Shown: in pieces, positions 1-64,000 of the stretch
How positions within the stretch are numbered: the stretch's first letter is position 1
Layout of the letters: each line of letters begins with the position of its first letter
Assembly (NCBI GenBank): GCA_026125385.1
Contig: JAHCLG010000012.1
Location: 1 to 64,000, forward strand
Direction of reading: 5' to 3'
DNA: 64,000 nt
Source: Legionellales bacterium
GTDB lineage: Bacteria > Pseudomonadota > Gammaproteobacteria > JAHCLG01
Translations under genes and position numbers: made by a program
Notes under the pieces: generated by a model
What the model was told of the DNA's origin: nothing
The model's input: only the letters and a program-made list of their open reading frames with translations
The model's database searches: none

Positions 1-68
1 TCGTGGTCTAGACAAGGGGGTCATTTAAGTATTTTATGTAACTATAGCTCATGTGAGGAAAGTTAAAT

Positions 69-1322
69 ATGCCAATTCAACAATCTAATATAATGTATGA
101 ATTATATGGTCATAATGCTCGTGCCATTTATGATCAATATCAAGCTTTAAGCTCTAACTTTAATCGCCTTATTCAAGAGGTAGTGTATGATGTTTTTTGG
201 AGTAGACCAGGATTATCTCTAAAAGAAAAAAGTTACGTCACAGTTATCTCACTCATCGCTCTCGCAAAAGAAGAGCAATTAAAAATTCATCTTGATGGAT
301 TTTTCAACTTAGGTGGGAAACCTAAGATCATTCTACAAACACTGAACTATATGCATTCAAAAGGATATATTCCTCCGTCACACTCTGCTTTTTCGACTCT
401 ACAAAAAATGATAAGTAAAATAGATCTGGGATTAATCGCGAATAGTGATTATTACATCTTGACTGACCGTCAAAAATCATTCATAGATTTCTCATATCAT
501 ATTGCATTAGGCAAGCAAAATAAAACAGAAGAATGTATAAAAGAATTATTAAAGAAAGACTCATTGTCTGTGGAAGAGCTGGAAAATATTATGCTTCAAC
601 AAATTATTTATTGTGGTTTCCCATGCGCTATGAACGGACTTGCACTGCTAAAATTAATCAGACCTAAAATAGAATCTAAAAATTTAATTAACCCTAGAAA
701 ATCTGTAATGATGGATGAACTATATGGTTGTATAAGTTCTCAAGCTGTATATGATCGATGTCAATCGTTAAGTCCTAATTTTAATTATCTTGTTCAAAGG
801 ATAGTATACGATATTTTTTGGCATAGACCAGGATTATCTCTCAAAGAAAAAAGTTTCGTCACCATTATTTCGTTAATTACCTTAAAAAAGGAAGAACAAC
901 TACAAATTCATCTTAGTGGATTTATTAATCTTGGTGGAACACCTAATATCATCTTACAAACACTCAATTATATGAAAGAACAGGAATATATTTCATCCGT
1001 AGATGAGGGGTTGCTCGTTTTAAAAAAAATTATATATGAAAAAGAACTAGTGCTAGACATCCAAAACACACTCGCTCTAACAGAACGAGAAAAGGCGATT
1101 ATTGATTTCTCATCATGTTTTGCATTAGATAAAAAAGATAAAATGAAAAACTGTATAGAGAGTATATTGAAAAGTGAAAAGCTATCTTTAGTTGACCTAG
1201 AAAATATTATGTTACATGAGATGATATATAGTGGATTCCCCTGTGCCATGAATACTTTCGCTATGATGAAACAACTTACAAACTCTGAAGTTTCTAAAAT
1301 ACGCCTTGCTTCTAAATTATAG
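69..1322 (+). CDS. Tandem-duplicated carboxymuconolactone decarboxylase-like (CMD/AhpD fold) protein
   Basis: The 417-residue protein is two copies of one unit of about 200 residues (roughly 9-205 and 215-410). Each copy carries the block RPGLSLKEK (residues 46 and 253) followed by a helix, an IHLxGFxNLGG-like stretch and a C-terminal GFPCAMN. These blocks are characteristic of the carboxymuconolactone decarboxylase family, an all-helical fold that includes PcaC and the peroxidase partner AhpD. The AhpD CxxC pair is not evident; the only conserved Cys is the one in GFPCAMN, so peroxidase activity cannot be claimed. The ATG follows a GAGGA ribosome site. No partner gene adjoins it. The fold is fairly sure; the substrate is unknown. 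Confidence 0.72.
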   Translation: MPIQQSNIMYELYGHNARAIYDQYQALSSNFNRLIQEVVYDVFWSRPGLSLKEKSYVTVISLIALAKEEQLKIHLDGFFNLGGKPKIILQTLNYMHSKGYIPPSHSAFSTLQKMISKIDLGLIANSDYYILTDRQKSFIDFSYHIALGKQNKTEECIKELLKKDSLSVEELENIMLQQIIYCGFPCAMNGLALLKLIRPKIESKNLINPRKSVMMDELYGCISSQAVYDRCQSLSPNFNYLVQRIVYDIFWHRPGLSLKEKSFVTIISLITLKKEEQLQIHLSGFINLGGTPNIILQTLNYMKEQEYISSVDEGLLVLKKIIYEKELVLDIQNTLALTEREKAIIDFSSCFALDKKDKMKNCIESILKSEKLSLVDLENIMLHEMIYSGFPCAMNTFAMMKQLTNSEVSKIRLASKL

Positions 1323-1499
1323 AGGAAAATTGTTTAATGAAAAAATATAATGGCCCCCACAATTTAGACCAATGTACGCAAAAAATTTGAGAGATAATAA
1401 CCTCCCTCAGGAGGTAAAAATGGGGGAACACAAAAGTGATCTTACCCCACTTAAATGCCGTATTGATTAGGCTATCTTTTCACAAAATTAAATCCATTT

Positions 1500-1592
1500 T
1501 TTAAGTGTGGGGTAGATCAAGGTGGGGTTAAGCATTGGAGCTCAGAAAATTGGCAGTTAATAGTTACCGATTGCAGACTTTGAACAGGCTCT
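1500..1592 (+). repeat. Degenerate copy of dispersed repeat (family 1)
   Basis: The stretch AGCATTGGAGCTCAGAAAAT, then a GCAGTTAATAG-like stretch, ending in GACTTTGAACAGGCTCT, lines up with the repeats near 8327 and 62207. The left end is blurred. Identified by eye from shared words in the same order. Confidence 0.5.
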
Positions 1593-1744
1593 AACTCCGC
1601 TGCTTTAGCTCGAAAAATGGGCGTTTAACCTAACACAATTTTTCTTTTTCATAAAACCAATCCGTTTAAAACCAATTTGTTTTAAACTAAATGGTGCAAT
1701 TAAGATTGAGGGCTAGTGACAATACTCAACCAAGAATATAGACC

Positions 1745-1836
1745 ATTGATTTTTCATTAGCATTATCTGGTTACGCGACGTAAATGCGCAGCACAGAAAA
1801 CGCTGTTTACAACCTAATTCAGAGAGTTTGCAGAGG
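1745..1836 (+). repeat. Degenerate copy of the dispersed repeat, mixed family 1/2 character
   Basis: TTGATTTTTC, then GTTACGCGACGTAAATG and GCAGCACAGAAAA, resemble the core of the 59782-59926 element. The tail AGAGTTTGCAGAGG resembles the end of the 62207 copy. It is too diverged to assign firmly. Confidence 0.35.
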
Positions 1837-1857
1837 ATGACAACCCTCGTCGCATTT

Positions 1858-2898
1858 TCAAACCAATTTATTCCAATCTAAAATCACTTTCCCCGATTGA
1901 CCAGAATTCATCACTTGAAAGGCTTCAGCAAAATCGTTTACCGCAAAATGATGAGTAATCACTGGCGTGATATCTAAACCACTTTCGATCATGCTCGCCA
2001 TTTTGTACCAGGTTTCAAACATTTCGCGACCATAAATACCCTTGATGAATAAACCTTTCATGATCACTTGATTCCAATCGATGGTGGTATTATTCGGTAA
2101 AAATCCTAACATGGCGATCCGTCCACCATGATTCATTGTCGTTAACATTTGATTAAACGCGAGAGAATTGCCTGAGACTTCAAGTCCTACATCAAAACCT
2201 TCCGTCATATGTAGATTGGTTTGAATTTCAGCCAACGCATATTTTTTAACATTGACGGCGTGAATATTTTTTCCCATTTTTTTTGCGATTGCTAAACGAT
2301 GCTCATTGACATCGGTGATCACCACATGGCGCGCACCGACATGCCGAGCAATCGCTGCGGTCATTAACCCCACAGGACCTGCACCAGTGATTAACACATC
2401 TTCACCGACTAAATCGAAAGATAATGCCGTGTGAGTGGCATTACCGAATGGATCGAGAATTGCCGCGACATCATCGTGAATAGCATCCGGTAAACGAAAA
2501 ACATTCACTGCGGGCACACTTAAATATTCGGCAAAACAGCCAGCACGCGTCACGCCTACACTAATGGTATTGCGGCATAAATGACGTTTTCCGGCACGAC
2601 AATTTCGACAGTGCCCGCAAGAAATATGGCCTTCACCCGACACACGATCACCCACAGCAAAACCTTGCACCTCACTGCCTAATTTTACAATTTCTCCAAC
2701 ATACTCATGGCCAATGGTCATTGGCACTGGAATAGTTTTTTGCGCCCATTCATCCCAGTTAAAAATATGAATATCCGTACCACAAATTGCGGTTTTACGA
2801 ATTTTAATTAAGACATCGTTGTGGCCAATTTCAGGTATTGTTTCTTCATGCCACCAAATACCAGGTTTTTTATGTAGTTTACCTAATGCGCGCATCAT
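1858..2898 (-). CDS. tdh: L-threonine 3-dehydrogenase
   Basis: Zinc-dependent, NAD-linked oxidation of L-threonine to 2-amino-3-ketobutyrate in the cytoplasm. The zinc medium-chain dehydrogenase signature is complete: catalytic Cys39 and His64-Glu65, a structural-zinc quartet at Cys94, 97, 100 and 108, and a Rossmann GAGPVG near residue 172. At 346 residues it has the usual length. Two ATGs stand in tandem. The second would give exact register with the E. coli enzyme, but the first lies nearer the AGGAG. The gene directly follows kbl, with kbl's stop adjoining this start, so the pair forms the threonine-to-glycine pathway operon. Identification is firm. Confidence 0.96.
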
Positions 2899-4086
2899 TT
2901 ATTTTATGACTCCTAATTCACGACCAATTTTTGCAAACGCTGCAAGGGCTTTATCTAAGTGTTGGCGCTCATGCCCTGCGGACATTTGCACACGAATTCG
3001 TGCTTGGCCTTTAGGTACCACAGGATAAGAAAAGCCAATCACATAAATTTGCTCATCCAACATTTTTGCCGCCATTAAACTGGCTAATTTCGCATCTCCC
3101 AACAGCACAGGAATAATCGGATGAACACCGGGCACTAAATTGAATCCTAAGTTTTCCATTTCTTTACGGAAATACCGGCCATTTTCATGTAGTTTTTCTC
3201 GCAGCTCATGATTATTTTCTAATAAATCGAATACAGCAAGGGATGTCGCCGTAATCACTGGAGCTAAGGTATTTGAAAATAAATAAGGTCGAGAGCGATT
3301 ACGTAACCACTCGATAATTTCTTTACGCGCACACGTATAACCACCTGAAGCACCACCCAAAGCTTTTCCTAGCGTGCCAGTAATAATATCGACACGTCCC
3401 ATGACTTGACAATATTCGTGCGTGCCACGGCCATTTTCTCCCATAAATCCTACGGCATGGGAATCGTCGACCATAACTAAAGCATCGTATTTTTCGGCTA
3501 AATCGCAGATCGCACTTAAATTTGCAATAATGCCATCCATCGAAAAAACACCATCTGTTGCAATTAAGCGGAATCGCGCCTCTTTAGTTTCTTGTAAACA
3601 CCGTTCTAGATCTTGCATATCGTTATTATGATACCGCCAACGTTTGGCTTTCGATAAGCGCACGCCGTCGATGATGCTCGCATGATTTAAGGCATCACTG
3701 ATAATGGCATCCTCTTCACTTAATAAAGTTTCAAATAAGCCACCGTTAGCATCAAAGCAGGAAGAATACAAAATGGTATCTTCCATTCCTAAAAAATCTG
3801 CTATTCGTTGTTCTAATTGTTTATGAATCGTTTGAGTGCCACAAATAAAACGCACCGAGGACATGCCATAACCATAGTGCTCTAGTGCTTTTTGGCCGCT
3901 AGCAATTAATGCCGGATGGTCGGCTAAGCCCAGGTAATTGTTTGCGCAAAAATTAAGAACATGCTGGTGATTCACCTCAATTTCTGCTGTTTGCGCAGAA
4001 GTAATAACGCGTTCTGATTTATATAATCCTTGTTCTTTTAATTCAGCGAGCTCTTGTTGCAGATGCGGAAATATTGTTTGGCTCAT
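2899..4086 (-). CDS. kbl: Glycine C-acetyltransferase (2-amino-3-ketobutyrate CoA ligase)
   Basis: PLP enzyme that cleaves 2-amino-3-ketobutyrate with CoA into glycine and acetyl-CoA, the step after Tdh. The alpha-oxoamine synthase features are present: [10 protein letters not shown] near the N-terminus, DDSHAVGF, and the PLP lysine in TLGKALGG. The ATG at 4086 is chosen because GAGGAG lies seven bases upstream; a GTG two codons earlier is less likely. The resulting 395 residues match the family's usual length of just under 400. It is the first gene of the kbl-tdh operon and is separated from the upstream HU-like gene by a strong terminator. Confidence 0.96.
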
Positions 4087-4097
4087 GAGCACTCCTC

Positions 4098-4138
4098 AAA
4101 AAAAAACGCCTTACACAAAATTATCTGTGTAAGGCGTT
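4098..4138 (-). terminator. Rho-independent terminator of the HU-like gene
   Basis: On the minus strand, a 13-bp perfect stem AACGCCTTACACA / TGTGTAAGGCGTT with an 8-base loop is followed by a run of T residues. It lies just beyond the HU-like stop and before kbl. Confidence 0.9.
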
Positions 4139-4158
4139 AAGATATCATCCAGACTGAG

Positions 4159-4635
4159 TTAGTCTTTCACGCTTTCTTTTAACGCCTTTAATGCAGAAAC
4201 TTTAACGACATTACGCGCAGGTTTCGCTTTCACCATGATTTCTTCGCCAGTAAAAGGACTTAACATTTTACGAGCTTTGGTGGCAGGCTTACGAATACGA
4301 CGAACTTTGATGCCAGTTTCAGGAATAGAAACTTCACCAAATCCACGTTTTTTCATTTGACCGTAAACACAAAGAGCAAGGCCTTTAAATACTTCGGTGA
4401 TATCCGCTCTTGGCAAACCGGTTTGTTCGGCAATAAATTGAATGACTTGAGTTTTGCTTAGTTTTTCAGTAAGCGGTTTTACTTTCGTCATATCGACTTT
4501 TTTCTTTTCTACGGCTTTGGCTTTCTCAGCTTTTACCGCTTTTTTTGCAGGAACTCGTTTTACTGCATTTTTAGCATTAGCACGAGTTGCGCCTTTCTTA
4601 GCACTAGGTGCTTTTTTGGCTGCTGCTCTTGGCAT
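4159..4635 (-). CDS. HU-family DNA-binding protein with lysine/alanine-rich N-terminal tail
   Basis: The 158 residues comprise a basic tail of about 50 residues rich in Lys and Ala, with AKKA/PAKK repeats reminiscent of histone H1, followed by an HU/IHF-like domain (about 55-155). The HU part shows LSKTQVIQFIAEQTGLP, GFGEVSIPETG and a FTGEEI segment corresponding to the DNA-binding arm and its base. Plain HU is about 90 residues, so the tail is an addition. It probably acts as a nucleoid protein, with the tail contacting DNA non-specifically. The ATG is preceded by AAAGGAGA. It is transcribed alone and ends at a strong terminator. Confidence 0.85.
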   Translation of the reverse strand: MPRAAAKKAPSAKKGATRANAKNAVKRVPAKKAVKAEKAKAVEKKKVDMTKVKPLTEKLSKTQVIQFIAEQTGLPRADITEVFKGLALCVYGQMKKRGFGEVSIPETGIKVRRIRKPATKARKMLSPFTGEEIMVKAKPARNVVKVSALKALKESVKD

Positions 4636-4797
4636 GTTAAGTCTCCTTTAAATTTAACCCTAATTAATGATTTTAAAAACCCTGGTTTTTCCAGTCTCGT
4701 ATAGCTTAGAACGATATTTTGTTAGATACAATATTTAATTGCGAAAATATGAAAATTTTTATGTTTTTTTTCTTTTAAAAAGCGCTTCTGCACAAAA

Positions 4798-5940
4798 CTA
4801 GGATTTGTCTTGGGGAAAATATTGAGTTAACGCCAGAATACGGTGGTGTTGAATCGCCTCACCTAAGGCTTTTCCAGATAAATTTAATTGCAACAACTCG
4901 TTAATATCAACTGATTTTAGTATTTCATAAGCGCGTTGCCAAGGTGCAATGAAAGCATCCGTGTTAGCAAGAATGGCACTAATTTGTAGAAACTCTTGAA
5001 AGCGATCGGCGCCGCGTAATACATCCATCCCCATTAGACATTCATAAACTTGCACTGCATTTAACTGGGTGATTTTGGAATAATAAGACGAGTAGTCAAT
5101 CACCATTTTGGCTAAGCGCTGCCAGGATTTTGGCAATGGATATAATCTATTAAATTGCTTGAGATCATCCTGCTTTGCAGAAAAATAGGCGGCGATTACC
5201 GCAAAACTACATGCTGGCGAGAAATGACGTTGCGCTGCAATTTTCAAATGCGAATGACAAGATTGCTGTTGTTTTGTATCTTGCCAAAAATTGGCAATGA
5301 TTGGGAATAAAATGACTAACGCACCACACTGCTGTAATACTGTAAAAAACTGAGCGGGGGCAGAAGTCATTAATGCTTTGGTCAATTCGGCTAATACGCG
5401 CTCTGGTTGCAACGCATTTATTTCGCCGTTTTTTACCATGGTTTTTAATAACTGTAGCGTTTCTTCAGCAATGCAAAAACCCTCGTCATAAAAGCGGGCG
5501 TAAAATCGCGCGACTCTCAATAAGCGTACCGGATCTTCAATAAATGCTGGAGAAACATGGCGTAATAATTTCGATTGCAAGTCATTGACGCCATGATAGG
5601 GATCGATAATATGGCCTTCTTTATCACGAGCAATGGCATTGATGGTTAAATCACGACGCTGCAAATCTTCTGCTAAGGTAACATTAGGATTAAAATCAAC
5701 ACGAAACCCCTGATAACCGCGACCTATTTTTTTTTCCGTGCGCGCCAAGGCAAATTCTTCATGCGTGCGTGGGTGTAAAAATACCGGGAAATCGTTACCC
5801 ACCTGCTGAAATCCCAAGTTTAGTAATTGAGCGGGTGTAGCACCCACCACAACATAATCGCGATCTTTCACCGGAATACCCAGGATTTCATCGCGCACTG
5901 CGCCACCGACTAAGTAATAGTTTAACTCGTTTTCTAACAT
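4798..5940 (-). CDS. cca: CCA tRNA nucleotidyltransferase
   Basis: Adds or repairs the 3' CCA end of tRNAs using CTP and ATP. Class II nucleotidyltransferase signatures are clear: YLVGGAVRDEILG, the metal-binding DRDY, RRDLTINAIA, and an RLLRVARFYARF motif in the neck region. The ATG at 5940 is preferred because the family normally begins only a few residues before YLVGGAVRD. Two ATGs 12 codons upstream are possible, and none has a good ribosome site. The C-terminal part resembles the gammaproteobacterial short form without a clearly visible complete HD domain. Identification is firm; the start is uncertain. Confidence 0.92.
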   Translation of the reverse strand: MLENELNYYLVGGAVRDEILGIPVKDRDYVVVGATPAQLLNLGFQQVGNDFPVFLHPRTHEEFALARTEKKIGRGYQGFRVDFNPNVTLAEDLQRRDLTINAIARDKEGHIIDPYHGVNDLQSKLLRHVSPAFIEDPVRLLRVARFYARFYDEGFCIAEETLQLLKTMVKNGEINALQPERVLAELTKALMTSAPAQFFTVLQQCGALVILFPIIANFWQDTKQQQSCHSHLKIAAQRHFSPACSFAVIAAYFSAKQDDLKQFNRLYPLPKSWQRLAKMVIDYSSYYSKITQLNAVQVYECLMGMDVLRGADRFQEFLQISAILANTDAFIAPWQRAYEILKSVDINELLQLNLSGKALGEAIQHHRILALTQYFPQDKS

Positions 5941-6062
5941 AGAATGCGTGCTACCTTGTTGTCTCAGCAACATCATACTGAGAATATTGATATTATCAAG
6001 ACAAGTCGCGTAAGAATCGAGTATAATGCGCCTACCTTAAGTAACGTAACACACTTTAACTC

Positions 6063-6911
6063 ATGATATCAGCTTATTTACAATATTATTTTCCACAATT
6101 TTTAGTCACTGGATTATTTGGCAAGCTTGCTACCCAGCAAAAACCGTGGTTGAAAAATTTTTTCATTAAACATTTTATTCGCCATTATCACGTTGATATG
6201 AATATTGCGTTAGAACCAGACTATAAAAAATACCCAGACTTTAACGCGTTTTTTACCCGTAAATTGCAATCTGAATATCGCCCAATCTGTCGCGATCCCA
6301 AACAAATTTGTTCACCCGTCGATGGTTGCATTAGTGAACTAGGTAAAATTGACGATGATCGCATTCTTCAGGTAAAAGGTACGGATTATTCTCTGTTTGA
6401 GTTACTCGGCAACCATGGCGAATTTACCAAACTATTTTTAGACGGCGAGTTTATAACGCTTTATTTATCACCTCGCGATTACCATCGCGTTCATATGCCT
6501 TTTTCAGGCACGCTCACCGACATGATCCATGTTCCTGGACGTTTATTATCGGTTAATCAAAAAAATGCCCGACTCATCCCAGGATTATTTGCCCGTAATG
6601 AACGAGTGATTTCTTTATTTGATACTAGCATTGGCAAAATGGCCGTGATCATGGTCGGTGCGTTGAACGTGGGAAGTATCCATACCCAATGGGCAGGCAT
6701 TGTTACTCCACCGCATAAAAATCGGCAAATTCGTCATCAACAGTATGGAAAAAATAGTCAACTCCGCTATCAACGAGGAAATGAAATGGGTTATTTCCAA
6801 ATGGGATCGACCGTCATTTTATTATTTGAAAAAAATCGCATTCAATTTCATCCATCCTTGCAAGCACAACACGCTGTGATTTATGGCAGCTCAATTGCTC
6901 AGGTCTTATAA
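6063..6911 (+). CDS. psd: Phosphatidylserine decarboxylase proenzyme
   Basis: Membrane-associated enzyme that makes phosphatidylethanolamine from phosphatidylserine. It is made as a proenzyme that self-cleaves before a Ser to form a pyruvoyl group. Visible motifs are FFTRKL, SPVDG, the HRVHMP histidine block and the cleavage site GST (Ser249). The residue before GST is Met rather than the common Leu (LGST), a mild change. At 282 residues it is close to the short gammaproteobacterial type. A TATAAT -10 lies at 6022-6027, divergent from cca. The permease gene follows after 20 bases. Confidence 0.95.
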   Translation: MISAYLQYYFPQFLVTGLFGKLATQQKPWLKNFFIKHFIRHYHVDMNIALEPDYKKYPDFNAFFTRKLQSEYRPICRDPKQICSPVDGCISELGKIDDDRILQVKGTDYSLFELLGNHGEFTKLFLDGEFITLYLSPRDYHRVHMPFSGTLTDMIHVPGRLLSVNQKNARLIPGLFARNERVISLFDTSIGKMAVIMVGALNVGSIHTQWAGIVTPPHKNRQIRHQQYGKNSQLRYQRGNEMGYFQMGSTVILLFEKNRIQFHPSLQAQHAVIYGSSIAQVL

Positions 6912-6931
6912 TCACCCACAGGAATATCTCA

Positions 6932-8317
6932 ATGACTAACAACAAACCAAAAAAAATCTTAAGCGTATTTAGCTTAGTCATGATTAACGTGATTGCAGTT
7001 GATAGTTTACGAACCTTACCTATTAATGCTGAATATGGTACTGGCATTATTTTTTTCTATTTATTAGCGTCTGTAATCTTCTTTATCCCCACAGCATTAG
7101 TCGCTGCTGAATTAGCTACAGGCTGGCCAGATACGGGTGGAATTTATATTTGGGTACGCGAAGCGTTCGGTAAAAAAGCAGCATTTTTTACCATTTGGTT
7201 ACAATGGATTTATAATATTGTTTGGTATCCCACGATTTTATCGTTCATTGCTGCGACGATTGCTTATGTCGTGAATCCTCACTTAAGCGATAATTCCTCT
7301 TATTTAATGATGAGTGTGTTAGTTATTTTTTGGTTCGCGACTTTTTTAAATTGTTTAGGTTTGCGTTCGGCAAGTATTGTTAGCACGCTGGGTGCGTTAT
7401 TTGGCACACTTTTTCCCATGCTGTTTATGATCATACTGGGTATCATCTGGATTATTACTAAACATCCTTTAGCCATTCATTTTCATGAAAAAGATTTAAT
7501 TCCTGATATTCATGCTTTTAATAATTTAGCCTTTTTTACTGGCGTAATTTTTGGATTAATTGGCATGGAAATGTCTGCTATTCACGCGGGTGATGTAAAA
7601 AATCCACAACGCGATTATCCACGCGCATTATTATATTCTACGTTAATCATAGTAGGCACCTTAATTTTTTCTTCGCTTGCCTTAGCTATTGTGGTTCCTA
7701 AAAATCAGATCAGTTTAGTGTCTGGTTTAATTCATGCATTCGCCGTATTTTTCACCACGTTTCATTTACCTTGGATGTTACCCGTGATTGCCTTATTAAT
7801 TACGCTCGGCGCATTCTCTGGAGTTTCAGCGTGGATTTTAGGTCCTACTCGCGGGTTATACGTTGCTTGCCATGAAAATCAGTTACCTACTTGGTTACGC
7901 AAAACCAATCGTCATCATGCTCCTGTAAATTTACTCATCTTACAAGGGATCATTTTTACATTTTTATGTTTTGCTTTTATTTTAATTCCCAGTGTCAACG
8001 GATCTTTTTGGTTACTAACCGCCATGACTGCGCAATTGGCATTAATTGGCTATATTTTAATGTTTGCGGCCTGTCTCTATTTGCGCTACAAAAAGCCAGA
8101 AATTCCTCGCAGCTTTATTATTCCGTGTGGAAAAATTGGCCTATGGTTGTGTGGATTATTGGGTATTTTAACCTGTCTCGGTGCAATTTTATTTGGATTT
8201 TTCCCACCTCCTGGAATTAATGTCGGCAATCTCTGGCATTATGAACTATTGTTATGCGGTGGCACCGTGATATTGTGTTTACCCCCTTGGTTTATTTCCA
8301 GCAAAAAGGAACCTTAG
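6932..8317 (+). CDS. APC-superfamily amino-acid permease/antiporter
   Basis: Inner-membrane transporter of 461 residues with about 12 hydrophobic segments. The N-terminus has the APC first-helix pattern (SLVMINVIAVDSLRTLP) and a GGIYIWVREAFG motif after helix 2. The segment GMEMSAIHAGDVKNPQRDYPRAL is the family's conserved helix-6/loop signature. The overall pattern is closest to the glutamate:GABA antiporter (GadC)/YjeM branch. Substrate cannot be assigned from sequence. A ribosome site CAGGAA precedes the ATG. It may be co-transcribed with psd, 20 bases upstream, though no functional link is obvious. Confidence 0.85.
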   Translation: MTNNKPKKILSVFSLVMINVIAVDSLRTLPINAEYGTGIIFFYLLASVIFFIPTALVAAELATGWPDTGGIYIWVREAFGKKAAFFTIWLQWIYNIVWYPTILSFIAATIAYVVNPHLSDNSSYLMMSVLVIFWFATFLNCLGLRSASIVSTLGALFGTLFPMLFMIILGIIWIITKHPLAIHFHEKDLIPDIHAFNNLAFFTGVIFGLIGMEMSAIHAGDVKNPQRDYPRALLYSTLIIVGTLIFSSLALAIVVPKNQISLVSGLIHAFAVFFTTFHLPWMLPVIALLITLGAFSGVSAWILGPTRGLYVACHENQLPTWLRKTNRHHAPVNLLILQGIIFTFLCFAFILIPSVNGSFWLLTAMTAQLALIGYILMFAACLYLRYKKPEIPRSFIIPCGKIGLWLCGLLGILTCLGAILFGFFPPPGINVGNLWHYELLLCGGTVILCLPPWFISSKKEP

Positions 8318-8326
8318 AACCTATGC

Positions 8327-8425
8327 ACAGTCTTCAAGCGTGAGTCCAGAAAGGGTCGATTTTGAGCACCGGAGCACAGAAACTCTGCAGTTTATGACCA
8401 AGATTGGCGGCTTTGAACAGACTGT
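8327..8425 (+). repeat. MITE-like repeat, family 1
   Basis: A 99-bp element with imperfect inverted ends: ACAGTCTTCAAG on the left and CTTTGAACAGACTGT on the right. The interior, GTCGATTTTGAGCACCGGAG followed by CACAGAA and CAGTTTATGACCA, recurs in reverse orientation at 62207-62313. It encodes no protein and lies between the permease gene and the accessory cassette. Confidence 0.7.
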
Positions 8426-8521
8426 TAAAACAACTTAAAAAAATAGAACGTCATTAATTTGCTAAAGTGTAAAGTGGAGTGTAAAATTGATATTAAGGAC
8501 TATCAGTTTTGAGAATATTGA

Positions 8522-9298
8522 ATGAATATGACATTAAAAAATCCACCTGTATTTTATACTTTGGCTCAAATAAAATTTAATACCATCGCACACATTGATA
8601 AATACATACCAGATATACAAGATTCTTTACGGCATAAAGGTTATCCAGAGTTTGTTAATGAAAAATTAATGTCTATAGAGGTAAGAGATTCTCAAAAACC
8701 CGATATTTCTTCTCAAGAAAAGGATAGATGGAAATTTAGTAATTTTTCGGGTACAGAAGGGTATTTATTACTATCTAATTCATTAATGTTTCATACAACC
8801 TCCTATAATTCGTTTGAAGATTTCCTTGATAAATTAATTAGTGGGATAAGTTTAATTGATGAAATAATTGAGCTAGCATATGTTGAAAGAATTGGCTTAC
8901 GTTATTTAAATGCGATTGCGCCTAAAGATACGGAACAATTGGAAAATTATCTTAGTCCCGCTTTATTAGGTTTTTCTTCTCTTATTAAAGGAGAGTTAAG
9001 TCATAGTTTTATAGAAACTGTCTTCAGTATCAATCATGTTACCTTAGTAGCCCGTGCACTGACCAGTAAAGATAGACTCGCGTTACCCCCTGATTTGTAT
9101 CCTTTGCAACTAAAACTATCACCGAGGTTTTTAGATCTTAAAGGATATACGACTACTTTAGATATCGATGCTTTTTTAGAAGAAAGGCAAATATTTACTA
9201 TTCCGCCTTTAAAAGAATCCATGTTAACTTTACATAAAATTTCTAAAGTTTCATTTCAAGCATCAGTAACTGATTATGCTCGTAATGAATGGAGTTAG
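8522..9298 (+). CDS. TIGR04255-like family protein
   Basis: A 258-residue cytoplasmic protein recognised as the sporadically distributed TIGR04255 family. It shows NPPVFYTLAQIKFN at the N-terminus, WKFSNFSGTEGYLLLSNSL, FHTTSYNSFEDF, VERIGLRYLNAI, LPPDLYPL, and an LDIDAF segment near the C-terminus. The family is patchily distributed and often sits beside regulators in mobile islands; its biochemical role is not known to me. It is the first gene of a three-gene cassette: the next gene starts 6 bases after its stop and the third overlaps the second. Codon use is AT-rich relative to suf. Confidence 0.75.
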   Translation: MNMTLKNPPVFYTLAQIKFNTIAHIDKYIPDIQDSLRHKGYPEFVNEKLMSIEVRDSQKPDISSQEKDRWKFSNFSGTEGYLLLSNSLMFHTTSYNSFEDFLDKLISGISLIDEIIELAYVERIGLRYLNAIAPKDTEQLENYLSPALLGFSSLIKGELSHSFIETVFSINHVTLVARALTSKDRLALPPDLYPLQLKLSPRFLDLKGYTTTLDIDAFLEERQIFTIPPLKESMLTLHKISKVSFQASVTDYARNEWS

Positions 9299-9304
9299 TT
9301 TAAT

Positions 9305-9949
9305 ATGAATATACCTTTTACATCTGATCCCAACTGGAGACCTAGGCAGCAAAATATTAACCCACAATCGAGTATTTCACCAAGTGGTATATTTGCAGTT
9401 GATTCTATCCTTGTATTTTTTATTGCTGGCACGGGTGGCATGATTACGCCCCATAGTTTAACAGCATATAGTCGACAAGTTTATGAGCCACGTATTCATA
9501 AAGAATCATCAGACCTAAGTAATATCGATAACCGTTCACCAGCAGAACATCTTATCTTTATACGTAACATACTGGGTTTAAATACTTCTGAACTTGCTGC
9601 AATATTAAATGTAACACGTCCAACTATTTATGCTTGGCAAGAGGGTCAAGAACCTAAACCTGAGGCATTAATGGGTATTCAACAAATTTCTAAAATAGCA
9701 GGCAAGGTTCAGTCATTTCATATTCAACGTTTCGATACACTGATGCGTAGGCCAATTTTTGAAGGAATTTCATTATTGGATAAATTAAAAAGAAATGAGG
9801 ACATTACTAAACATTTAGTCGTACTTAAAGATTTAGCAGAAAAAGAAAATTTAGGACGAAATACTAAAAAAGGAAAAAATAAACAGCCTATTTATGATGC
9901 AATTAATGATTATGCTATGCCATTATATAAAAGAGATAATAATAAATGA
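9305..9949 (+). CDS. Helix-turn-helix protein of accessory cassette
   Basis: A 214-residue protein with a short hydrophobic stretch (about 30-46) of unclear role. A helix-turn-helix of the XRE/Cro type lies at about residues 84-130 (LNTSELAAILNVTRPTIYAW, then EG and KPEALMGI). The C-terminal 70 residues are charged and helical (MRRPIFEGISLLDKL). It is probably the DNA-binding partner or regulator of the cassette. Its last four bases overlap the start of the next gene, indicating translational coupling. I do not recognise a named family beyond the HTH. Confidence 0.65.
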   Translation: MNIPFTSDPNWRPRQQNINPQSSISPSGIFAVDSILVFFIAGTGGMITPHSLTAYSRQVYEPRIHKESSDLSNIDNRSPAEHLIFIRNILGLNTSELAAILNVTRPTIYAWQEGQEPKPEALMGIQQISKIAGKVQSFHIQRFDTLMRRPIFEGISLLDKLKRNEDITKHLVVLKDLAEKENLGRNTKKGKNKQPIYDAINDYAMPLYKRDNNK

Positions 9950-10755
9950 CTCGGATATTAGATATTAAATGGCGCCAAGGAGAGATATTATCACTAGCTA
10001 ATTTGCAAAAATTAAATGTTATGAGTTCAGATACATTTTCTTCTAAGAAAACAATAGCAGTAGTGATTTCCCATAGCTGCGATATTGCAAGTGCAGAGCC
10101 TAATGTAGAATTTCTTTATGGAGATATCATTGATCAAAGTGAAGGAAACTATTTAAATGCGAAACACTTAAGAAAATTGCATTTACCAATTTTAAATGAA
10201 AAACATGTTACTATACAATTAGTCGCTGATAGAAGATTTTCGGTAAGTAAAAATGATTTGCGGGATATATCGCCTGATCCACTATATGTTTTTGATGACG
10301 AACAGCGGAAAGTTTTGCAAAATTGGTTGGGCGCTAGATATAAACGTCAAGAATTACCAGATGCCTTACAAGCTCGATTAGTTCCTCTGTGGAATTATAT
10401 CGAAAAACATGGAAAAAATAATACTCCAGCTATTCTTGGATATTGGGTAAATTTTGATCCCAGTAGTGAGGAGCTTTCAGAAAACGATCCTTATGATTTT
10501 GAAATATATATTGTGTATTCTGCCAGAGATCCTGCATATGAAGTTGAAGCTAAGAAACTTGCCATAGAGATAAAGCAAAATTTTGTGTCTTTAATAAAAA
10601 AAACCAAGCATCTAGGGCCAGTAAATTTATTAACATCTCAAGCATATTCCGAACATGAATTTACTTTACACGATATGACCCAAAATATGTATTATCGATT
10701 TGACTATTTAAGCTTTCGAAACCACCCGCATGATCATGTTCTAGAAGCTACCTGA
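9946..10755 (+). CDS. Uncharacterised protein with SHSCD motif, third gene of cassette
   Basis: A soluble protein of 269 residues that I do not recognise. A hydrophobic strand (TIAVVISHSCDIA, residues 36-48) places Ser-His-Ser-Cys-Asp in a position that could be a metal or catalytic site. It is followed by NVEFLYGDI and, further on, WLGARYKRQELPDAL. The C-terminal half alternates strands and helices (DFEIYIVYSA). It begins with an ATGA overlap with the HTH gene, so the two are almost certainly made together. A role with the TIGR04255-like protein, possibly defence or toxin-antitoxin, is conjecture. Confidence 0.6.
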   Translation: MTRILDIKWRQGEILSLANLQKLNVMSSDTFSSKKTIAVVISHSCDIASAEPNVEFLYGDIIDQSEGNYLNAKHLRKLHLPILNEKHVTIQLVADRRFSVSKNDLRDISPDPLYVFDDEQRKVLQNWLGARYKRQELPDALQARLVPLWNYIEKHGKNNTPAILGYWVNFDPSSEELSENDPYDFEIYIVYSARDPAYEVEAKKLAIEIKQNFVSLIKKTKHLGPVNLLTSQAYSEHEFTLHDMTQNMYYRFDYLSFRNHPHDHVLEAT

Positions 10756-10912
10756 GCGATCGGTTGCCAATTACTTCTTTATCTTGCCGTAAGATGCAAG
10801 GAGTCACGCTAAAGAAAACGGGTTAATTTTTCCGTAAAAATCTAATGTTGTTTACATAGTGGTTGGAAAGGCGGACATTTTCATCTTGCTTTGACAATAG
10901 CCAATAATTTAC

Positions 10913-10947
10913 TTGCGTTCTCACCCTAATTAGGACTAAAATAGTCC
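10913..10947 (+). promoter_or_regulatory. suf promoter with IscR type-1-like operator
   Basis: TTGCGT (10913-10918), an 18-base spacer and TAAAAT (10937-10942) form a reasonable sigma70 promoter. The -10 is embedded in the dyad GGACTAAAATAGTCC (10933-10947), flanked by ATTA and CCTAT. This fits the IscR type-1 consensus core GACT-N4-AGTC. The Rrf2 regulator encoded immediately downstream would therefore be expected to repress its own operon when carrying a cluster. Confidence 0.75.
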
Positions 10948-10968
10948 CCTATTTTTAGGGGAACCGCT

Positions 10969-11430
10969 ATGCTCAAAGTGGGAAAATTAACTGATTATGC
11001 CACCGTGATTTTAACGGTAATGGCGCGTGCACCAGAAATAGCTTTTTCCGCCAACGATTTAGCCCAAAAAACGCACATTAGTTTACCCACCGTCAGTAAA
11101 ATTCTCAAACAATTAACCCGAGCGCAATTATTACTTTCTGAACGTGGTGCGAAAGGCGGCTATCGATTAGCAGCAACACCCAACCAAATTTCTTTGGTCG
11201 ATATTATCAACGCGATGGAACAAAATACTGCGATGATTGAATGTGGCGACCACCATTCAAACTGTCAAATTGAACCATTTTGTTCGATTAAAGGTAATTG
11301 GCGTTTAATTAGTCTTGCCGTGCAAAAAGCCTTAGCCGATGTGAGTTTGGCAAGTTTAATTGCGCCCTTGGTAGAGTTTCAAGTCAACTTACCTCGGCAA
11401 AAAACTATTCCTATTTATCCAAAATCGTAA
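10969..11430 (+). CDS. sufR: Rrf2-family Fe-S regulator of the suf operon
   Basis: A 153-residue Rrf2/IscR-type repressor. The N-terminal winged helix (MLKVGKLTDYATVILTVMA, LPTVSKILKQL, GAKGGYRLA) precedes a three-cysteine cluster loop. The cysteines sit in IECGDHHSNCQIEPFC, the same arrangement that ligates [2Fe-2S] in IscR. Such regulators of suf operons in gammaproteobacteria are often named SufR; this is not the cyanobacterial DeoR-type SufR. It is first in the operon, 17 bases before sufB, behind an IscR-like operator that overlaps the promoter. Autorepression in the cluster-bound state is inferred from the family. Confidence 0.9.
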   Translation: MLKVGKLTDYATVILTVMARAPEIAFSANDLAQKTHISLPTVSKILKQLTRAQLLLSERGAKGGYRLAATPNQISLVDIINAMEQNTAMIECGDHHSNCQIEPFCSIKGNWRLISLAVQKALADVSLASLIAPLVEFQVNLPRQKTIPIYPKS

Positions 11431-11447
11431 TCTTGAGGTAATTATTC

Positions 11448-12896
11448 ATGACTAAATCATCATCTGAGTTAACCCAACTACTAAACCAAGATTATCAACA
11501 CGGTTTTTTTACCGAAATCGCCACCGATACATTACCTCCTGGTTTAAATGAAGACGTGATCCGCATTATTTCCGCCAAAAAAAATGAACCCGAATTTTTA
11601 TTACAATGGCGATTAAAAGCCTATCGTCATTGGCTAAAAATGAAATCCCCAACGTGGGCAAATTTAAAAATTGATCCGATTGATTATCAAGCCATCAGTT
11701 ATTATTCTGCGCCAAAACAAAAAAAAGATGCCCCCAAAAGTTTGGATGAAGTCGATCCCGAATTATTGCGCACCTACGAAAAATTAGGTATTCCATTACG
11801 CGAACAAGAAATGTTAGCAGGAGTCGCTGTCGATGCGGTATTCGATAGTGTGTCTGTTGCTACCACCTTTAAAAGTAAATTAGCCGAACAAGGCATTATT
11901 TTTTGTTCTTTTTCTGAAGCTGTGCAACATCACCCACAATTAATCGAAGAATATTTAGGATCGGTGGTGCCCTACACCGATAATTTTTTTGCCACTTTAA
12001 ATTCAGCGGTATTTAGCGATGGTTCTTTTGTCTATGTTCCTAAAGGCGTGCGTTGCCCCATGGAATTATCGACTTATTTTCGCATCAATGCAGTTGCTAC
12101 CGGACAATTTGAACGCACGTTAATTATTGCCGATGAAGGCAGTTATGTCAGTTATTTAGAAGGCTGCACCGCTCCCATGCGCGATGAAAATCAATTACAC
12201 GCCGCCGTGGTTGAATTAGTGGCACTAAAAAATGCTCATATTAAATATTCTACCGTACAAAATTGGTATCCAGGCGATAAAAATGGCAAAGGTGGAATTT
12301 ATAATTTCGTCACTAAACGGGGTGCATGCCGTGGAGAATATTCTAAAATTTCTTGGACACAAGTAGAAACCGGATCGGCAATTACCTGGAAATATCCTGG
12401 CGTAATTTTACAAGGTGATCATAGCGTGGGTGAGTTTTATTCTGTCGCTCTCACCAATCATTATCAACAAGCCGACACCGGCACGAAAATGATCCATGTA
12501 GGAAAAAATACTAAAAGTACCATTATCTCCAAAGGAATTTCCGCAGGCCATGGACAAAACTCTTATCGCGGCTTAGTACGCGTGCAAAAAGCCGCAGAAA
12601 ATGCGCGTAATTACACTCAATGTGATTCCCTCTTATTAGGCGATTTATGTGGCGCACACACCTTCCCTTATATTGAAGTTAAAAATGCTAGCACGCAAGT
12701 AGAACATGAAGCTTCCACCTCTAAAATTGGTGAAGATCAATTATTTTATTTAGCCCAACGTGGTATTGAAACAGAAGATGCAGTTTCAATGATCGTCAAT
12801 GGTTTTTGTAAACGTGTGTTTCGCGAATTACCGATGGAGTTTGCTGTAGAAGCACAAAAATTATTAGGTATCAGTTTAGAAGGTAGTATCGGATAA
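11448..12896 (+). CDS. sufB: Fe-S cluster assembly scaffold SufB
   Basis: The 482-residue core of the SufBC2D scaffold, on which Fe-S clusters are built. Diagnostic blocks are [37 protein letters not shown], the beta-helix region with EGCTAP and [17 protein letters not shown], and [11 protein letters not shown], which holds the conserved cysteine used as acceptor. The last base of its TAA stop is the first base of sufC's ATG, so translation is coupled. ATG 11448 follows TTGAGGT. Length is normal for the family. Confidence 0.97.
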
Positions 12897-13645
12897 TGTT
12901 AAGCATTGAAAATTTACATGTGACAGTGGATAACAAACACATTCTCAAAGGCATTAATTTAACGGTTAATTCTGGTGAAATACACGCTATTATGGGGCCT
13001 AATGGTTCTGGAAAAAGCACGCTCGCCAATATTTTAGCAGGGCGCACAGGCTATGAAATCACCCAAGGAAAAATTTTATACCAAGGACACGATATCACTG
13101 AGTTATCCCCTGCAGAGCGCGCGCATCGTGGCATTTTTTTGAGTTTTCAATATCCTGTTGAAATTCCTGGCGTGAGTAATATTTATTTATTGAAAACCGC
13201 GTTAAATACTATTCGTAAAGCGCGCGGTGAAGCTGAATTAGATGCCATGGATTTTTTAAATCTGGTTAAAGCTAAAATTCACGACATGCAAATGAATGAA
13301 GATTTATTATATCGTTCCGTCAATGAAGGATTTTCTGGCGGTGAAAAAAAACGTAATGAAATTTTACAAATGGCTATTCTCGAACCGCAACTCGCTATTT
13401 TAGATGAGACAGATTCTGGCTTAGACATTGATGCTTTAAAAATTGTATCCAATGGGGTCAATCAATTACGCCATCCTGATCGTGCAATTGTACTAATTAC
13501 TCATTACCAACGTTTACTGTCGCATATTGAACCCGATTATGTTCACGTGCTCGCCCAAGGCAAAATCATTAAATCGGGCGATAAAACCCTAGCTCATGAA
13601 TTAGAAAAGCAAGGTTATGCTTGGATTGCGGGAGCACAAGCATGA
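12896..13645 (+). CDS. sufC: Fe-S cluster assembly ATPase SufC
   Basis: ABC-type ATPase of 249 residues that drives the SufB-SufD scaffold. Walker A is GPNGSGKST, the signature is FSGGEKKRNEILQ (the SufC-specific form), Walker B is LAILDETDSGLDIDALK, and the H-loop is VLITHYQRLL. No membrane domain is attached, as expected. The gene overlaps sufB by one base and sufD by four (ATGA). Confidence 0.97.
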   Translation: MLSIENLHVTVDNKHILKGINLTVNSGEIHAIMGPNGSGKSTLANILAGRTGYEITQGKILYQGHDITELSPAERAHRGIFLSFQYPVEIPGVSNIYLLKTALNTIRKARGEAELDAMDFLNLVKAKIHDMQMNEDLLYRSVNEGFSGGEKKRNEILQMAILEPQLAILDETDSGLDIDALKIVSNGVNQLRHPDRAIVLITHYQRLLSHIEPDYVHVLAQGKIIKSGDKTLAHELEKQGYAWIAGAQA

Positions 13646-14931
13646 TTGAAGCGTATATTCAGGAATACCATCAAATTACGCCATCATTAACTCAACCGTT
13701 ATGGCTCAAACAATGGCGCGATGAAGCACTGCAATTATTTTCTCAACAAGGATTTCCAACCCCTCACCATGAAGACTGGAAATATACGCGAGTAACACCC
13801 ATTCTAAAACAGCATTTTTTGCGTGCACCTGTTAGTCATTCTACTTTTCCCCCATCTTCATCGTTACATGGAGAATACTATCGCTTAACATTTTGCGATG
13901 GTCATTTACAAAAACATCTTTCCGATTTAAATCATTTGCCAGCAGAAATTATTATTTGCGATCGAGAGACGGCTTATCACCATTATCCTCAAATCATGCA
14001 ACACTATTTAACTCCGCATTCTTCACACGCCTTTGGCTTGTTAAATGCGGCCTTAAGTGATCAAGGTGCTTTTATTTTTTTGCCGCGACACACTGTTTTA
14101 GATAAACCTCTTTTGCTTCACTTTATTCACACCCAATCTCACACTGCAACTCACCTCCGTAATCTGATTATTGCCGAAGAAAATAGCCAAGCAACGATTA
14201 TTGAACAATACGATACTCAGCAACCGACACTAGAATATTTTACTAATACGATAACCGAAGTATTTGCCGAAAAAAATGCTCGTATTCAGCAGATTAAATT
14301 ACAATTAGAAAGTAGCAAAGCATTTCATATCGGTCATCTTGTAGCGAAACAAGCCGAAAATAGTGAAGTCAACAGTTATTCTTTTTCCCTAGGTGGCTCC
14401 CTGGTGCGAAGTGATACATCGATTTTTTTAGCACAAGCTCATGCCACAACGCAATTAATGGGTTTATATCTAGGCAAAAATTATCAACACATTGATCATC
14501 ACACCACGATCGAGCATGTTACTTCGCATTGCACGAGTTCAGAACATTATAAAGGAATTTTAGCTGATCATGCGCATGGGGTATTCAATGGTAAGGTTAT
14601 TGTTCATCCGCACGCGCAAAAATCACACGCCCAACAAATGAATAACAATATTTTATTATCAGCAAACGCACAAATCGATACCAAACCCCAATTAGAAATT
14701 TTTGCCGATGATGTAAAATGCACGCATGGCGCAACCATTGGCCAACTCGACGAAGATGCCTTATTTTATTTACAATCGCGCGGCGTGGAGCAAGCAGCCG
14801 CTCATGCAATGTTATTAAGCGCTTTCAGTGATGATATTATTAATGCCTTCCCCAACACCGCATTACGTGAATTTCTCCAAGAAAAAATCAACTATTATTT
14901 AACGTTAGGAGATCATCATGTTCAGTCATAA
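13642..14931 (+). CDS. sufD: Fe-S cluster assembly protein SufD
   Basis: Paralogue of SufB that completes the SufBC2D complex and is linked to iron entry. The 429-residue protein shows PTPHHEDWKYTRV near the N-terminus, a central beta-helix with NLIIAEENSQATIIEQY, and the conserved HHTTIEHVTSHCTS and HGVFNGKVIVHPHAQKS blocks. The start is taken at the ATG overlapping the sufC stop, because an in-frame upstream codon lies inside sufC without a ribosome site. Its 3' end overlaps sufS by 14 bases. Confidence 0.95.
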   Translation: MIEAYIQEYHQITPSLTQPLWLKQWRDEALQLFSQQGFPTPHHEDWKYTRVTPILKQHFLRAPVSHSTFPPSSSLHGEYYRLTFCDGHLQKHLSDLNHLPAEIIICDRETAYHHYPQIMQHYLTPHSSHAFGLLNAALSDQGAFIFLPRHTVLDKPLLLHFIHTQSHTATHLRNLIIAEENSQATIIEQYDTQQPTLEYFTNTITEVFAEKNARIQQIKLQLESSKAFHIGHLVAKQAENSEVNSYSFSLGGSLVRSDTSIFLAQAHATTQLMGLYLGKNYQHIDHHTTIEHVTSHCTSSEHYKGILADHAHGVFNGKVIVHPHAQKSHAQQMNNNILLSANAQIDTKPQLEIFADDVKCTHGATIGQLDEDALFYLQSRGVEQAAAHAMLLSAFSDDIINAFPNTALREFLQEKINYYLTLGDHHVQS

Positions 14932-16153
14932 TGATTATGATGTCGAAAAAATTCGCCAAGATTTTCCGGTATTGCATCAAACCATTTGTGGGAAATCGTT
15001 AATTTATTTTGATAATGCTGCGACCACTCAAAAACCTCAGCAGGTAATTGATGCGGTTTCTCATTTTTATTGCCATGATAATGCCAATATTCATCGTGGT
15101 ATTCATACGTTGAGCGAACGTGCCACAGCATCGTATGAAATTGCTCGAGAAAAAGTGCAACATTTTATTCATGCTCAAGAAACGAAAGAAATTATTTTTA
15201 CTCGCGGTACTACAGAATCCATTAATTTATTAGCTCAAAGTTATGGTTTGAAATATTTTAAACCTCAGGATGAAATTTTAGTTTCAGAAATGGAACATCA
15301 CTCCAATATTGTTCCCTGGCAATTAATTGCTGAAAAAACCGGAGCCGTAATTAAAATGATCCCCATTACGGATGCGGGGGAAATTGATCTTAACCAATAT
15401 AATGATTTATTCACAGCAAAAACTAAATTAGTGGCTATTTCACATATTTCCAATGCCCTAGGAACCATTAATCCTTTAAAAGAAATGATTACCATCGCTC
15501 ATCAACACGGTGCATTGGTGGCGGTAGATGCCGCGCAATCTCTACCTCATCTAACGGTAGACGTACAAGATTTGGATTGTGATTTTTTAAGTTTTTCCGG
15601 CCACAAATTATATGCCCCTACTGGTATTGGTGTGTTATACGGCAAAGCGCATTTATTAAAAGAATTACCACCGTATCAAGGCGGCGGCAGCATGATCCGC
15701 ACGGTGAGTTTCAACAAAACCACCTACGCCGATATTCCCATGCGTTTTGAAGCTGGTACTCCAAATATTACTGGTGCTATCGGTTTAGGCGCTGCGATTG
15801 ATTATTTAAATCATCTGGGTATGTCGAATATTATCCGTTATGAAGAAACGCTGACAGATTATTTGCAACATGCGCTCAGTGAAATTCAACAAGTACAATT
15901 AATTGGCCAAGCTAAACATCGCACCAGTGTCTTTTCGTTTATTTTAGACGATATTCATCCACACGATATTGGTACGATTTTAAATCATGAAGGTATTGCC
16001 GTGCGCAGCGGCCATCATTGCGCCATGCCAATTATGGAGCATTTTAATGTGCCGGCTACGGTGCGTGTCTCGTTAGCCTTTTATAATACGACACACGAAA
16101 TTGATGCGCTAATCCATGGGCTGATGAAAGTTCGAGAGGTATTTAATCGATGA
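14918..16153 (+). CDS. sufS: Cysteine desulfurase SufS
   Basis: PLP-dependent group II cysteine desulfurase that supplies sulfur for cluster assembly. Motifs include YFDNAATTQKP, ANIHRGIHTLS, EMEHHSNIVPW, the PLP lysine in SFSGHKLYAPTGIG, and the persulfide Cys in VRSGHHCAMP. At 411 residues it has the normal length. The next gene encodes a SufU-type protein, and this form usually passes sulfur to SufU rather than SufE. ATG 14918 lies after TAGGAGA and overlaps sufD; the stop overlaps the start of sufU by four bases. Confidence 0.97.
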   Translation: MFSHNDYDVEKIRQDFPVLHQTICGKSLIYFDNAATTQKPQQVIDAVSHFYCHDNANIHRGIHTLSERATASYEIAREKVQHFIHAQETKEIIFTRGTTESINLLAQSYGLKYFKPQDEILVSEMEHHSNIVPWQLIAEKTGAVIKMIPITDAGEIDLNQYNDLFTAKTKLVAISHISNALGTINPLKEMITIAHQHGALVAVDAAQSLPHLTVDVQDLDCDFLSFSGHKLYAPTGIGVLYGKAHLLKELPPYQGGGSMIRTVSFNKTTYADIPMRFEAGTPNITGAIGLGAAIDYLNHLGMSNIIRYEETLTDYLQHALSEIQQVQLIGQAKHRTSVFSFILDDIHPHDIGTILNHEGIAVRSGHHCAMPIMEHFNVPATVRVSLAFYNTTHEIDALIHGLMKVREVFNR

Positions 16154-16599
16154 GTGATAGTCTACGCGAATTATATCAAGAAGTGATTATTGATCATAAT
16201 CGTCATCCACGAAATTTTGGTCATTTAGCATCTTGCAATCATCAAGCAGAAGGAATGAATCCCTTATGTGGAGATAAATTGAATGTTTATTTATTATTAG
16301 AAAACGATCGCATCACGGATTTAAGTTTTGAAGGTAAAGGATGCGCGATTTCCACGGCCTCTGCATCGATTATGACGGAAGTATTAAAAAATAAAACCAA
16401 ACAAGAAGCAGAAAGAATTTTTCAACAATTTCATGATTTAGTCATGGGTAAAATTCCCTTAACGATGGAATTAGGAAAATTAGCGGTTTTAGCAGGCGTG
16501 AAAGATTATCCTGCACGCGTTAAATGTGCGACGTTAGCCTGGCATACCTTACACGCAGCACTTCACGATTCTCCAGAATTAATTTCCACCGAGGAGTAA
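16150..16599 (+). CDS. sufU: SufU/IscU-type sulfur-transfer or scaffold protein
   Basis: A 149-residue NifU-N/IscU-fold protein with the three conserved Cys in NPLCGDK, GKGCAIS and ARVKCAT. The long spacer of about 60 residues between the second and third Cys marks the SufU subtype, which in characterised cases is a zinc protein that receives sulfur from SufS. E. coli-type suf operons use SufE instead; no sufE is seen here. It overlaps sufS by four bases (ATGA). Confidence 0.92.
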   Translation: MSDSLRELYQEVIIDHNRHPRNFGHLASCNHQAEGMNPLCGDKLNVYLLLENDRITDLSFEGKGCAISTASASIMTEVLKNKTKQEAERIFQQFHDLVMGKIPLTMELGKLAVLAGVKDYPARVKCATLAWHTLHAALHDSPELISTEE

Positions 16600-16604
16600 C
16601 TCAC

Positions 16605-16949
16605 ATGGGATGGTTAAGGCGCAAGAGAAAAAATAATCTCAATAAAGAAGATTTAAAATTATCGATTATAAAAGCGTTGCAAACAGTTTACGATCCAGAA
16701 ATTCCAGTTAATATTTATGATCTCGGATTAATTTATGACGTTATTATCCACGATGACGCTCACGTTGATATTAAAATGACGTTAACTGCACCTGGCTGTC
16801 CAGTCGCACAAACTTTTCCGGGTACTGTCGCACAAGAAGTCGAAAAAGTAATTGACGTAAAAAGTGCTTCTGTTGAATTAGTTTGGGATCCCCCTTGGAC
16901 GCAAGATAAAATGTCTGAAGCGGCAAAATTACAATTGGGATTTTTATAA
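16605..16949 (+). CDS. sufT: SufT/MIP18-family (DUF59) Fe-S maturation protein
   Basis: A 114-residue DUF59 protein, the family of SufT and eukaryotic MIP18/CIA2, which helps deliver Fe-S clusters to targets. It shows the hallmark DPEIPVNIYDLGLIYD and MTLTAPGCPVA, with the conserved Cys, and ends in a WDPPWTQDKMSEAAKLQLG block. The start at ATG 16605 is supported by GAGGAG just upstream; a basic leader (MGWLRRKRK) precedes the domain. Last base shared with the next gene's ATG. Confidence 0.92.
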   Translation: MGWLRRKRKNNLNKEDLKLSIIKALQTVYDPEIPVNIYDLGLIYDVIIHDDAHVDIKMTLTAPGCPVAQTFPGTVAQEVEKVIDVKSASVELVWDPPWTQDKMSEAAKLQLGFL

Positions 16950-17269
16950 TGAATATAACTTGGTTTCCTGCCATCAATAAGCATGATATTGCCGATCAAC
17001 AATGGAAAATCGTCAGCATTAATAATCTTGATCTAGCGATTATTAATTTAGGCGGCGAATTTTTTGCCATAGAAGATTATTGCACGCATACGGGATGTCC
17101 ATTTATCGGCGAACCTATCGAAAATGAAACCTTGGTGTGTCCTTGGCATGGCGCCCGTTTTGCCATTCGCAGCGGTGAAGTTCTCGAACCTCCTGCTTAT
17201 GAAAATTTACACACCTTTCCTGTGAAAATAGAACAAGATCAGATCTTCGTGGGATTTGAGTCAAAATAA
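16949..17269 (+). CDS. Rieske-type [2Fe-2S] ferredoxin of the suf operon
   Basis: A 106-residue soluble Rieske protein of the NirD/BphF ferredoxin type. Ligands are in CTHTGCPF (Cys and His) and CPWHG (Cys and His). It is the last gene of the suf operon and overlaps sufT by one base. It may be an electron donor in cluster assembly or a product of the machinery. A 5'-truncated second copy lies at 18635-18880. Confidence 0.9.
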   Translation: MNITWFPAINKHDIADQQWKIVSINNLDLAIINLGGEFFAIEDYCTHTGCPFIGEPIENETLVCPWHGARFAIRSGEVLEPPAYENLHTFPVKIEQDQIFVGFESK

Positions 17270-17327
17270 AACATTGCCTAAAATGCCTATTTACCGTAGC
17301 TGTTAAATTTGCTTATAGCCAAATCAT

Positions 17328-17350
17328 GGTATACACTTTAGGTATATACA
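17328..17350 (+). promoter_or_regulatory. Probable VapB operator/promoter
   Basis: Two closely spaced elements, GGTATACA (17328-17335) and GGTATATACA (17341-17350), each contain a palindrome (GTATAC, GTATATAC) 13 bases apart and 20 bases before vapB. AbrB-type antitoxins bind such paired sites to autoregulate; the assignment is by position and symmetry only. Confidence 0.4.
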
Positions 17351-17369
17351 TTGTTAAGGGGAAATTATC

Positions 17370-17597
17370 ATGGCGACCACACGTGTATTTAAATCTGGTA
17401 ACTCACAAGCAGTACGCCTTCCTGTTGGATTTCAATTTACTACCAATGAGGTAGAAATTTTTAAGCGCAATAATGAAATTATTATTCGTGAAAAGCCCCG
17501 CGATTTATCAAGAGCTTTTGAATTACTGACCCACTTACCAGAAGACTTTTTTACGAATGGCAGGGAAGACAGCCTACCGCAAGAGCGAGAATTTTAA
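17370..17597 (+). CDS. vapB: VapB-type antitoxin (SpoVT/AbrB fold)
   Basis: A 75-residue antitoxin: an AbrB-type swapped-hairpin DNA-binding domain (TTRVFKSGNSQAVRLP, residues 2-18, and VEIFKRNNEIIIRE). A C-terminal tail (LTHLPEDFFTNG) should wrap the toxin. It overlaps vapC by one base. AAGGGG precedes the ATG. It would bind its toxin and repress the operon via the repeated GGTATA sites upstream. Confidence 0.92.
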   Translation: MATTRVFKSGNSQAVRLPVGFQFTTNEVEIFKRNNEIIIREKPRDLSRAFELLTHLPEDFFTNGREDSLPQEREF

Positions 17598-18004
17598 TGC
17601 AATTACATTATTTGCTAGATACTAATATTTGCATTTATATCGCTAAACAAAAACCTGCTACTGTGCTAAGTAGGTTTGAACAATTAAAAGTGGGTAGTGT
17701 TGGTATGTCAATTATAACTTACGGCGAATTACTGTATGGTGCACAAAAAAGCCAATTTACTAAGAAAACTACTGCTTTGTTAGAAGAGCTAACCGGTTTA
17801 ATTCCTCCACTTCCTTTACCCACCGATGCAGCTAAATATTATGGAGAGGTACGAAACAAATTAGAAAAACAAGGAAGACCTATTGGAAATAATGATCTTT
17901 GGATTGCTTCTCACGCTCTAGCAATGAAATTAGTGTTGGTAACAAATAACCTAAAAGAATTTTCAAGAATTTCAAAACTTAAAGTAGAAAACTGGGTAGA
18001 TTAG
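17597..18004 (+). CDS. vapC: VapC-type PIN-domain ribonuclease toxin
   Basis: A 135-residue PIN nuclease. Acidic active-site residues are visible in YLLDTNICIYI (Asp8), the Glu of TYGELLYGA, the Asp of IGNNDLWIASHA, and the VTNN-F block near the end. VapC toxins typically cut tRNA or rRNA; the target here is unknown. All catalytic acids are present, so it should be active. It is paired with vapB and lies in an island bounded by two copies of the Rieske gene. Confidence 0.93.
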   Translation: MQLHYLLDTNICIYIAKQKPATVLSRFEQLKVGSVGMSIITYGELLYGAQKSQFTKKTTALLEELTGLIPPLPLPTDAAKYYGEVRNKLEKQGRPIGNNDLWIASHALAMKLVLVTNNLKEFSRISKLKVENWVD

Positions 18005-18155
18005 AAGATTGCAAAAAATGTCTATTTTAAACTAGTTTTAACTATAAGAATAAATGATTCGCTAAACAAGGTAGGACTAAAAAAATTAAAGCTTTTATGA
18101 AAATAATTAATGCTTAGTATATAATATTTTTATTTACATAAGCTTGAATATCACC

Positions 18156-18608
18156 ATGAAAATATGGATCGATGCAGATGCATGTCCGAAAGTTATTAAA
18201 GAAATATTGTTTCGTGCTGCTAAACGCACTCAAATAGCTGTCATTGTTGTGGCTAATCAACTAATTGCTATTCCAAGTAACCCTTTCGTGACTAGAAAAC
18301 TAGTGCAAGCCGGTTTTGATAAAGCGGATGATTTAATTATTCAGCAAGTAGACAGTGGCGACCTCGTTATCACTGCTGATATCCCACTAGCAGATGCTGT
18401 TATCGCTAAAGGAGCAATGGCATTAAACCCAAGAGGCAAGTTTTATGATAAGAATAATATCAAACGCCATTTATCTATCCGCAATAATAATGAAGAGTTA
18501 AGAAACGCAGGTATGCTGACTTCTGGTCCTGCTCCATTAAGCAATAAAGAGATTCAAGCATTTGCTAATTGCTTAGATAAATTAATTAGCACTCACTGCC
18601 ATAAATAA
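18156..18608 (+). CDS. YaiI/YqxD family (DUF188) protein
   Basis: A 150-residue UPF0178 protein with the family's IWIDADACPKVIKEI at the N-terminus, DSGDLVITADIPLADAVI in the middle, and a LNPRGKFY segment. The fold is PIN/NYN-nuclease-like, with Asp residues in DADACP and ADIPLAD forming a presumed metal site; function is unproven. The ATG at 18156 is chosen over an in-frame TTG at 18144. It stands alone between vapBC and the Rieske gene fragment. Confidence 0.88.
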   Translation: MKIWIDADACPKVIKEILFRAAKRTQIAVIVVANQLIAIPSNPFVTRKLVQAGFDKADDLIIQQVDSGDLVITADIPLADAVIAKGAMALNPRGKFYDKNNIKRHLSIRNNNEELRNAGMLTSGPAPLSNKEIQAFANCLDKLISTHCHK

Positions 18609-18634
18609 TAATTTTATCAAACTTGTATAGTTAA

Positions 18635-18880
18635 ATGTTAAATTTGGCGATTATTAATTTAGACGACGAATTTTTTGCCATAGAAGATTATTGCACGCAT
18701 ATAGGCTGTCCGTTTGTCAGCGAACCTATCGAAATTGAAACGTTAGTGTTCCCTTGGCATGGCGCCCGTTTTGCTATTCGCACCGTTGAAGTTCTTGAAC
18801 CTCCTGCCTATAAAAATTTACACACCTTTCCTGTGAAAATTGAACAAGATCAGATCCTCGTGGGATTTGAGTCAAATTGA
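18635..18880 (+). pseudogene. 5'-truncated duplicate of the suf-operon Rieske gene
   Basis: About nine bases in ten match the Rieske gene at 16949-17269, from about its codon 30 to its stop, so the first quarter is missing. The CTH..C pair is kept, but the second Cys ligand is Phe (FPWHG instead of CPWHG), so a Rieske cluster could not form normally. An ATG gives an 81-residue frame, but there is no clear ribosome site. It is most likely decayed, a leftover of the event that placed vapBC and the DUF188 gene here. Confidence 0.8.
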
Positions 18881-18930
18881 AAATGCGATTTGCACTTAAC
18901 AGAAAACCCAAGATACTATGAGTATAAAAT

Positions 18931-19022
18931 TAGTGGGCTACCTATAGTGAAACTATAATCAGCCCGCTATTTTTACATTGACTTAGTGGGCTACATATAG
19001 TTAAACTATAATCAGCCCACTA
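18931..19022 (+). promoter_or_regulatory. Two nested palindromes upstream of the ATPase gene
   Basis: Two 39-base units (18931-18969 and 18984-19022) recur with a 53-base period. Each has outer arms TAGTGGGCT / AGCCCACTA (second copy exact, first with one change). Inside are arms TATAGTT / AACTATA. The second unit ends 17 bases before the ATG. The layout suggests paired operator sites for autoregulation, or a structured mobile-element end. Confidence 0.65.
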
Positions 19023-19039
19023 ATCTTAACGGAGATGCC

Positions 19040-20512
19040 ATGGCTGAGGTTATTGTAGGACGCCTACAAGAGCGGAAAGAATTACTCGAGATGTTTAATT
19101 CCAAAGCGGCAGAATTTCTTGTTTTATATGGTCGGAGAAGGATCGGGAAATCGTATCTAATCGAAAAAATATTTGAGAAAAAATCCTGTTATTTTTTTCA
19201 TGTAACAGGTGTTCAAAATGGAACAATAGACGAACAGATCAAAGAGTTTGTTAAAGCGATTGGAAATACCTTTTATAAAGGAGCTGCGATTGCAACATCA
19301 AAATCTTGGATGGATGCATTTGAGGAACTGACTAAAGCCATCGACAATACGCCTAAAAATACAAAAATTATTTTATTTTTTGATGAGCTTCCCTGGCTAT
19401 GTACGCGAAAATCAAGATTAATTCAAGCAATTGATTACTATTGGAATCGCTATTGGAAAAATAATAAACAGATCAAGCTCATCATTTGTGGATCCAGCGC
19501 CTCTTGGATTATTCGCAAAATTATTCACCATAAAGGGGGATTACATAATCGAAACACAAGAACTATGTTATTAAATCCATTTAATTTAAACGAAACAAAA
19601 GATTTTTTACATTCGGCTGGTGTCAAAGTTAATAATGAACAAGTGGCGCAAATCTATATGTTTTGTGGCGGTATTCCTTATTATTTAAATTATATCAAAA
19701 AAAGTAAGTCACCAGCACAGCTTATCGATCAAATGTGTTTTCAGGAAAATGGCGTTTTATATAATGAATTCGAAAAATTATTTGATTCACTTTTTGATGA
19801 CTCAGAAACATATAAAGAATTAATTAGAGTTATCGCGCAATCTAGAGAAGGAGTAAATCATGCAAAAATTGAATTGAAAAGCACTTATTTGTCAAAAGGA
19901 GGCACATTGAGCGGGCGCTTAAAAGATCTAGAAGACGCGGCTTTTATCAAATCATTTATACCGTTAGGACACAAAAGACAAGGCATTTATTATAGAGTCA
20001 TTGATGAATATTGTTATTTTTATTTAAGATGGATTGAGTCAGCAAAAAAAACGTTAATTACCCAAGAAAGAAATAATAAATATTGGTCTAGCAAACTATC
20101 TTCGGCCGAATACCATAACTGGATGGGGTATTCATTCGAATCGATTTGTTATAAACATATAGGCGAGATTAGAAGAGCATTAAATATCAATATTGGGTCG
20201 ACAGTGGGAGTATGGCGATATTCTCCTAGAAAAAATTCAACAGAATCTGGAGCTCAAATCGATCTAGTTTTTGACAGGGATGATGGAATAGTAACACTGT
20301 GTGAAATAAAATTTTCTAAAAATAAGTTTATCATTGATAAACACTATGCTGAAATTTTAAAGAAAAAGATGGCTGTATATAAAAAAATAACTGGAACAAA
20401 TAAAAAATTGCTCATTGCCATGATCACGAATGATGGTATCAAAGAAAATAAATATTCAGATGAATTGATTAGTGATATAATAACGCTAAATCACTTATTT
20501 GCAGAGTATTGA
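19040..20512 (+). CDS. AAA ATPase with C-terminal DUF234 nuclease-like domain
   Basis: A 490-residue protein of the archaeal-type ATPase family also common in bacteria. The N-terminal STAND-like ATPase has Walker A GRRRIGKS (31-38) and Walker B ILFFDELPW (111-119), then a CGSSASW sensor region. A middle winged helix (SGRLKDLEDAAFIKS) follows. The C-terminal DUF234 region has a PD-(D/E)xK-like core: Asp408 in QIDLVF and Glu422-x-Lys424 in CEIKFS. All three residues are intact. Function is unknown; islands and defence contexts are typical. GGAGA precedes the ATG, and two nested palindromes lie just upstream. Confidence 0.85.
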   Translation: MAEVIVGRLQERKELLEMFNSKAAEFLVLYGRRRIGKSYLIEKIFEKKSCYFFHVTGVQNGTIDEQIKEFVKAIGNTFYKGAAIATSKSWMDAFEELTKAIDNTPKNTKIILFFDELPWLCTRKSRLIQAIDYYWNRYWKNNKQIKLIICGSSASWIIRKIIHHKGGLHNRNTRTMLLNPFNLNETKDFLHSAGVKVNNEQVAQIYMFCGGIPYYLNYIKKSKSPAQLIDQMCFQENGVLYNEFEKLFDSLFDDSETYKELIRVIAQSREGVNHAKIELKSTYLSKGGTLSGRLKDLEDAAFIKSFIPLGHKRQGIYYRVIDEYCYFYLRWIESAKKTLITQERNNKYWSSKLSSAEYHNWMGYSFESICYKHIGEIRRALNINIGSTVGVWRYSPRKNSTESGAQIDLVFDRDDGIVTLCEIKFSKNKFIIDKHYAEILKKKMAVYKKITGTNKKLLIAMITNDGIKENKYSDELISDIITLNHLFAEY

Positions 20513-20531
20513 CGAGACAATTCAGAATAGC

Positions 20532-20669
20532 AGGCTTATCACCACAGGCGAAGCAATAGCGAGAATGATATTGAATGATCTGGGTTTTTTAAATAAACCA
20601 ATAAATTTAACACCCTATTTTCTCGAAAACAAAGCGTTAGAACGCGCATGCAATTTTACTCCACACTAG
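20532..20669 (+). pseudogene. Transposase fragment (IS1634-type, DUF4277 N-terminal domain)
   Basis: Translating from 20532 to the stop at 20667 gives about 45 residues including TTGEAIARMILNDLGFLNK and NLTPYFLENKALERA. This matches the N-terminal DUF4277 region of IS1634-family transposases (usual form STGQAV..MILNGLGF, LTPHFFEDKPVERL). The remainder of the transposase and its ends are gone. It lies 20 bases past the ATPase stop, marking this gap as a former insertion site. Confidence 0.7.
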
Positions 20670-20705
20670 TAACACACTCTAAGATTTTAAAAAAACACGA
20701 AAAAA

Positions 20706-21158
20706 TTATTTCCCAGTATGCCCAAAGCCACCAGTGCCACGCGCGCTTTCGTTAAATTCGTTAACAATTTCAAATTGTGTTTGCACAACAGGGACTATGA
20801 CTAATTGCGCGATACGTTCACCCGGTTCAATCGTATAAGTTTCATTGCAACGATTCCAACAAGAAATCATTAAAGGTCCCTGATAATCAGAATCGATTAA
20901 ACCAACTAAGTTTCCTAAAACAATTCCTTTTTTATGCCCTAATCCCGAACGCGGTAAAATAATTGCAGCTAAACTCGGATCGCCAATATACAAGGCAATC
21001 CCCGTGGGAATTAATTCGGTTTGTCCAGGTTTTAGTAAAAGCGGTTGTTCCACACACGCACGCAAATCTAATCCCGCCGATCCTGCGGTAGCATAGTGTG
21101 GTAAACCAAATTCTTGCTCAATACGTTTATCTAATATTTTAACTTGCACGGTTTGCAT
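20706..21158 (-). CDS. dut: dUTP diphosphatase (dUTPase)
   Basis: Hydrolyses dUTP to dUMP and PPi, keeping uracil out of DNA and providing the thymidylate precursor. All five trimeric dUTPase motifs are visible, among them [42 protein letters not shown] and the C-terminal [11 protein letters not shown]. At 150 residues it matches the family's usual length. Its start lies 20 bases inside the 3' end of coaBC, the usual coaBC-dut order in proteobacteria, so the two are co-translated. Confidence 0.98.
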
Positions 21159-22338
21159 TTTTATATCCTTGATGAATTAAATGTAGAATTTCAATCGCTA
21201 ATTGCATTTTGGGTTTTAATGATAATTCAATTTTTTGCTGATGATCTATCACGGTTACTTGATTATTATCAACATCAAAACCGCGGTCATCTAAGCTCAC
21301 ATCATTGGCGATTATCATATCTAAATTTTTATGCTTTAATTTTTGCAGGGCTTTTTCAATGACGTCGTCTGTTTGCGCAGCAAAACCCACACAAAATGGC
21401 TTAGGAGATTGTTTGGCAATTTCTGCAATAATATCGGGATTGGGAATGAGTTTTAAGGTTAATTCCTTTTCACGACTGGCAATTTTTTGAGTTGCAACCT
21501 GTGCGAGACGATAATCTGCTACGGCAGCCGCACCGATAAAAATATCGCACTCCGAACACATTACTCTTGCGACAGCTAACATTTCCTGCGCGGTTGTAAT
21601 ATTAATTCGTTGTATTTGCTGTGGCGTATCAATAGCAGTGGGGCCTGCAATTAAGATAACTTCAGCGCCCATTTCGTATGCGGCGCGTGCTAAGGCAAAT
21701 CCCATTTTTCCTGAACTGCGATTAGAGATATAACGTACCGAATCAATTGCTTCGCGCGTGGGACCTGCGGTAATAAGAATTTTTTTACCCTGAAAAAGTT
21801 GAGAATTCACTGCAGACTGTTTTACTTTTTCGACGATTTCTTCTATCGCTAGCATGCGCCCCAAGCCTACATCACCACACGCTTGTTCGCCATTCTCCGG
21901 CCCCCAAATTAACATATTGCGTTGTTTTAAGCGTTCCACATTCTCTAAAGTTGGCGTGGCTTCCCACATGTGTTTATTCATTGCAGGTGCGATGGCAATG
22001 GTTTTAGTCGTGGCCAAACACACGCTGGTTAATAAATCATCGGCAAAACCGTGCGCTAATTTAGCGATCAGATTTGCGGTAGCGGGTGCGAGTAAAATTA
22101 AATCAGGCCAGCGCGCTAATTCAATATGACTCATCCCAAGCTCGGCCTCGGGATCAAACAAATCGTCACGCACGGGATGACTTGAGACCGCTTGTAAGGC
22201 GAGCGGGGCGACAAATTCGTGAGCGGCTTTCGTCATCATCACTTGCACGTCGCACTGGTTTTCACGTAAACGCCGAATCAGTTCGGGACATTTATACGCT
22301 GCAATTCCTGCGCTTATACCCAATAAAACACGTTTCAT
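21139..22338 (-). CDS. coaBC: Bifunctional phosphopantothenoylcysteine decarboxylase/phosphopantothenate-cysteine ligase
   Basis: Two steps of coenzyme A synthesis in one protein. The N-terminal flavoprotein decarboxylase (CoaC) shows [12 protein letters not shown], the [20 protein letters not shown] block and a CoaC active-site segment [11 protein letters not shown]. The C-terminal ligase (CoaB) shows [20 protein letters not shown] and SGKMGFALA. Start at ATG 22338 places the protein at [11 protein letters not shown] as in relatives; 11 further codons upstream lack support. At 399 residues it is normal length. It runs into dut. Confidence 0.97.
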
Positions 22339-22560
22339 TCTGAGATTACACCTATTAAACTGAAACATCACTTATGGTAAATACGCCCTAGTCTAACAAA
22401 AAAATCGCGCTATACCAGAGTAAATTGTGATGTTGCGTTTCTCCCCTTAAATCGCCATCCGTGCGAGCACAGCTTGCCCAGGCGAAATCAATCCAGGAAA
22501 GAGTAACGCACTGAATGTGCGAAACTCCTGTTAATTGAGCTATACCAAGGAAAAACTGAC

Positions 22561-23235
22561 ATGGCGATAACAGATTGGCCGAATAACGAACGCCCACGCG
22601 AAAAATGTTTGAGCAAAGGCGCGCAGGCCTTATCGGATGCTGAACTCTTAGCAATTTTGCTACGAACTGGCGTACGCGGCAAAACCGCCTTAGATTTAGC
22701 GCGAGATTTATTAAATCATTTTGGAAGTTTGCGCCAACTTTTCCAAGCGGACTACGAACAGATTACGAAAATATCTGGTTTAGGGATAACAAAATTTATT
22801 TTTTTGCAAGCTGTGCGTGAAATTGGGCGACGCACAAATTTAGAATTATTACCCAAGCGGGTAAAATTATATTCCGCTCAACTAGTCAAACAATTTTTTT
22901 TACAGCAATTACACGACTATCAACATGAAGTATTTTGTTGTTTAGTCCTCGATGGACAAAATCGCGTATTGCATTTTGCTGAATTATTTCATGGCACCTT
23001 AGATTATGCGCAAATTTATCCCCGTGAAATGGTGAAATACATTTTAAAAAATAATGCCAAGCGGGTGATTATTGCACACAATCATCCATCGGGTAAATTG
23101 GGTGCCAGTCCACAAGATTTGCAATTCACAAAATCGTTAAAACGTGCTTTGGATTTTTTAGAAATCGATTTATTGGACCATCTGATTATTAGCGAGTTTG
23201 ATTGTTATTCGATGATGGAAAATGGTTTATTGTAA
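22561..23235 (+). CDS. radC: RadC-family (JAMM) protein
   Basis: The 224-residue RadC protein has an N-terminal helix-hairpin-helix-like region (LSDAELLAILLRTG, then ITKISGLGITK). A JAB/JAMM domain follows, with the metal motif HNHPSGKLGASPQD and the upstream conserved Glu in FAELFHGTLDYA. Function remains uncertain despite the repair-based name. It is divergent from coaBC, as commonly seen. A perfect palindrome overlaps its stop codon and forms a terminator. Confidence 0.96.
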   Translation: MAITDWPNNERPREKCLSKGAQALSDAELLAILLRTGVRGKTALDLARDLLNHFGSLRQLFQADYEQITKISGLGITKFIFLQAVREIGRRTNLELLPKRVKLYSAQLVKQFFLQQLHDYQHEVFCCLVLDGQNRVLHFAELFHGTLDYAQIYPREMVKYILKNNAKRVIIAHNHPSGKLGASPQDLQFTKSLKRALDFLEIDLLDHLIISEFDCYSMMENGLL

Positions 23236-23273
23236 AAGAAATAGCACTCACAATTGTGAGTGCTATTTCTTTT
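23234..23273. terminator. Bidirectional terminator after radC
   Basis: A 40-base perfect palindrome beginning within the radC stop codon; centre CACTCACAATTGTGAGTG, arms ending AAAAG and CTTTT. The A-tract and T-tract allow termination on both strands, for radC and for the convergent DUF945 operon. Confidence 0.85.
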
Positions 23274-23277
23274 AATA

Positions 23278-23310
23278 ATGGCCGGAACAGGCATAGCCTG
23301 TTCCGGCCAT
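23278..23310. terminator. Second hairpin in the radC/DUF945 convergent gap
   Basis: A 15-bp perfect stem ATGGCCGGAACAGGC / GCCTGTTCCGGCCAT with loop ATA. It is GC-rich and stands out from the AT-rich surroundings, with no long T-tract. It probably assists termination or protects the 3' end of the convergent transcripts. Confidence 0.6.
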
Positions 23311-23336
23311 TTGAGCGTTTAAAGTTTCAAGGTAAA

Positions 23337-24815
23337 TTAATTGCCTTGATGTAAAAATTGTTGTAAAGGAAATACTTTACCATTTAATTCCACTTTTTGA
23401 TCTTGGTAGGTTGCATGAATTTTTACCACATCACCATCAATGGAGATAAAGTTTTCACTTTGATAATCTGCTAATTCTTTTTCCACATTGGTTTGCGCAA
23501 GCGTTTGCAAATCTTGTGGGGTTTTATTGGCATAATCTGGATTATTCGCCGCTTGCTGTTGTTGTAAGTAGCGTTGTTCTTCTTGCATCAGCAATGCTAC
23601 GACCAAGGCTTTAGGTGCACTCACATCCACTTTTACATTAGCATTCATGAAGGCTTCTTGGATTCCACCTATACCAGCATTACTGGGTTTGGCTAATGTT
23701 GCCGTAACATTGCCAGTGATTTTGCCTTGCGGAGTTGTCCAGTCGATGTTGCTGGTTAACTCAGTCCCGCGAGAAAATATTTGCATCAACACTGGTAGGC
23801 TTTGCATGGTTATTTGTTGCTGCTTTTGCACATTATCAAAATTTTGTTGTAATTCTTGCGACAGTTTTACCAACTCACCTAACGCTTTTGCATCTAAATT
23901 TAAAATATTAAATGTAAACGTCGAAGGCGCATAAGCCATATTCATAACATCAAATTTAGCAAGTTTAAGCGAAAAGATTCCATTCACTAAATCCGATTTT
24001 AATTCAGCAGATTGTTGAATGCTTAAACCATCCATTTCAAATAATGGATTGCCATGTTGCGCTAATTTAATATTTTTAATGTCCAAATTTGAATTACCTA
24101 TCCACAGATGGTAAGTATTATTGCGATTACTTTTACCAGAAATTTCTGCGCCATTTAATTGGAAACTATTATTAGTATTATTGGTGACGCTTAAAGGTAA
24201 AATGTTTGCGGTAAGATCGATGCTGTTAATATTTCGATCAGTCAACCAACTTCCTTGAATTCCTTGCCAATTTGCTACCGTCGCCGTGCGATCGTTTGCT
24301 AAAAATTGCAAAGGTTCTAAAGCGAAATTCCAATCATAATCCCCATTAAACGCCAGAATTACTGTGCTATGGATCAACGGCAATTGTTTCAGATTTTTTT
24401 GCAAGAATTCGGTGGCTTCCGGCGAATAAACCATTTGCGTATAGAGTGCGCCACGACCCCAATGCCATTCAATCTCTTGTTTTTTATCGTGTTGTAACCA
24501 GATTAATGGCCCGTGTTGAACTTGCCCTTTGATGGTGGCTAAGACTTCTTCAGTGGGTTTTTGACCAGAGGCTTGCATCATTTGACGAGTAGCCCGTTCT
24601 GCAAACGGTAACATACTATTTACGGTTAAAACCATATCAGAATGTAACCAACCTTGATGATATTCTTTAATTTTAACTTCATAAAAAGGTGGGTACGATA
24701 ACGCTTGCACACCCTTTTCAATACTGGATTTAGACAGCATTCCCATCACATAAGGACCCGCCCCTACGACAATGAGAATTGCCATGAATATTGTTAACAA
24801 TAATGACTTAGCCAT
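23337..24815 (-). CDS. YdgA-like DUF945 protein (copy 3 of the operon)
   Basis: A 492-residue protein with an N-terminal membrane anchor or signal (about 4-27), then a large extracytoplasmic region. The pattern HQGWLHSDM, QHGPLIWLQ, WHWGRG and the later GNVTATLA, ending with NGKVFPL, is that of the DUF945/YdgA family. Function is unknown. It is the last of three paralogues in tandem on this strand, 25 bases after the second. ATG 24815 follows GGAGG. Confidence 0.83.
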   Translation of the reverse strand: MAKSLLLTIFMAILIVVGAGPYVMGMLSKSSIEKGVQALSYPPFYEVKIKEYHQGWLHSDMVLTVNSMLPFAERATRQMMQASGQKPTEEVLATIKGQVQHGPLIWLQHDKKQEIEWHWGRGALYTQMVYSPEATEFLQKNLKQLPLIHSTVILAFNGDYDWNFALEPLQFLANDRTATVANWQGIQGSWLTDRNINSIDLTANILPLSVTNNTNNSFQLNGAEISGKSNRNNTYHLWIGNSNLDIKNIKLAQHGNPLFEMDGLSIQQSAELKSDLVNGIFSLKLAKFDVMNMAYAPSTFTFNILNLDAKALGELVKLSQELQQNFDNVQKQQQITMQSLPVLMQIFSRGTELTSNIDWTTPQGKITGNVTATLAKPSNAGIGGIQEAFMNANVKVDVSAPKALVVALLMQEEQRYLQQQQAANNPDYANKTPQDLQTLAQTNVEKELADYQSENFISIDGDVVKIHATYQDQKVELNGKVFPLQQFLHQGN

Positions 24816-24840
24816 TGAATAACCTCCGCTTAAAATTCAA

Positions 24841-26262
24841 TTAAAAATGTGGGGTAGGGATAATTTTCCCATTCACCATTAATTTACCCTTTTCATACAC
24901 TGCAACCATTTTCAAATCATCACCTTGCTTAACTAAAATACCTTTATTAATTAAATCGGTAATTTTAGCATTCACGGGATTTTCGGTTGCTTGACTTGGA
25001 TTATTATCTGCTGTCCATGTTTTGGATAAATCGTTGGTTAACAATTTTTCGGACACGTCGAGAGATAAATTAGCTTTCGTGTTTTCGAGTAAGGAACGTA
25101 ATGCCGCAAAAAATGAAGTATTTTCACCATCAATTTTCGCTAATGATAATTCGCCAGTAACCGTGAGGTTGCCATCAGCTGAAGTTAGTTGTAATTGATT
25201 TAAATGAATTTCGCCACCTTGCTTAATTAAATTAAGTGCTAAGGGAATCATCGCCATTTGTTGCGCTTCGCGTTCGCGAAATGAAGCATCAAAATTTTTG
25301 TTATAGGACACTAACGCATCTTTAAATTTTGCAAAGCTAGCTGCATCGAGTTGATTGGCGTTAATATCAAAAGCAAACGTGGGATAATTGACATTATCGA
25401 TGGTGATATTTTTGGCGTTAATCGTCATTTTATTAGTCAGTTTATCGCCTTGCAATCCTTGAGTATTCTCGATGGTAACCTGTTCTGCTGCATCGGTTAA
25501 TGCAAGATGTTGAAAGTTGAGTTTATTAATTTCAACACTATTTTTTCCTGTCCAAACTTTAAATGGATTACGTTTTGAGGAATGATTTTCAATTGAGAAA
25601 TTATCCATACTCAAATTCAAATCTTGGCTGATTAATTTCACCGGCAATACCTTGAGGAGAAAATTAAATTGGGTCAGCGATTTGTTGGTATTGTAGTGAT
25701 AACTCACACCTTGAGATTCAAACTGATAAGGCAGTTTTTTATCAGTGGTTTTCAGTGGACCGATTTGAATATAATTTTTAAAATTTCCGGCTAAGGTAAT
25801 AAAACCATGCCCTTCGATTAAGGGCACTGCACCTAAATATTGAGTCAGCAATGCTTGGGTGGCAGGGTCGAATTTTACACAGGTGTTAATTAAACCACGC
25901 CCTAAATGCCACTCAAATTTTTGAGTTTTTTCGTTGATTGAAAATAAAATAGGGCCGTGCTGAATAGTGACTTCTGTAGTAAAACGAGGCTTAACGATAT
26001 TGCCTTTATCATCGAGTTCATAAAAGATGCCGAGTAATGATTTAGGAAAAATGCTAGGATTAACTGGAAGTTTTTCTAAGGTGAAGGAAGAATGCATCCA
26101 ACCCATATGATAATTTTTTTCGGTTAATATGACGGGTTGATTCTTAGAAATTGCCGCAATCAAGCCGTCAATGTCTTTTTTACTCCAATACCCCATTCCC
26201 ACAGGGGCTAATCCAATAATAATAGCGAGTAACGCAATAACCCCTACCCATGTCTTACGCAT
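24841..26262 (-). CDS. YdgA-like DUF945 protein (copy 2 of the operon)
   Basis: A 473-residue member of the same family, with an N-terminal hydrophobic anchor (about 5-25), YHMGWMHSSF, QHGPILFS, WHLGRG and a C-terminal NGKIIPTPHF. The repeated landmarks show it arose by tandem duplication with its neighbours but has diverged. It probably lies in the periplasm, tethered to the inner membrane. Confidence 0.83.
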   Translation of the reverse strand: MRKTWVGVIALLAIIIGLAPVGMGYWSKKDIDGLIAAISKNQPVILTEKNYHMGWMHSSFTLEKLPVNPSIFPKSLLGIFYELDDKGNIVKPRFTTEVTIQHGPILFSINEKTQKFEWHLGRGLINTCVKFDPATQALLTQYLGAVPLIEGHGFITLAGNFKNYIQIGPLKTTDKKLPYQFESQGVSYHYNTNKSLTQFNFLLKVLPVKLISQDLNLSMDNFSIENHSSKRNPFKVWTGKNSVEINKLNFQHLALTDAAEQVTIENTQGLQGDKLTNKMTINAKNITIDNVNYPTFAFDINANQLDAASFAKFKDALVSYNKNFDASFREREAQQMAMIPLALNLIKQGGEIHLNQLQLTSADGNLTVTGELSLAKIDGENTSFFAALRSLLENTKANLSLDVSEKLLTNDLSKTWTADNNPSQATENPVNAKITDLINKGILVKQGDDLKMVAVYEKGKLMVNGKIIPTPHF

Positions 26263-26364
26263 CTTTAACCACTCCTTAATGTTTGGTATAGCCCGTTGGC
26301 TTGAAAAATCATCATAGCACCCACTTGCAGAGTTACCAATATTTTATTAGCAAACAGCTAGCGC

Positions 26365-26391
26365 TTGTTAACAATTCTACTCTGCTGGCAG
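26365..26391 (-). repeat. Fragment of a family-2 MITE end
   Basis: TTGTTAACAATTCTACTCTG followed by CTGGCAG differs in about three positions from the reverse complement of the right end of the element at 59782-59926. The rest of the element is not recognisable. It lies in the 180-bp gap between two DUF945 genes. Confidence 0.45.
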
Positions 26392-26443
26392 TGCATTTTA
26401 GGTAGCACTATAAATCATTTTCTCATGAATGGCGATGAAATGA

Positions 26444-27808
26444 TTATTCCACAACATGTTGGTTAACCGTAAGCTTTTTATCTTTAAGTTGAAATTGGAT
26501 GGTGTAGGCACCATTCACCGCCTGAATGATCTGTTGTTGTTTCCAATCTGCTAACGTTGTACCCCAAAATGGTTTAGGTAGTGTCTTTTTATTAGCGGCA
26601 TGTTGAATAATTTCATCCACAAATACCGCGGGTAAACTCATTTCTCCCGTCATCAGCAATTTCGCCCCCAAAAGATCGTCAACATTATTTTTATTGAGCA
26701 TTACATCTTGAGGCAAGGTCACCCCCTGTGGAAAACTCATGTTTAAATTAGCGCTGATAGGTTGATTATCAACGGCAAAATGATTGATTTTGAGTTGCAC
26801 CGTAACCTTATTATTTTCTCCCGCTTGAAAATATAACGTAGTAAATGGGTAGGCATAGTGATTATTGAAACCCGCTTGCAGTTGATTAAATTTGACGAAG
26901 GCTTGCTCGAGCGCTGTGGGATTTAAATCGGTGATATTTAATTTGATCACCCCGGGTCCCACGGAACGGTCGAATAGGGTTGATGACTTTAATGAAAAGG
27001 TACTAACAAGATTATAGTTATCGGCATCGCTCAGAAAACCCCGCGCTTGAAGGCTCGGTTGATTTAATTCCACCATTTCATTATCGACGTTAAATTTAAT
27101 TTTTGAGGTAAAAAGCTTGGCTTTGCCAAAGAATAAATGCGTTAAATTACCCTCTTTTTGCCAATTATTTTGTGCGACGACATCACCGATATCGATAAGC
27201 TGGTTATTGATCTTTAGATAAAACGGTTTAGAATGCCATTTAGATTGCACGACGTCCATGGCAGAATTTAAGTTCGTACGAAAATTAAATCCACCCCATT
27301 TCACCTCAATGGACTCTTTTGCCCAATGAAATTGAAAATTTAATCCGTCATTCGCCATCGACACATGGAATTGCCGACGAAAGCCTATCGCCAGTTTACC
27401 TTGTAATGTCAGCGGTTTGCCAATCATTAACTGGATCACCGACTCCACTTCATTAGAAAAATGAACATTTAGCTGACTGACTGCAATACCTGCAAACCAC
27501 TGTAATTGTTGTTGCTTATCGCGAATAAAAGCGATTGGACCATGATGAATAGACATCGTGATTTGCAAATCGATAGGAAAGTCTTTTCGAGGTTGCGTTT
27601 GTGGTAATCTCACAGAGAGTTGAGCAGTCGATGAAAACCAACCTTGTTGATAATTCTGTAATGTAATTTTATAGGGTAATTTTTTTTGTAAATGAGCAAT
27701 GAAGCGGTTTAAGTCTTTTTCCGCGATGAATCCCATCAGGGGGGGCAATGAAAGGCCAATAAGTATTACGATGAGCAGAGCAATCGACAACTTTTTGATG
27801 GCGCGCAT
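26444..27808 (-). CDS. YdgA-like DUF945 protein (copy 1 of the operon)
   Basis: A 454-residue first member of the set, with an N-terminal anchor (about 8-30), then YQQGWFSSTAQ, HHGPIAF and a shorter C-terminal region ending LKDKKLTVNQHVVE. It is the most divergent copy: its WHxGRG motif is replaced by QWFAGIAVS. A 180-bp gap with a repeat fragment separates it from copy 2, so it may have its own transcript. It is divergent from lpxL. Confidence 0.78.
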   Translation of the reverse strand: MRAIKKLSIALLIVILIGLSLPPLMGFIAEKDLNRFIAHLQKKLPYKITLQNYQQGWFSSTAQLSVRLPQTQPRKDFPIDLQITMSIHHGPIAFIRDKQQQLQWFAGIAVSQLNVHFSNEVESVIQLMIGKPLTLQGKLAIGFRRQFHVSMANDGLNFQFHWAKESIEVKWGGFNFRTNLNSAMDVVQSKWHSKPFYLKINNQLIDIGDVVAQNNWQKEGNLTHLFFGKAKLFTSKIKFNVDNEMVELNQPSLQARGFLSDADNYNLVSTFSLKSSTLFDRSVGPGVIKLNITDLNPTALEQAFVKFNQLQAGFNNHYAYPFTTLYFQAGENNKVTVQLKINHFAVDNQPISANLNMSFPQGVTLPQDVMLNKNNVDDLLGAKLLMTGEMSLPAVFVDEIIQHAANKKTLPKPFWGTTLADWKQQQIIQAVNGAYTIQFQLKDKKLTVNQHVVE

Positions 27809-27997
27809 TAGAAAAATCCTAAATTAACACATGAATTTTTATTCTACACAATAATTCCTTGAGAATGAACTCCTAGTAAAATGTGCATGATTATTTTTTT
27901 ACGGCCACTGAGAGTTTTCGCGTGCAAATGCCAATGTATATAGCCTTAATCCGATGAATTCAGTAAACTCTTCTTTTTATCTTAACGCGTATCCATT

Positions 27998-28924
27998 ATG
28001 TCGTCGCGAAAATCCTCACACGCCTATCATCCTCGCAATTGGCCAATTGTCTTGGTGATTGCTCTAGGGCGTTGCTTGGCGCGCTTGCCCTATGGTGTAT
28101 TATTACGACTCGGGCAGAAACTTGGCCGCCTTGCTTATCGAGTCGATAAACGCACGCGCTTGATCACGCGCAAAAATATTCAAGCCTGTTTCCCAACGTT
28201 ACCTCCTGCCGCACAACAAGAACTTGTCCTTAAAAGTTTTGAATCGAGTGGCATGGGGATGATGGAAACGCTCATGAGTTGGTGGAAACCCAACCACACC
28301 TTAACTCCTCAATTAGATATCCATGGCTTAGAAGAAGTTACACGGGCTCACCAAGCTGGTAAAGGCGTCATTTTATTATGCGCTCATTTAGCCAGTTTAG
28401 AAATTATTGGTACTTTGCTCGCGCGCCACTATTCGTTTGCCGTGATGTATAATCGCTTTAAACATCCTTTATTAGAAAAAATTAATCATCAGCATTTAAC
28501 GAAAACGTACACTAAAGCGATTGCCCGTGAACAATTACGGGAATTTTTACGTTGCCTAAAAAATAATGAAATGATTTTTTATACACCGGATATTGATGCC
28601 GCTATTCACACTGGAGTCTTTGCACCCTTTTTTGGCGTGGCAGCTTATACATTAACTACCACGGCCAAAATTGTTGCTAAAACAGGAGCTAAAATTATTC
28701 CGTGCGCCTTTTATCGGCGTGATGATTTACAAGGATATGAAGTATGGTTACATCCAGCCTTGAACGATTTTCCCAGTAACGATGAACTTGCAGATGCAAC
28801 ACACATTAATCAGGTATTAGAAACATTAATTAAACCACATCCAGAACAATATTTTTGGCAATATAAACGGTTTAAAACCAGGCCGCAGGGAGAGCCCGAT
28901 TTTTATCATGATGCCAATGTTTGA
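27998..28924 (+). CDS. lpxL: Lipid A biosynthesis late acyltransferase (LpxL/HtrB family)
   Basis: Transfers a fatty acyl chain from acyl-ACP to Kdo2-lipid IVA at the inner membrane. It has an N-terminal membrane segment (about 15-36) and the catalytic HX4E motif as His130-LASL-Glu135, followed by VMYNRFKHP and FYTPDIDAA in the places of conserved LPLAT blocks. It has 308 residues, as expected. LpxL, LpxM and LpxP cannot be told apart by eye; LpxL is the default. Its 3' end overlaps glnE by 17 bases. Confidence 0.88.
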   Translation: MSSRKSSHAYHPRNWPIVLVIALGRCLARLPYGVLLRLGQKLGRLAYRVDKRTRLITRKNIQACFPTLPPAAQQELVLKSFESSGMGMMETLMSWWKPNHTLTPQLDIHGLEEVTRAHQAGKGVILLCAHLASLEIIGTLLARHYSFAVMYNRFKHPLLEKINHQHLTKTYTKAIAREQLREFLRCLKNNEMIFYTPDIDAAIHTGVFAPFFGVAAYTLTTTAKIVAKTGAKIIPCAFYRRDDLQGYEVWLHPALNDFPSNDELADATHINQVLETLIKPHPEQYFWQYKRFKTRPQGEPDFYHDANV

Positions 28925-31826
28925 GACAGCATGGAATACTGGAGTCAGTGCTTTACCTGAGGAATTTCATCGCCAATTACACGGTTATTATCAAACATTA
29001 TTCCCAAGCTTAAAGGCTTTAGAATCTTCTTCAACCCACACCAACGATTCCAAATCGCCATTAAATTATCAGTTAATCGCCGCCTTACCCAAAGTGATGA
29101 TTTGCAGTGAATTTTTTAGTGACTATTGCTTAAGTCATATAAATGCGTTGATTTATTGTTTAACGACCGATTTTTTACAAAAGCCGATTGATAAAATTTC
29201 ATTATCAACCTCATTACATCATCAATTAAACAATTGTTCAGAGGAAGAAACGTTAAAAAAAATTCTTCGTGATTTTCGTAATTTTCATATGTTAAGAATT
29301 ATTTGGCGCGATTGTCATCAATTAAGCAATTTATCACAAACCACACAAGAATTATCCGCTTTAGCGGATGTGTGCATTTTAGAAAGTTTACATTTATTGT
29401 GGTCTTGGCATTGCCAACGCTTTGGCACACCGCTCGATAGCAACCGTCAACCGCAAGAATTACTAGTGATTGCAGTTGGAAAATTAGGCGGGGAAGAATT
29501 AAATTTATCGTCGGATATTGATTTAATTTTTGCGTACCCCGAACTCACGCCACTCAATCATCATCTAACAAGCGATGCCTTTTTTACGCGTTTAGGGCAA
29601 GCATTAATCGACTGTTTAGCAGAAAAAACCGCAGACGGTTTTGTATTCAGAGTGGATATGCGTTTGCGACCCTATGGGGATAGCGCTGGACAATTAGTCA
29701 TGAGTTTAAATGCGCTCGAAAGTTATTATCAACAACGCGGTCGCGAATGGGAACGTTATGCATTAATCAAAGCACGCGTGATTAATCAACATGCGCCTTT
29801 TGCTTCGCAACTGACGCAATTATTAAATGCTTTTGTTTATCGACGTTATGTCGATTACACCGTAATTGATTCATTACGCGATTTAAAAAAATTAATTCAG
29901 CGCGAAGTAACCCTGAAACAACTTAATAACAATATTAAACGAGGCGCAGGTGGCATTCGTGAAATTGAATTTATTATTCAAGCCATCCAATTAATTCGTG
30001 GCGGACAAGATCGCACATTACAAAAAAGTAATTTTCTAAATGCTATTGCAGCCATAGGCAGTGAGCAGCATTTACCAGAAAAAGTGTGGCAAGAATTAAA
30101 AACTGCTTATATTTTTTTGCGTGAATTAGAACATCGCCTCCAAGCTTATCGCGATCAACAAACTCAAACGTTACCGACAGATAATACATTAAAATTACGC
30201 ATTGCATTAGCCTTGAATTATAATAACTGGAATGAAGTTGAAAGATTGTTAAAAAAACACCGTAAAAATGTCACTCTTCATTTTAATAATATGATTGCAC
30301 TGCCTAAAAATTTCCCACAATCAATGGATAAGGAGCATCAGTTAGCGCAATTATGGCTAGGTAAATTAGAAGCTGAATTAGCAGAAGAAATATTACGAAC
30401 ATTGACATTCCAAAATCCAAAAATAGCGTATCAACAATTAATCAATTTACAGCGTAATACAAAGATTCGTCATTTATCGGGCGCAAGTCAAACCAAGCTG
30501 AGTCAACTCATTCCTAAACTACTCGTTTGCATGAGCCAACAAACCAACCCCGATGACATTTTAACAAGAATTTTACCGCTCTTAGAAATAATTCTACAAC
30601 GTGGAATTTATTTATCCCTATTAATTGAAAACCCCATCGCCATCCAACGCTTAGTTGAATTATCGTCACTCAGCCCTTGGATTGCCAATAATTTAGCTTT
30701 ATATCCGATTTTATTGGATGAATTACTCGATCCTGATTTATTATCTTTTCAAATATTTTCAGAAAACATTCATGAAGAAATTGCTAATTATTTAAAAAAA
30801 TCACCTACGCAGGATCAAGAAAGTTTAATGAATCATTTGCGTAATTTTAAAAATGCCTATTATTTAAGAATTGCCTGTGGTCAAGTGCTTAACTTTTTAT
30901 CTTCATCACAAGTCTGTTCTTATTTAACTAACATTACCGAAGCGATTATTCAGGCGGCACTACGTCTTGTTTGGCAAGAAACCACCCAAAAATACGGACA
31001 TCCTGTCACCTTGAGTAACGCTATCCCTGATTGTGATTTAATGATTATTGCTTATGGTAAATTAGGTAGCCAAGAATTAAATTACGATTCCGATTTAGAT
31101 TTAATTTTTTTATACGATGAAGAAAACAAACGACAGGAAACCCAAGGGAATAAATCCATCGCCTTAGCGGAGTTTTACACACGTCTTAGCCAACGATTAA
31201 TTAATTTTTTAACCACGCGCACCCAAGCAGGTTTATTATACGAAGTCGACACCCGCCTACGTCCCTCTGGCAAAGCCGGACTATTGATCAGTAAATTAAC
31301 GGCTTTTGCGCACTACCAACAAACTTCCGCCTGGACATGGGAACACCAAGCGCTAATAAAAGCCCGAGCCATTTGTGGTCCACCCAATCTTATGGAAAAA
31401 TTTTCCCATATTCGCCGAGAAGTGTTAACGCTACCTCGCGATGCTACTCAATTAATCCACGACATTCGAGATATGCGTGAACAAATTATTCAAAACTTTG
31501 CTCCCAAGCAAGAGAGTGTATTTTCGATTAAATATTCACGTGGGGGATTATTGGATATTGAGTTTTTGGTGCAGTATTGGGTTTTGACGTGGGGGAGGGA
31601 AAATCTAAATATATTAAATCAGCAAAATACAAGTATGCTATTAAGTGAACTAATATCTACTGACATAATTACACATGAAGTTGGCAATGCGCTAATCAAT
31701 TATCATCATGAATATTTAGACCATCTACAATTAAGTAAGCTTGATCCAGAGAAGAGCATAAGCGAATTTGAAAAATTTAATGCGGCTATTCGTGCGGTTA
31801 GGGAGATATGGGGGACTTATTTTTAG
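28908..31826 (+). CDS. glnE: Bifunctional glutamine synthetase adenylyltransferase/adenylyl-removing enzyme
   Basis: Controls glutamine synthetase by adding or removing AMP in response to PII. The 972-residue protein has two nucleotidyltransferase domains. The N-terminal removase carries GKLGGEELNLSSDIDLIF-like residues, and the C-terminal transferase carries GKLGSQELNYDSDLDLIFLY, each with its own linked helical region (GAGGIREIEF and RGGLLDIEF). E. coli GlnE has 946 residues. Start candidates at 28908, 28911 and 28917 all lie inside lpxL; the first is listed. Confidence 0.96.
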   Translation: MMPMFETAWNTGVSALPEEFHRQLHGYYQTLFPSLKALESSSTHTNDSKSPLNYQLIAALPKVMICSEFFSDYCLSHINALIYCLTTDFLQKPIDKISLSTSLHHQLNNCSEEETLKKILRDFRNFHMLRIIWRDCHQLSNLSQTTQELSALADVCILESLHLLWSWHCQRFGTPLDSNRQPQELLVIAVGKLGGEELNLSSDIDLIFAYPELTPLNHHLTSDAFFTRLGQALIDCLAEKTADGFVFRVDMRLRPYGDSAGQLVMSLNALESYYQQRGREWERYALIKARVINQHAPFASQLTQLLNAFVYRRYVDYTVIDSLRDLKKLIQREVTLKQLNNNIKRGAGGIREIEFIIQAIQLIRGGQDRTLQKSNFLNAIAAIGSEQHLPEKVWQELKTAYIFLRELEHRLQAYRDQQTQTLPTDNTLKLRIALALNYNNWNEVERLLKKHRKNVTLHFNNMIALPKNFPQSMDKEHQLAQLWLGKLEAELAEEILRTLTFQNPKIAYQQLINLQRNTKIRHLSGASQTKLSQLIPKLLVCMSQQTNPDDILTRILPLLEIILQRGIYLSLLIENPIAIQRLVELSSLSPWIANNLALYPILLDELLDPDLLSFQIFSENIHEEIANYLKKSPTQDQESLMNHLRNFKNAYYLRIACGQVLNFLSSSQVCSYLTNITEAIIQAALRLVWQETTQKYGHPVTLSNAIPDCDLMIIAYGKLGSQELNYDSDLDLIFLYDEENKRQETQGNKSIALAEFYTRLSQRLINFLTTRTQAGLLYEVDTRLRPSGKAGLLISKLTAFAHYQQTSAWTWEHQALIKARAICGPPNLMEKFSHIRREVLTLPRDATQLIHDIRDMREQIIQNFAPKQESVFSIKYSRGGLLDIEFLVQYWVLTWGRENLNILNQQNTSMLLSELISTDIITHEVGNALINYHHEYLDHLQLSKLDPEKSISEFEKFNAAIRAVREIWGTYF

Positions 31827-31884
31827 GGTGCGCCTCAGAATTCTATGCATAATTAATTTAATTATCTAATTGGCTATCTGTATT

Positions 31885-33384
31885 CTAAATACTTGTGGCC
31901 TCATCATTTAAGAGATTTTTATTTATTAAATCAATTAACATATTCCTATCAACTTTTCCTATCCCACGGCGTGGAATACTATCGAATTTAATAAGCCTCT
32001 TGGGTAAATCAACACCACTAAGATGCTCTCGTAGCATTTTTAAAATCATGCCACGACTCAAATTCATATTATCGCTGACATAACATAAGCAAGGAATATG
32101 TCCAAGCTGTTCATCTGGTATGGGAATTATTACAAAGTCTTCAAATAAATTTAATGCTTGAATGACATTTGAAATTTTTAACGTGCTAACTTTTTTTCCA
32201 GCACACTTAAATACATCATCTTTTCTGCCCGACAGATATAATAAGCCGCGTTCATTGACATATCCCATATCTCCTGTTTTTAGACCAGCACTAGTAATAA
32301 ACTCTTGGCTCAACTCTGGTTTATCAAGATAACCTGAAAAAATGTAGTCTCCCACAACATAGATTTCACCTGTTTTGTTTGGCGCGGCTATTTGTTTATT
32401 CTCATCTAGAATTTTTATAGTTAACCCAGGAATTGGATAACCAACACTACCCGGATAAGTTCTAGCAAGGTGAGAAGGTAGGATGCAGAATCTTCCTGCT
32501 AATTCAGTTAAACCATAGGCCACAAACAATTGCAAGTTTTTGAAGTGGTTTAATAATTTGATACTTAAGTCGGGATTTAAATTATCTCCAGAGGACATTA
32601 TCCAAGTAATATTTTCTAATATCTCACTATCTGACAGATCAGATTCTATACTGTTAATTATCCATTGAAGTTGAATAGGAGAGCCTCCAAATGCTGTTGC
32701 TTTTTTGGCAATTAATAATGAGCATATATCTTTAGGAAATAGTTTTTGAGTAGTTGTGATAAAAGATGCAACATTCAGACAAGCAAAAACAAAATGGCAG
32801 AGTGTACTGGTAAAGTGTTTGGCACTAATCACGAGTAAGCGAGCAGTCGGAGAAATTTTTGCAACTGTAGATGTTGCCAAAGAATTTTGCAAAATCATTG
32901 CATGCGTTAACTGAACCCCTTTGGGGTCCCCTGTAGTTCCACTTGTAAACAATATCGCAGCAAGCTCATTATATTTGAACTTAGGCAATGAAAAATTTTT
33001 TTCATTAGGGCAATTAATGTTTGGGATAAATTTTTTACAATTAGAATTTATATCTTCTGAACAATGATTATTACCTATTATTAAAACTGGTTTTACTGCA
33101 TTAATAATTGTTAATAAATATTCAGGATTAGCAGTATTATCTAAGGGAACTAAAATTGCTCCTGTACTCCAGATAGCAAGACAACACACCCAATATAAAT
33201 TACCTAAATTAGAAGAGACTAAAATGGCATCTCCTGGCTTCACATTTTGTTCCTGCAATTGTTTAGAAATGATATTAACGTAATTAATAATTTCATTTTT
33301 ACTAAATATCACCTCATCATCAACCAATTCAAAACTCAATTTATGCTGGATAACATTTAATAAATACTGCGCACAATTCAACAT
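31885..33384 (-). CDS. Adenylate-forming ligase (ANL superfamily), DltA-like, of the acylation locus
   Basis: A 499-residue ligase expected to activate a carboxylic acid with ATP and load it onto a carrier protein. Motifs: P-loop FTSGTTGDPKG (146-156), YGLTE, LKTGDMGY, GRKDDVFKCAGKKVS and the catalytic Lys477 in GKVDR. In DltA and peptide-synthetase domains an Asp around the position of Ser193 here (KHFTSTLCH) binds the substrate's amine. That Asp is absent by my alignment, so a non-amino acid substrate is possible. It is the second gene of an operon with the MBOAT, 16 bases apart. GAGGA precedes the ATG. Confidence 0.82.
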   Translation of the reverse strand: MLNCAQYLLNVIQHKLSFELVDDEVIFSKNEIINYVNIISKQLQEQNVKPGDAILVSSNLGNLYWVCCLAIWSTGAILVPLDNTANPEYLLTIINAVKPVLIIGNNHCSEDINSNCKKFIPNINCPNEKNFSLPKFKYNELAAILFTSGTTGDPKGVQLTHAMILQNSLATSTVAKISPTARLLVISAKHFTSTLCHFVFACLNVASFITTTQKLFPKDICSLLIAKKATAFGGSPIQLQWIINSIESDLSDSEILENITWIMSSGDNLNPDLSIKLLNHFKNLQLFVAYGLTELAGRFCILPSHLARTYPGSVGYPIPGLTIKILDENKQIAAPNKTGEIYVVGDYIFSGYLDKPELSQEFITSAGLKTGDMGYVNERGLLYLSGRKDDVFKCAGKKVSTLKISNVIQALNLFEDFVIIPIPDEQLGHIPCLCYVSDNMNLSRGMILKMLREHLSGVDLPKRLIKFDSIPRRGIGKVDRNMLIDLINKNLLNDEATSI

Positions 33385-33400
33385 TTATATCATCCTCAGA

Positions 33401-35086
33401 TTAAAAAATATGTAACATCTTAGTAAATATTAATTGCCAAAAACGGAGAAAAATTTCCATCGCGGTTGCATAATCACTAAACATAACAAAAACATGCCCC
33501 AATGCAACATAGCTAATCGTTAAAAAAACTCCTGAAATGTATTTAATGCCATAGAAAAATGATAATTTATGTTTATGTTTGTTTTTACTCTTGTTTTTAA
33601 TTCCAACACGTTTCATAAACCAAACCAAAAAACAAAGCCCGCTTGCATGATATATTGCCCAACTGAACCATGATAAATCATAAACATGCCATAATCCCAC
33701 CGCAATCATTGTCGCGTAAAAAGGTAGATAGGGATTTTTGGTAACAAGCACTAATGGGAAATAAATATTACGAAAACACCACATCGATAATGAGCGATGC
33801 CATCTGCGCCAAAATTCTTGTAAGTTTGTTGCCAAAATTGGCCAGTTAAAATTTTCCATAATTTTGTAGCCAAATAATCGACCAAAGCCAATGGCCATAT
33901 CTGAATATCCCGAAAAATCAAAATAAGCATAAAAAAAACTACAATATAGTGAAAAAACAATTGTTGACAAATTGCAGTCGTGGGGGAACAACCCCACTCT
34001 AAAAAACAGACTTTCACTACCATTATTTAACCAATAACTTAAAAACATATCAGCGATAATTATTTTTTTAACCATCCCAAAACTTATTCGAGTGAACCCA
34101 TAAGCGATATCATCTGCTGTAATTTTAGGTGTACGATTTGCCAAAAAACTCTCAACTGTTTCTATTGGACCAGCAGGGATCGTTGGGAAGAACAAAATGA
34201 AGCATAAAAATTCGCGTAGACTTAGTTGCGAAAGCTCTTGCCTGTACCAGCGTAACAATGTGTCAATTAGGCGAATTACAAAATATGAAACACCTAAGGG
34301 TAATGCAAGACTTAAATTACCTGGAGAAAATATTGAAAATAGCAATTTATTACCATATTTAAAAAGAACTAGAAATAATAGGGCTAATGTAAAGCCAATA
34401 AAAAAAAGACCACGCCTTTTTTTTTCTCGCTGAATCGAAGATAGCCAATTTTTACCAAAGTAGTACATTAAAATTAGGAAAAGGACTAAAAAAAATGTGA
34501 AAACTGGTTGGATATAGATTAATATGATTACTGAAATTACAATAATAAACCATTGGCTCAAGCGTGTTTTTTTATGTAAAAAAATATTTGTTACAAACGC
34601 GGCAATAATAAATAGAAATATTATAGTTAGCTTATTATGAGAAATATTTAGTTGCTCACCAAAACTTAGTTGTCGAGGTTTAATTTTGTATATTATAGTT
34701 TGGTCATCTAATGATTTTAGAGTAAACTGCGTTGGTAATTTATTTTGAGTAATGGGAATATGACATTCTAATTCCTTATTAGCAATCTGTTTACAGTATC
34801 TATTTTGGAAGTTAAGGATGTAATATTCATCACCCAGATTAATATTAAGCGCTCCATCAAAAGATAAATCTAAGGCAAGTCGTTCAGTAATGTGTGTTGT
34901 GGGTATCTCAAAAGTTAGATTTTGATTTTTAGATATGACCATAGGAAGTTTATGTATTCTAATTTTTGATGTTTGATTCAAAACACGAATTTTAACACTG
35001 TTTGTTTTTACAATCATGTGCACAATCAACCCCAAAAAAAGGATAAAAAATAAAATCAATATATTCAATTTTGCATTTAACTTCAT
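33401..35086 (-). CDS. MBOAT-family acyltransferase (DltB-like) with N-terminal periplasmic domain
   Basis: A multi-spanning membrane protein of 561 residues. From about residue 155 it is a DltB/AlgI-type MBOAT: FDFSGYSDMAIGFGRLFG, NFNWPILATNLQEFWRRWH, CFRNIYFPL and the catalytic His467 in VGLWHVYDLSW. Before this is a transmembrane anchor (about 8-27) and about 120 residues of predicted extracytoplasmic beta-rich sequence (30-150), unusual for DltB. It should move an acyl group from a carrier thioester to an extracytoplasmic acceptor. The C-terminus lacks an FxYxxF tail, consistent with use of the separate microprotein. It is divergent from the flavoprotein operon. Confidence 0.88.
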   Translation of the reverse strand: MKLNAKLNILILFFILFLGLIVHMIVKTNSVKIRVLNQTSKIRIHKLPMVISKNQNLTFEIPTTHITERLALDLSFDGALNINLGDEYYILNFQNRYCKQIANKELECHIPITQNKLPTQFTLKSLDDQTIIYKIKPRQLSFGEQLNISHNKLTIIFLFIIAAFVTNIFLHKKTRLSQWFIIVISVIILIYIQPVFTFFLVLFLILMYYFGKNWLSSIQREKKRRGLFFIGFTLALLFLVLFKYGNKLLFSIFSPGNLSLALPLGVSYFVIRLIDTLLRWYRQELSQLSLREFLCFILFFPTIPAGPIETVESFLANRTPKITADDIAYGFTRISFGMVKKIIIADMFLSYWLNNGSESLFFRVGLFPHDCNLSTIVFSLYCSFFYAYFDFSGYSDMAIGFGRLFGYKIMENFNWPILATNLQEFWRRWHRSLSMWCFRNIYFPLVLVTKNPYLPFYATMIAVGLWHVYDLSWFSWAIYHASGLCFLVWFMKRVGIKNKSKNKHKHKLSFFYGIKYISGVFLTISYVALGHVFVMFSDYATAMEIFLRFWQLIFTKMLHIF

Positions 35087-35177
35087 TCTCTCTAAAATCC
35101 TTTCTCGCTGTCTTAATGAACACTTTTTTCTGGCCTAATTTTAAATCTAAATCTATAAGATTTATCTAAATTCATTG

Positions 35178-35206
35178 TTTACCAAATGGTATAAGTTTGT
35201 TAGAAT
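35178..35206 (+). promoter_or_regulatory. Putative promoter of the flavoprotein-microprotein-SGNH operon
   Basis: TTTACC (35178-35183), a 17-base spacer and TAGAAT (35201-35206), about 60 bases before the start. A weak sigma70-like match in the 180-bp gap between the divergent MBOAT and flavoprotein genes. Confidence 0.35.
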
Positions 35207-35264
35207 CATGCGCTAATTTAAATCGCTACGATATTATTGTTAATTGCGGGAAGATGCAAGAACC

Positions 35265-36779
35265 ATGGACAACAATATACAATCTCGCCCCCTCATTCTG
35301 GGTATTTCTGGCAGTCTAAGAAATTCTCGATTTGGTGCAGGTAGTGAAAAATTATGCAGTGAACTTAAAGAGATCGCCACCAAAGATGAACTAATCAGCT
35401 ACATAGACGCTCAAGCCAAAATTCGTTTGGACGATTTTTTTAATGCTGGGCGCGCTCAAGGTGAAGCGTTTGATAAAATTTACGATAACTTACGTCGCAG
35501 TAGAAATGACCGTGGATTAAGTAATTCTGAAATTGGTTTAGCTGCGGCACTATGGGCTGCTTATCACCATGGCATGGATATAACACATCTTGGTTTATCC
35601 CGTTATTTTCCTGATGTAGGCGAACCTCGGCATCTTGATGAACTGAGAGAGTTCATTCTCACTGCAGATGCATTAATTCTTTCCGGTCCTGTCTACTTTG
35701 GCGATCGTGGCTCATTGATTGGATCGTTTATTCGCTTTCTTCAAACTGATGAGACATGCAAAAATCATTTAAAAAACAAAATTTATGCCGGAATTGCCGT
35801 TGGTGCAAAACGTAATGGAGGCCAAGAAACTACGCTGATTTATCAATTATATGATATGACTCAACTGGGTATGCTGGCGGTTGGCAATGATAGTGATACC
35901 ACAGCACAATATGGTGGGACCATTCAAGCCGGTGATGTTGGCTTTGCCTCCAGAGACATGTATGGAATTGATACTGCCTTAGGGGTTGGAAGAAGAGTGG
36001 CCGATGTTTTAACTTTACAAAATTTACCTACTCCACCTCACTCACTACCCAAAAAAACCAAGATTGCCCTTTGGTTATTAGAAGATGATATCAAACAACA
36101 AGGCGATACTCTCACTCAACAATTAATCCAAGAATTCACTCAAGACGACCAAATTGAATTTGTTTATCATAATTTTACTCAAGCTAATATTCGTCGTTGT
36201 ATTGCTTGTGATTTATGCCCCACAGAATTTGCAGAAAAAGAAAACTACCGTTGCATTATTCAAACCAAGCACGACTTATTTACCCAAATGCATTCTGAAA
36301 TTGTCAATGTGGACGCGATTATCTTAGTGGCATTTTGTCCAAAAAATCAAAATGAGCGGGTCACTACCTATCAAAAATTTATTGAGCGTACGCGCTATTT
36401 GCGCCGAGATAATTATGTGTTTGATAATTTATTAGCAACGGCATTAGTAATAGAAGAATTAGGCGGTTCAAGAGGATTACAAATTAGAATGTTAACTTCT
36501 CTCTTGCGTCACCACACGATTTTGCATGATGTATTGCGCGCTTATTCGCATGAAGGGCAATTATTCCGTTGGAATGAGTTGATCGATTCCGCTAAAAATT
36601 TCGCTGCACAGGCCAAAATATTGACTGCAAAACGTGAAACTCAAGAGCAGTCTCATCGAAATGTTTACTATAATCCTGTAGGTTATAAAATCAGTGCAGA
36701 ACGATTTCATGAGCAACTTGAAAAATTTTCGCCCAGTCAGTCAACGATCGAACCTTTTGATCTGAAGATTAAAACTTAG
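35265..36779 (+). CDS. Two-domain flavodoxin-fold NAD(P)H-dependent reductase with Cys cluster motif
   Basis: About 504 residues. The first half is an NADPH-dependent FMN reductase fold: ILGISGSLRNSRFG at the start fits the phosphate loop, and ADALILSGPVYFGDRGS the second FMN loop. The second half starts with another flavodoxin-like strand (KIALWLLEDD) and carries CIACDLC and a fourth Cys 12 residues on (Cys312, 315, 318, 330). This CxxCxxC..C pattern resembles iron-sulfur flavoproteins. The ATG at 35265 is preferred to an in-frame TTG at 35244. The microprotein gene begins 16 bases past the stop, so a redox role in the acylation pathway is plausible but unproven. Confidence 0.72.
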   Translation: MDNNIQSRPLILGISGSLRNSRFGAGSEKLCSELKEIATKDELISYIDAQAKIRLDDFFNAGRAQGEAFDKIYDNLRRSRNDRGLSNSEIGLAAALWAAYHHGMDITHLGLSRYFPDVGEPRHLDELREFILTADALILSGPVYFGDRGSLIGSFIRFLQTDETCKNHLKNKIYAGIAVGAKRNGGQETTLIYQLYDMTQLGMLAVGNDSDTTAQYGGTIQAGDVGFASRDMYGIDTALGVGRRVADVLTLQNLPTPPHSLPKKTKIALWLLEDDIKQQGDTLTQQLIQEFTQDDQIEFVYHNFTQANIRRCIACDLCPTEFAEKENYRCIIQTKHDLFTQMHSEIVNVDAIILVAFCPKNQNERVTTYQKFIERTRYLRRDNYVFDNLLATALVIEELGGSRGLQIRMLTSLLRHHTILHDVLRAYSHEGQLFRWNELIDSAKNFAAQAKILTAKRETQEQSHRNVYYNPVGYKISAERFHEQLEKFSPSQSTIEPFDLKIKT

Positions 36780-36795
36780 TAGTGGAGTAAACTGT

Positions 36796-36930
36796 ATGAG
36801 CTTTTTTTTCAAACGATTTACGATATTTATTTTACAATGTTTTTTTTGGTTTACATTATTTTCCATCCTGCTATTAGTGCTAACTTTTTCTGACCTTTCA
36901 CTAGCACCATTTCGATATGCTGGTTTTTAA
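36796..36930 (+). CDS. DltX-like membrane microprotein with C-terminal acyl-shuttle motif
   Basis: A 44-residue protein beginning MSFFFKRFTIF, with one hydrophobic helix (about 8-30) and a short tail ending APFRYAGF at the stop. Basic residues before the helix predict an outside C-terminus. The last six residues, F-R-Y-A-G-F, fit the FxYxxF hexapeptide of DltX, where an MBOAT esterifies the Tyr and an SGNH partner takes the acyl group. A GGAG lies eight bases before the ATG, and the stop TAA directly abuts the ATG of the SGNH gene. With an MBOAT, ligase and carrier protein nearby, the identification is strong, although based on motif and context alone. Confidence 0.85.
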   Translation: MSFFFKRFTIFILQCFFWFTLFSILLLVLTFSDLSLAPFRYAGF

Positions 36931-38016
36931 ATGCACGCTTTAAAAAAATTCTTGATAGATTTATTTACGCCTAGATTAGCTCCCATTTTATCAGCTATTA
37001 TTTTAATTTCCATATTTTTATGTGTTTCTCAGTTTTATCTTAAAAAATTATCGTTCATGTATGGGAATGATGATTACAGTAGAGCATCTTATTTGGCTAA
37101 CTTTACCCAAAAATCAAAAGCATTATCAGTAGTTGTTTTAGGGGGATCTACATTTAGAGAGTCAACTTATTCCGATAAAATCGTTTCCGATATCTTATCA
37201 AGAGAACTTCATAGTGATATTCAGTTTCTTAATCTTGCAAGTAGCTCTCAAACGTTTTTAGAAAGCAGAGCAATATTCGATACATTAAAAATCCAAAGAA
37301 ACTCTCTTTTACTAATTGGATTAACACCATCACGCTTTAACGAAAGCTATTCAGACATGCTTAAGCAATATAACAATCCACGAATACCGTTTTTAAATTA
37401 TCGAGGGATTAAAGCTTTTTTAGCTACTAATATTAATCGTTTTCTAATTTGGTACCCTGATTTTTTTAGTTATAGTTTATGGATTAAAAAACGTTTTATT
37501 GAGCTATCTCCCTCTGCATGCTCAATAAATTTCTCGTTATCGGCAAGCACCAAGTGCATTGTTGCTACATTCAGAAATATAAGTGATTATCAACTTCCCT
37601 CTATGAAATTACACCATTATTATAACATGAGCCCTCTATCTGCTGAACAAAAGAAAAACTTCACCAAGGAGTATGCCAAAATAATGAAAAAAAAATTTAA
37701 TACAAACTATCTTTATTCTTCCCAATTGTTGTTAACCTTAATCCGAGATGCTCAAAAAAAGCACGTAAAAGTTATTCTTTATTTTTTACCCAGATCAACA
37801 TTAGCCAGACAAGCCGATAGTTATCTTTTTTTAAATCTTAACCAAGAATTAACTAAAATACAAAAAATAACCCATGTACCATTATATAATTTGATAAATT
37901 CACCAAACTTAACTGACGAAGATTATTACGATATTTATCATTTTTTGCCAAGTGGACGTAAAAAATTTGCACCTCAATTTTATTCATTAGTGGAAAATGC
38001 TTGGAAAAATGATTAG
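36931..38016 (+). CDS. SGNH-hydrolase-like, DltD-type acyltransferase partner
   Basis: A 361-residue protein with one N-terminal membrane anchor (about 15-36) and an extracytoplasmic SGNH domain. The nucleophile block is VVLGGSTFRES (Ser73), and the C-terminal Asp334-I-Y-His337, followed by FLPSGRKKFA, supplies the other catalytic residues. DltD takes the acyl group from DltX's Tyr onto its Ser and then passes it to the polymer; the same role is inferred here. It starts on the base after the microprotein stop without its own clear ribosome site, so translation is coupled. The acceptor polymer is unknown. Confidence 0.78.
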   Translation: MHALKKFLIDLFTPRLAPILSAIILISIFLCVSQFYLKKLSFMYGNDDYSRASYLANFTQKSKALSVVVLGGSTFRESTYSDKIVSDILSRELHSDIQFLNLASSSQTFLESRAIFDTLKIQRNSLLLIGLTPSRFNESYSDMLKQYNNPRIPFLNYRGIKAFLATNINRFLIWYPDFFSYSLWIKKRFIELSPSACSINFSLSASTKCIVATFRNISDYQLPSMKLHHYYNMSPLSAEQKKNFTKEYAKIMKKKFNTNYLYSSQLLLTLIRDAQKKHVKVILYFLPRSTLARQADSYLFLNLNQELTKIQKITHVPLYNLINSPNLTDEDYYDIYHFLPSGRKKFAPQFYSLVENAWKND

Positions 38017-38199
38017 CGAATGTTGATAATTTTAGGGTTTTGATAATTGTGTTGTTTATTTTTGTCAAACTAATACTAATCGCCGAGGCAAAATTGGAGC
38101 TAAAATTATAGTAAATGACAAGAAATAAGAAAACTCGAAATAGAATTGCAAACTTGGAGTATAATTTAATTTTTTTATTAAAGATAAGGTAATATATTT

Positions 38200-38457
38200 A
38201 TGGGCAACGAAATTACTGAATTAGAATCCGCGATTAAAGAAATCTTCTTTAATGAATTTGGCCTATCTAGTGACGAGTTATCAGAAGAAACAGGTTTGTT
38301 TAGCAATAGTGTACTTGACTCACTTGATGTAATTCGTTTAATGAGTAGTATAGAAAAAAAATTTACTATAAAAATACCCGTGTACGCGGTTAGCCTTGAA
38401 GATTTTGACTCTATTTCGAAAATTGTCATACTTATTCAAAAGTTTAGAGTAAAATAA
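38200..38457 (+). CDS. Acyl carrier protein of the acylation locus
   Basis: An 85-residue carrier protein with the phosphopantetheine site Ser41 in SVLDSLDVIRL, acidic helices on both sides, and the usual four-helix length. It follows the SGNH gene by 183 bases, after an AAGGT ribosome site, and is followed by a terminator-like hairpin. In the locus it corresponds to DltC: the ligase would load it and the MBOAT discharge it. It is unlikely to be the fatty-acid AcpP, given its context and its divergence from the usual AcpP motif (GADSLD). Confidence 0.87.
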   Translation: MGNEITELESAIKEIFFNEFGLSSDELSEETGLFSNSVLDSLDVIRLMSSIEKKFTIKIPVYAVSLEDFDSISKIVILIQKFRVK

Positions 38458-38568
38458 TTTAATTTGACACTTGATGTTCATATTGTATTTCAAAATAACG
38501 ATGCAACAATACTGCTTTCGTGGAGAATGACAGGGAACAAAATCTTCATTGACAATTGGTATAGCAAA

Positions 38569-38588
38569 GCCCCCTTCAAAAGGGGGGC
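38569..38588 (+). terminator. Hairpin downstream of the acyl carrier protein gene
   Basis: GCCCCCTT / AAGGGGGGC stem around a CAA-type loop, followed by ATTTAT. A short GC-rich stem with only a weak T-tract, located 110 bases after the ACP stop. Probable terminator. Confidence 0.55.
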
Positions 38589-38696
38589 ATTTATCGGGTG
38601 ATTTTAACAGTTAAGAAAGTTTTGATAGCGTTTGGTTTTAACGCAACCAAGTACACCATATCTGAGAATTCACCTCAACCCAACCTTGAACAGCTT

Positions 38697-39152
38697 TTAT
38701 TTTTTTATAGGGGTGATGTTAACCTTATAATTATCATTACCACCAGTGACTTCTGCTCTAAAGCCTGCATAAGGGCACTTTACTCCTGGTCCTGGATAAT
38801 CAACAAATGTCCCATCGACTGTTGTGGGTGTAATATTAATATGTTCAGCGGTTACAGTGACTGCAACTCGAGCTGGCGCGCTTAGATTCCACTGGCATGG
38901 GTTAGAGGAATTAGCAGAAAATGCTAATATATTGATATGTCCTGTGGAATCAGGTATTCCACCAATTATCGAACTCCCAGTTTGCGAACTTATAACATAA
39001 ACCCCTCCATCTGCCGAATGTATCATCCCCTGAATATCAGGTGACGAAGAAATTATGGGGATAGTTGCAATATTTGCAGTTTGAGCAAAAAGAGTGCCCG
39101 TAAAAAACATTAAACAAATACCTAAAAAAGAAACTTGTATTGTTCTTAACAT
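38697..39152 (-). CDS. Hypothetical secreted protein
   Basis: A 151-residue protein with a typical signal peptide (MLRTIQVSFLGICLMFFTGT, cut after LFAQ/A) and a small beta-rich exported domain with two Cys (NPCQWN and VKCPYAGF) that could form a disulfide. The start at 39152 has AGGAG eight bases upstream; ten codons further upstream lack a site. I do not recognise a family. It is convergent with the acyl carrier gene and could share the envelope role only by proximity. Confidence 0.6.
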   Translation of the reverse strand: MLRTIQVSFLGICLMFFTGTLFAQTANIATIPIISSSPDIQGMIHSADGGVYVISSQTGSSIIGGIPDSTGHINILAFSANSSNPCQWNLSAPARVAVTVTAEHINITPTTVDGTFVDYPGPGVKCPYAGFRAEVTGGNDNYKVNITPIKK

Positions 39153-39539
39153 ATATAATCTCCTGAGGCTATTCATACGCACACTCTAATAAAGCACAAT
39201 GTTAATATAGTATAAACGACAAGAAAGATCCAATTTTATTAAAAAATATACAATTCAATTGGCTAGCTTCAAATAAAATAAATATTCGGTTTACCCGTTG
39301 AAAAGAGACTGTTAGTAGTTAAGCAGAGATTTTAAATTGAGGGTGTAAACCCCCCATTTATAAAACTAGTTGAAAAGAGAATTTTGCAAAGGGGGTTTCA
39401 TTCTTTGTTTGAATGTCCTTATGCTACCGATCCATATTTATCAAGAGCATTTCATGTATATCAAAAATTGTTTGTAATTGAAAGATACCTGGAGCGTTTA
39501 TACTGATTTACTAATTTAAAAGTGTATTAAAATATCAGT
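39153..39539. other. 387-bp intergenic region before the O-antigen locus
   Basis: No gene seen. It contains the upstream region of the secreted protein and an inverted repeat, AAACCCCCC at 39347-39355 and GGGGGTTT at 39391-39398, separated by about 35 bases. The rest is AT-rich without recognisable structure. Confidence 0.4.
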
Positions 39540-40625
39540 CTAGATATATGAGCAAATAATATCTGCTATTTTATTTGCGGCCTTACCAGCACCATATAGT
39601 TCAATGTTCTTGCCATAATGTCCGACACGATCTTCAATAATTTGATTTAATAAATTAAACTTTGCTTGAGGAACTAATAAATTCCACTCACTATCTATTA
39701 ACTCTACCCATTCAGTTTGATCTCTAACTGTAATACAGGGTACGCGATAAAAGTAGGCTTCTTTTTGCACTCCACCAGAATCTGTTACAATTAATTTAGC
39801 ATTAGATTCTAAAATGATCATATTCATATAACTTACGGGCTGAATCAATGTAATATTTTTAGTGAGTTCATTCAACAAACCATATCCCTGAAGAATATGT
39901 AATGTCCTAGGATGCAATGGCATAACAACTGGAATAGTTCTAGCTAAATGATTCAGTTGTTGAAATAATAACTTAAGGATTGTAATGTTATCAGTATTTT
40001 CAGCACGGTGAATTGTTGCCAATACATAATTTTTTTCTATTAATTTATTTTCTTTTAGTATTCCTTGCTTTCTTAAAGCACTTTTACGATAAAATAGCGC
40101 TGCATCGTACATAACATCGCCCACCAGATGTATTTTATCTTTTTCAATACCTTCGCGAAGTAAATTACTCACTGATGTTTCAGTAGGGCAGAATAGCACG
40201 CTAGATACTTGATCAACTATTATACGGTTTATTTCTTCCGGCATATACCTATTAAACGATCTTAAGCCTGCCTCTACATGAATAACTGGAATATGAAGTT
40301 TAACGCTTGCAAGTGCCGCTGCTAATGTAGAATTTGTATCGCCATAAACTACTATTAAATTTGGTTTTTTGGTCAATAAGATATTTTCAATTTTTTCTAA
40401 CATTATTCCTGTTTGTTGGCCATGTGAAGCTGAGCCAACTCCTAAATTATAGGTAGGTAAAGGAATGGATAACTCCTGAAAAAAAATAGATGACATGTTT
40501 TCATCGTAATGCTGACCAGTATGTAGTATTTCTTCGTGAATCTGGTTTTTGGTCTTAAGGACTCTAGAAACTGCAGCTGCTTTTATAAATTGTGGACGAG
40601 CACCAACTATACTTATTATCTTCAA
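39540..40625 (-). CDS. UDP-GlcNAc 2-epimerase family; probable UDP-2,3-diacetamido uronic acid 2-epimerase
   Basis: A 361-residue non-hydrolysing 2-epimerase of the WecB/WbpI family: IVGARPQFIKAAAVS, HTGQHYDENMS, GDTNSTLAAALA, HVEAGLRSFNRYMPEEINR and the active-site TDSGGVQKEA. WecB (GlcNAc to ManNAc) and WbpI (2,3-diacetamido-glucuronic to mannuronic form) cannot be separated by eye. WbpA, B, D and E homologues in this window make WbpI's substrate, and no wecC dehydrogenase partner is seen next to it, so WbpI is preferred. It is the last gene of the left O-antigen operon. Confidence 0.85.
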   Translation of the reverse strand: MKIISIVGARPQFIKAAAVSRVLKTKNQIHEEILHTGQHYDENMSSIFFQELSIPLPTYNLGVGSASHGQQTGIMLEKIENILLTKKPNLIVVYGDTNSTLAAALASVKLHIPVIHVEAGLRSFNRYMPEEINRIIVDQVSSVLFCPTETSVSNLLREGIEKDKIHLVGDVMYDAALFYRKSALRKQGILKENKLIEKNYVLATIHRAENTDNITILKLLFQQLNHLARTIPVVMPLHPRTLHILQGYGLLNELTKNITLIQPVSYMNMIILESNAKLIVTDSGGVQKEAYFYRVPCITVRDQTEWVELIDSEWNLLVPQAKFNLLNQIIEDRVGHYGKNIELYGAGKAANKIADIICSYI

Positions 40626-40642
40626 GATATCTCTCCCTCTTA

Positions 40643-41422
40643 TTAATCTATAGTTTTTTTGGATACTTTAACTAACGCCTGGTATATATTATTATACTGA
40701 ATAATTTTGGCGAGTGATTGAGAAATAATTTGAGTTATGGCTTTATGGATCTTCTGATTCTTCCAAGTGCCTTCAACCTCCATAGCAGCAGAAGCTTTTG
40801 GAATAAAATATAGTGAAAATCCATTATTAAACATATTAACCATTCCTGCTGGTCTTTCTATAATACAAAGATTTGAGGCATAACCTGTATAAACTATTTT
40901 AGTAATTCCAATATTTCTTAATTGTTTTATAAATGAATCTATATCAAAATTTTGCCAAAATAATATTTTAACATTAGAATTAATATAAGCTAATTGATGA
41001 AATTTTTGAGAAATCTCGCAGCTATAAGCCTTTGGCTTAAAAACTCTACAGTCATTTGTGAAAATATATACGTGGAATCCCTTTGCGCTTGCCGCTGTTA
41101 TAAGCGGGAGAATATAATTTTGAGTAATTTTTCCATAATAAGTATTAAGAAATTTTGAAGGCATATTATCCCATGGATCAACTACAAAAAAGGCAGTATC
41201 TTTGTTACTCAACGATGTGTTAAATAAATAATTATTTTTTTTACCTGCGTATGGCACATCTTGATTATCGAGCATTAAAACTCCATTCTGGTCAAGTTTA
41301 AAATAACTTGTTACTGATACTGGAACTACTATTTTTTGAAGATCAATATCAGACTTGGCTGCATAACTGAAGCAATTGATTGTTCCAATAAAAGCAAATA
41401 CTAGCGCTGCAATAATTCTCAC
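40643..41422 (-). CDS. Exported isochorismatase-like cysteine hydrolase
   Basis: A 259-residue protein with a signal peptide (MRIIAALVFAFIGTINCFSYAAK; cut near 20-22) and an isochorismatase-like alpha/beta fold. The putative catalytic Asp is in FFVVDPWDNMP and the Cys is in TGYASNLCIIERP. The ending FIPKASAAMEV fits the family's last strand. Family members hydrolyse amides or vinyl ethers; an exported one inside a sugar locus is unusual, and its substrate is unknown. It lies 17 bases before the 2-epimerase gene. Confidence 0.68.
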   Translation of the reverse strand: MRIIAALVFAFIGTINCFSYAAKSDIDLQKIVVPVSVTSYFKLDQNGVLMLDNQDVPYAGKKNNYLFNTSLSNKDTAFFVVDPWDNMPSKFLNTYYGKITQNYILPLITAASAKGFHVYIFTNDCRVFKPKAYSCEISQKFHQLAYINSNVKILFWQNFDIDSFIKQLRNIGITKIVYTGYASNLCIIERPAGMVNMFNNGFSLYFIPKASAAMEVEGTWKNQKIHKAITQIISQSLAKIIQYNNIYQALVKVSKKTID

Positions 41423-41497
41423 CTTTCACTCCTTTATAAATACTTAAAGATAAATCACATATTTTTTATCTTGTTTATAAAAATTTCATTAATCTAA

Positions 41498-42724
41498 TTA
41501 TATTTGATTAAACATTGACATTTCTAATTTATCTACAATTTGTTCGATATCATGATATTTCTTTAGATATTCGTATCCCCTTTCCCCCATACTTTTTTGA
41601 CTTTCAGTATTCATATTTGCCATTTCTACAATTGCTCTAGCCATGGATTCAGGACATGATGGAGGAATTGAAATTCCAGCACCAGCAGTCTTAACTGGAT
41701 CATATGAAGAACTTACAGCAAATATTACTGGTTTTGACATAAAAAAGTAATCAAAAAGTTTATTTGGACTAATCCCCCAATGAAAAAGTGGTGAGTCTTT
41801 TAATAGCATTACACAGGCATCACACGATTTTATAAAATTATAGATTTCTGATTTAGGTACAGGATCATAAAAGTAAACATTGGAAATACTTTCTTTTTCT
41901 TTTCTCAATTTCAAGCGGGCTTTTTCTGGACCATCTCCAATTAGTTTTATTCGAATATTTTTTTCTTCATTTGATAAGTTTAATAAAAGTTTGGCAGCAT
42001 CAAGCAAAACATCAAGATCATTAGCCAATCCATGGGTTCCAGCATATACTATGTCATAGTAAAAATTATCTTTTATGTAAGTATAATTATAACCAGGTTG
42101 AATATTTGTATCTACAAAGTTTGGTAACCATATAATTTTTTCTTTGCAAATTCCTTGAGCCTCTATATGCTTTTTAGTATCAGGAAGAAGTGAAATAATT
42201 GTTTCAGATTTTTTGTAGAGGAATTTTGCAATCTTCTTTAGCAAGATGATTAAGAAATTTTTTTGAGAAAACTTACCCAATGCTATTAATGTTTCTGGCC
42301 AAATATCGCGAATTTCCAAAAAAAAAGGGACTTTGTATCTTTTTGCAACATAGTAAGCTCCCAGTGCTGCAAAAAGATGCGGCGAAGAACCAATCACTAT
42401 ATCTGGCTTTTCACAAAAATTTGAGTAATTGCACCGCGTAACTTTGAAAAAGTAAACCAACATGTTCCAGAATCGCTTTATACTATTTCCATAGTATTTA
42501 GGCGTAGGTATAAAAATAAAGGGGACACTATCAAAATAGAATGGCCGCTCTAACTTACACTCCTCTGCCGGCTCAATATTTTCAGATGAAAAATGATCAA
42601 AGTTTGAAGCTATAATATAAACCTCATGGCCTCTTTGAATTAGTTTTTTAGCCAAATTAAAATGACGCGTACCTCCAAAACGAGTTGGTGGTATCGCGTA
42701 GTGATTAAAAATTAAAATCTTCAT
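41498..42724 (-). CDS. Glycosyltransferase family 4 (WbuB-like)
   Basis: A 408-residue GT-B enzyme: N-terminal domain starting MKILIFNHYAIPPTRFGGTRHFN, with FLEIRDIWPETLIALG (the WbuB/WcaI-type signature). The C-terminal donor domain has VYAGTHGLANDLDVLLDA, KLIGDGPEKARLK, and PSPNKLFDYF-like residues (ISPNKLFDYFFMSKPV). It presumably adds the second sugar to the lipid-linked O-unit after PglC. It is the only clear non-initiating glycosyltransferase in this locus, so a short repeat is implied. Confidence 0.9.
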   Translation of the reverse strand: MKILIFNHYAIPPTRFGGTRHFNLAKKLIQRGHEVYIIASNFDHFSSENIEPAEECKLERPFYFDSVPFIFIPTPKYYGNSIKRFWNMLVYFFKVTRCNYSNFCEKPDIVIGSSPHLFAALGAYYVAKRYKVPFFLEIRDIWPETLIALGKFSQKNFLIILLKKIAKFLYKKSETIISLLPDTKKHIEAQGICKEKIIWLPNFVDTNIQPGYNYTYIKDNFYYDIVYAGTHGLANDLDVLLDAAKLLLNLSNEEKNIRIKLIGDGPEKARLKLRKEKESISNVYFYDPVPKSEIYNFIKSCDACVMLLKDSPLFHWGISPNKLFDYFFMSKPVIFAVSSSYDPVKTAGAGISIPPSCPESMARAIVEMANMNTESQKSMGERGYEYLKKYHDIEQIVDKLEMSMFNQI

Positions 42725-42733
42725 AACTCATTC

Positions 42734-44563
42734 CTATTGTGATAACCATAATAGTGTAATGGCTTCCATAATACGTTTTTTATTTGATATAAGTTGCATA
42801 TCAGAAAATGCGGATTTTATACTAATATTGTTCTTCAAAAAAGATTTATATTCGCATTCTTTATCAAATAGTTCTTTTCTAAGAATATTACCTAGACCTG
42901 TATTAATTAGGTTACTCAAGCTTATATCAAAGCCTCGTTTATATCTAGCCCAACAGATGCTTGGTATGAGTTTATCTGACATTATTTCACGTACAATCCA
43001 CTTACCGTATCCTGACCTAATTTTAAATTTAGTTTCAAGGGCTAATCCATATTCAATCAATCTATAATCCATAAATGGTAATCGGCTTTCTACACTATTC
43101 CCTAAAGAATTACAATCTTCATATCTAAGCAAAGTGGGCAAACTCAATTTTATAATATCCAAAATTTGACGTTCGTAAAGTGGCTGCGACGGACAATAAT
43201 TTAAACTTAAAATCGATGAATGCGGTAAATTAATAATTGTATCGTCAATATCATTTACTAGATTATATCTATCTCTATGGCGCCAGTATAAAGGAAATTG
43301 TTTATATTCGCTAAAAAAAATTGGAATGCAGTCAATGAAATGTTTGATGATTCCAAAATAATTTTTTTGATATATTAAATTTTTGAATTTAAATAACAAA
43401 TATTTACGATATCCCATGAAAGCTTCATCACCACCTTGGCCTCCCATTAACACTTTAATGCCTGAATTTTTTACATGTTTATAAATCAACTGCTGCATTA
43501 CAACACTTAAACTACTAAAAGGCGCATCTTGCAACTTTATTGTATTTAACAAACCATCAATAATTTCTTGGTTGCTCGGCCAAATATAATTAACGTTAAG
43601 ATTTAATTTTTTGCTTAGCTTATTTACCTCGACTCCTTCGGAGTGTTTTTGATCCGGACTTCCATAACAAAATGCTGTTATATTATTTTTCTGCGCAACT
43701 GTTAAAGAGGCGATTACAGATGAATCTAGCCCGCCACTTAGAGAAATTCCCACCGGAACATCAGAGCGAAGACGAATTTTAACCGAGTCCTGAAGAAGCT
43801 CAAGTATGGACTCAGAGTGCTGCAGTAAAGAATATGAGCTAATCTTATCAACCAAGGTTGGGACATTTTTTTTTAGATCGTAGTAATACTTATTTTCTAA
43901 TTTTAATCCGTTATTTTTAAGGCACCTAACATATGACCCAGGAATAACTGATTTAATATTGTTATATTGTGTTTCTTCGCTCCCATTTTCAAAAACCAAA
44001 TATTTAATTCCGTGGGCTATATAGTCAAAGTTTGGAGATGCATGAACATACTGAGCAATTTTTTTTGCCGTAGATGCAAATACAATTTCACTTGATGAAG
44101 ACCAGTAATATAGTGGTTTTTTGCCAAATCTATCTCTAACCAACCATAATACATTCTCTAATTTATCAAATAATCCAAAAGAAAATGCGCCATTAAATTT
44201 TTTAAAAGCTTGCTCTTTCCATGCGTAAAAAGCATTTAAAATAACCTCAGTATCACTCTTTGTTTTAAAATTAAAGCCTATTTTAAGCAATATATCTCTT
44301 AGCTCTAGATAATTATAAATTTCTCCGTTATAGGTTATACAGTAACGTTTCGAATTGTCCCACATTGGCTGATTTGAGCGCGCATCTAAATCAAGAATAC
44401 TCAATCTATTATGCCCAAAAATAGTTTGACCCTGCTCAAACTTTATAACCTCAATGCCTTGGTGATCTGGTCCACGATTGGACTGGTGTTCAACAATACT
44501 ATTTATAAGCATTAAATGTTCGTCCTTTTTGCAAGACGAGAAAACTCCAGATATTCCGCACAT
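42734..44563 (-). CDS. AsnB-like glutamine amidotransferase (uronic acid amidation)
   Basis: A 609-residue class II amidotransferase of the asparagine synthetase family. The nucleophile is Cys2 (MCGISGVFS), glutaminase motifs include RGPDHQG and NGEIYNY, and the synthetase PPi loop is SGGLDSSVIAS. In O-antigen clusters such proteins (WbpS/WbtH type) make amides of uronic acids rather than asparagine. It lies in the O-antigen operon 10 bases upstream of the GT gene. Amidation of the diacetamido uronic acid is inferred. Confidence 0.88.
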   Translation of the reverse strand: MCGISGVFSSCKKDEHLMLINSIVEHQSNRGPDHQGIEVIKFEQGQTIFGHNRLSILDLDARSNQPMWDNSKRYCITYNGEIYNYLELRDILLKIGFNFKTKSDTEVILNAFYAWKEQAFKKFNGAFSFGLFDKLENVLWLVRDRFGKKPLYYWSSSSEIVFASTAKKIAQYVHASPNFDYIAHGIKYLVFENGSEETQYNNIKSVIPGSYVRCLKNNGLKLENKYYYDLKKNVPTLVDKISSYSLLQHSESILELLQDSVKIRLRSDVPVGISLSGGLDSSVIASLTVAQKNNITAFCYGSPDQKHSEGVEVNKLSKKLNLNVNYIWPSNQEIIDGLLNTIKLQDAPFSSLSVVMQQLIYKHVKNSGIKVLMGGQGGDEAFMGYRKYLLFKFKNLIYQKNYFGIIKHFIDCIPIFFSEYKQFPLYWRHRDRYNLVNDIDDTIINLPHSSILSLNYCPSQPLYERQILDIIKLSLPTLLRYEDCNSLGNSVESRLPFMDYRLIEYGLALETKFKIRSGYGKWIVREIMSDKLIPSICWARYKRGFDISLSNLINTGLGNILRKELFDKECEYKSFLKNNISIKSAFSDMQLISNKKRIMEAITLLWLSQ

Positions 44564-44585
44564 AGACTACCTCCAAAGGAAGAAA

Positions 44586-45857
44586 TTATACTTCTCTTTT
44601 TAAAATTGCTTGAGAAGCTATTGACCAAATTAAAATATTATAAATTAATAATTTATGGACTGCGAAAAATTGCGCGTAGATGAATAAACATAGCAACAAA
44701 CAGGCAAGCCCAAGATATTCTATACATTTTAACTGCTTAGCCTTTTTTAATAAGCTAGAAAATAATATACCATAAAATAATAAACCCCACATTAAACCAA
44801 AAAGTCCACCATATACTAAAAAATAAATACTTAGATTGTGAATATATGTTCTTGAATCATTAAGAGAAGTATAAAATGGATTTCCAGAGCCAATTCCAAA
44901 TAAAATATTTAGCCAAGAACTGTTAATCCATATTTTTATTGCCGGCAACCATTCATCATATAGTCGACCATTCGTGTAGTCCTGAGTATTTCCTGTTATA
45001 TTTTGATTGTTTATACGCATTAGTAATGCTTGGAAAACCCCGTGAAAAAATAACATATATATCGATATAAGCACAAGAATCATAAAAATGCATGCTGTAG
45101 TTTTTTTCACTTTTTTCCCACTATTAATTAGATTAAATGGTTCAGTAACTGAACTACTCTTGTATTTATAGTAATGTATCGCACAAAAAATCCAAGCAAT
45201 CAGACAAGCTAATATCATGGAGCGTGTAAGCGTTATCATAATTGCAAAAAATCCGATAAGTATCACTATGAAAAACAGAATTTTTTTTATTAAAATTGTA
45301 TTTTTATCAAGAATATAGACAATAGGAATAACGGCATTACAGAACAATAGGGGTTCTGTAGTACGAGGATCCAATAATGTAATTCTAGATAAGCTTATAG
45401 TTAATGCGCTAAAAACTTTTTGATTATGTACTACCGTGTAATATAAATAAAAATGATATAAGCTTTGAACTATTCCCGCAAAAATTAAGACATATATTAT
45501 TGATTCTAAAGTTAATTCTTTAGATGAGATTAAGCCAATAGAAATAAGTGGAATAAATAATAAATAACTTGCGCACGAGCGCATCACATAATAAAAAGAA
45601 ACATTGTTTGACAATCCGATAACGGCAGAAATTGTAAAAACTAAAAGATACAATAATATTACTAAAAATAAAGGCTTGTCCCAAGGCAAGCTTTCAATAC
45701 CCATTGGCAATTTTGATAAAATTATAATAGCCGTAATCGAAGGTAAAACAAGAATTAAAATATCAAATACACCTGGATATTGAGGAGCTGGATTCACCAA
45801 AAACGAAGTTATCATAAAGATTAACATGCCAAAAGGTGCATATAGTTTGTTTTCCAT
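44586..45857 (-). CDS. O-antigen polymerase/ligase family membrane protein (Wzy-like)
   Basis: A polytopic protein of 423 residues with about 11-12 hydrophobic segments and a large periplasmic loop near residues 270-345. The loop ends in the Wzy_C/O-antigen ligase motif HNLSIYFLVYGG. A conserved Arg region, TLTRSM, precedes it. Within this gene set, Wzy polymerase is more likely than WaaL ligase, but sequence cannot separate the two. It lies between the amidotransferase and C5-epimerase genes. Confidence 0.8.
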   Translation of the reverse strand: MENKLYAPFGMLIFMITSFLVNPAPQYPGVFDILILVLPSITAIIILSKLPMGIESLPWDKPLFLVILLYLLVFTISAVIGLSNNVSFYYVMRSCASYLLFIPLISIGLISSKELTLESIIYVLIFAGIVQSLYHFYLYYTVVHNQKVFSALTISLSRITLLDPRTTEPLLFCNAVIPIVYILDKNTILIKKILFFIVILIGFFAIMITLTRSMILACLIAWIFCAIHYYKYKSSSVTEPFNLINSGKKVKKTTACIFMILVLISIYMLFFHGVFQALLMRINNQNITGNTQDYTNGRLYDEWLPAIKIWINSSWLNILFGIGSGNPFYTSLNDSRTYIHNLSIYFLVYGGLFGLMWGLLFYGILFSSLLKKAKQLKCIEYLGLACLLLCLFIYAQFFAVHKLLIYNILIWSIASQAILKREV

Positions 45858-45864
45858 CTCTTTA

Positions 45865-46842
45865 TTACCTATAAAAAATCTTTCGAATTAATTTTAAAAA
45901 ATATGAAAAATATCTCATGCTAGAATTTTCTTGTTTTTGCCAAATATCTCGAAAGTTTATTAAGGTATCTGAAGGATATAATACAGATAATATTTTTATA
46001 TATTCTAATTGCATGTTATGGTAAAAAGGGCTGTTATAGTTTTTCATTTTTTCGGGTTTATACAAATCGTAAATAGTCCACTTTGAAGTAGTAAAATACG
46101 GGAGCATTTTTTCTAGTGATTGTATAGCTTCACTCCATAAATTTTTGTATTCAGGATCTTTCGTCCAATATTGTATTTCCCATAAGCATATTAGACTCGC
46201 CATGAAACCATTTATTACAATTGAAGGAGATTGAGGATACTCTTCAAAATAAGAACATTTTTCTAATGGAAAAATAGCTAAATATCCACCTTCTTCTACT
46301 GGTATATAAAATTTTGCTAATGCATTTTTCATAGCAATGTAGTAACGGACTTCTTTCGTATACTGCCATGCTCTTAACATTACAACTGCACCTCTTGCTT
46401 GCGCTAAAGCAGATGACCAGGGACTTTTCGAGTTAAACCAATTAAATTCGTAGTTCCATGCGCCATCGTCTGTTTGAATTTTTTCAAAATAATCCGTGTA
46501 ATGTAGAAATTTCTTTAATATGCACTCGTTCCTCTCAGAGATATATAAGTCATTTAACGCAAGAGCATACTGAAAGGCCGCCTCTGGGTTTAATTGCTGT
46601 CCAATGTCACGATAATATAATACGATAATACCTTCATTATTAGTAAGATTAAATTGCAGTTTATTTTTATAATCCATTAAATAATAAGCATATTCACTAC
46701 TTGTATACTCCTGAAACGATTTTGCATCATATACTCTAGCTTTTGCTGGCAGATACCAAAAGGAATATGTTGATGTATTTATTTTTAGTAAATATTTACC
46801 ATAATCAATCAAAATGCTACTAATATTTTTTAATATTTTCAT
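45865..46842 (-). CDS. D-glucuronyl C5-epimerase family protein
   Basis: A 325-residue protein matching the C-terminal domain of D-glucuronyl C5-epimerase: WFNSKSPWSSALAQARGAVV, GGYLAIFPLEKCSYFEEYP, INGFMASLICLWEI and FYHNMQLEYIKIL (with Tyr/His residues of the active region). No signal peptide is obvious. The family inverts C5 of uronic acids in polymers, as in heparan; here it could turn a D-manno-type uronic acid into an L-gulo form. It starts at the base where the flippase gene ends (one-base overlap). Confidence 0.78.
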   Translation of the reverse strand: MKILKNISSILIDYGKYLLKINTSTYSFWYLPAKARVYDAKSFQEYTSSEYAYYLMDYKNKLQFNLTNNEGIIVLYYRDIGQQLNPEAAFQYALALNDLYISERNECILKKFLHYTDYFEKIQTDDGAWNYEFNWFNSKSPWSSALAQARGAVVMLRAWQYTKEVRYYIAMKNALAKFYIPVEEGGYLAIFPLEKCSYFEEYPQSPSIVINGFMASLICLWEIQYWTKDPEYKNLWSEAIQSLEKMLPYFTTSKWTIYDLYKPEKMKNYNSPFYHNMQLEYIKILSVLYPSDTLINFRDIWQKQENSSMRYFSYFLKLIRKIFYR

Positions 46843-48053
46843 TACGTTCTCATAACCCCTGCTGACATTCTATTTGCTCTTGAGTTTAGTAAATATATTT
46901 GCATTATTGGTTTTATTACATACCATAGCAAGATGAATAAAGCTAAATCGGCACTCATAAACCTCACCATTAAGTAACCTACAACAACAAAGACTAACTC
47001 ATATGTCCCATATCTTACTATAAGCATAGAATCATGGAGGAAACAGTTTATTCTGTAATATATAATCTGCAGTCTAGCATTAAAGAAAAAACCAATAATA
47101 AGCACTGTAATATATTGCATAGCAAAAATCTTTATATTGCTAGAAAATGTATTTACAAAAATTAACAGCATAACTATGGATCCAAAACTCAAAATTGATG
47201 AGTTAATATTTGGAAGCTTACCGGACTGAATGTTTTCCCACTTTGATAGCTTAAATCCAATATAGGAATCGATAAAAATTGATTTAGCTGATGCATAAAT
47301 TCTTGTGCACAATGAAATCAGTGTCAAAAAACCTGGAGCAAATTTAAAAAACATCGTTCGCGTTATAGTTTGAAAAAATTGCTGCCCAAATATAGAATAG
47401 ATATGTTTTATAAAAATCATAAGCACGTTAAAAGAACTAAGATTACTATTTTCAATAATAATTTTAGTTCTTTGTTTCATAGCTGCAAGAAATATAATTT
47501 GGAAAAAAGGGATTAAACAACATGCAAGTATTATTCCTGAAACTAAATTTTTTGTATGTAGAAAATAAAAAAACAAAATTACTGGGATCAATATAAAATT
47601 TGGCAACACATTAATTATTTGAGAGCCAAGAAAGGCGCCTAATTTCTGTTTATATGTTACAATTGTTGCAATAATTAAATTAAGAGCGCTGCCTATAACT
47701 ACAGCGAAAAATAATATATCAAATTTGCTATTTGTCAAATAACAAATTCCAAAACCAATAGTTGATGAAATAATCAATGCTACAAATCCACAATAAGCTA
47801 ATATTTTATGAAATGGCAAATAATTGCAAAGATTAAGTGTCGCCAATTTAATAGCATCCATTGATAATGCTGATGAATAGAAAATTGAAAGATAGACTTG
47901 TAACCTGTCATTTTCCGCAGTAAATCCCAAAATGCTAATAATAAGAATTTCTCTAAAAATACCAAAAACAACACTTGTCAGGGAAATAAAAACGGATATA
48001 TAGTAATGATTATTCGCCTTATTAATAATTTTTAAATCTGATTTAAACCTCAT
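46842..48053 (-). CDS. Wzx/MurJ-like flippase
   Basis: A hydrophobic protein of 403 residues with about 12 predicted helices. The N-terminal block FREILIISILGFTAENDRLQVYL resembles MurJ/MviN (R..ll...lG.s...D.f). It lacks a convincing second half of MurJ, so it is somewhat short. In the O-antigen locus it most likely flips the lipid-linked O-unit. It overlaps the Wzz-like gene by 11 bases. Confidence 0.72.
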   Translation of the reverse strand: MRFKSDLKIINKANNHYYISVFISLTSVVFGIFREILIISILGFTAENDRLQVYLSIFYSSALSMDAIKLATLNLCNYLPFHKILAYCGFVALIISSTIGFGICYLTNSKFDILFFAVVIGSALNLIIATIVTYKQKLGAFLGSQIINVLPNFILIPVILFFYFLHTKNLVSGIILACCLIPFFQIIFLAAMKQRTKIIIENSNLSSFNVLMIFIKHIYSIFGQQFFQTITRTMFFKFAPGFLTLISLCTRIYASAKSIFIDSYIGFKLSKWENIQSGKLPNINSSILSFGSIVMLLIFVNTFSSNIKIFAMQYITVLIIGFFFNARLQIIYYRINCFLHDSMLIVRYGTYELVFVVVGYLMVRFMSADLALFILLWYVIKPIMQIYLLNSRANRMSAGVMRT

Positions 48054-48840
48054 TGCTTTTTTTATATCCTAAAACAATTGATCTTATATAGCAAAAAATA
48101 ATTGCCACAACAAAACCTAAAAAAGCACATGAAATGACTATTGCTATCCGAGGTGTGGAGATTTTTTTAGTAATTACACTATTTTCTAATTTTGGTAAAA
48201 CCATGCTTTTCATCTGCAATTCCAACAAATCTTTTTCATATGATCTAATGTAAGCTGGCTCAATCATGGATATATTAATTGTATTTTCTTGAGAAATACT
48301 TGCTAAGAAATATAATGTTTTGTTTAAATTTATGTTTTGGCCTGTATATTTTTTCTTATCACCCATAGTTTTTCTAGTTACATTAAGAGATTCTTGAATA
48401 TTTTTTATCAAACTTATAAATCCTTGTCTTTTGAAATCAAACAGTTTTTTTTCCTGATCATATATTTTAGAGTAAATTTCATTGAAAATTTTCATGGCAT
48501 TGTTATAGGATCTTGTATTATCCTCTGCAGTCAATAATATTTTATTGCTTGGCAGTAAACTTGCGATTAAATTATTTAACAACCCAGTACTCTTATTATT
48601 TTTTATGATGTATTCAGGAGTAATTTCTTCGTTTATAGATTGAATTAATAATCTCGTGTTTTCTAAAGGGGTTATCGTTGATGAATTTGGGTTATAATAA
48701 GAGGCTACTGACAATATCTGAGTATGAATATATTTTCCAGGAATGATTAACGACAGAACAATACCTAGAATAGCGAAACAAATAATGAAGCTTGCATAAG
48801 TTTTTTTTTCATTTAAAATTGTTCTGAGTATAAACTCCAT
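48043..48840 (-). CDS. Wzz-like chain-length regulator
   Basis: A 265-residue protein with two transmembrane segments (about 15-35 and 230-252) flanking a periplasmic coiled-coil region, the topology of polysaccharide co-polymerases. The N-terminal part ends with IIPGKYIHTQIL. The Wzz proline-rich motif near helix 2 is not clear, so the family is assigned on topology and context. ATG 48840 has AAGGA seven bases upstream; an ATG eight codons earlier lacks one. It is the first gene of the left O-antigen operon. Confidence 0.68.
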   Translation of the reverse strand: MEFILRTILNEKKTYASFIICFAILGIVLSLIIPGKYIHTQILSVASYYNPNSSTITPLENTRLLIQSINEEITPEYIIKNNKSTGLLNNLIASLLPSNKILLTAEDNTRSYNNAMKIFNEIYSKIYDQEKKLFDFKRQGFISLIKNIQESLNVTRKTMGDKKKYTGQNINLNKTLYFLASISQENTINISMIEPAYIRSYEKDLLELQMKSMVLPKLENSVITKKISTPRIAIVISCAFLGFVVAIIFCYIRSIVLGYKKSNEV

Positions 48841-48960
48841 TTTGGCGTCCTTTATGAATTTCATAGCTAATAAAACTTGGCGAATTGTGAACTTGAAACA
48901 AACTTAAGTCAATACACATATTGGTGCATAAAATTAAGGCTCTATACTCAACGCAATCAG

Positions 48961-49051
48961 ATTTTAGGCGAGCCTCCAAGCTAAAGCTACGAAGAAGTAT
49001 ATACAGAAACATATAACTGAGTAGCCTTAGCTCGGCAACAAAGCCTAAAAT
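48961..49051. repeat. Imperfect inverted repeat between divergent O-antigen operons
   Basis: Left arm 48961-48990 begins ATTTTAGGC and ends AGCTAAAGCTAC. Right arm 49021-49051 begins GTAGCCTTAGCT and ends GCCTAAAAT. The arms match over their outer 9 and inner 12 bases with one gap, around a 30-base loop. A structured leader, protein site or recombination scar is possible. Confidence 0.6.
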
Positions 49052-49146
49052 TCAAGTGTGAAGAGTATATTTAAAACAAAACTTGACCATATTTTTTGCG
49101 TTTTGTATGCTTTAGACCACGCTCACACATATATAAAGAACATCTC

Positions 49147-49740
49147 ATGAAAATGATTTTTGATTTAATAATAGCTTCCTTTATATTGGTTCTTATCAGC
49201 CCTTTCCTCTTATTAACCACCTTACTCATTGGAATCAAACTAGGCCATCCCATTTTCTTCAAACAAGAGCGCATCGGCTACCAAGGAAAGAAATTTTACC
49301 TATATAAATTCCGTACCATGAAAATTAAACAGGATAGTGCTGGAAATGATTTGCCCGATGAAGAAAGGCTGAGTCAATTCGGTCAATTTTTACGTAAATG
49401 GAGTCTCGATGAACTGCCTCAACTAATTAATGTGCTAAAAGGAGAAATAAGTTTAGTAGGGCCGAGACCCTTATTAGTCGAATATCTTCCACTTTATTCT
49501 GCAGAACAAATGCGCCGACATGAGGTAAAACCAGGTATTACGGGTTGGGCACAAGTCAATGGTCGCAATGCTCTTGCTTGGGAAGAAAAATTCAAACTGG
49601 ATGTATGGTATGTGGATAATCATTCTTTTCTACTGGATATTAAAATTCTTTTTTTAACGGTTATTAGAATAATTAAACCGCAACATATCAACACGGAAGG
49701 CCATGTCACTGCTCCTAAATTTAAAGGTAACCAAGAATGA
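49147..49740 (+). CDS. Initiating phosphoglycosyltransferase, PglC type
   Basis: A monotopic phosphosugar transferase of 197 residues: membrane re-entrant helix (IFDLIIASFILVLISPFLLL), IFFKQERIGYQGKKF, YKFRTMK, and the catalytic block LDELPQLINVLKGEISLVGPRP. It transfers a sugar-1-phosphate, probably diNAcBac, from UDP to undecaprenyl phosphate, starting the O-unit. The PglC-like short form without extra helices and the following pglD-E-F homologues support bacillosamine use. ATG 49147 is chosen over an upstream TTG, matching family length. Confidence 0.92.
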   Translation: MKMIFDLIIASFILVLISPFLLLTTLLIGIKLGHPIFFKQERIGYQGKKFYLYKFRTMKIKQDSAGNDLPDEERLSQFGQFLRKWSLDELPQLINVLKGEISLVGPRPLLVEYLPLYSAEQMRRHEVKPGITGWAQVNGRNALAWEEKFKLDVWYVDNHSFLLDIKILFLTVIRIIKPQHINTEGHVTAPKFKGNQE

Positions 49741-50369
49741 ACGAATTATTAATTATTGGCGCTGGTGGACATGGCAAAGTAGTTGCAGATACGGCAAATG
49801 CTACGCAAAAATGGGACCGTATTGCATTTTTGGATGATCGCTATCCTGCTATAAAACAACTTCTCCAATTTCCAATCTTGGACAAATTCGAACAATTAGA
49901 AAAAGTTATACAAAAATATTCGTCTATCATTGTGGCAATAGGCGATAATCAACGGCGGTTATCCTTAACTAACACCTTGCGCAATAAAGGTTTGTCGATT
50001 GCAACACTCATCCATCCATCAGCGATAATCGGCAGTGAGGTGGTGATTGAGGAGGGGAGCGTCATTTTCGCTAATAGTGTGATTAATGCTTCCACTCACA
50101 TCGGGCTAGCCTGCATTATTAATTCTGCCGCCACTGTAGAACATGATTGCAAACTAGGAGCAGGCGTTCATATTTCACCAAAAGCTTGTTTAGCAGGCAC
50201 CGTCACTGTTGGCGATCTTAGTTGGGTTGGAATGGGTGCAAACATTATTCAAAATGTTACAATAGGACAATCTGTAATTATCGGGGCTGGAAGCGTTGTG
50301 ATCAATAACATCGACGACTACAGCAAAGTGGTTGGCAATCCTGCGAGATTAATAGAAACTCATGAATAA
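49737..50369 (+). CDS. Sugar O/N-acetyltransferase, PglD type
   Basis: A 210-residue acetyltransferase that should acetylate UDP-4-amino-sugar to UDP-N,N'-diacetylbacillosamine. The N-terminal Rossmann-like part starts ELLIIGAGGHGKVVADTA, typical of PglD/NeuD. A left-handed beta-helix follows, with hexapeptides (GSEVVIEEGSVIFA), the catalytic His in AATVEHDCKLG, and the ending GNPARLI. It overlaps pglC by four bases and the aminotransferase by eight. Confidence 0.92.
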   Translation: MNELLIIGAGGHGKVVADTANATQKWDRIAFLDDRYPAIKQLLQFPILDKFEQLEKVIQKYSSIIVAIGDNQRRLSLTNTLRNKGLSIATLIHPSAIIGSEVVIEEGSVIFANSVINASTHIGLACIINSAATVEHDCKLGAGVHISPKACLAGTVTVGDLSWVGMGANIIQNVTIGQSVIIGAGSVVINNIDDYSKVVGNPARLIETHE

Positions 50370-51579
50370 GTTAGTTGAAAAAAATCATTCTGAAAACGTT
50401 CTTCCCCAATATCAAACCAGCAGTTGGCCTTTTTTTGCCGAAGATGAAATTGCAGCGGCCAATAAAGTACTTTATTCTGGCAAAGTCAATTATTGGACGG
50501 GCAATGAATGTCGTTTATTTGAAAATGAATTTGCAGAATTTGTGGGCGCAAAACATGCTATTGCACTAGCCAATGGCACACTGGCATTGGAATTAGCCTT
50601 AATCAGCCTAGACATCCAAGCCGGTGATGAAGTGATTGTACCTTCAAGAACTTTTATCGCCACTGCGAGTGCAGTGGTTGCCCGGGGTGCAATTCCCATC
50701 GTTGCAGATGTCGATCTAGAGTCACAAAATATGACTGCCAGTACCATTAAACCACTCATCACTGCAAAAACTAAAGCGATTATTGTCGTTCATCTTGCTG
50801 GCTGGCCTTGTGATATGGATGAAATTTTGCATTTGGCGCATAGTCATCATCTAAAAGTCATCGAAGATTGTGCACAAGCTCATGGCGCATATTATAAAGG
50901 CCGACATGTAGGAACACTGGGTGATATTGGAGCATTTTCATTTTGCCAAGATAAAATCATTACCACCGCCGGTGAAGGTGGAATGGTAGTAATGAATAAT
51001 TCAGATTATTGGGAAAAGGCATGGGCTTATAAAGATCATGGGAAAAATCATAAAAAAATCCAAACTCATGCTACCACCATTGGCTTTCCATGGCGTCATG
51101 ATAATTTTGGATCAAATTATCGTCTTACTGAAATTCAAGCAGCAATTGGCAGAAAACAATTAGAAAAGTTGGCGAGCTGGGTAAAAATTCGTAATGAACA
51201 TGCTGCGATATTTAATCAAGCGTTTGCGGATCTTAAAAATGTGAGGTTAACATTACCTCCGCAAGAATATATTCACGCTTATTATAAATATTATTTATTC
51301 ATTCGTCCCGAAAAATTAAAAGCTACCTGGAGTCGCGATAGTATCTTAGAAAAAATTACCCAACAGAATATTTCAGCCTTTAGTGGGATCTGCCCAGAAA
51401 TCTATTTGGAAAATGCCTTTATAGATAATAAACTATCACCATCACAACGCTATCCAAATGCAAAATTATTAGGTGAAACTAGCATCATGTTACTCGTCCA
51501 TCCAACATTGACTCATCAACACATTAGTCATCAAGCCGAGATTATTAAAAGTATTTTAAGTGATGCGGCGCAAACTTAA
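50362..51579 (+). CDS. PLP-dependent sugar 4-aminotransferase, PglE type
   Basis: A 405-residue DegT/DnrJ/EryC1 aminotransferase that converts the 4-keto sugar from PglF into the 4-amino sugar. Recognised features are ALANGTLALELAL, GDEVIVPSRTFIATAS, VIEDCAQAHGA and the FCQDKIITTAGEGGM block, where the PLP lysine sits (QDK). Like its group, it is encoded between the acetyltransferase and dehydratase genes. It overlaps pglD by eight bases. Confidence 0.93.
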   Translation: MNKLVEKNHSENVLPQYQTSSWPFFAEDEIAAANKVLYSGKVNYWTGNECRLFENEFAEFVGAKHAIALANGTLALELALISLDIQAGDEVIVPSRTFIATASAVVARGAIPIVADVDLESQNMTASTIKPLITAKTKAIIVVHLAGWPCDMDEILHLAHSHHLKVIEDCAQAHGAYYKGRHVGTLGDIGAFSFCQDKIITTAGEGGMVVMNNSDYWEKAWAYKDHGKNHKKIQTHATTIGFPWRHDNFGSNYRLTEIQAAIGRKQLEKLASWVKIRNEHAAIFNQAFADLKNVRLTLPPQEYIHAYYKYYLFIRPEKLKATWSRDSILEKITQQNISAFSGICPEIYLENAFIDNKLSPSQRYPNAKLLGETSIMLLVHPTLTHQHISHQAEIIKSILSDAAQT

Positions 51580-51596
51580 GGAATTAATTAACTGTA

Positions 51597-53468
51597 ATGA
51601 ATAAGCAATTATCGCAACAATTAAAAAAATGGACTGTCTTTTTACATGATACTTGCATGGTACCCATTGCTTGGCTTTTAGCGTATTGGTTACGCTACAA
51701 CATGACTGTTTTTTCGTACAACACCCTCACTCATGCATTAACTTATTTACCGATTTTATTATTTTTCCAAATTATTGCTTATTGGTTCGTGGGTTTATAC
51801 CGCGGTGTTTGGCGCTTTGCTTCGAGCCCCGATTTAATTCGCATTATCAAAGCAGTGCTCATAGGAGTATCAGCTTCCACAATGGCTATCTTTTTTTATG
51901 ACCATTTGGCGGGTGTTCCTCGTTCGGTTATTCCGTTATATGCAATGTTGCTGATCTTTTTTTTGGGAGGTTCACGTTTTGCCTTTCGTTATTTACGAGA
52001 GATGCGTTTTAAATTTAATTTAGGACAGCGTATATTAATTGTTGGCGCCGGTCAGGCTGGAGAGGCAATTGTTCGAGATTTAAAGCGTCAGCGCCATGCA
52101 CCATTTTCTCCCATTGCTTTTGTCGATGATAATCATGAAAAACAAGGCAGAGAAATACACGGTATAAGAGTTGCAGGTAAAATTAAAAACATACCACGGT
52201 TGGTTAAGAAATTTAACATTGATCTCATTCTAATTGCATTACCTTCTGCAAAGTCCAAAGCGATGAGACGTATAGTTTCATATTGTGAAAAAGCAGAAGT
52301 ACCCTTTCGTACTTTGCCTAGTTTAATCGATTTGGCAGAAGGCAAAATTAATATTAATACCATACGCGAAGTTTCGCTTGAAGATCTTCTAGGACGTGAG
52401 CCAGTGACAGTAGACTGGGATAAAGTTAATGATGATTTTTTGAATAAAACTATTTTGGTCACAGGAGGTGGTGGATCAATTGGCTCTGAATTATGTCGGC
52501 AAATTGCCAAATTGGGCATTAAAGAAATTATTATTATTGACCATTCTGAATTTAATTTATATAAAATTGATCTCGAATTAAAGCATAAATATCCTAATCT
52601 TATCATTCATCTCTATTTAACCAGTATTACGAATAGAGATGCTATAAAACAAATTTTTTCAACTCATAAACCCGCTATTGTTTATCATGCTGCAGCTTAT
52701 AAACATGTTCCTTTATTAGAAAATCAAATTTCTATTGCGATTGAAAATAATATATTAGGAACTAAAATTATTGCGGAGGAATCTGTTTTAGCACATGTAG
52801 AAAAATTTATTTTAATCTCCACCGACAAAGCCGTTAATCCAACCAGCATTATGGGCACCACAAAACGAGCAGCTGAAGTTTTTTGTCAAAATTTTAATTT
52901 TAACAATCCACACACTAAATTTATTACCGTACGTTTCGGTAATGTTTTAGGTTCCGCCGGTAGCGTCGTACCATTATTCAAAAAGCAATTAAATAATGGT
53001 GGGCCATTAACTGTTACCCACCCTGATATTACTCGTTATTTTATGACGATCCCTGAAGCATGCCAGTTAATTCTGCAAGCGATGATTTTAGGGAAGGGCG
53101 GTGAAATTTTTGTACTGGACATGGGTGAACCTATAAAAATATCCTATTTAGCAGAAAAAATTATTACACTCGCAGGTAAACGAGTAGAAGAGATTGGGAT
53201 AAAATATATTGGCTTAAGACCGGGTGAAAAATTATATGAAGAATTATTTCATAAGAACGAAGCGCTCCAGAAAACTATTCATAATAAAATTTTACAAGCC
53301 AAATATAGATCGGTTGATTGGAAACTATTAAATAGCGTCATTAATACCATGGCTATTGAAAGGTTTAATCAGGTTGATCCAAGCAAGCTAATAGAATTGC
53401 TTAATAAAGTTGTCCCTGAAAAAATCTCTGATAATCAAAAAAGCGGGATACGCGTAGTACAGCTTTAA
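51597..53468 (+). CDS. UDP-GlcNAc 4,6-dehydratase, PglF/WbpM type
   Basis: A 623-residue membrane-bound dehydratase. Four N-terminal helices (about 15-130) precede a Rossmann-like domain (ILIVGAGQAGEAIV) and the catalytic SDR domain with VTGGGGSIGSELCRQ, the TDK active site in ISTDKAVNPTS, and IMGTTKRAAE, where Met replaces the usual Tyr. These are the defining traits of PglF/WbpM/CapD. It makes the UDP-4-keto-6-deoxy sugar for diNAcBac. It is the last gene of the plus-strand block, followed by a MITE. Confidence 0.95.
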   Translation: MNKQLSQQLKKWTVFLHDTCMVPIAWLLAYWLRYNMTVFSYNTLTHALTYLPILLFFQIIAYWFVGLYRGVWRFASSPDLIRIIKAVLIGVSASTMAIFFYDHLAGVPRSVIPLYAMLLIFFLGGSRFAFRYLREMRFKFNLGQRILIVGAGQAGEAIVRDLKRQRHAPFSPIAFVDDNHEKQGREIHGIRVAGKIKNIPRLVKKFNIDLILIALPSAKSKAMRRIVSYCEKAEVPFRTLPSLIDLAEGKININTIREVSLEDLLGREPVTVDWDKVNDDFLNKTILVTGGGGSIGSELCRQIAKLGIKEIIIIDHSEFNLYKIDLELKHKYPNLIIHLYLTSITNRDAIKQIFSTHKPAIVYHAAAYKHVPLLENQISIAIENNILGTKIIAEESVLAHVEKFILISTDKAVNPTSIMGTTKRAAEVFCQNFNFNNPHTKFITVRFGNVLGSAGSVVPLFKKQLNNGGPLTVTHPDITRYFMTIPEACQLILQAMILGKGGEIFVLDMGEPIKISYLAEKIITLAGKRVEEIGIKYIGLRPGEKLYEELFHKNEALQKTIHNKILQAKYRSVDWKLLNSVINTMAIERFNQVDPSKLIELLNKVVPEKISDNQKSGIRVVQL

Positions 53469-53492
53469 ATAAAAATAGTACTACTTTATTAT

Positions 53493-53641
53493 TAGGGAGT
53501 GTTGAGAATTTGCTATGCTGAGCTGAGACATAGCTCGTGATTTTTTAGCGCTAGAGTTCAGTTTGCATGGAGTAAATGAGTAGCGGAGCACAAAAAATCA
53601 AAAAGATACGGCCAGCAGAGTAGAATTGCCAACATGTCCCA
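53493..53641. repeat. MITE-like repeat, family 2 (diverged copy)
   Basis: Ends TAGGGAGTGTTGAGAATT and GAATTGCCAACATGTCCCA are imperfect inverted repeats. The interior words (GCTATGCTGAG, AGTAAATGAG, AGCGGAGCACAAAAAATC, ATACGGCCAGCAGAGTAG) match the better-preserved copy at 59782-59926. It sits between the convergent pglF- and wbpE-like genes. Confidence 0.8.
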
Positions 53642-53666
53642 AATTCTACATTAATAATATTTTGCA

Positions 53667-54746
53667 CTACCCCACAACCTGCGCAATTTCCTGAATTTCT
53701 GCCATCTCCAAATACGGATGCATCGGCAATGACATCACTCTTTTTGCCGCCGCTTCGGAAATGGGGAACGTGCCTGGCTTTAATCCTAAATACGCAAAAG
53801 CAGGTTGTAAATGAAGTGGAACGGGATAATGCACGGCGGTTGGAATATTTTTTTCTTTTAAAGTGTTAATGACATTATCGCGATTTTCTACTTGAATAGT
53901 GTATTGCGCATAAACGCTGGTATTTTCAGGTGCAATAAACGGGGTTACCACTTTACCTTGCAAACATTCATTATAGGCATTTGCAACCATTTGGCGTTTT
54001 GCAATTTCGTCAGCAAAAATGGTTAGTTTGGCAATTAAAATTGCCGCTTGTAAGGTGTCCAAGCGACTGTTCACACCGATTAACGGATGATGATAACGGC
54101 GATCTTGTCCATGCACGCGTAATTGACTTAATTTTAATGCAATTGCATCATCATTGGTAAAACACGCCCCACCATCACCATAGCACCCTAATGGTTTAGA
54201 TGGGAAAAAACTCGTGGTGGCAATCGTGGATAAATTACACGAACGTTTACCATGATGAGTCGCACCAAAACTTTGCGCGGCATCTTCAATCACGATTAAT
54301 TGATATTTGGCGGCAATTTCATTAATGGCAGTAAAATTAGCAGGCTGACCGTATAAACTCACCGGCATAATCGCTTTGGTTTTTGAGGTAATTGCTGCTT
54401 CTATTTTTGACGGATCGATATTATAGGTATTTTCTTCAATATCAACCATCACTGGCACTGCGCCTAATAAAGCAATGGTTTCGCAAGTCGCAATAAAAGT
54501 GAAAGGTGTGGTAATAATTTCATCACCCGGTTTTATATCAATCGCCATTAATGCTAATTGTAGTGCATCGGTGCCGTTGGCACAGGTTATCGCATGTTTA
54601 GCGCCTGTAAATTCTGCTAATTGAGTTTCCAAGAGTTTAATCTCGGGTCCCATAATAAAATTACCGCTATCGATGACGTCTTGAATATTTTTATCAATCG
54701 CATGTTTAATCCGTTGGTATTGGGTTTTTAAATCGATAAATTGCAT
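53667..54746 (-). CDS. wbpE: UDP-sugar 3-aminotransferase, WbpE type
   Basis: A 359-residue PLP aminotransferase (DegT family) that adds nitrogen to the 3-keto-uronic acid made by WbpB. Features: MQFIDLKTQYQRIK at the N-terminus, TCANGTDALQLAL, GDEIITTPFTFIATCE, VIEDAAQSFGA, and SFFPSKPLGCYGDGG, in which the Lys binds PLP. It is the last gene of the wbpA-B-D-E block (21 bases after wbpD). WbpB is often coupled to it for cofactor recycling. Confidence 0.93.
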   Translation of the reverse strand: MQFIDLKTQYQRIKHAIDKNIQDVIDSGNFIMGPEIKLLETQLAEFTGAKHAITCANGTDALQLALMAIDIKPGDEIITTPFTFIATCETIALLGAVPVMVDIEENTYNIDPSKIEAAITSKTKAIMPVSLYGQPANFTAINEIAAKYQLIVIEDAAQSFGATHHGKRSCNLSTIATTSFFPSKPLGCYGDGGACFTNDDAIALKLSQLRVHGQDRRYHHPLIGVNSRLDTLQAAILIAKLTIFADEIAKRQMVANAYNECLQGKVVTPFIAPENTSVYAQYTIQVENRDNVINTLKEKNIPTAVHYPVPLHLQPAFAYLGLKPGTFPISEAAAKRVMSLPMHPYLEMAEIQEIAQVVG

Positions 54747-54767
54747 TCTCTTTCCCTCGCTATAAAT

Positions 54768-55352
54768 TTATTGTTCAATCACAAAACATTCGCCGTTAAT
54801 CACCCGATATATTTTTCTACTGTGTGGGCAAATGGTTTCACCTTGTCCGTGTAAGGGTAGATCTAAACGTTCACCAAATTCACTCATCCACCCAATTTGT
54901 TTGGCGGGCACGCCCACCATTAGCGCGTAATCTGGCACATCACGATTGACAACGCTACCAGCACCGATAAACGCGTATTTTCCAATGGTAATACCACACA
55001 CTATTGTCGAATTTGCCCCCAGTGTTGCACCTTTTTTAACGAGTGTGTCGCGATATTCGTTTTTACGTTCTACGGCAGAACGTGGATTATACACATTGGT
55101 AAACACCATGCTGGGTCCACAAAATACGTCGTCTTCTAAAAAAACATTATCATAGACAGAAACGTTATTCTGAATTTTAACGTTATTACCGATTTTAACA
55201 TGATTACCAACAAATACATTTTGCCCTAGTGAACAACGTTCACCAATTTCAGCGCCACCACACACATGAACAAAATGCCAAATTCGCGAACCTTTACCAA
55301 TTTTTGCGCCTTCATCGACAATTGCAGTGGGATGCTGTTGATAATCTGTCAT
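54768..55352 (-). CDS. wbpD: UDP-3-amino-sugar N-acetyltransferase, WbpD type
   Basis: A 194-residue left-handed beta-helix acetyltransferase with repeated hexapeptides ([14 protein letters not shown]-like, [17 protein letters not shown]). GCS-type residues in the [15 protein letters not shown] loop are also found in WbpD/WlbB. It makes UDP-2,3-diacetamido-2,3-dideoxy-glucuronate from the WbpE product. Encoded between wbpE and wbpB, only 3 bases after the latter, so co-translated. Confidence 0.92.
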
Positions 55353-55355
55353 TAT

Positions 55356-56411
55356 TTAAATCTCTAAGGGTAGGTGAATGGTAATGCCATCGCGAGCAGA
55401 ACGATACGCAGCAATTAATAACTCTAAGGAATGCAAACCAGAACTACCATCGGTGGCTGCCCGAGTTTTCCCGCGCAAAGTATCGATCACATTTTGATAA
55501 TAATAGGTGTGACCAAAACCTACTGCCTGCGTAGTTTCTTCAGACGCTTTTACAATGTGATTATCTTCGGGTTGCACGTCGGCAAATTCCCAATGTTCAA
55601 TGTTATTCACGGAAACACCACCAATTTTTACTGTGCCTTTCTCACCTAAAACAGTCAGTGATGCTTCTAAATTTTTAGGGTACGTTAACATGCTCACGTT
55701 TAATGATCCTAATGCGCCATTACGCCAACGCACATTCATCACCGCGCTATCTTCGGTTTCGATATTTCGCGCTTGAGTTGCGGTAAAAGCACTCACACTT
55801 TCTACTGCACCAAATAACCAATGGAATAAATCGACATAATGGCTAGCTTGATTCATTAGCGCTCCACCATCATATTCCCAAGTTCCTCGCCAAGGAGCCG
55901 TATCGTAATAATCTTGTGGGCGTGTCCAGAATACATTCATGGCTACCTGATAAATTTTTCCAAATCGTTTTTTATCAATGGCTTGTTTTAATAATTGGAG
56001 AGTAGGGGTATTGCGGTTTTGTTTAACGACAAATAAATTCACATTATTTTTTTTACACACATCCACCATCGCTAAACCATCTTGCCATTTCACTGCCATC
56101 GGTTTTTCACAAATTACATGTTTACCTTGACCGGCACACGCCATGGTTTGCATGGCGTGCAAACCGCTGGGTGTGCAAATGGTGACGATATCAAGGTTGG
56201 ATTTTTGCAACATATCGTTTAAATCGGAATAGCCATCCACACTTTCTGTTTGCATCGCATGGTGCAAGGCTTGAGGGTTGGCATCGGTAATTGCCACTAA
56301 CGATAAATCATCTGTTAACTCACGAATCGCTTTAATATGTTTTTTAGCAATTTGGCCGTAACCGATTAAACCTATCCGAATTTTACGATCGTTTATAAGT
56401 TGGGATGACAT
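55356..56411 (-). CDS. wbpB: UDP-GlcNAcA 3-dehydrogenase, WbpB type
   Basis: A 351-residue Gfo/Idh/MocA oxidoreductase. Rossmann motif IGLIGYGQIAKKHIKAI at the N-terminus, the conserved CEKPMAVKWQD, and a GGALMNQASHYVD segment with the family's active-site His. It oxidises C3 of UDP-GlcNAcA before transamination. The ATG follows AGGAGA. It lies 12 bases after wbpA in the same operon. Confidence 0.93.
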   Translation of the reverse strand: MSSQLINDRKIRIGLIGYGQIAKKHIKAIRELTDDLSLVAITDANPQALHHAMQTESVDGYSDLNDMLQKSNLDIVTICTPSGLHAMQTMACAGQGKHVICEKPMAVKWQDGLAMVDVCKKNNVNLFVVKQNRNTPTLQLLKQAIDKKRFGKIYQVAMNVFWTRPQDYYDTAPWRGTWEYDGGALMNQASHYVDLFHWLFGAVESVSAFTATQARNIETEDSAVMNVRWRNGALGSLNVSMLTYPKNLEASLTVLGEKGTVKIGGVSVNNIEHWEFADVQPEDNHIVKASEETTQAVGFGHTYYYQNVIDTLRGKTRAATDGSSGLHSLELLIAAYRSARDGITIHLPLEI

Positions 56412-56423
56412 TAATTATCTCCT

Positions 56424-57737
56424 CTAAGCAGCAATAATATGTTCAGCCGATTCCTGATAATAAACTCCACGGGTATCAACAATTAATTGAGCATGATTTT
56501 TGATTAACCGCCAATCAAATGCCTTATGTGCCGTGGCAATAACGACGCAATCGTAGTGTGCTAATATTTCTGGCGTTAGAGGGACACTTTTCATGTGTAA
56601 ATCAGCGTATTTACGCATATGAGAAAATTCTTCCACATGAGGATCGCTATAATCCACTTGGGCGCCTTTGTTTAATAAGAGTTCAACTAATTCTAGCGAA
56701 GGAGATTCACGCATATCATCGACATTTTTTTTATACGCAATGCCTAAAATTAACATTTTACTGTCTTTAATAGGCTTACCTCGCGCATTCATCGCTTCAA
56801 TGGTTTTATCAATCACCCAATGCGGCATGCTACTATTAATTTCTCCCGCTAATTCAATGAAACGAGTATGAATCCCATATTCGCGGGCTTTCCAGGTTAA
56901 ATAAAAGGGATCGATAGGTATGCAATGCCCACCAATACCAGGGCCAGGATAATAAGGCACAAAACCAAATGGCTTGGTCGCTGCGGCATTCACAATTTCA
57001 AAAATATTCACATCCATCGCCGTGCACACTTTTTTCATTTCATTCACTAAACCAATATTTACAGCACGATGAATATTTTCTAATAATTTCGTCATTTCTG
57101 CTGCTTTGGTTGAGCTCACCGGCACGACTTGAGAAACAATTTGATCATAAAGTGCAATACCAATTTCTAAACACGCCGGACAACTGCCCCCACAGACTTT
57201 AGGAATGCTGGCGGTGGAGAAATCGGGATTGGCGGGATCTTCGCGCTCAGGAGAATAAACTAAGAAATAATCATGCCCGATTGCAAATCCTTTTGCTTGG
57301 AGACGTGGCAGTAATTCCTCTTCAGTGGTACCAGGATAAACGGTACTTTCAAGCGATAATACTTGCCCTTTGCGAAGATGAGGTAAAATATTCTCGACAG
57401 TATTAATGACATAACTTAAATCTGGCTCGCGATATTTATTAAGTGGTGTAGGAACGCATAAAATGATTGCATCCACCTGAGCAATTTGTTTGAAATCAAC
57501 GGTCGCACGGAAACCCGCATGAATCGCGGTGGCCACAACATCGTGAGAAATATGTTTAATTTCGGACTGACCACGATTAAGATCATCGACTTTTTTGGCA
57601 TCGATATCAAACCCAAGTACTTTGAATCCGACTTCGCTATAGCGTAGGGCTAAAGGTAAACCAACATAACCCAATCCCACAATACCAATTAACGCTGTTT
57701 TATCCTTTAACTTTCCCAATAAATTATTTTTCAGCAT
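56424..57737 (-). CDS. wbpA: UDP-N-acetylglucosamine 6-dehydrogenase, WbpA type
   Basis: Oxidises UDP-GlcNAc to UDP-GlcNAcA with NAD, the first step of the uronic-acid branch. At 437 residues it has an N-terminal NAD domain ([14 protein letters not shown]), [11 protein letters not shown], the catalytic Cys in [16 protein letters not shown], and SDPHVEEF in the C-terminal domain. The start at ATG 57737 gives the family length; a TTG 14 codons upstream is rejected. It is the first gene of the wbpA-B-D-E block. Confidence 0.94.
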
Positions 57738-57874
57738 ATTTCCCACCGTGCATGTTCGAGTTGTTCCATCTAGATACAAAAATTCTTCCCCAAAAGAAGC
57801 TGCACGATTCTATCATTACTCGAGAAGATTTGGTATGTTTACTTCCTATAACTTTTCATAAAGGATGATTCGCC

Positions 57875-58075
57875 ATGTTTGAACAAACGAAGCCCGCCAA
57901 CACTCAACGGCGTTACGAAATCACTCGCGCTGATTTGCCACTCTCGTGCCCCACCAAAGAAATGCGCTTATGGGATGCACATCCGCGAGTTTTTTTACCG
58001 ATTGAACAAACAGGACGTGAAGTGTGTCCTTATTGCGAAGCTGAGTATATCTTGACTGATTTTATTGAGAAATAA
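57875..58075 (+). CDS. Zinc-finger domain protein (CHCC type)
   Basis: A 66-residue protein with ligands Cys25, His36, Cys51 and Cys54 (LPLSCP, DAHPRVFL, VCPYCEAEY). This is the zf-CHCC family, related to the NDUFS6 subunit of complex I and common as a small separate gene in proteobacteria. Role unknown. It is divergent from wbpA, and its last 14 bases overlap the 3' end of hipA on the other strand. Confidence 0.88.
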   Translation: MFEQTKPANTQRRYEITRADLPLSCPTKEMRLWDAHPRVFLPIEQTGREVCPYCEAEYILTDFIEK

Positions 58076-59372
58076 TTAATTTTTTCCTGGCTTGTAGCAA
58101 TCCAGCAAAAATAAGATCGGCAGTTTTTTTTAAGTTGTCATCGGTTATTTTTTGAGATACTTCATCAATAACCGAGTCAATTTTATCAAGAATGTTAGTT
58201 AACAATTTTTCAGCAAGCTCTTGTGAATAACCTGCAAATTTAGCCGTACTTAAAAAATGCCGGCGTGTCATTTCATGCCAATGATAATGGCTATTCTTAC
58301 CAACTAAGGCCATTGCCATCTTAGTCTTTTTTCTTTGTAATTGATTCGAATCCAAGAGTGGATAGGCTGACATAATATCGTATAATGGCGTGAGTTGATA
58401 TTGACCATCTGCTTCTAAAAAAATACTAAAATTTTTGGCGTGCCCGTCAATTGCGGCCAATAGCCAATAAATTATTTGCGCGCTAAAAAATATTTCTCGA
58501 TCCTTACTGGGTTCTTTTGATCCTAATAATAATTTCATTATTAATTTAATACTAGGTCCACCATCTGCTTGATATTTTAGATGTGAAGAAACACCAAGTG
58601 CTTGACACAAATCTTCTTGTGGCAATCGTAAAATATAATTTTTATCTTGTGACAATTTTCGATCAAAACGTTTCACCACTAATACTTTTACATCTTCAAA
58701 ATATTTTATTTCACATTCAGCGACGGGCAAACCAAAAGCTTTAACAATTTGCGCACATATCCATTCATTTTCACAACTGTCTTGTAAATCGAACTGCTGA
58801 TGATGAAGATAACCAATGGGTAATTTAAAAATATGCGTAGTGGGAGTGCAAAACTGCGGGAGATTCCATGTGTTTTGCCAAAATAAAAAAGCTGTTTTTT
58901 CTTGAGCACCAGCAATTGAAATTCGAAAATCCCGATAGTCTTTACTCATACCTAAAGGAGAAACTGAAATATTTCTTAAAATATTAGCAATTTGCCGTAT
59001 GGTTAATGGCTGGTATTTCATCAAATGATTATTTTCTTCGAATTTCGCACTGAGTTGTATTGCACCTACGCAGTCTTGGCCAATTGCTGCTAGTAAATCG
59101 AATGGATGATGAGTATTGAGATGAAATTGCGCTTGAATACGTGCGTGAATTTGAGGATTATCTGGCAGTAGATTATCAAAAAAATGATACACTTCATCAC
59201 CGGTGAACGGCATATCGGTTAATGGCAACGATAAAGAAATGGGACGTGCACCGGCTGTCGTTAGCCAATCCTTATGATACTGAAACATAAGCGAAGTAGC
59301 AGATTTTTTTGTCACAGTGCCAATCAAGACACCATTCATAAAAACATTAAGTTCATTACGGGCGTTTTGCAT
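58062..59372 (-). CDS. hipA: HipA-type serine/threonine kinase toxin
   Basis: A 436-residue HipA kinase that phosphorylates a target (glutamyl-tRNA synthetase in E. coli) to cause growth arrest. The N-terminal subdomain (NVFMNGVLIGTVTKK) leads to the Ser-containing loop ISIAGAQEKTAF. Catalytic residues occur in AIDGHAKNFSIF and the metal-binding LYDIMSAYP. ATG 59372 has a purine-rich GAAGAG eight bases upstream, two bases after hipB's stop; in-frame GTGs at 59381 and 59378 are alternatives. All core motifs are intact. Confidence 0.92.
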   Translation of the reverse strand: MQNARNELNVFMNGVLIGTVTKKSATSLMFQYHKDWLTTAGARPISLSLPLTDMPFTGDEVYHFFDNLLPDNPQIHARIQAQFHLNTHHPFDLLAAIGQDCVGAIQLSAKFEENNHLMKYQPLTIRQIANILRNISVSPLGMSKDYRDFRISIAGAQEKTAFLFWQNTWNLPQFCTPTTHIFKLPIGYLHHQQFDLQDSCENEWICAQIVKAFGLPVAECEIKYFEDVKVLVVKRFDRKLSQDKNYILRLPQEDLCQALGVSSHLKYQADGGPSIKLIMKLLLGSKEPSKDREIFFSAQIIYWLLAAIDGHAKNFSIFLEADGQYQLTPLYDIMSAYPLLDSNQLQRKKTKMAMALVGKNSHYHWHEMTRRHFLSTAKFAGYSQELAEKLLTNILDKIDSVIDEVSQKITDDNLKKTADLIFAGLLQARKKLIISQ

Positions 59373-59374
59373 AT

Positions 59375-59629
59375 TCACCACTCTTCACGCCATTGCTTAT
59401 CTTCAGCAATCACCTCTGTTTTAGACAATAAAGTGATATCCATTTCCACCGCTGATAGAATTTGAAATAGAGTTTCTAACTTGGTGCTTTCTGGTTTATT
59501 TTCAAACGCTGAAACGGTTTGTTGTTTCAATCCTACTTGTTTAGCCACCATGGATTGAGACAACTTTAATTTCTTACGTTTTTCAACTACCATTAGCGCT
59601 AATTCTTTAGGTGAGTGAATACGTCTCAT
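59375..59629 (-). CDS. hipB: HipB-type antitoxin (XRE HTH)
   Basis: An 84-residue XRE-family repressor. The HTH (residues about 20-55) reads LKLSQSMVAKQVGLKQQTVS followed by AFENKPESTKLETL, with a C-terminal tail WREEW that may reach into HipA. It neutralises HipA and represses the operon via three upstream sites of TAYCY-N8-GGRTA form. HipB proteins are commonly this size. Confidence 0.92.
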   Translation of the reverse strand: MRRIHSPKELALMVVEKRKKLKLSQSMVAKQVGLKQQTVSAFENKPESTKLETLFQILSAVEMDITLLSKTEVIAEDKQWREEW

Positions 59630-59635
59630 GCTGCT

Positions 59636-59708
59636 TACCCTTTGTAGCGGATATTTTGATAATACCTTCTATAACGGGTAAATGCAAGATTATCTGCTAT
59701 AGAGGGTA
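59636..59708 (-). promoter_or_regulatory. Three HipB-type operators upstream of hipBA
   Basis: TACCC-N8-GGATA at 59636-59653, TACCT-N8-GGGTA at 59663-59680 and TATCT-N8-GGGTA at 59691-59708, spaced 27 and 28 bases. All follow TAYCY-N8-GGRTA, close to the E. coli HipB operator TATCC-N8-GGATA. The first begins seven bases from the hipB start, on its upstream side. Confidence 0.85.
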
Positions 59709-59781
59709 AGAAGTAGTCGGGGTGTCTCATTTGAAATAAAAGTGGCCATCGCTACTTAAACGGGATTGAGTACGTAACATC

Positions 59782-59926
59782 TAGGGCGTGTTGACAATTC
59801 GCTATGCTGAGACGTAGCTTGTTGATTTTTGAGCACTAACGCGCAGTTTACACGAAGTAAATGAGCAGCGGAGCACAAAAAATCAACGAGATACGGCCAG
59901 CAGAGTAGAATTGTCAACACGCCCTA
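59782..59926. mobile_element. MITE, family 2 (best copy)
   Basis: A 145-bp element with 19-bp perfect inverted ends, TAGGGCGTGTTGACAATTC at 59782-59800 and its complement at 59908-59926, including TA at each edge, as with Tc1/IS630-type insertions. The core has a second inverted pair, TTGATTTTTGAGCAC and GGAGCACAAAAAATCAA. It has no coding capacity and lies between hipB and waaF. Confidence 0.85.
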
Positions 59927-60011
59927 ACATGAGTCTATTTTTCCTGGCTTTGCACTTATGCTTCAATCCAGGTCATATGAGATTTTTTTTAATTTAAGTG
60001 AAATAGGTAGA

Positions 60012-61019
60012 GTGAATAATAATATTTTAATTATCGGTCCGGCGTGGATTGGCGATATGGTGATCGCACAATCGTTATATCGTTTATTAAAACAACGTCA
60101 ACCCGAAGCCAACATTGATGTCATTGCGCCAAGCTGGTGTGCGCCGCTATTATCTCGCATGCCGGAAATTCGTGCCTGTTTGGAATTTAAAATTGCTCAT
60201 GGCAAACTCGGTTTAGCACAACGCTATCAATTTGCCCAGCAGCTTAAAAAAAATCACTACCAACAAGCTATCATTTTACCTAACTCCTTTAAATCCGCAT
60301 TAATCCCATGGCTGGCAAAAATCCCACAGCGTCGAGGTTATCGGGGCGAATGCCGTTATGGTTTAATCAACGATAGGCGTTTATTAAATAAAAAAAAATA
60401 TCCATCACTAGTGGAACGTTTTGCCTTATTGGCTTCTCCCGCAAATACGCCACTTCCAGCAACACTCCCATGGCCTGCATTAACCGTCGACAAAAATGCT
60501 CAAGCGCTGACTTTAAAAAAATATCATTTAGCGACAGAAAAACCTATTTTAATTCTCTGCCCAGGCGCTGCCTATGGCCCTGCCAAACGTTGGCCGATTT
60601 CACATTTTGCAGAAGTGGCCAATGATTATTTGCAACGTGATTGGCAAGTGTGGCTGTTAGGCGGTAAGGCTGAAAAAAATTTACATGATCAAATCCAATC
60701 TGCCTGCCATCATCGTTGTCAGGATTTATCGATGACAAGTTTAACTGAAGCCATCGATTTAATGGCACTCGCTAATTTAATTATTAGTAATGATTCTGGA
60801 TTAATGCATATTGCAGCGAGTGTAGCCCGTCCATTAATCGCAATTTATGGCTCAAGCGATCCCCATTACACGCCACCGTTAAGTCAACACGCCCATATCG
60901 TTTCATTAGAATTATCGTGTAGCCCTTGTTTTCAACGCGAATGTCCACTGCACCATTTAAATTGTTTGCAACACATTACTCCACATCACATTATTACCAC
61001 AGCAAATAATCTAGTATAA
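60012..61019 (+). CDS. waaF: ADP-heptose:LPS heptosyltransferase II
   Basis: Adds the second heptose to the LPS inner core at the cytoplasmic face of the inner membrane. The 335-residue GT9 protein begins VNNNILIIGPAWIGDMVIAQSLY, aligning with the WaaF N-terminus, so the GTG at 60012 (TAGGT upstream) is chosen over an ATG 18 codons earlier. Other motifs are LCPGAAYGPAKRWP, ISNDSGLMHIAASV and the Cys-rich CSPCFQRECPL. tgt follows after 14 bases. Confidence 0.94.
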   Translation: MNNNILIIGPAWIGDMVIAQSLYRLLKQRQPEANIDVIAPSWCAPLLSRMPEIRACLEFKIAHGKLGLAQRYQFAQQLKKNHYQQAIILPNSFKSALIPWLAKIPQRRGYRGECRYGLINDRRLLNKKKYPSLVERFALLASPANTPLPATLPWPALTVDKNAQALTLKKYHLATEKPILILCPGAAYGPAKRWPISHFAEVANDYLQRDWQVWLLGGKAEKNLHDQIQSACHHRCQDLSMTSLTEAIDLMALANLIISNDSGLMHIAASVARPLIAIYGSSDPHYTPPLSQHAHIVSLELSCSPCFQRECPLHHLNCLQHITPHHIITTANNLV

Positions 61020-61033
61020 AAGGTAAAATTAAC

Positions 61034-62206
61034 ATGACACAGTCCAATCCCGCTATTCAAGTTGAAATTTTAGCGCAACATCGACGTTACCCCGCTCGTG
61101 TGACTAAAGTCACGACTGCTCACGGTGAATTTATTACGCCTTGTTTTATGCCGGTTGGCACCCGTGCGGCAGTGAATTGTATGAGTGTCGAACAATTAAA
61201 AGACGCGGGATCGCAAATTATTTTAGGTGGCAATACTTATCATATGTTACTTGCACCTGGTATGGAAATTATTCAACAATTGCGTGGCATGCATCACTTG
61301 ATGAATTGGCATGCACCCATGTTAACCGATAGCGGCGGTTATCAAGTATTCAGTTTATCGCGTAATCAAAAAATCTGTAAAATCGACGATCAGGGTGCGC
61401 ATTTTAAACATCCCATTAATGGAAAAATGTTGCATTTAACGCCGCAATCGTCGCTGAGTGCTCAAAAAATTATTGGTGCCGATATTATTATGGCGTTTGA
61501 TCAATGCACTCCCGAAGAGGGCGGGCGAAAAGTGGCTGAGCAAGCCTTAAAGCGCACGCATGCTTGGTTAGAGCATTCCAAATTATTTCATCTTGAAAAT
61601 CCACTCTCCGCGTATGGTTATCCCCAAGCCTTATTTGGCATTATCCAAGGCGGAAGTTTTCGCGATTTACGCCAGCAAAGTTGTGAAGTGATTTTAGCGA
61701 TGGAACTGGATGGCATTGCCATTGGCGGTGAGGCAATTGGCTATGATATGGAAAAAACCAAGGAAATTTTGTCGTGGCTAGAACCTAGTATTCCCCAACA
61801 AAAAACTCGCTATACCATGGGAGTAGGATTATTTCCGCAAGATTTAATTGAAGTGAGTCAATGGGGAATTGATATTTATGATTGTGTCGCCCCCACTCGC
61901 AATGCCCGCCACGGCGCACTCTATTGCGGCCATCCGCAAATTAAAGAGGATTGGCTATATTTTCATAGCGAAGAAGATCGCGGGCGTTTACTCATTAAAA
62001 AAAGCCAATATGCGAGTGATGATAAACCCATTTGTGAACAGTGTGATTGTTACACGTGCCAACATTATTCACGCGGCTATTTACATTATTTATTTAAAGA
62101 AAAACAAAATTTATATTTTAATTTAGCCTGCATTCATAATATCCGCATGATGCATAAAACAACTGACGTCATGCGCGAGGTGATTATAGCAAATGCCGCA
62201 CCCTAA
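61034..62206 (+). CDS. tgt: Queuine tRNA-ribosyltransferase
   Basis: Exchanges guanine for preQ1 at position 34 of GUN-anticodon tRNAs. Motifs: GGNTYHMLLAPG, DSGGYQVFSLS with the general-acid Asp, GGSFRDLRQQS, DCVAPTRNARHG with the nucleophile Asp region, and the zinc site CEQCDCYTCQHYSRGYLHYL. It has 390 residues, slightly longer than the usual 375. The start follows a weak AAGG-like site. A MITE begins directly at its stop. Confidence 0.98.
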   Translation: MTQSNPAIQVEILAQHRRYPARVTKVTTAHGEFITPCFMPVGTRAAVNCMSVEQLKDAGSQIILGGNTYHMLLAPGMEIIQQLRGMHHLMNWHAPMLTDSGGYQVFSLSRNQKICKIDDQGAHFKHPINGKMLHLTPQSSLSAQKIIGADIIMAFDQCTPEEGGRKVAEQALKRTHAWLEHSKLFHLENPLSAYGYPQALFGIIQGGSFRDLRQQSCEVILAMELDGIAIGGEAIGYDMEKTKEILSWLEPSIPQQKTRYTMGVGLFPQDLIEVSQWGIDIYDCVAPTRNARHGALYCGHPQIKEDWLYFHSEEDRGRLLIKKSQYASDDKPICEQCDCYTCQHYSRGYLHYLFKEKQNLYFNLACIHNIRMMHKTTDVMREVIIANAAP

Positions 62207-62313
62207 GAGCCTGCAAAGTCTCCATACGTGATCATAAACTGTCGATTTTCTGTGCGCCAATGCTCGAAAATCGACACCTTCTGACTCAAGTTTAGAGACT
62301 TTGAACAGACACT
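62207..62313 (-). repeat. MITE-like repeat, family 1 (reverse orientation)
   Basis: Reverse-complementary to the 8327-8425 element, sharing CAGTTTATGATCA, CACAGAAAATCGAC, GAGCATTGG and the end CTGTTCAAAGTCT. Inverted outer ends GAGCCTGCAAAGTCTC and GAGACTTTGAACAGACAC bound it. A pair GTCGATTTT / AAAATCGAC lies inside. It starts at the tgt stop codon. Confidence 0.7.
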
Positions 62314-62317
62314 AAAC

Positions 62318-63298
62318 TTAGCGGGAAGCCATTAATAATCCCAAGCTTAATTCGCGGGTAAACGCATGACGATCGATAATTAAAATATGCCCACTACCTT
62401 GATCACACAAAGTTTGCGCTGCACTGATTAATAAAGAAAAATTGGCAGTACCCAAATGTCCTACGGAATTGCCGGTGAAAAATAAGCGTGGTCCTAATTT
62501 ATTTTCTCCCATTAATTCTTTGGCGTAATGAAACCATTCCAGTTGTTGAATAGTTTCTGTGCCGTTGCTTAATAATACATAGTCTAATTGATGAAAGGCT
62601 AAACGGTGTTTGCGTAATATCAATTTAATAGCATTTAAATAATTTCCATGAGAGTCTAGAAAAAAATGCCATTGTGGGCGGCGTTGTCGCGTTTTTTCGA
62701 ATAATAAAAATACCCCGGCTTCACCTGGCACCATTCCATCACGATTGCGGATCGTCATTAAGCGGCCACATCGGAACAATTGTTCAATATCCTGTAAATT
62801 TATTAATGAATCGACTGTCCCCACAATAATATAATCCCATTTACTAATTGCACCACTCTGTTCAATTTGTTGAATGATCTGTGCGGTGCTTTGTTGCGTC
62901 AGGTAGAGATGGCATTGATGTCCTAAAAAAATATCGTGGTTAATACGTGCCGTTAAATTTTCTGCTTCGATTATTTTTTTCGCAGCACGTGGCAAGGATA
63001 AAATTAAATGAATTTTTAATGAACGTTGCTTATTCACGAATTGATGGGCGACAAGTCGTCTTAAACATGTCATCAACAGGGTTTCGATACGCTCAGCAAA
63101 TGATAAGGTTTTTAATGATAAAATCGGTGCCGTGATCGCTTGATCCTGATTGAGTTTCATTAAAAAAATGGGATAATCGCTATCTTGCTGTAAACCGGAT
63201 TGTTGTTGAGAAAGGGCGTCGATAACAAACTGCGGTTGATCGCCAACACACGTAATAAGGCTACTCGCACCCACCCGTAATCGAGGTGATAACATCAT
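62318..63298 (-). CDS. Beta-ketoacyl synthase-like (thiolase-fold) protein, probably non-catalytic
   Basis: A 326-residue thiolase-fold protein with the ketosynthase C-terminal signatures VGTVDSL, DGMVPGEAGVFLLFE and NSVGHLGTANFSLLISAAQ, the last equivalent to the GHxxGAxG His motif. The nucleophile motif around an active-site Cys (TACASG type) is not visible, so it is probably not a condensing enzyme. ATG 63298 (or 63295) follows GAGAGGTGG; upstream codons lack support. It stands alone and its function is unknown. Confidence 0.65.
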   Translation of the reverse strand: MMLSPRLRVGASSLITCVGDQPQFVIDALSQQQSGLQQDSDYPIFLMKLNQDQAITAPILSLKTLSFAERIETLLMTCLRRLVAHQFVNKQRSLKIHLILSLPRAAKKIIEAENLTARINHDIFLGHQCHLYLTQQSTAQIIQQIEQSGAISKWDYIIVGTVDSLINLQDIEQLFRCGRLMTIRNRDGMVPGEAGVFLLFEKTRQRRPQWHFFLDSHGNYLNAIKLILRKHRLAFHQLDYVLLSNGTETIQQLEWFHYAKELMGENKLGPRLFFTGNSVGHLGTANFSLLISAAQTLCDQGSGHILIIDRHAFTRELSLGLLMASR

Positions 63299-63517
63299 TA
63301 CCACCTCTCGAGATCGCTGACACACATCATAGTGAGTGCGAGAGCCTGTTCATGGAAGGGCAAGCCAAGAAGTTTAACTATAACAAACATCATTTACCTC
63401 AGTAATTTTAGCTGCTTGTTATCGTCCCTTCACATTGGAGTGCATGATACGTTATGTGGCATATCGCAAACAATGGTGTAAATTCTGAAATTTTATGCAA
63501 TCAAAACTCACACAGCG

Positions 63518-64000
63518 TCAATTTTCCAACTGTATAGCATTTTTGCGGTTTTTGACCAACATTTTTGTGTCTGGTTTCACCCCTCGCCAGCGCAAAAAAG
63601 CTCTGGCAGCCTGTTCAACGAGCATACCAAAGCCATCACAACGGTGTTTAACACCATAATTTTGCATCTGCATGAGGAAGGAAGTGGGGGTATTAGAATA
63701 CGCTAAATCGTACGCCAGACTGTTTGGGGTAACACACGTTTTGGGTAGCGGTAAATTTTCGGCAAACAAACTTGCCGAAGTTGCATTGATTACGATATCA
63801 AACGCATGTGCGGGGATATTGTTATAGTCTCCGTAAGTAAAGTCCGTGGGTTGAAAGCGGGTGGCTAAAGCCGTTAAACGATCGACATTGCGATTGGCGA
63901 TAAAAATACACTCAGGTTTTGCTGCAATTAAATAAGGCAATATTCCCTGCACGGCACCCCCAGCACCACATATTAAAATGCGTTTATCGGCAATCTCGAC
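63518..64000 (-). CDS. aroE: Shikimate dehydrogenase, 3' part (cut by window edge)
   Basis: The 160 C-terminal residues of an NADPH-dependent shikimate dehydrogenase. The frame is open to the last base of the window. Seen: ILICGAGGAVQGI (NADP Rossmann loop), INATSASL, LAYDLAYSNTPTSFL and DGFGMLVEQAARAFLRWRG, the conserved C-terminal helix. The N-terminal substrate domain lies outside the window. It makes shikimate in the aromatic pathway. Confidence 0.93.
   Translation of the reverse strand, partial: VEIADKRILICGAGGAVQGILPYLIAAKPECIFIANRNVDRLTALATRFQPTDFTYGDYNNIPAHAFDIVINATSASLFAENLPLPKTCVTPNSLAYDLAYSNTPTSFLMQMQNYGVKHRCDGFGMLVEQAARAFLRWRGVKPDTKMLVKNRKNAIQLEN

Follow-up and report, generated by a model that had tools for sequence, protein, structure and literature searches.

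The microgene and its neighbours

The window (the whole 64 kb stretch of DNA that was analysed) harbours a six-gene cassette for a flavoprotein, a microprotein, an SGNH protein, a carrier protein, an MBOAT and an AMP-ligase. The genes form two divergent groups, with those for the MBOAT and AMP-ligase on the minus strand and the other four on the plus strand. The microgene (36796..36930, plus strand) encodes a DltX-like microprotein of 44 residues, MSFFFKRFTIFILQCFFWFTLFSILLLVLTFSDLSLAPFRYAGF, with a single hydrophobic helix (residues 10-28, mean Kyte-Doolittle value 2.49) that is predicted to span the membrane and is preceded by K6 and R7. Its extreme C-terminus is FRYAGF (codons 36910-36927, plus strand; Tyr41 codon 36916-36918). 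The ATG at 36796, the one usable start codon within an open stretch of 54 codons, lies 8 nt downstream of a GGAG ribosome-binding site (36784..36787, plus strand) and 16 nt downstream of the flavoprotein stop codon (36777-36779), and the microgene TAA (36928-36930) is directly followed by the SGNH ATG at 36931. The first-pass annotation of this DNA had described the same ORF, length, tail and neighbours, a good ribosome site, a stop abutting the SGNH start, and a single helix with an FRYAGF ending; sequence and translation agree with it on each of these points. It had also claimed that all other parts of the Dlt pathway are encoded at the locus, and that the local MBOAT has no tail of its own, both of which hold.

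The MBOAT (33401..35086, minus strand; 561 aa with an N-terminal extension) is the only one in its genome and is DltB-like according to Pfam (PF03062), a phylogenetic tree and comparison with solved structures, among which its relatives by sequence are DltB chains only (6bug, E 1.3e-23). It ends in ...FTKMLHIF, without FxYxxF, and W466-H467 is invariant, which corresponds to the conserved His of MBOAT-SGNH shuttle systems. The AMP-forming ligase (31885..33384, minus strand; 499 aa) was recognised by PF00501 (E 1.5e-47) and by motif alignment, and the acyl carrier protein (38200..38457, plus strand; 85 aa) by PF00550 (E 2.2e-7) and its phosphopantetheine site, ..VLDSLDV... The flavoprotein (35244..36779, plus strand; PF03358, E 1.7e-11) has two WrbA/FMN-reductase-like domains and counts 511 aa from a TTG, but its real start is likely to be the ATG at 35265. 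Its AlphaFold2 model (pLDDT 83) matches WrbA, ArsH, SP1951 and related FMN enzymes, and these matches of a predicted fold give no clue to its substrate.

The SGNH, or DltD-like acyl-transfer, protein (36931..38016, plus strand; 361 aa) carries an N-terminal anchor and gave no match in a Pfam scan. Besides the start Met, the sole residues that never vary in an alignment of seven cassette homologues are G71, S73, D334 and H337, a pattern that reads as the SGNH Ser together with its paired Asp-x-x-His. As a sequence-profile comparison of this set with DltD yielded no signal, folds were compared instead. The top PDB match of the AlphaFold2 model was DltD (6pfx, E 1.1e-5), followed by other SGNH esterases, so that homology to DltD would be visible by fold alone and from a modest model (mean pLDDT 66).

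Conservation of the cassette and of the tail

When 369 genomes of the class were searched with the MBOAT, one close locus was found (G356, contig 51; 44% identity). It has all six genes, including a divergent small ORF that ends in FRYAGF like that of the window and a flavoprotein 48% identical to the window flavoprotein. The first-pass annotation had left the flavoprotein outside the system; among the 369 genomes, however, it is present in exactly the two that have the cassette and is therefore part of the gene set. With the flavoprotein as query, 24 loci were recovered from GTDB species genomes, and wherever an MBOAT adjoins and the contig continues, a separate small ORF is found. Searches with the SGNH protein were less productive: a genome-collection scan returned no matches because the protein is too diverged, and plasmid searches with either the SGNH protein or the flavoprotein returned none.

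The cassette thus recurs in other Pseudomonadota. Microproteins end in FRYAGF in G356 and G442, FRYLFF in Hellea, FRYVGF in Pseudaminobacter arsenicus, FRYAAF in Curvivirga aplysinae and G401, FRYIRY in an alphaproteobacterial single cell, FRYIGF in Marinomonas MED121, FRYQNF in G239, which has no flavoprotein, and FIYWDN in G391, where the microgene touches the end of the MBOAT gene. The conserved portion is the tail, F-[RI]-Y, and not the helix. The first-pass annotation had made its reading depend on conservation of the tail and its Tyr at orthologous loci, and the tail is indeed retained across Alpha- and Gammaproteobacteria. The abutting SGNH start, whose conservation it had also proposed to check, is not a constant feature. 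The position of the microgene varies while the tail stays the same: it follows the MBOAT gene at L038, L046 and L107, precedes it at L034 and L106, lies on the opposite strand at L039 and L105, and overlaps the SGNH start at L040 and L048. At L107 (7436-7591), the FIYWDN variant, in which the last aromatic residue is replaced by Asn, abuts the MBOAT stop, and two ligase-like ORFs lie upstream.

Split and fused MBOAT loci

MBOAT loci can be divided into split loci, in which the MBOAT is tail-less, and fused loci, in which the motif forms part of the MBOAT C-terminus. All 11 split loci with intact flanks (L037, interrupted by a contig end, was left out of this count) have a small ORF of their own that ends in a Tyr tail, as against none of 52 fused loci. 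Flanks of 2.5 kb on each side were scanned for split and of approx. 1.5 kb for fused loci, the latter giving zero matches. Ten of the 11 tails read F-R-Y-x-x-[FY] and one FIYWDN. A strict count, limited to ORFs of 30-110 aa ending in F.Y..[FY] and covering 209 kb of fused loci, gave 10/11 vs. 0/52, and when a strong predicted transmembrane helix was also required, 9/11 vs. 0/52 (Fisher p = 2.3e-9). The contrast drawn in the first-pass annotation, between motifs carried on the MBOAT itself and a separate tail, therefore extends to 63 loci (11 split and 52 fused). It also had predictive value: a phylum-wide search with nine tail-less MBOATs revealed three new ones (G401, G442 and G391), and a microprotein was present at all three loci.

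In the MBOAT tree, nine split Pseudomonadota proteins form one clade (97/93), and fused proteins, including an interrupted copy at L024, form another (100/99). Firmicute DltB groups with an MBOAT from Leptolinea, but several branches are long, and the deeper order is therefore unsure. The Leptolinea protein is encoded on a plasmid of this Chloroflexota genus (L071), where the gene for the tail-less MBOAT comes after that for an annotated hypothetical protein of 47 aa (3271-3414) ending in WIYQGF; judging from these features, this would be another split shuttle, beyond those of Bacillota and Pseudomonadota. L024 (98-2556, G261) was considered as a tail-less MBOAT with an FIYFRF ORF and was rejected. 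Here, a truncated fused-type MBOAT adjoins a transposase-like ORF, with the FIYFRF stretch on its far side, so that the locus is a disrupted fused copy, which looks like the result of an insertion sequence, and it was excluded from the split-locus counts.

Supply and nature of the acyl group

The two kinds of loci also differ in their neighbours. Within 1.5 kb of the MBOAT gene, a related AMP-ligase is encoded at 9 of 12 split loci and a carrier protein at 4 of 12, compared with none of the 52 fused loci in either case. Within 5 kb, a carrier protein is encoded at 10 of the 12 split loci (at L106 it lies slightly beyond this distance), fused loci being covered to 1.5 kb. The separate tail therefore tracks the supply of a carrier thioester, and the fused tail, as scanned to 1.5 kb, occurs without it. 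By analogy, the latter appears to be in line with the acetyl-CoA donor known for PatA.

In adenylation domains, the Asp at the FDLS position binds the alpha-amino group of an amino-acid substrate. Enterococcus DltA has this Asp, whereas all ligases of flavoprotein cassettes have T, M, Y or A in the alignment (HFTS in the window, FTS in most). D-alanine is therefore unlikely to be the moved group, as far as this one ligase motif indicates. At three loci with no MBOAT (L050, L051 and L060), the flavoprotein, ligase and carrier genes adjoin Antibiotic_NAT (AAC(3)-type) N-acyltransferases, and a NeuB homologue is encoded at L060. Given this company, the probable product of the three proteins is an acyl group held by the carrier as a thioester. 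Read most simply, the trio seems to act as an acyl-producing module that can deliver either to a cytoplasmic N-acyltransferase or to export by MBOAT, microprotein and SGNH protein. A second type of split locus lacks the flavoprotein (L034, 3870-10365; L106, 7937-14427) and encodes a carrier protein, an Orn/DAP-type PLP decarboxylase, a sulfotransferase, a ligase, an SGNH protein, a microprotein and an MBOAT; the L034 ligase reads FDYG, which places an Asp close to the amine-binding position.

Relation to Dlt and to fused systems

Placed beside annotated DltX in an alignment, the microproteins share a length of approx. 45 aa, one transmembrane helix, a C-terminal FxYxxF and an invariant Tyr. 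Nonetheless, the Pfam DltX profile (PF12459) matched none of eight microproteins at E values up to 10, nothing in the window genome (the B. subtilis and L. lactis controls were detected) and nothing above the cut-off in the 369 genomes of the class, in a profile search in which transmembrane sequences of 40 residues yield little signal. Scanned against Pfam and NCBIfam, the microproteins gave nothing beyond weak, unrelated transmembrane matches. By sequence, the microprotein thus stands outside the Pfam DltX family. The NCBIfam cut-offs are likewise not reached by the window MBOAT (145.5 bits vs. 375 for DltB), carrier protein (33 vs. 68 for DltC) or ligase (121.9 vs. 476 for DltA). The MBOAT His, the SGNH Ser with Asp-x-x-His, and the FxYxxF peptide of MBOAT-SGNH acyl-Tyr shuttles are all present. 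The system appears to work like Dlt, yet its profile scores do not class it as Dlt.

With dltXABCD of Bacillota, the cassette shares a separate single-helix protein of approx. 45 residues ending in FxYxxF, a tail-less DltB-like MBOAT, an SGNH partner, a carrier protein and an AMP-ligase. It differs in its tail (FRYxxF vs. FIYNEF in DltX), its ligase without the amine-binding Asp, the extra flavoprotein, the missing PF12459 match, the Gram-negative hosts and, in the window, the two divergent gene groups. PatA/PatB, AlgI-type and other fused Gram-negative systems have an MBOAT with the catalytic His, an SGNH partner and a C-terminal FxYxxF shuttle, but the motif sits on the MBOAT's own extra helices instead of a separate protein, and the donor is acetyl-CoA (as shown for PatA), whereas the cassette has a carrier protein and ligase. 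Dlt-like gene sets (dltBAC/dltD) are known in a few Gram-negatives, so that such a set alone is not new; those of Dickeya and Pectobacterium are described as D-alanylation homologues, and the available part of that account mentions no microprotein and reports no flavoprotein, unlike the cassette (PMC3544676). The separate microprotein, the non-alanine ligase and the flavoprotein were not found described in the open-access papers covered, which are a part of the whole literature. According to a 2025 account, neither a carrier protein nor a DltX-like microprotein occurs in MBOAT-SGNH pathways apart from Dlt (PMC12148441). The cassette loci are exceptions to this statement, as both are present in Gram-negatives and probably serve another acyl group.

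Proposed mechanism and alternatives

In Dlt, the acyl group goes from the MBOAT to the DltX Tyr and on to DltD; PatA, whose donor is acetyl-CoA, acetylates a required Tyr in its own tail, and the acetylated peptide can serve as a substrate for PatB (PMC12148441). The acyl-Tyr chemistry and topology proposed here are modelled on these biochemical data for DltX and PatA. Directly seen were the gene set, tail conservation, the contrast between split and fused loci, the catalytic residues and the relations by fold. The AMP-ligase would activate a carboxylic acid, probably not D-alanine, and load it onto the carrier protein, and the FMN-type flavoprotein might act on either the acid or the acyl group once bound, as its co-occurrence suggests. 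The MBOAT would then transfer the acyl group across the inner membrane to Tyr41 in the FRYAGF tail, which would swing over and pass it to Ser73 of the SGNH protein, and the latter would esterify a periplasmic polymer, plausibly the product of the adjacent polysaccharide locus. Very probably, the six-gene set moves an acyl group across the inner membrane and decorates a surface polymer. With considerable confidence, the microprotein can be regarded as a separate subunit that shuttles the acyl group within an MBOAT/SGNH acylation machine of the Gram-negative envelope, one that depends on a carrier protein. The DltX-like reading of the first-pass annotation, in the sense of an acyl shuttle that works like DltX with a tail-less MBOAT and an SGNH protein, is well supported by tail conservation, the 63-locus contrast and the matches to DltB and DltD.

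Other explanations are far less probable. Canonical D-alanylation with a diverged DltX, for which the likelihood is low, would involve the same set of parts, with an MBOAT and an SGNH protein nearest DltB and DltD, and dlt genes are on record for Dickeya and Pectobacterium (PMC3544676; PMC5541007). It is difficult to reconcile with ligases that lack the DltA Asp, with ligase, carrier and MBOAT scores far under the NCBIfam cut-offs, or with a flavoprotein that has no Dlt counterpart. It is also unlikely that the microprotein has a structural or assembly role, tethering the SGNH protein to the MBOAT, with a Tyr that is not acylated. A small transmembrane protein joining the two enzymes would show the same co-occurrence, but it is the tail and not the helix that is conserved; moreover, at other loci the MBOAT itself carries this hexapeptide as a fusion, and in PatA its Tyr is acylated and required (PMC12148441).

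The position of the microgene in the window, with its stop touching the SGNH start, and the overlaps with this start at two other loci might point to a leader peptide or upstream ORF that merely couples SGNH translation. Such a role is very improbable and is contradicted by the conservation of the tail despite the variable position of the microgene, i.e., after the MBOAT gene, before it or on the opposite strand. A chance ORF with a chance FxYxxF ending has a negligible probability. The bare FRYxxF-stop nucleotide pattern occurs six times genome-wide, approximately as often as its control, and has no information value at genome scale; however, the window contains 808 stop-to-stop stretches of 30-150 aa, and the microgene is the only one to end in F.Y..F. 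The ending is found again at 10 further distant loci, a conservation that rules chance out.

Returning to the acyl-shuttle reading, we lean slightly towards a broader proposal, in which the cassette represents an undescribed, widespread kind of envelope acylation in Pseudomonadota that depends on a carrier protein: a new acyl group would be supplied by the ligase, carrier and FMN-flavoprotein trio and moved via a separate DltX-like microprotein, the split or fused state of the tail would mark a carrier-thioester or an acyl-CoA donor, and the trio would elsewhere feed cytoplasmic AAC(3)-type sugar N-acylation. If true, a new surface-polymer modification can be elucidated, small genes that are readily overlooked account for how tail-less MBOATs can function, and the rule that a split tail goes with carrier and ligase and a fused one without them predicts the acyl donor from sequence.

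Candidate target polymer

The cassette adjoins a polysaccharide locus, which makes O-antigen or capsule a plausible target. The locus encodes a UDP-GlcNAc 2-epimerase, a glycosyltransferase, an asparagine-synthase-like protein, an O-antigen-ligase-type (Wzy_C) protein, a glucuronyl C5-epimerase-like protein, an initiating sugar transferase, a PglD-like acetyltransferase, an aminotransferase and a CapD-like dehydratase. The D-glucuronyl C5-epimerase-like protein (45865-46842) adjoins the O-antigen-ligase-type and asparagine-synthase-like proteins, and its presence suggests that the polymer may contain uronic acid. Within the same locus, a secreted-looking protein with a weak isochorismatase-domain match is encoded at 40643-41422.
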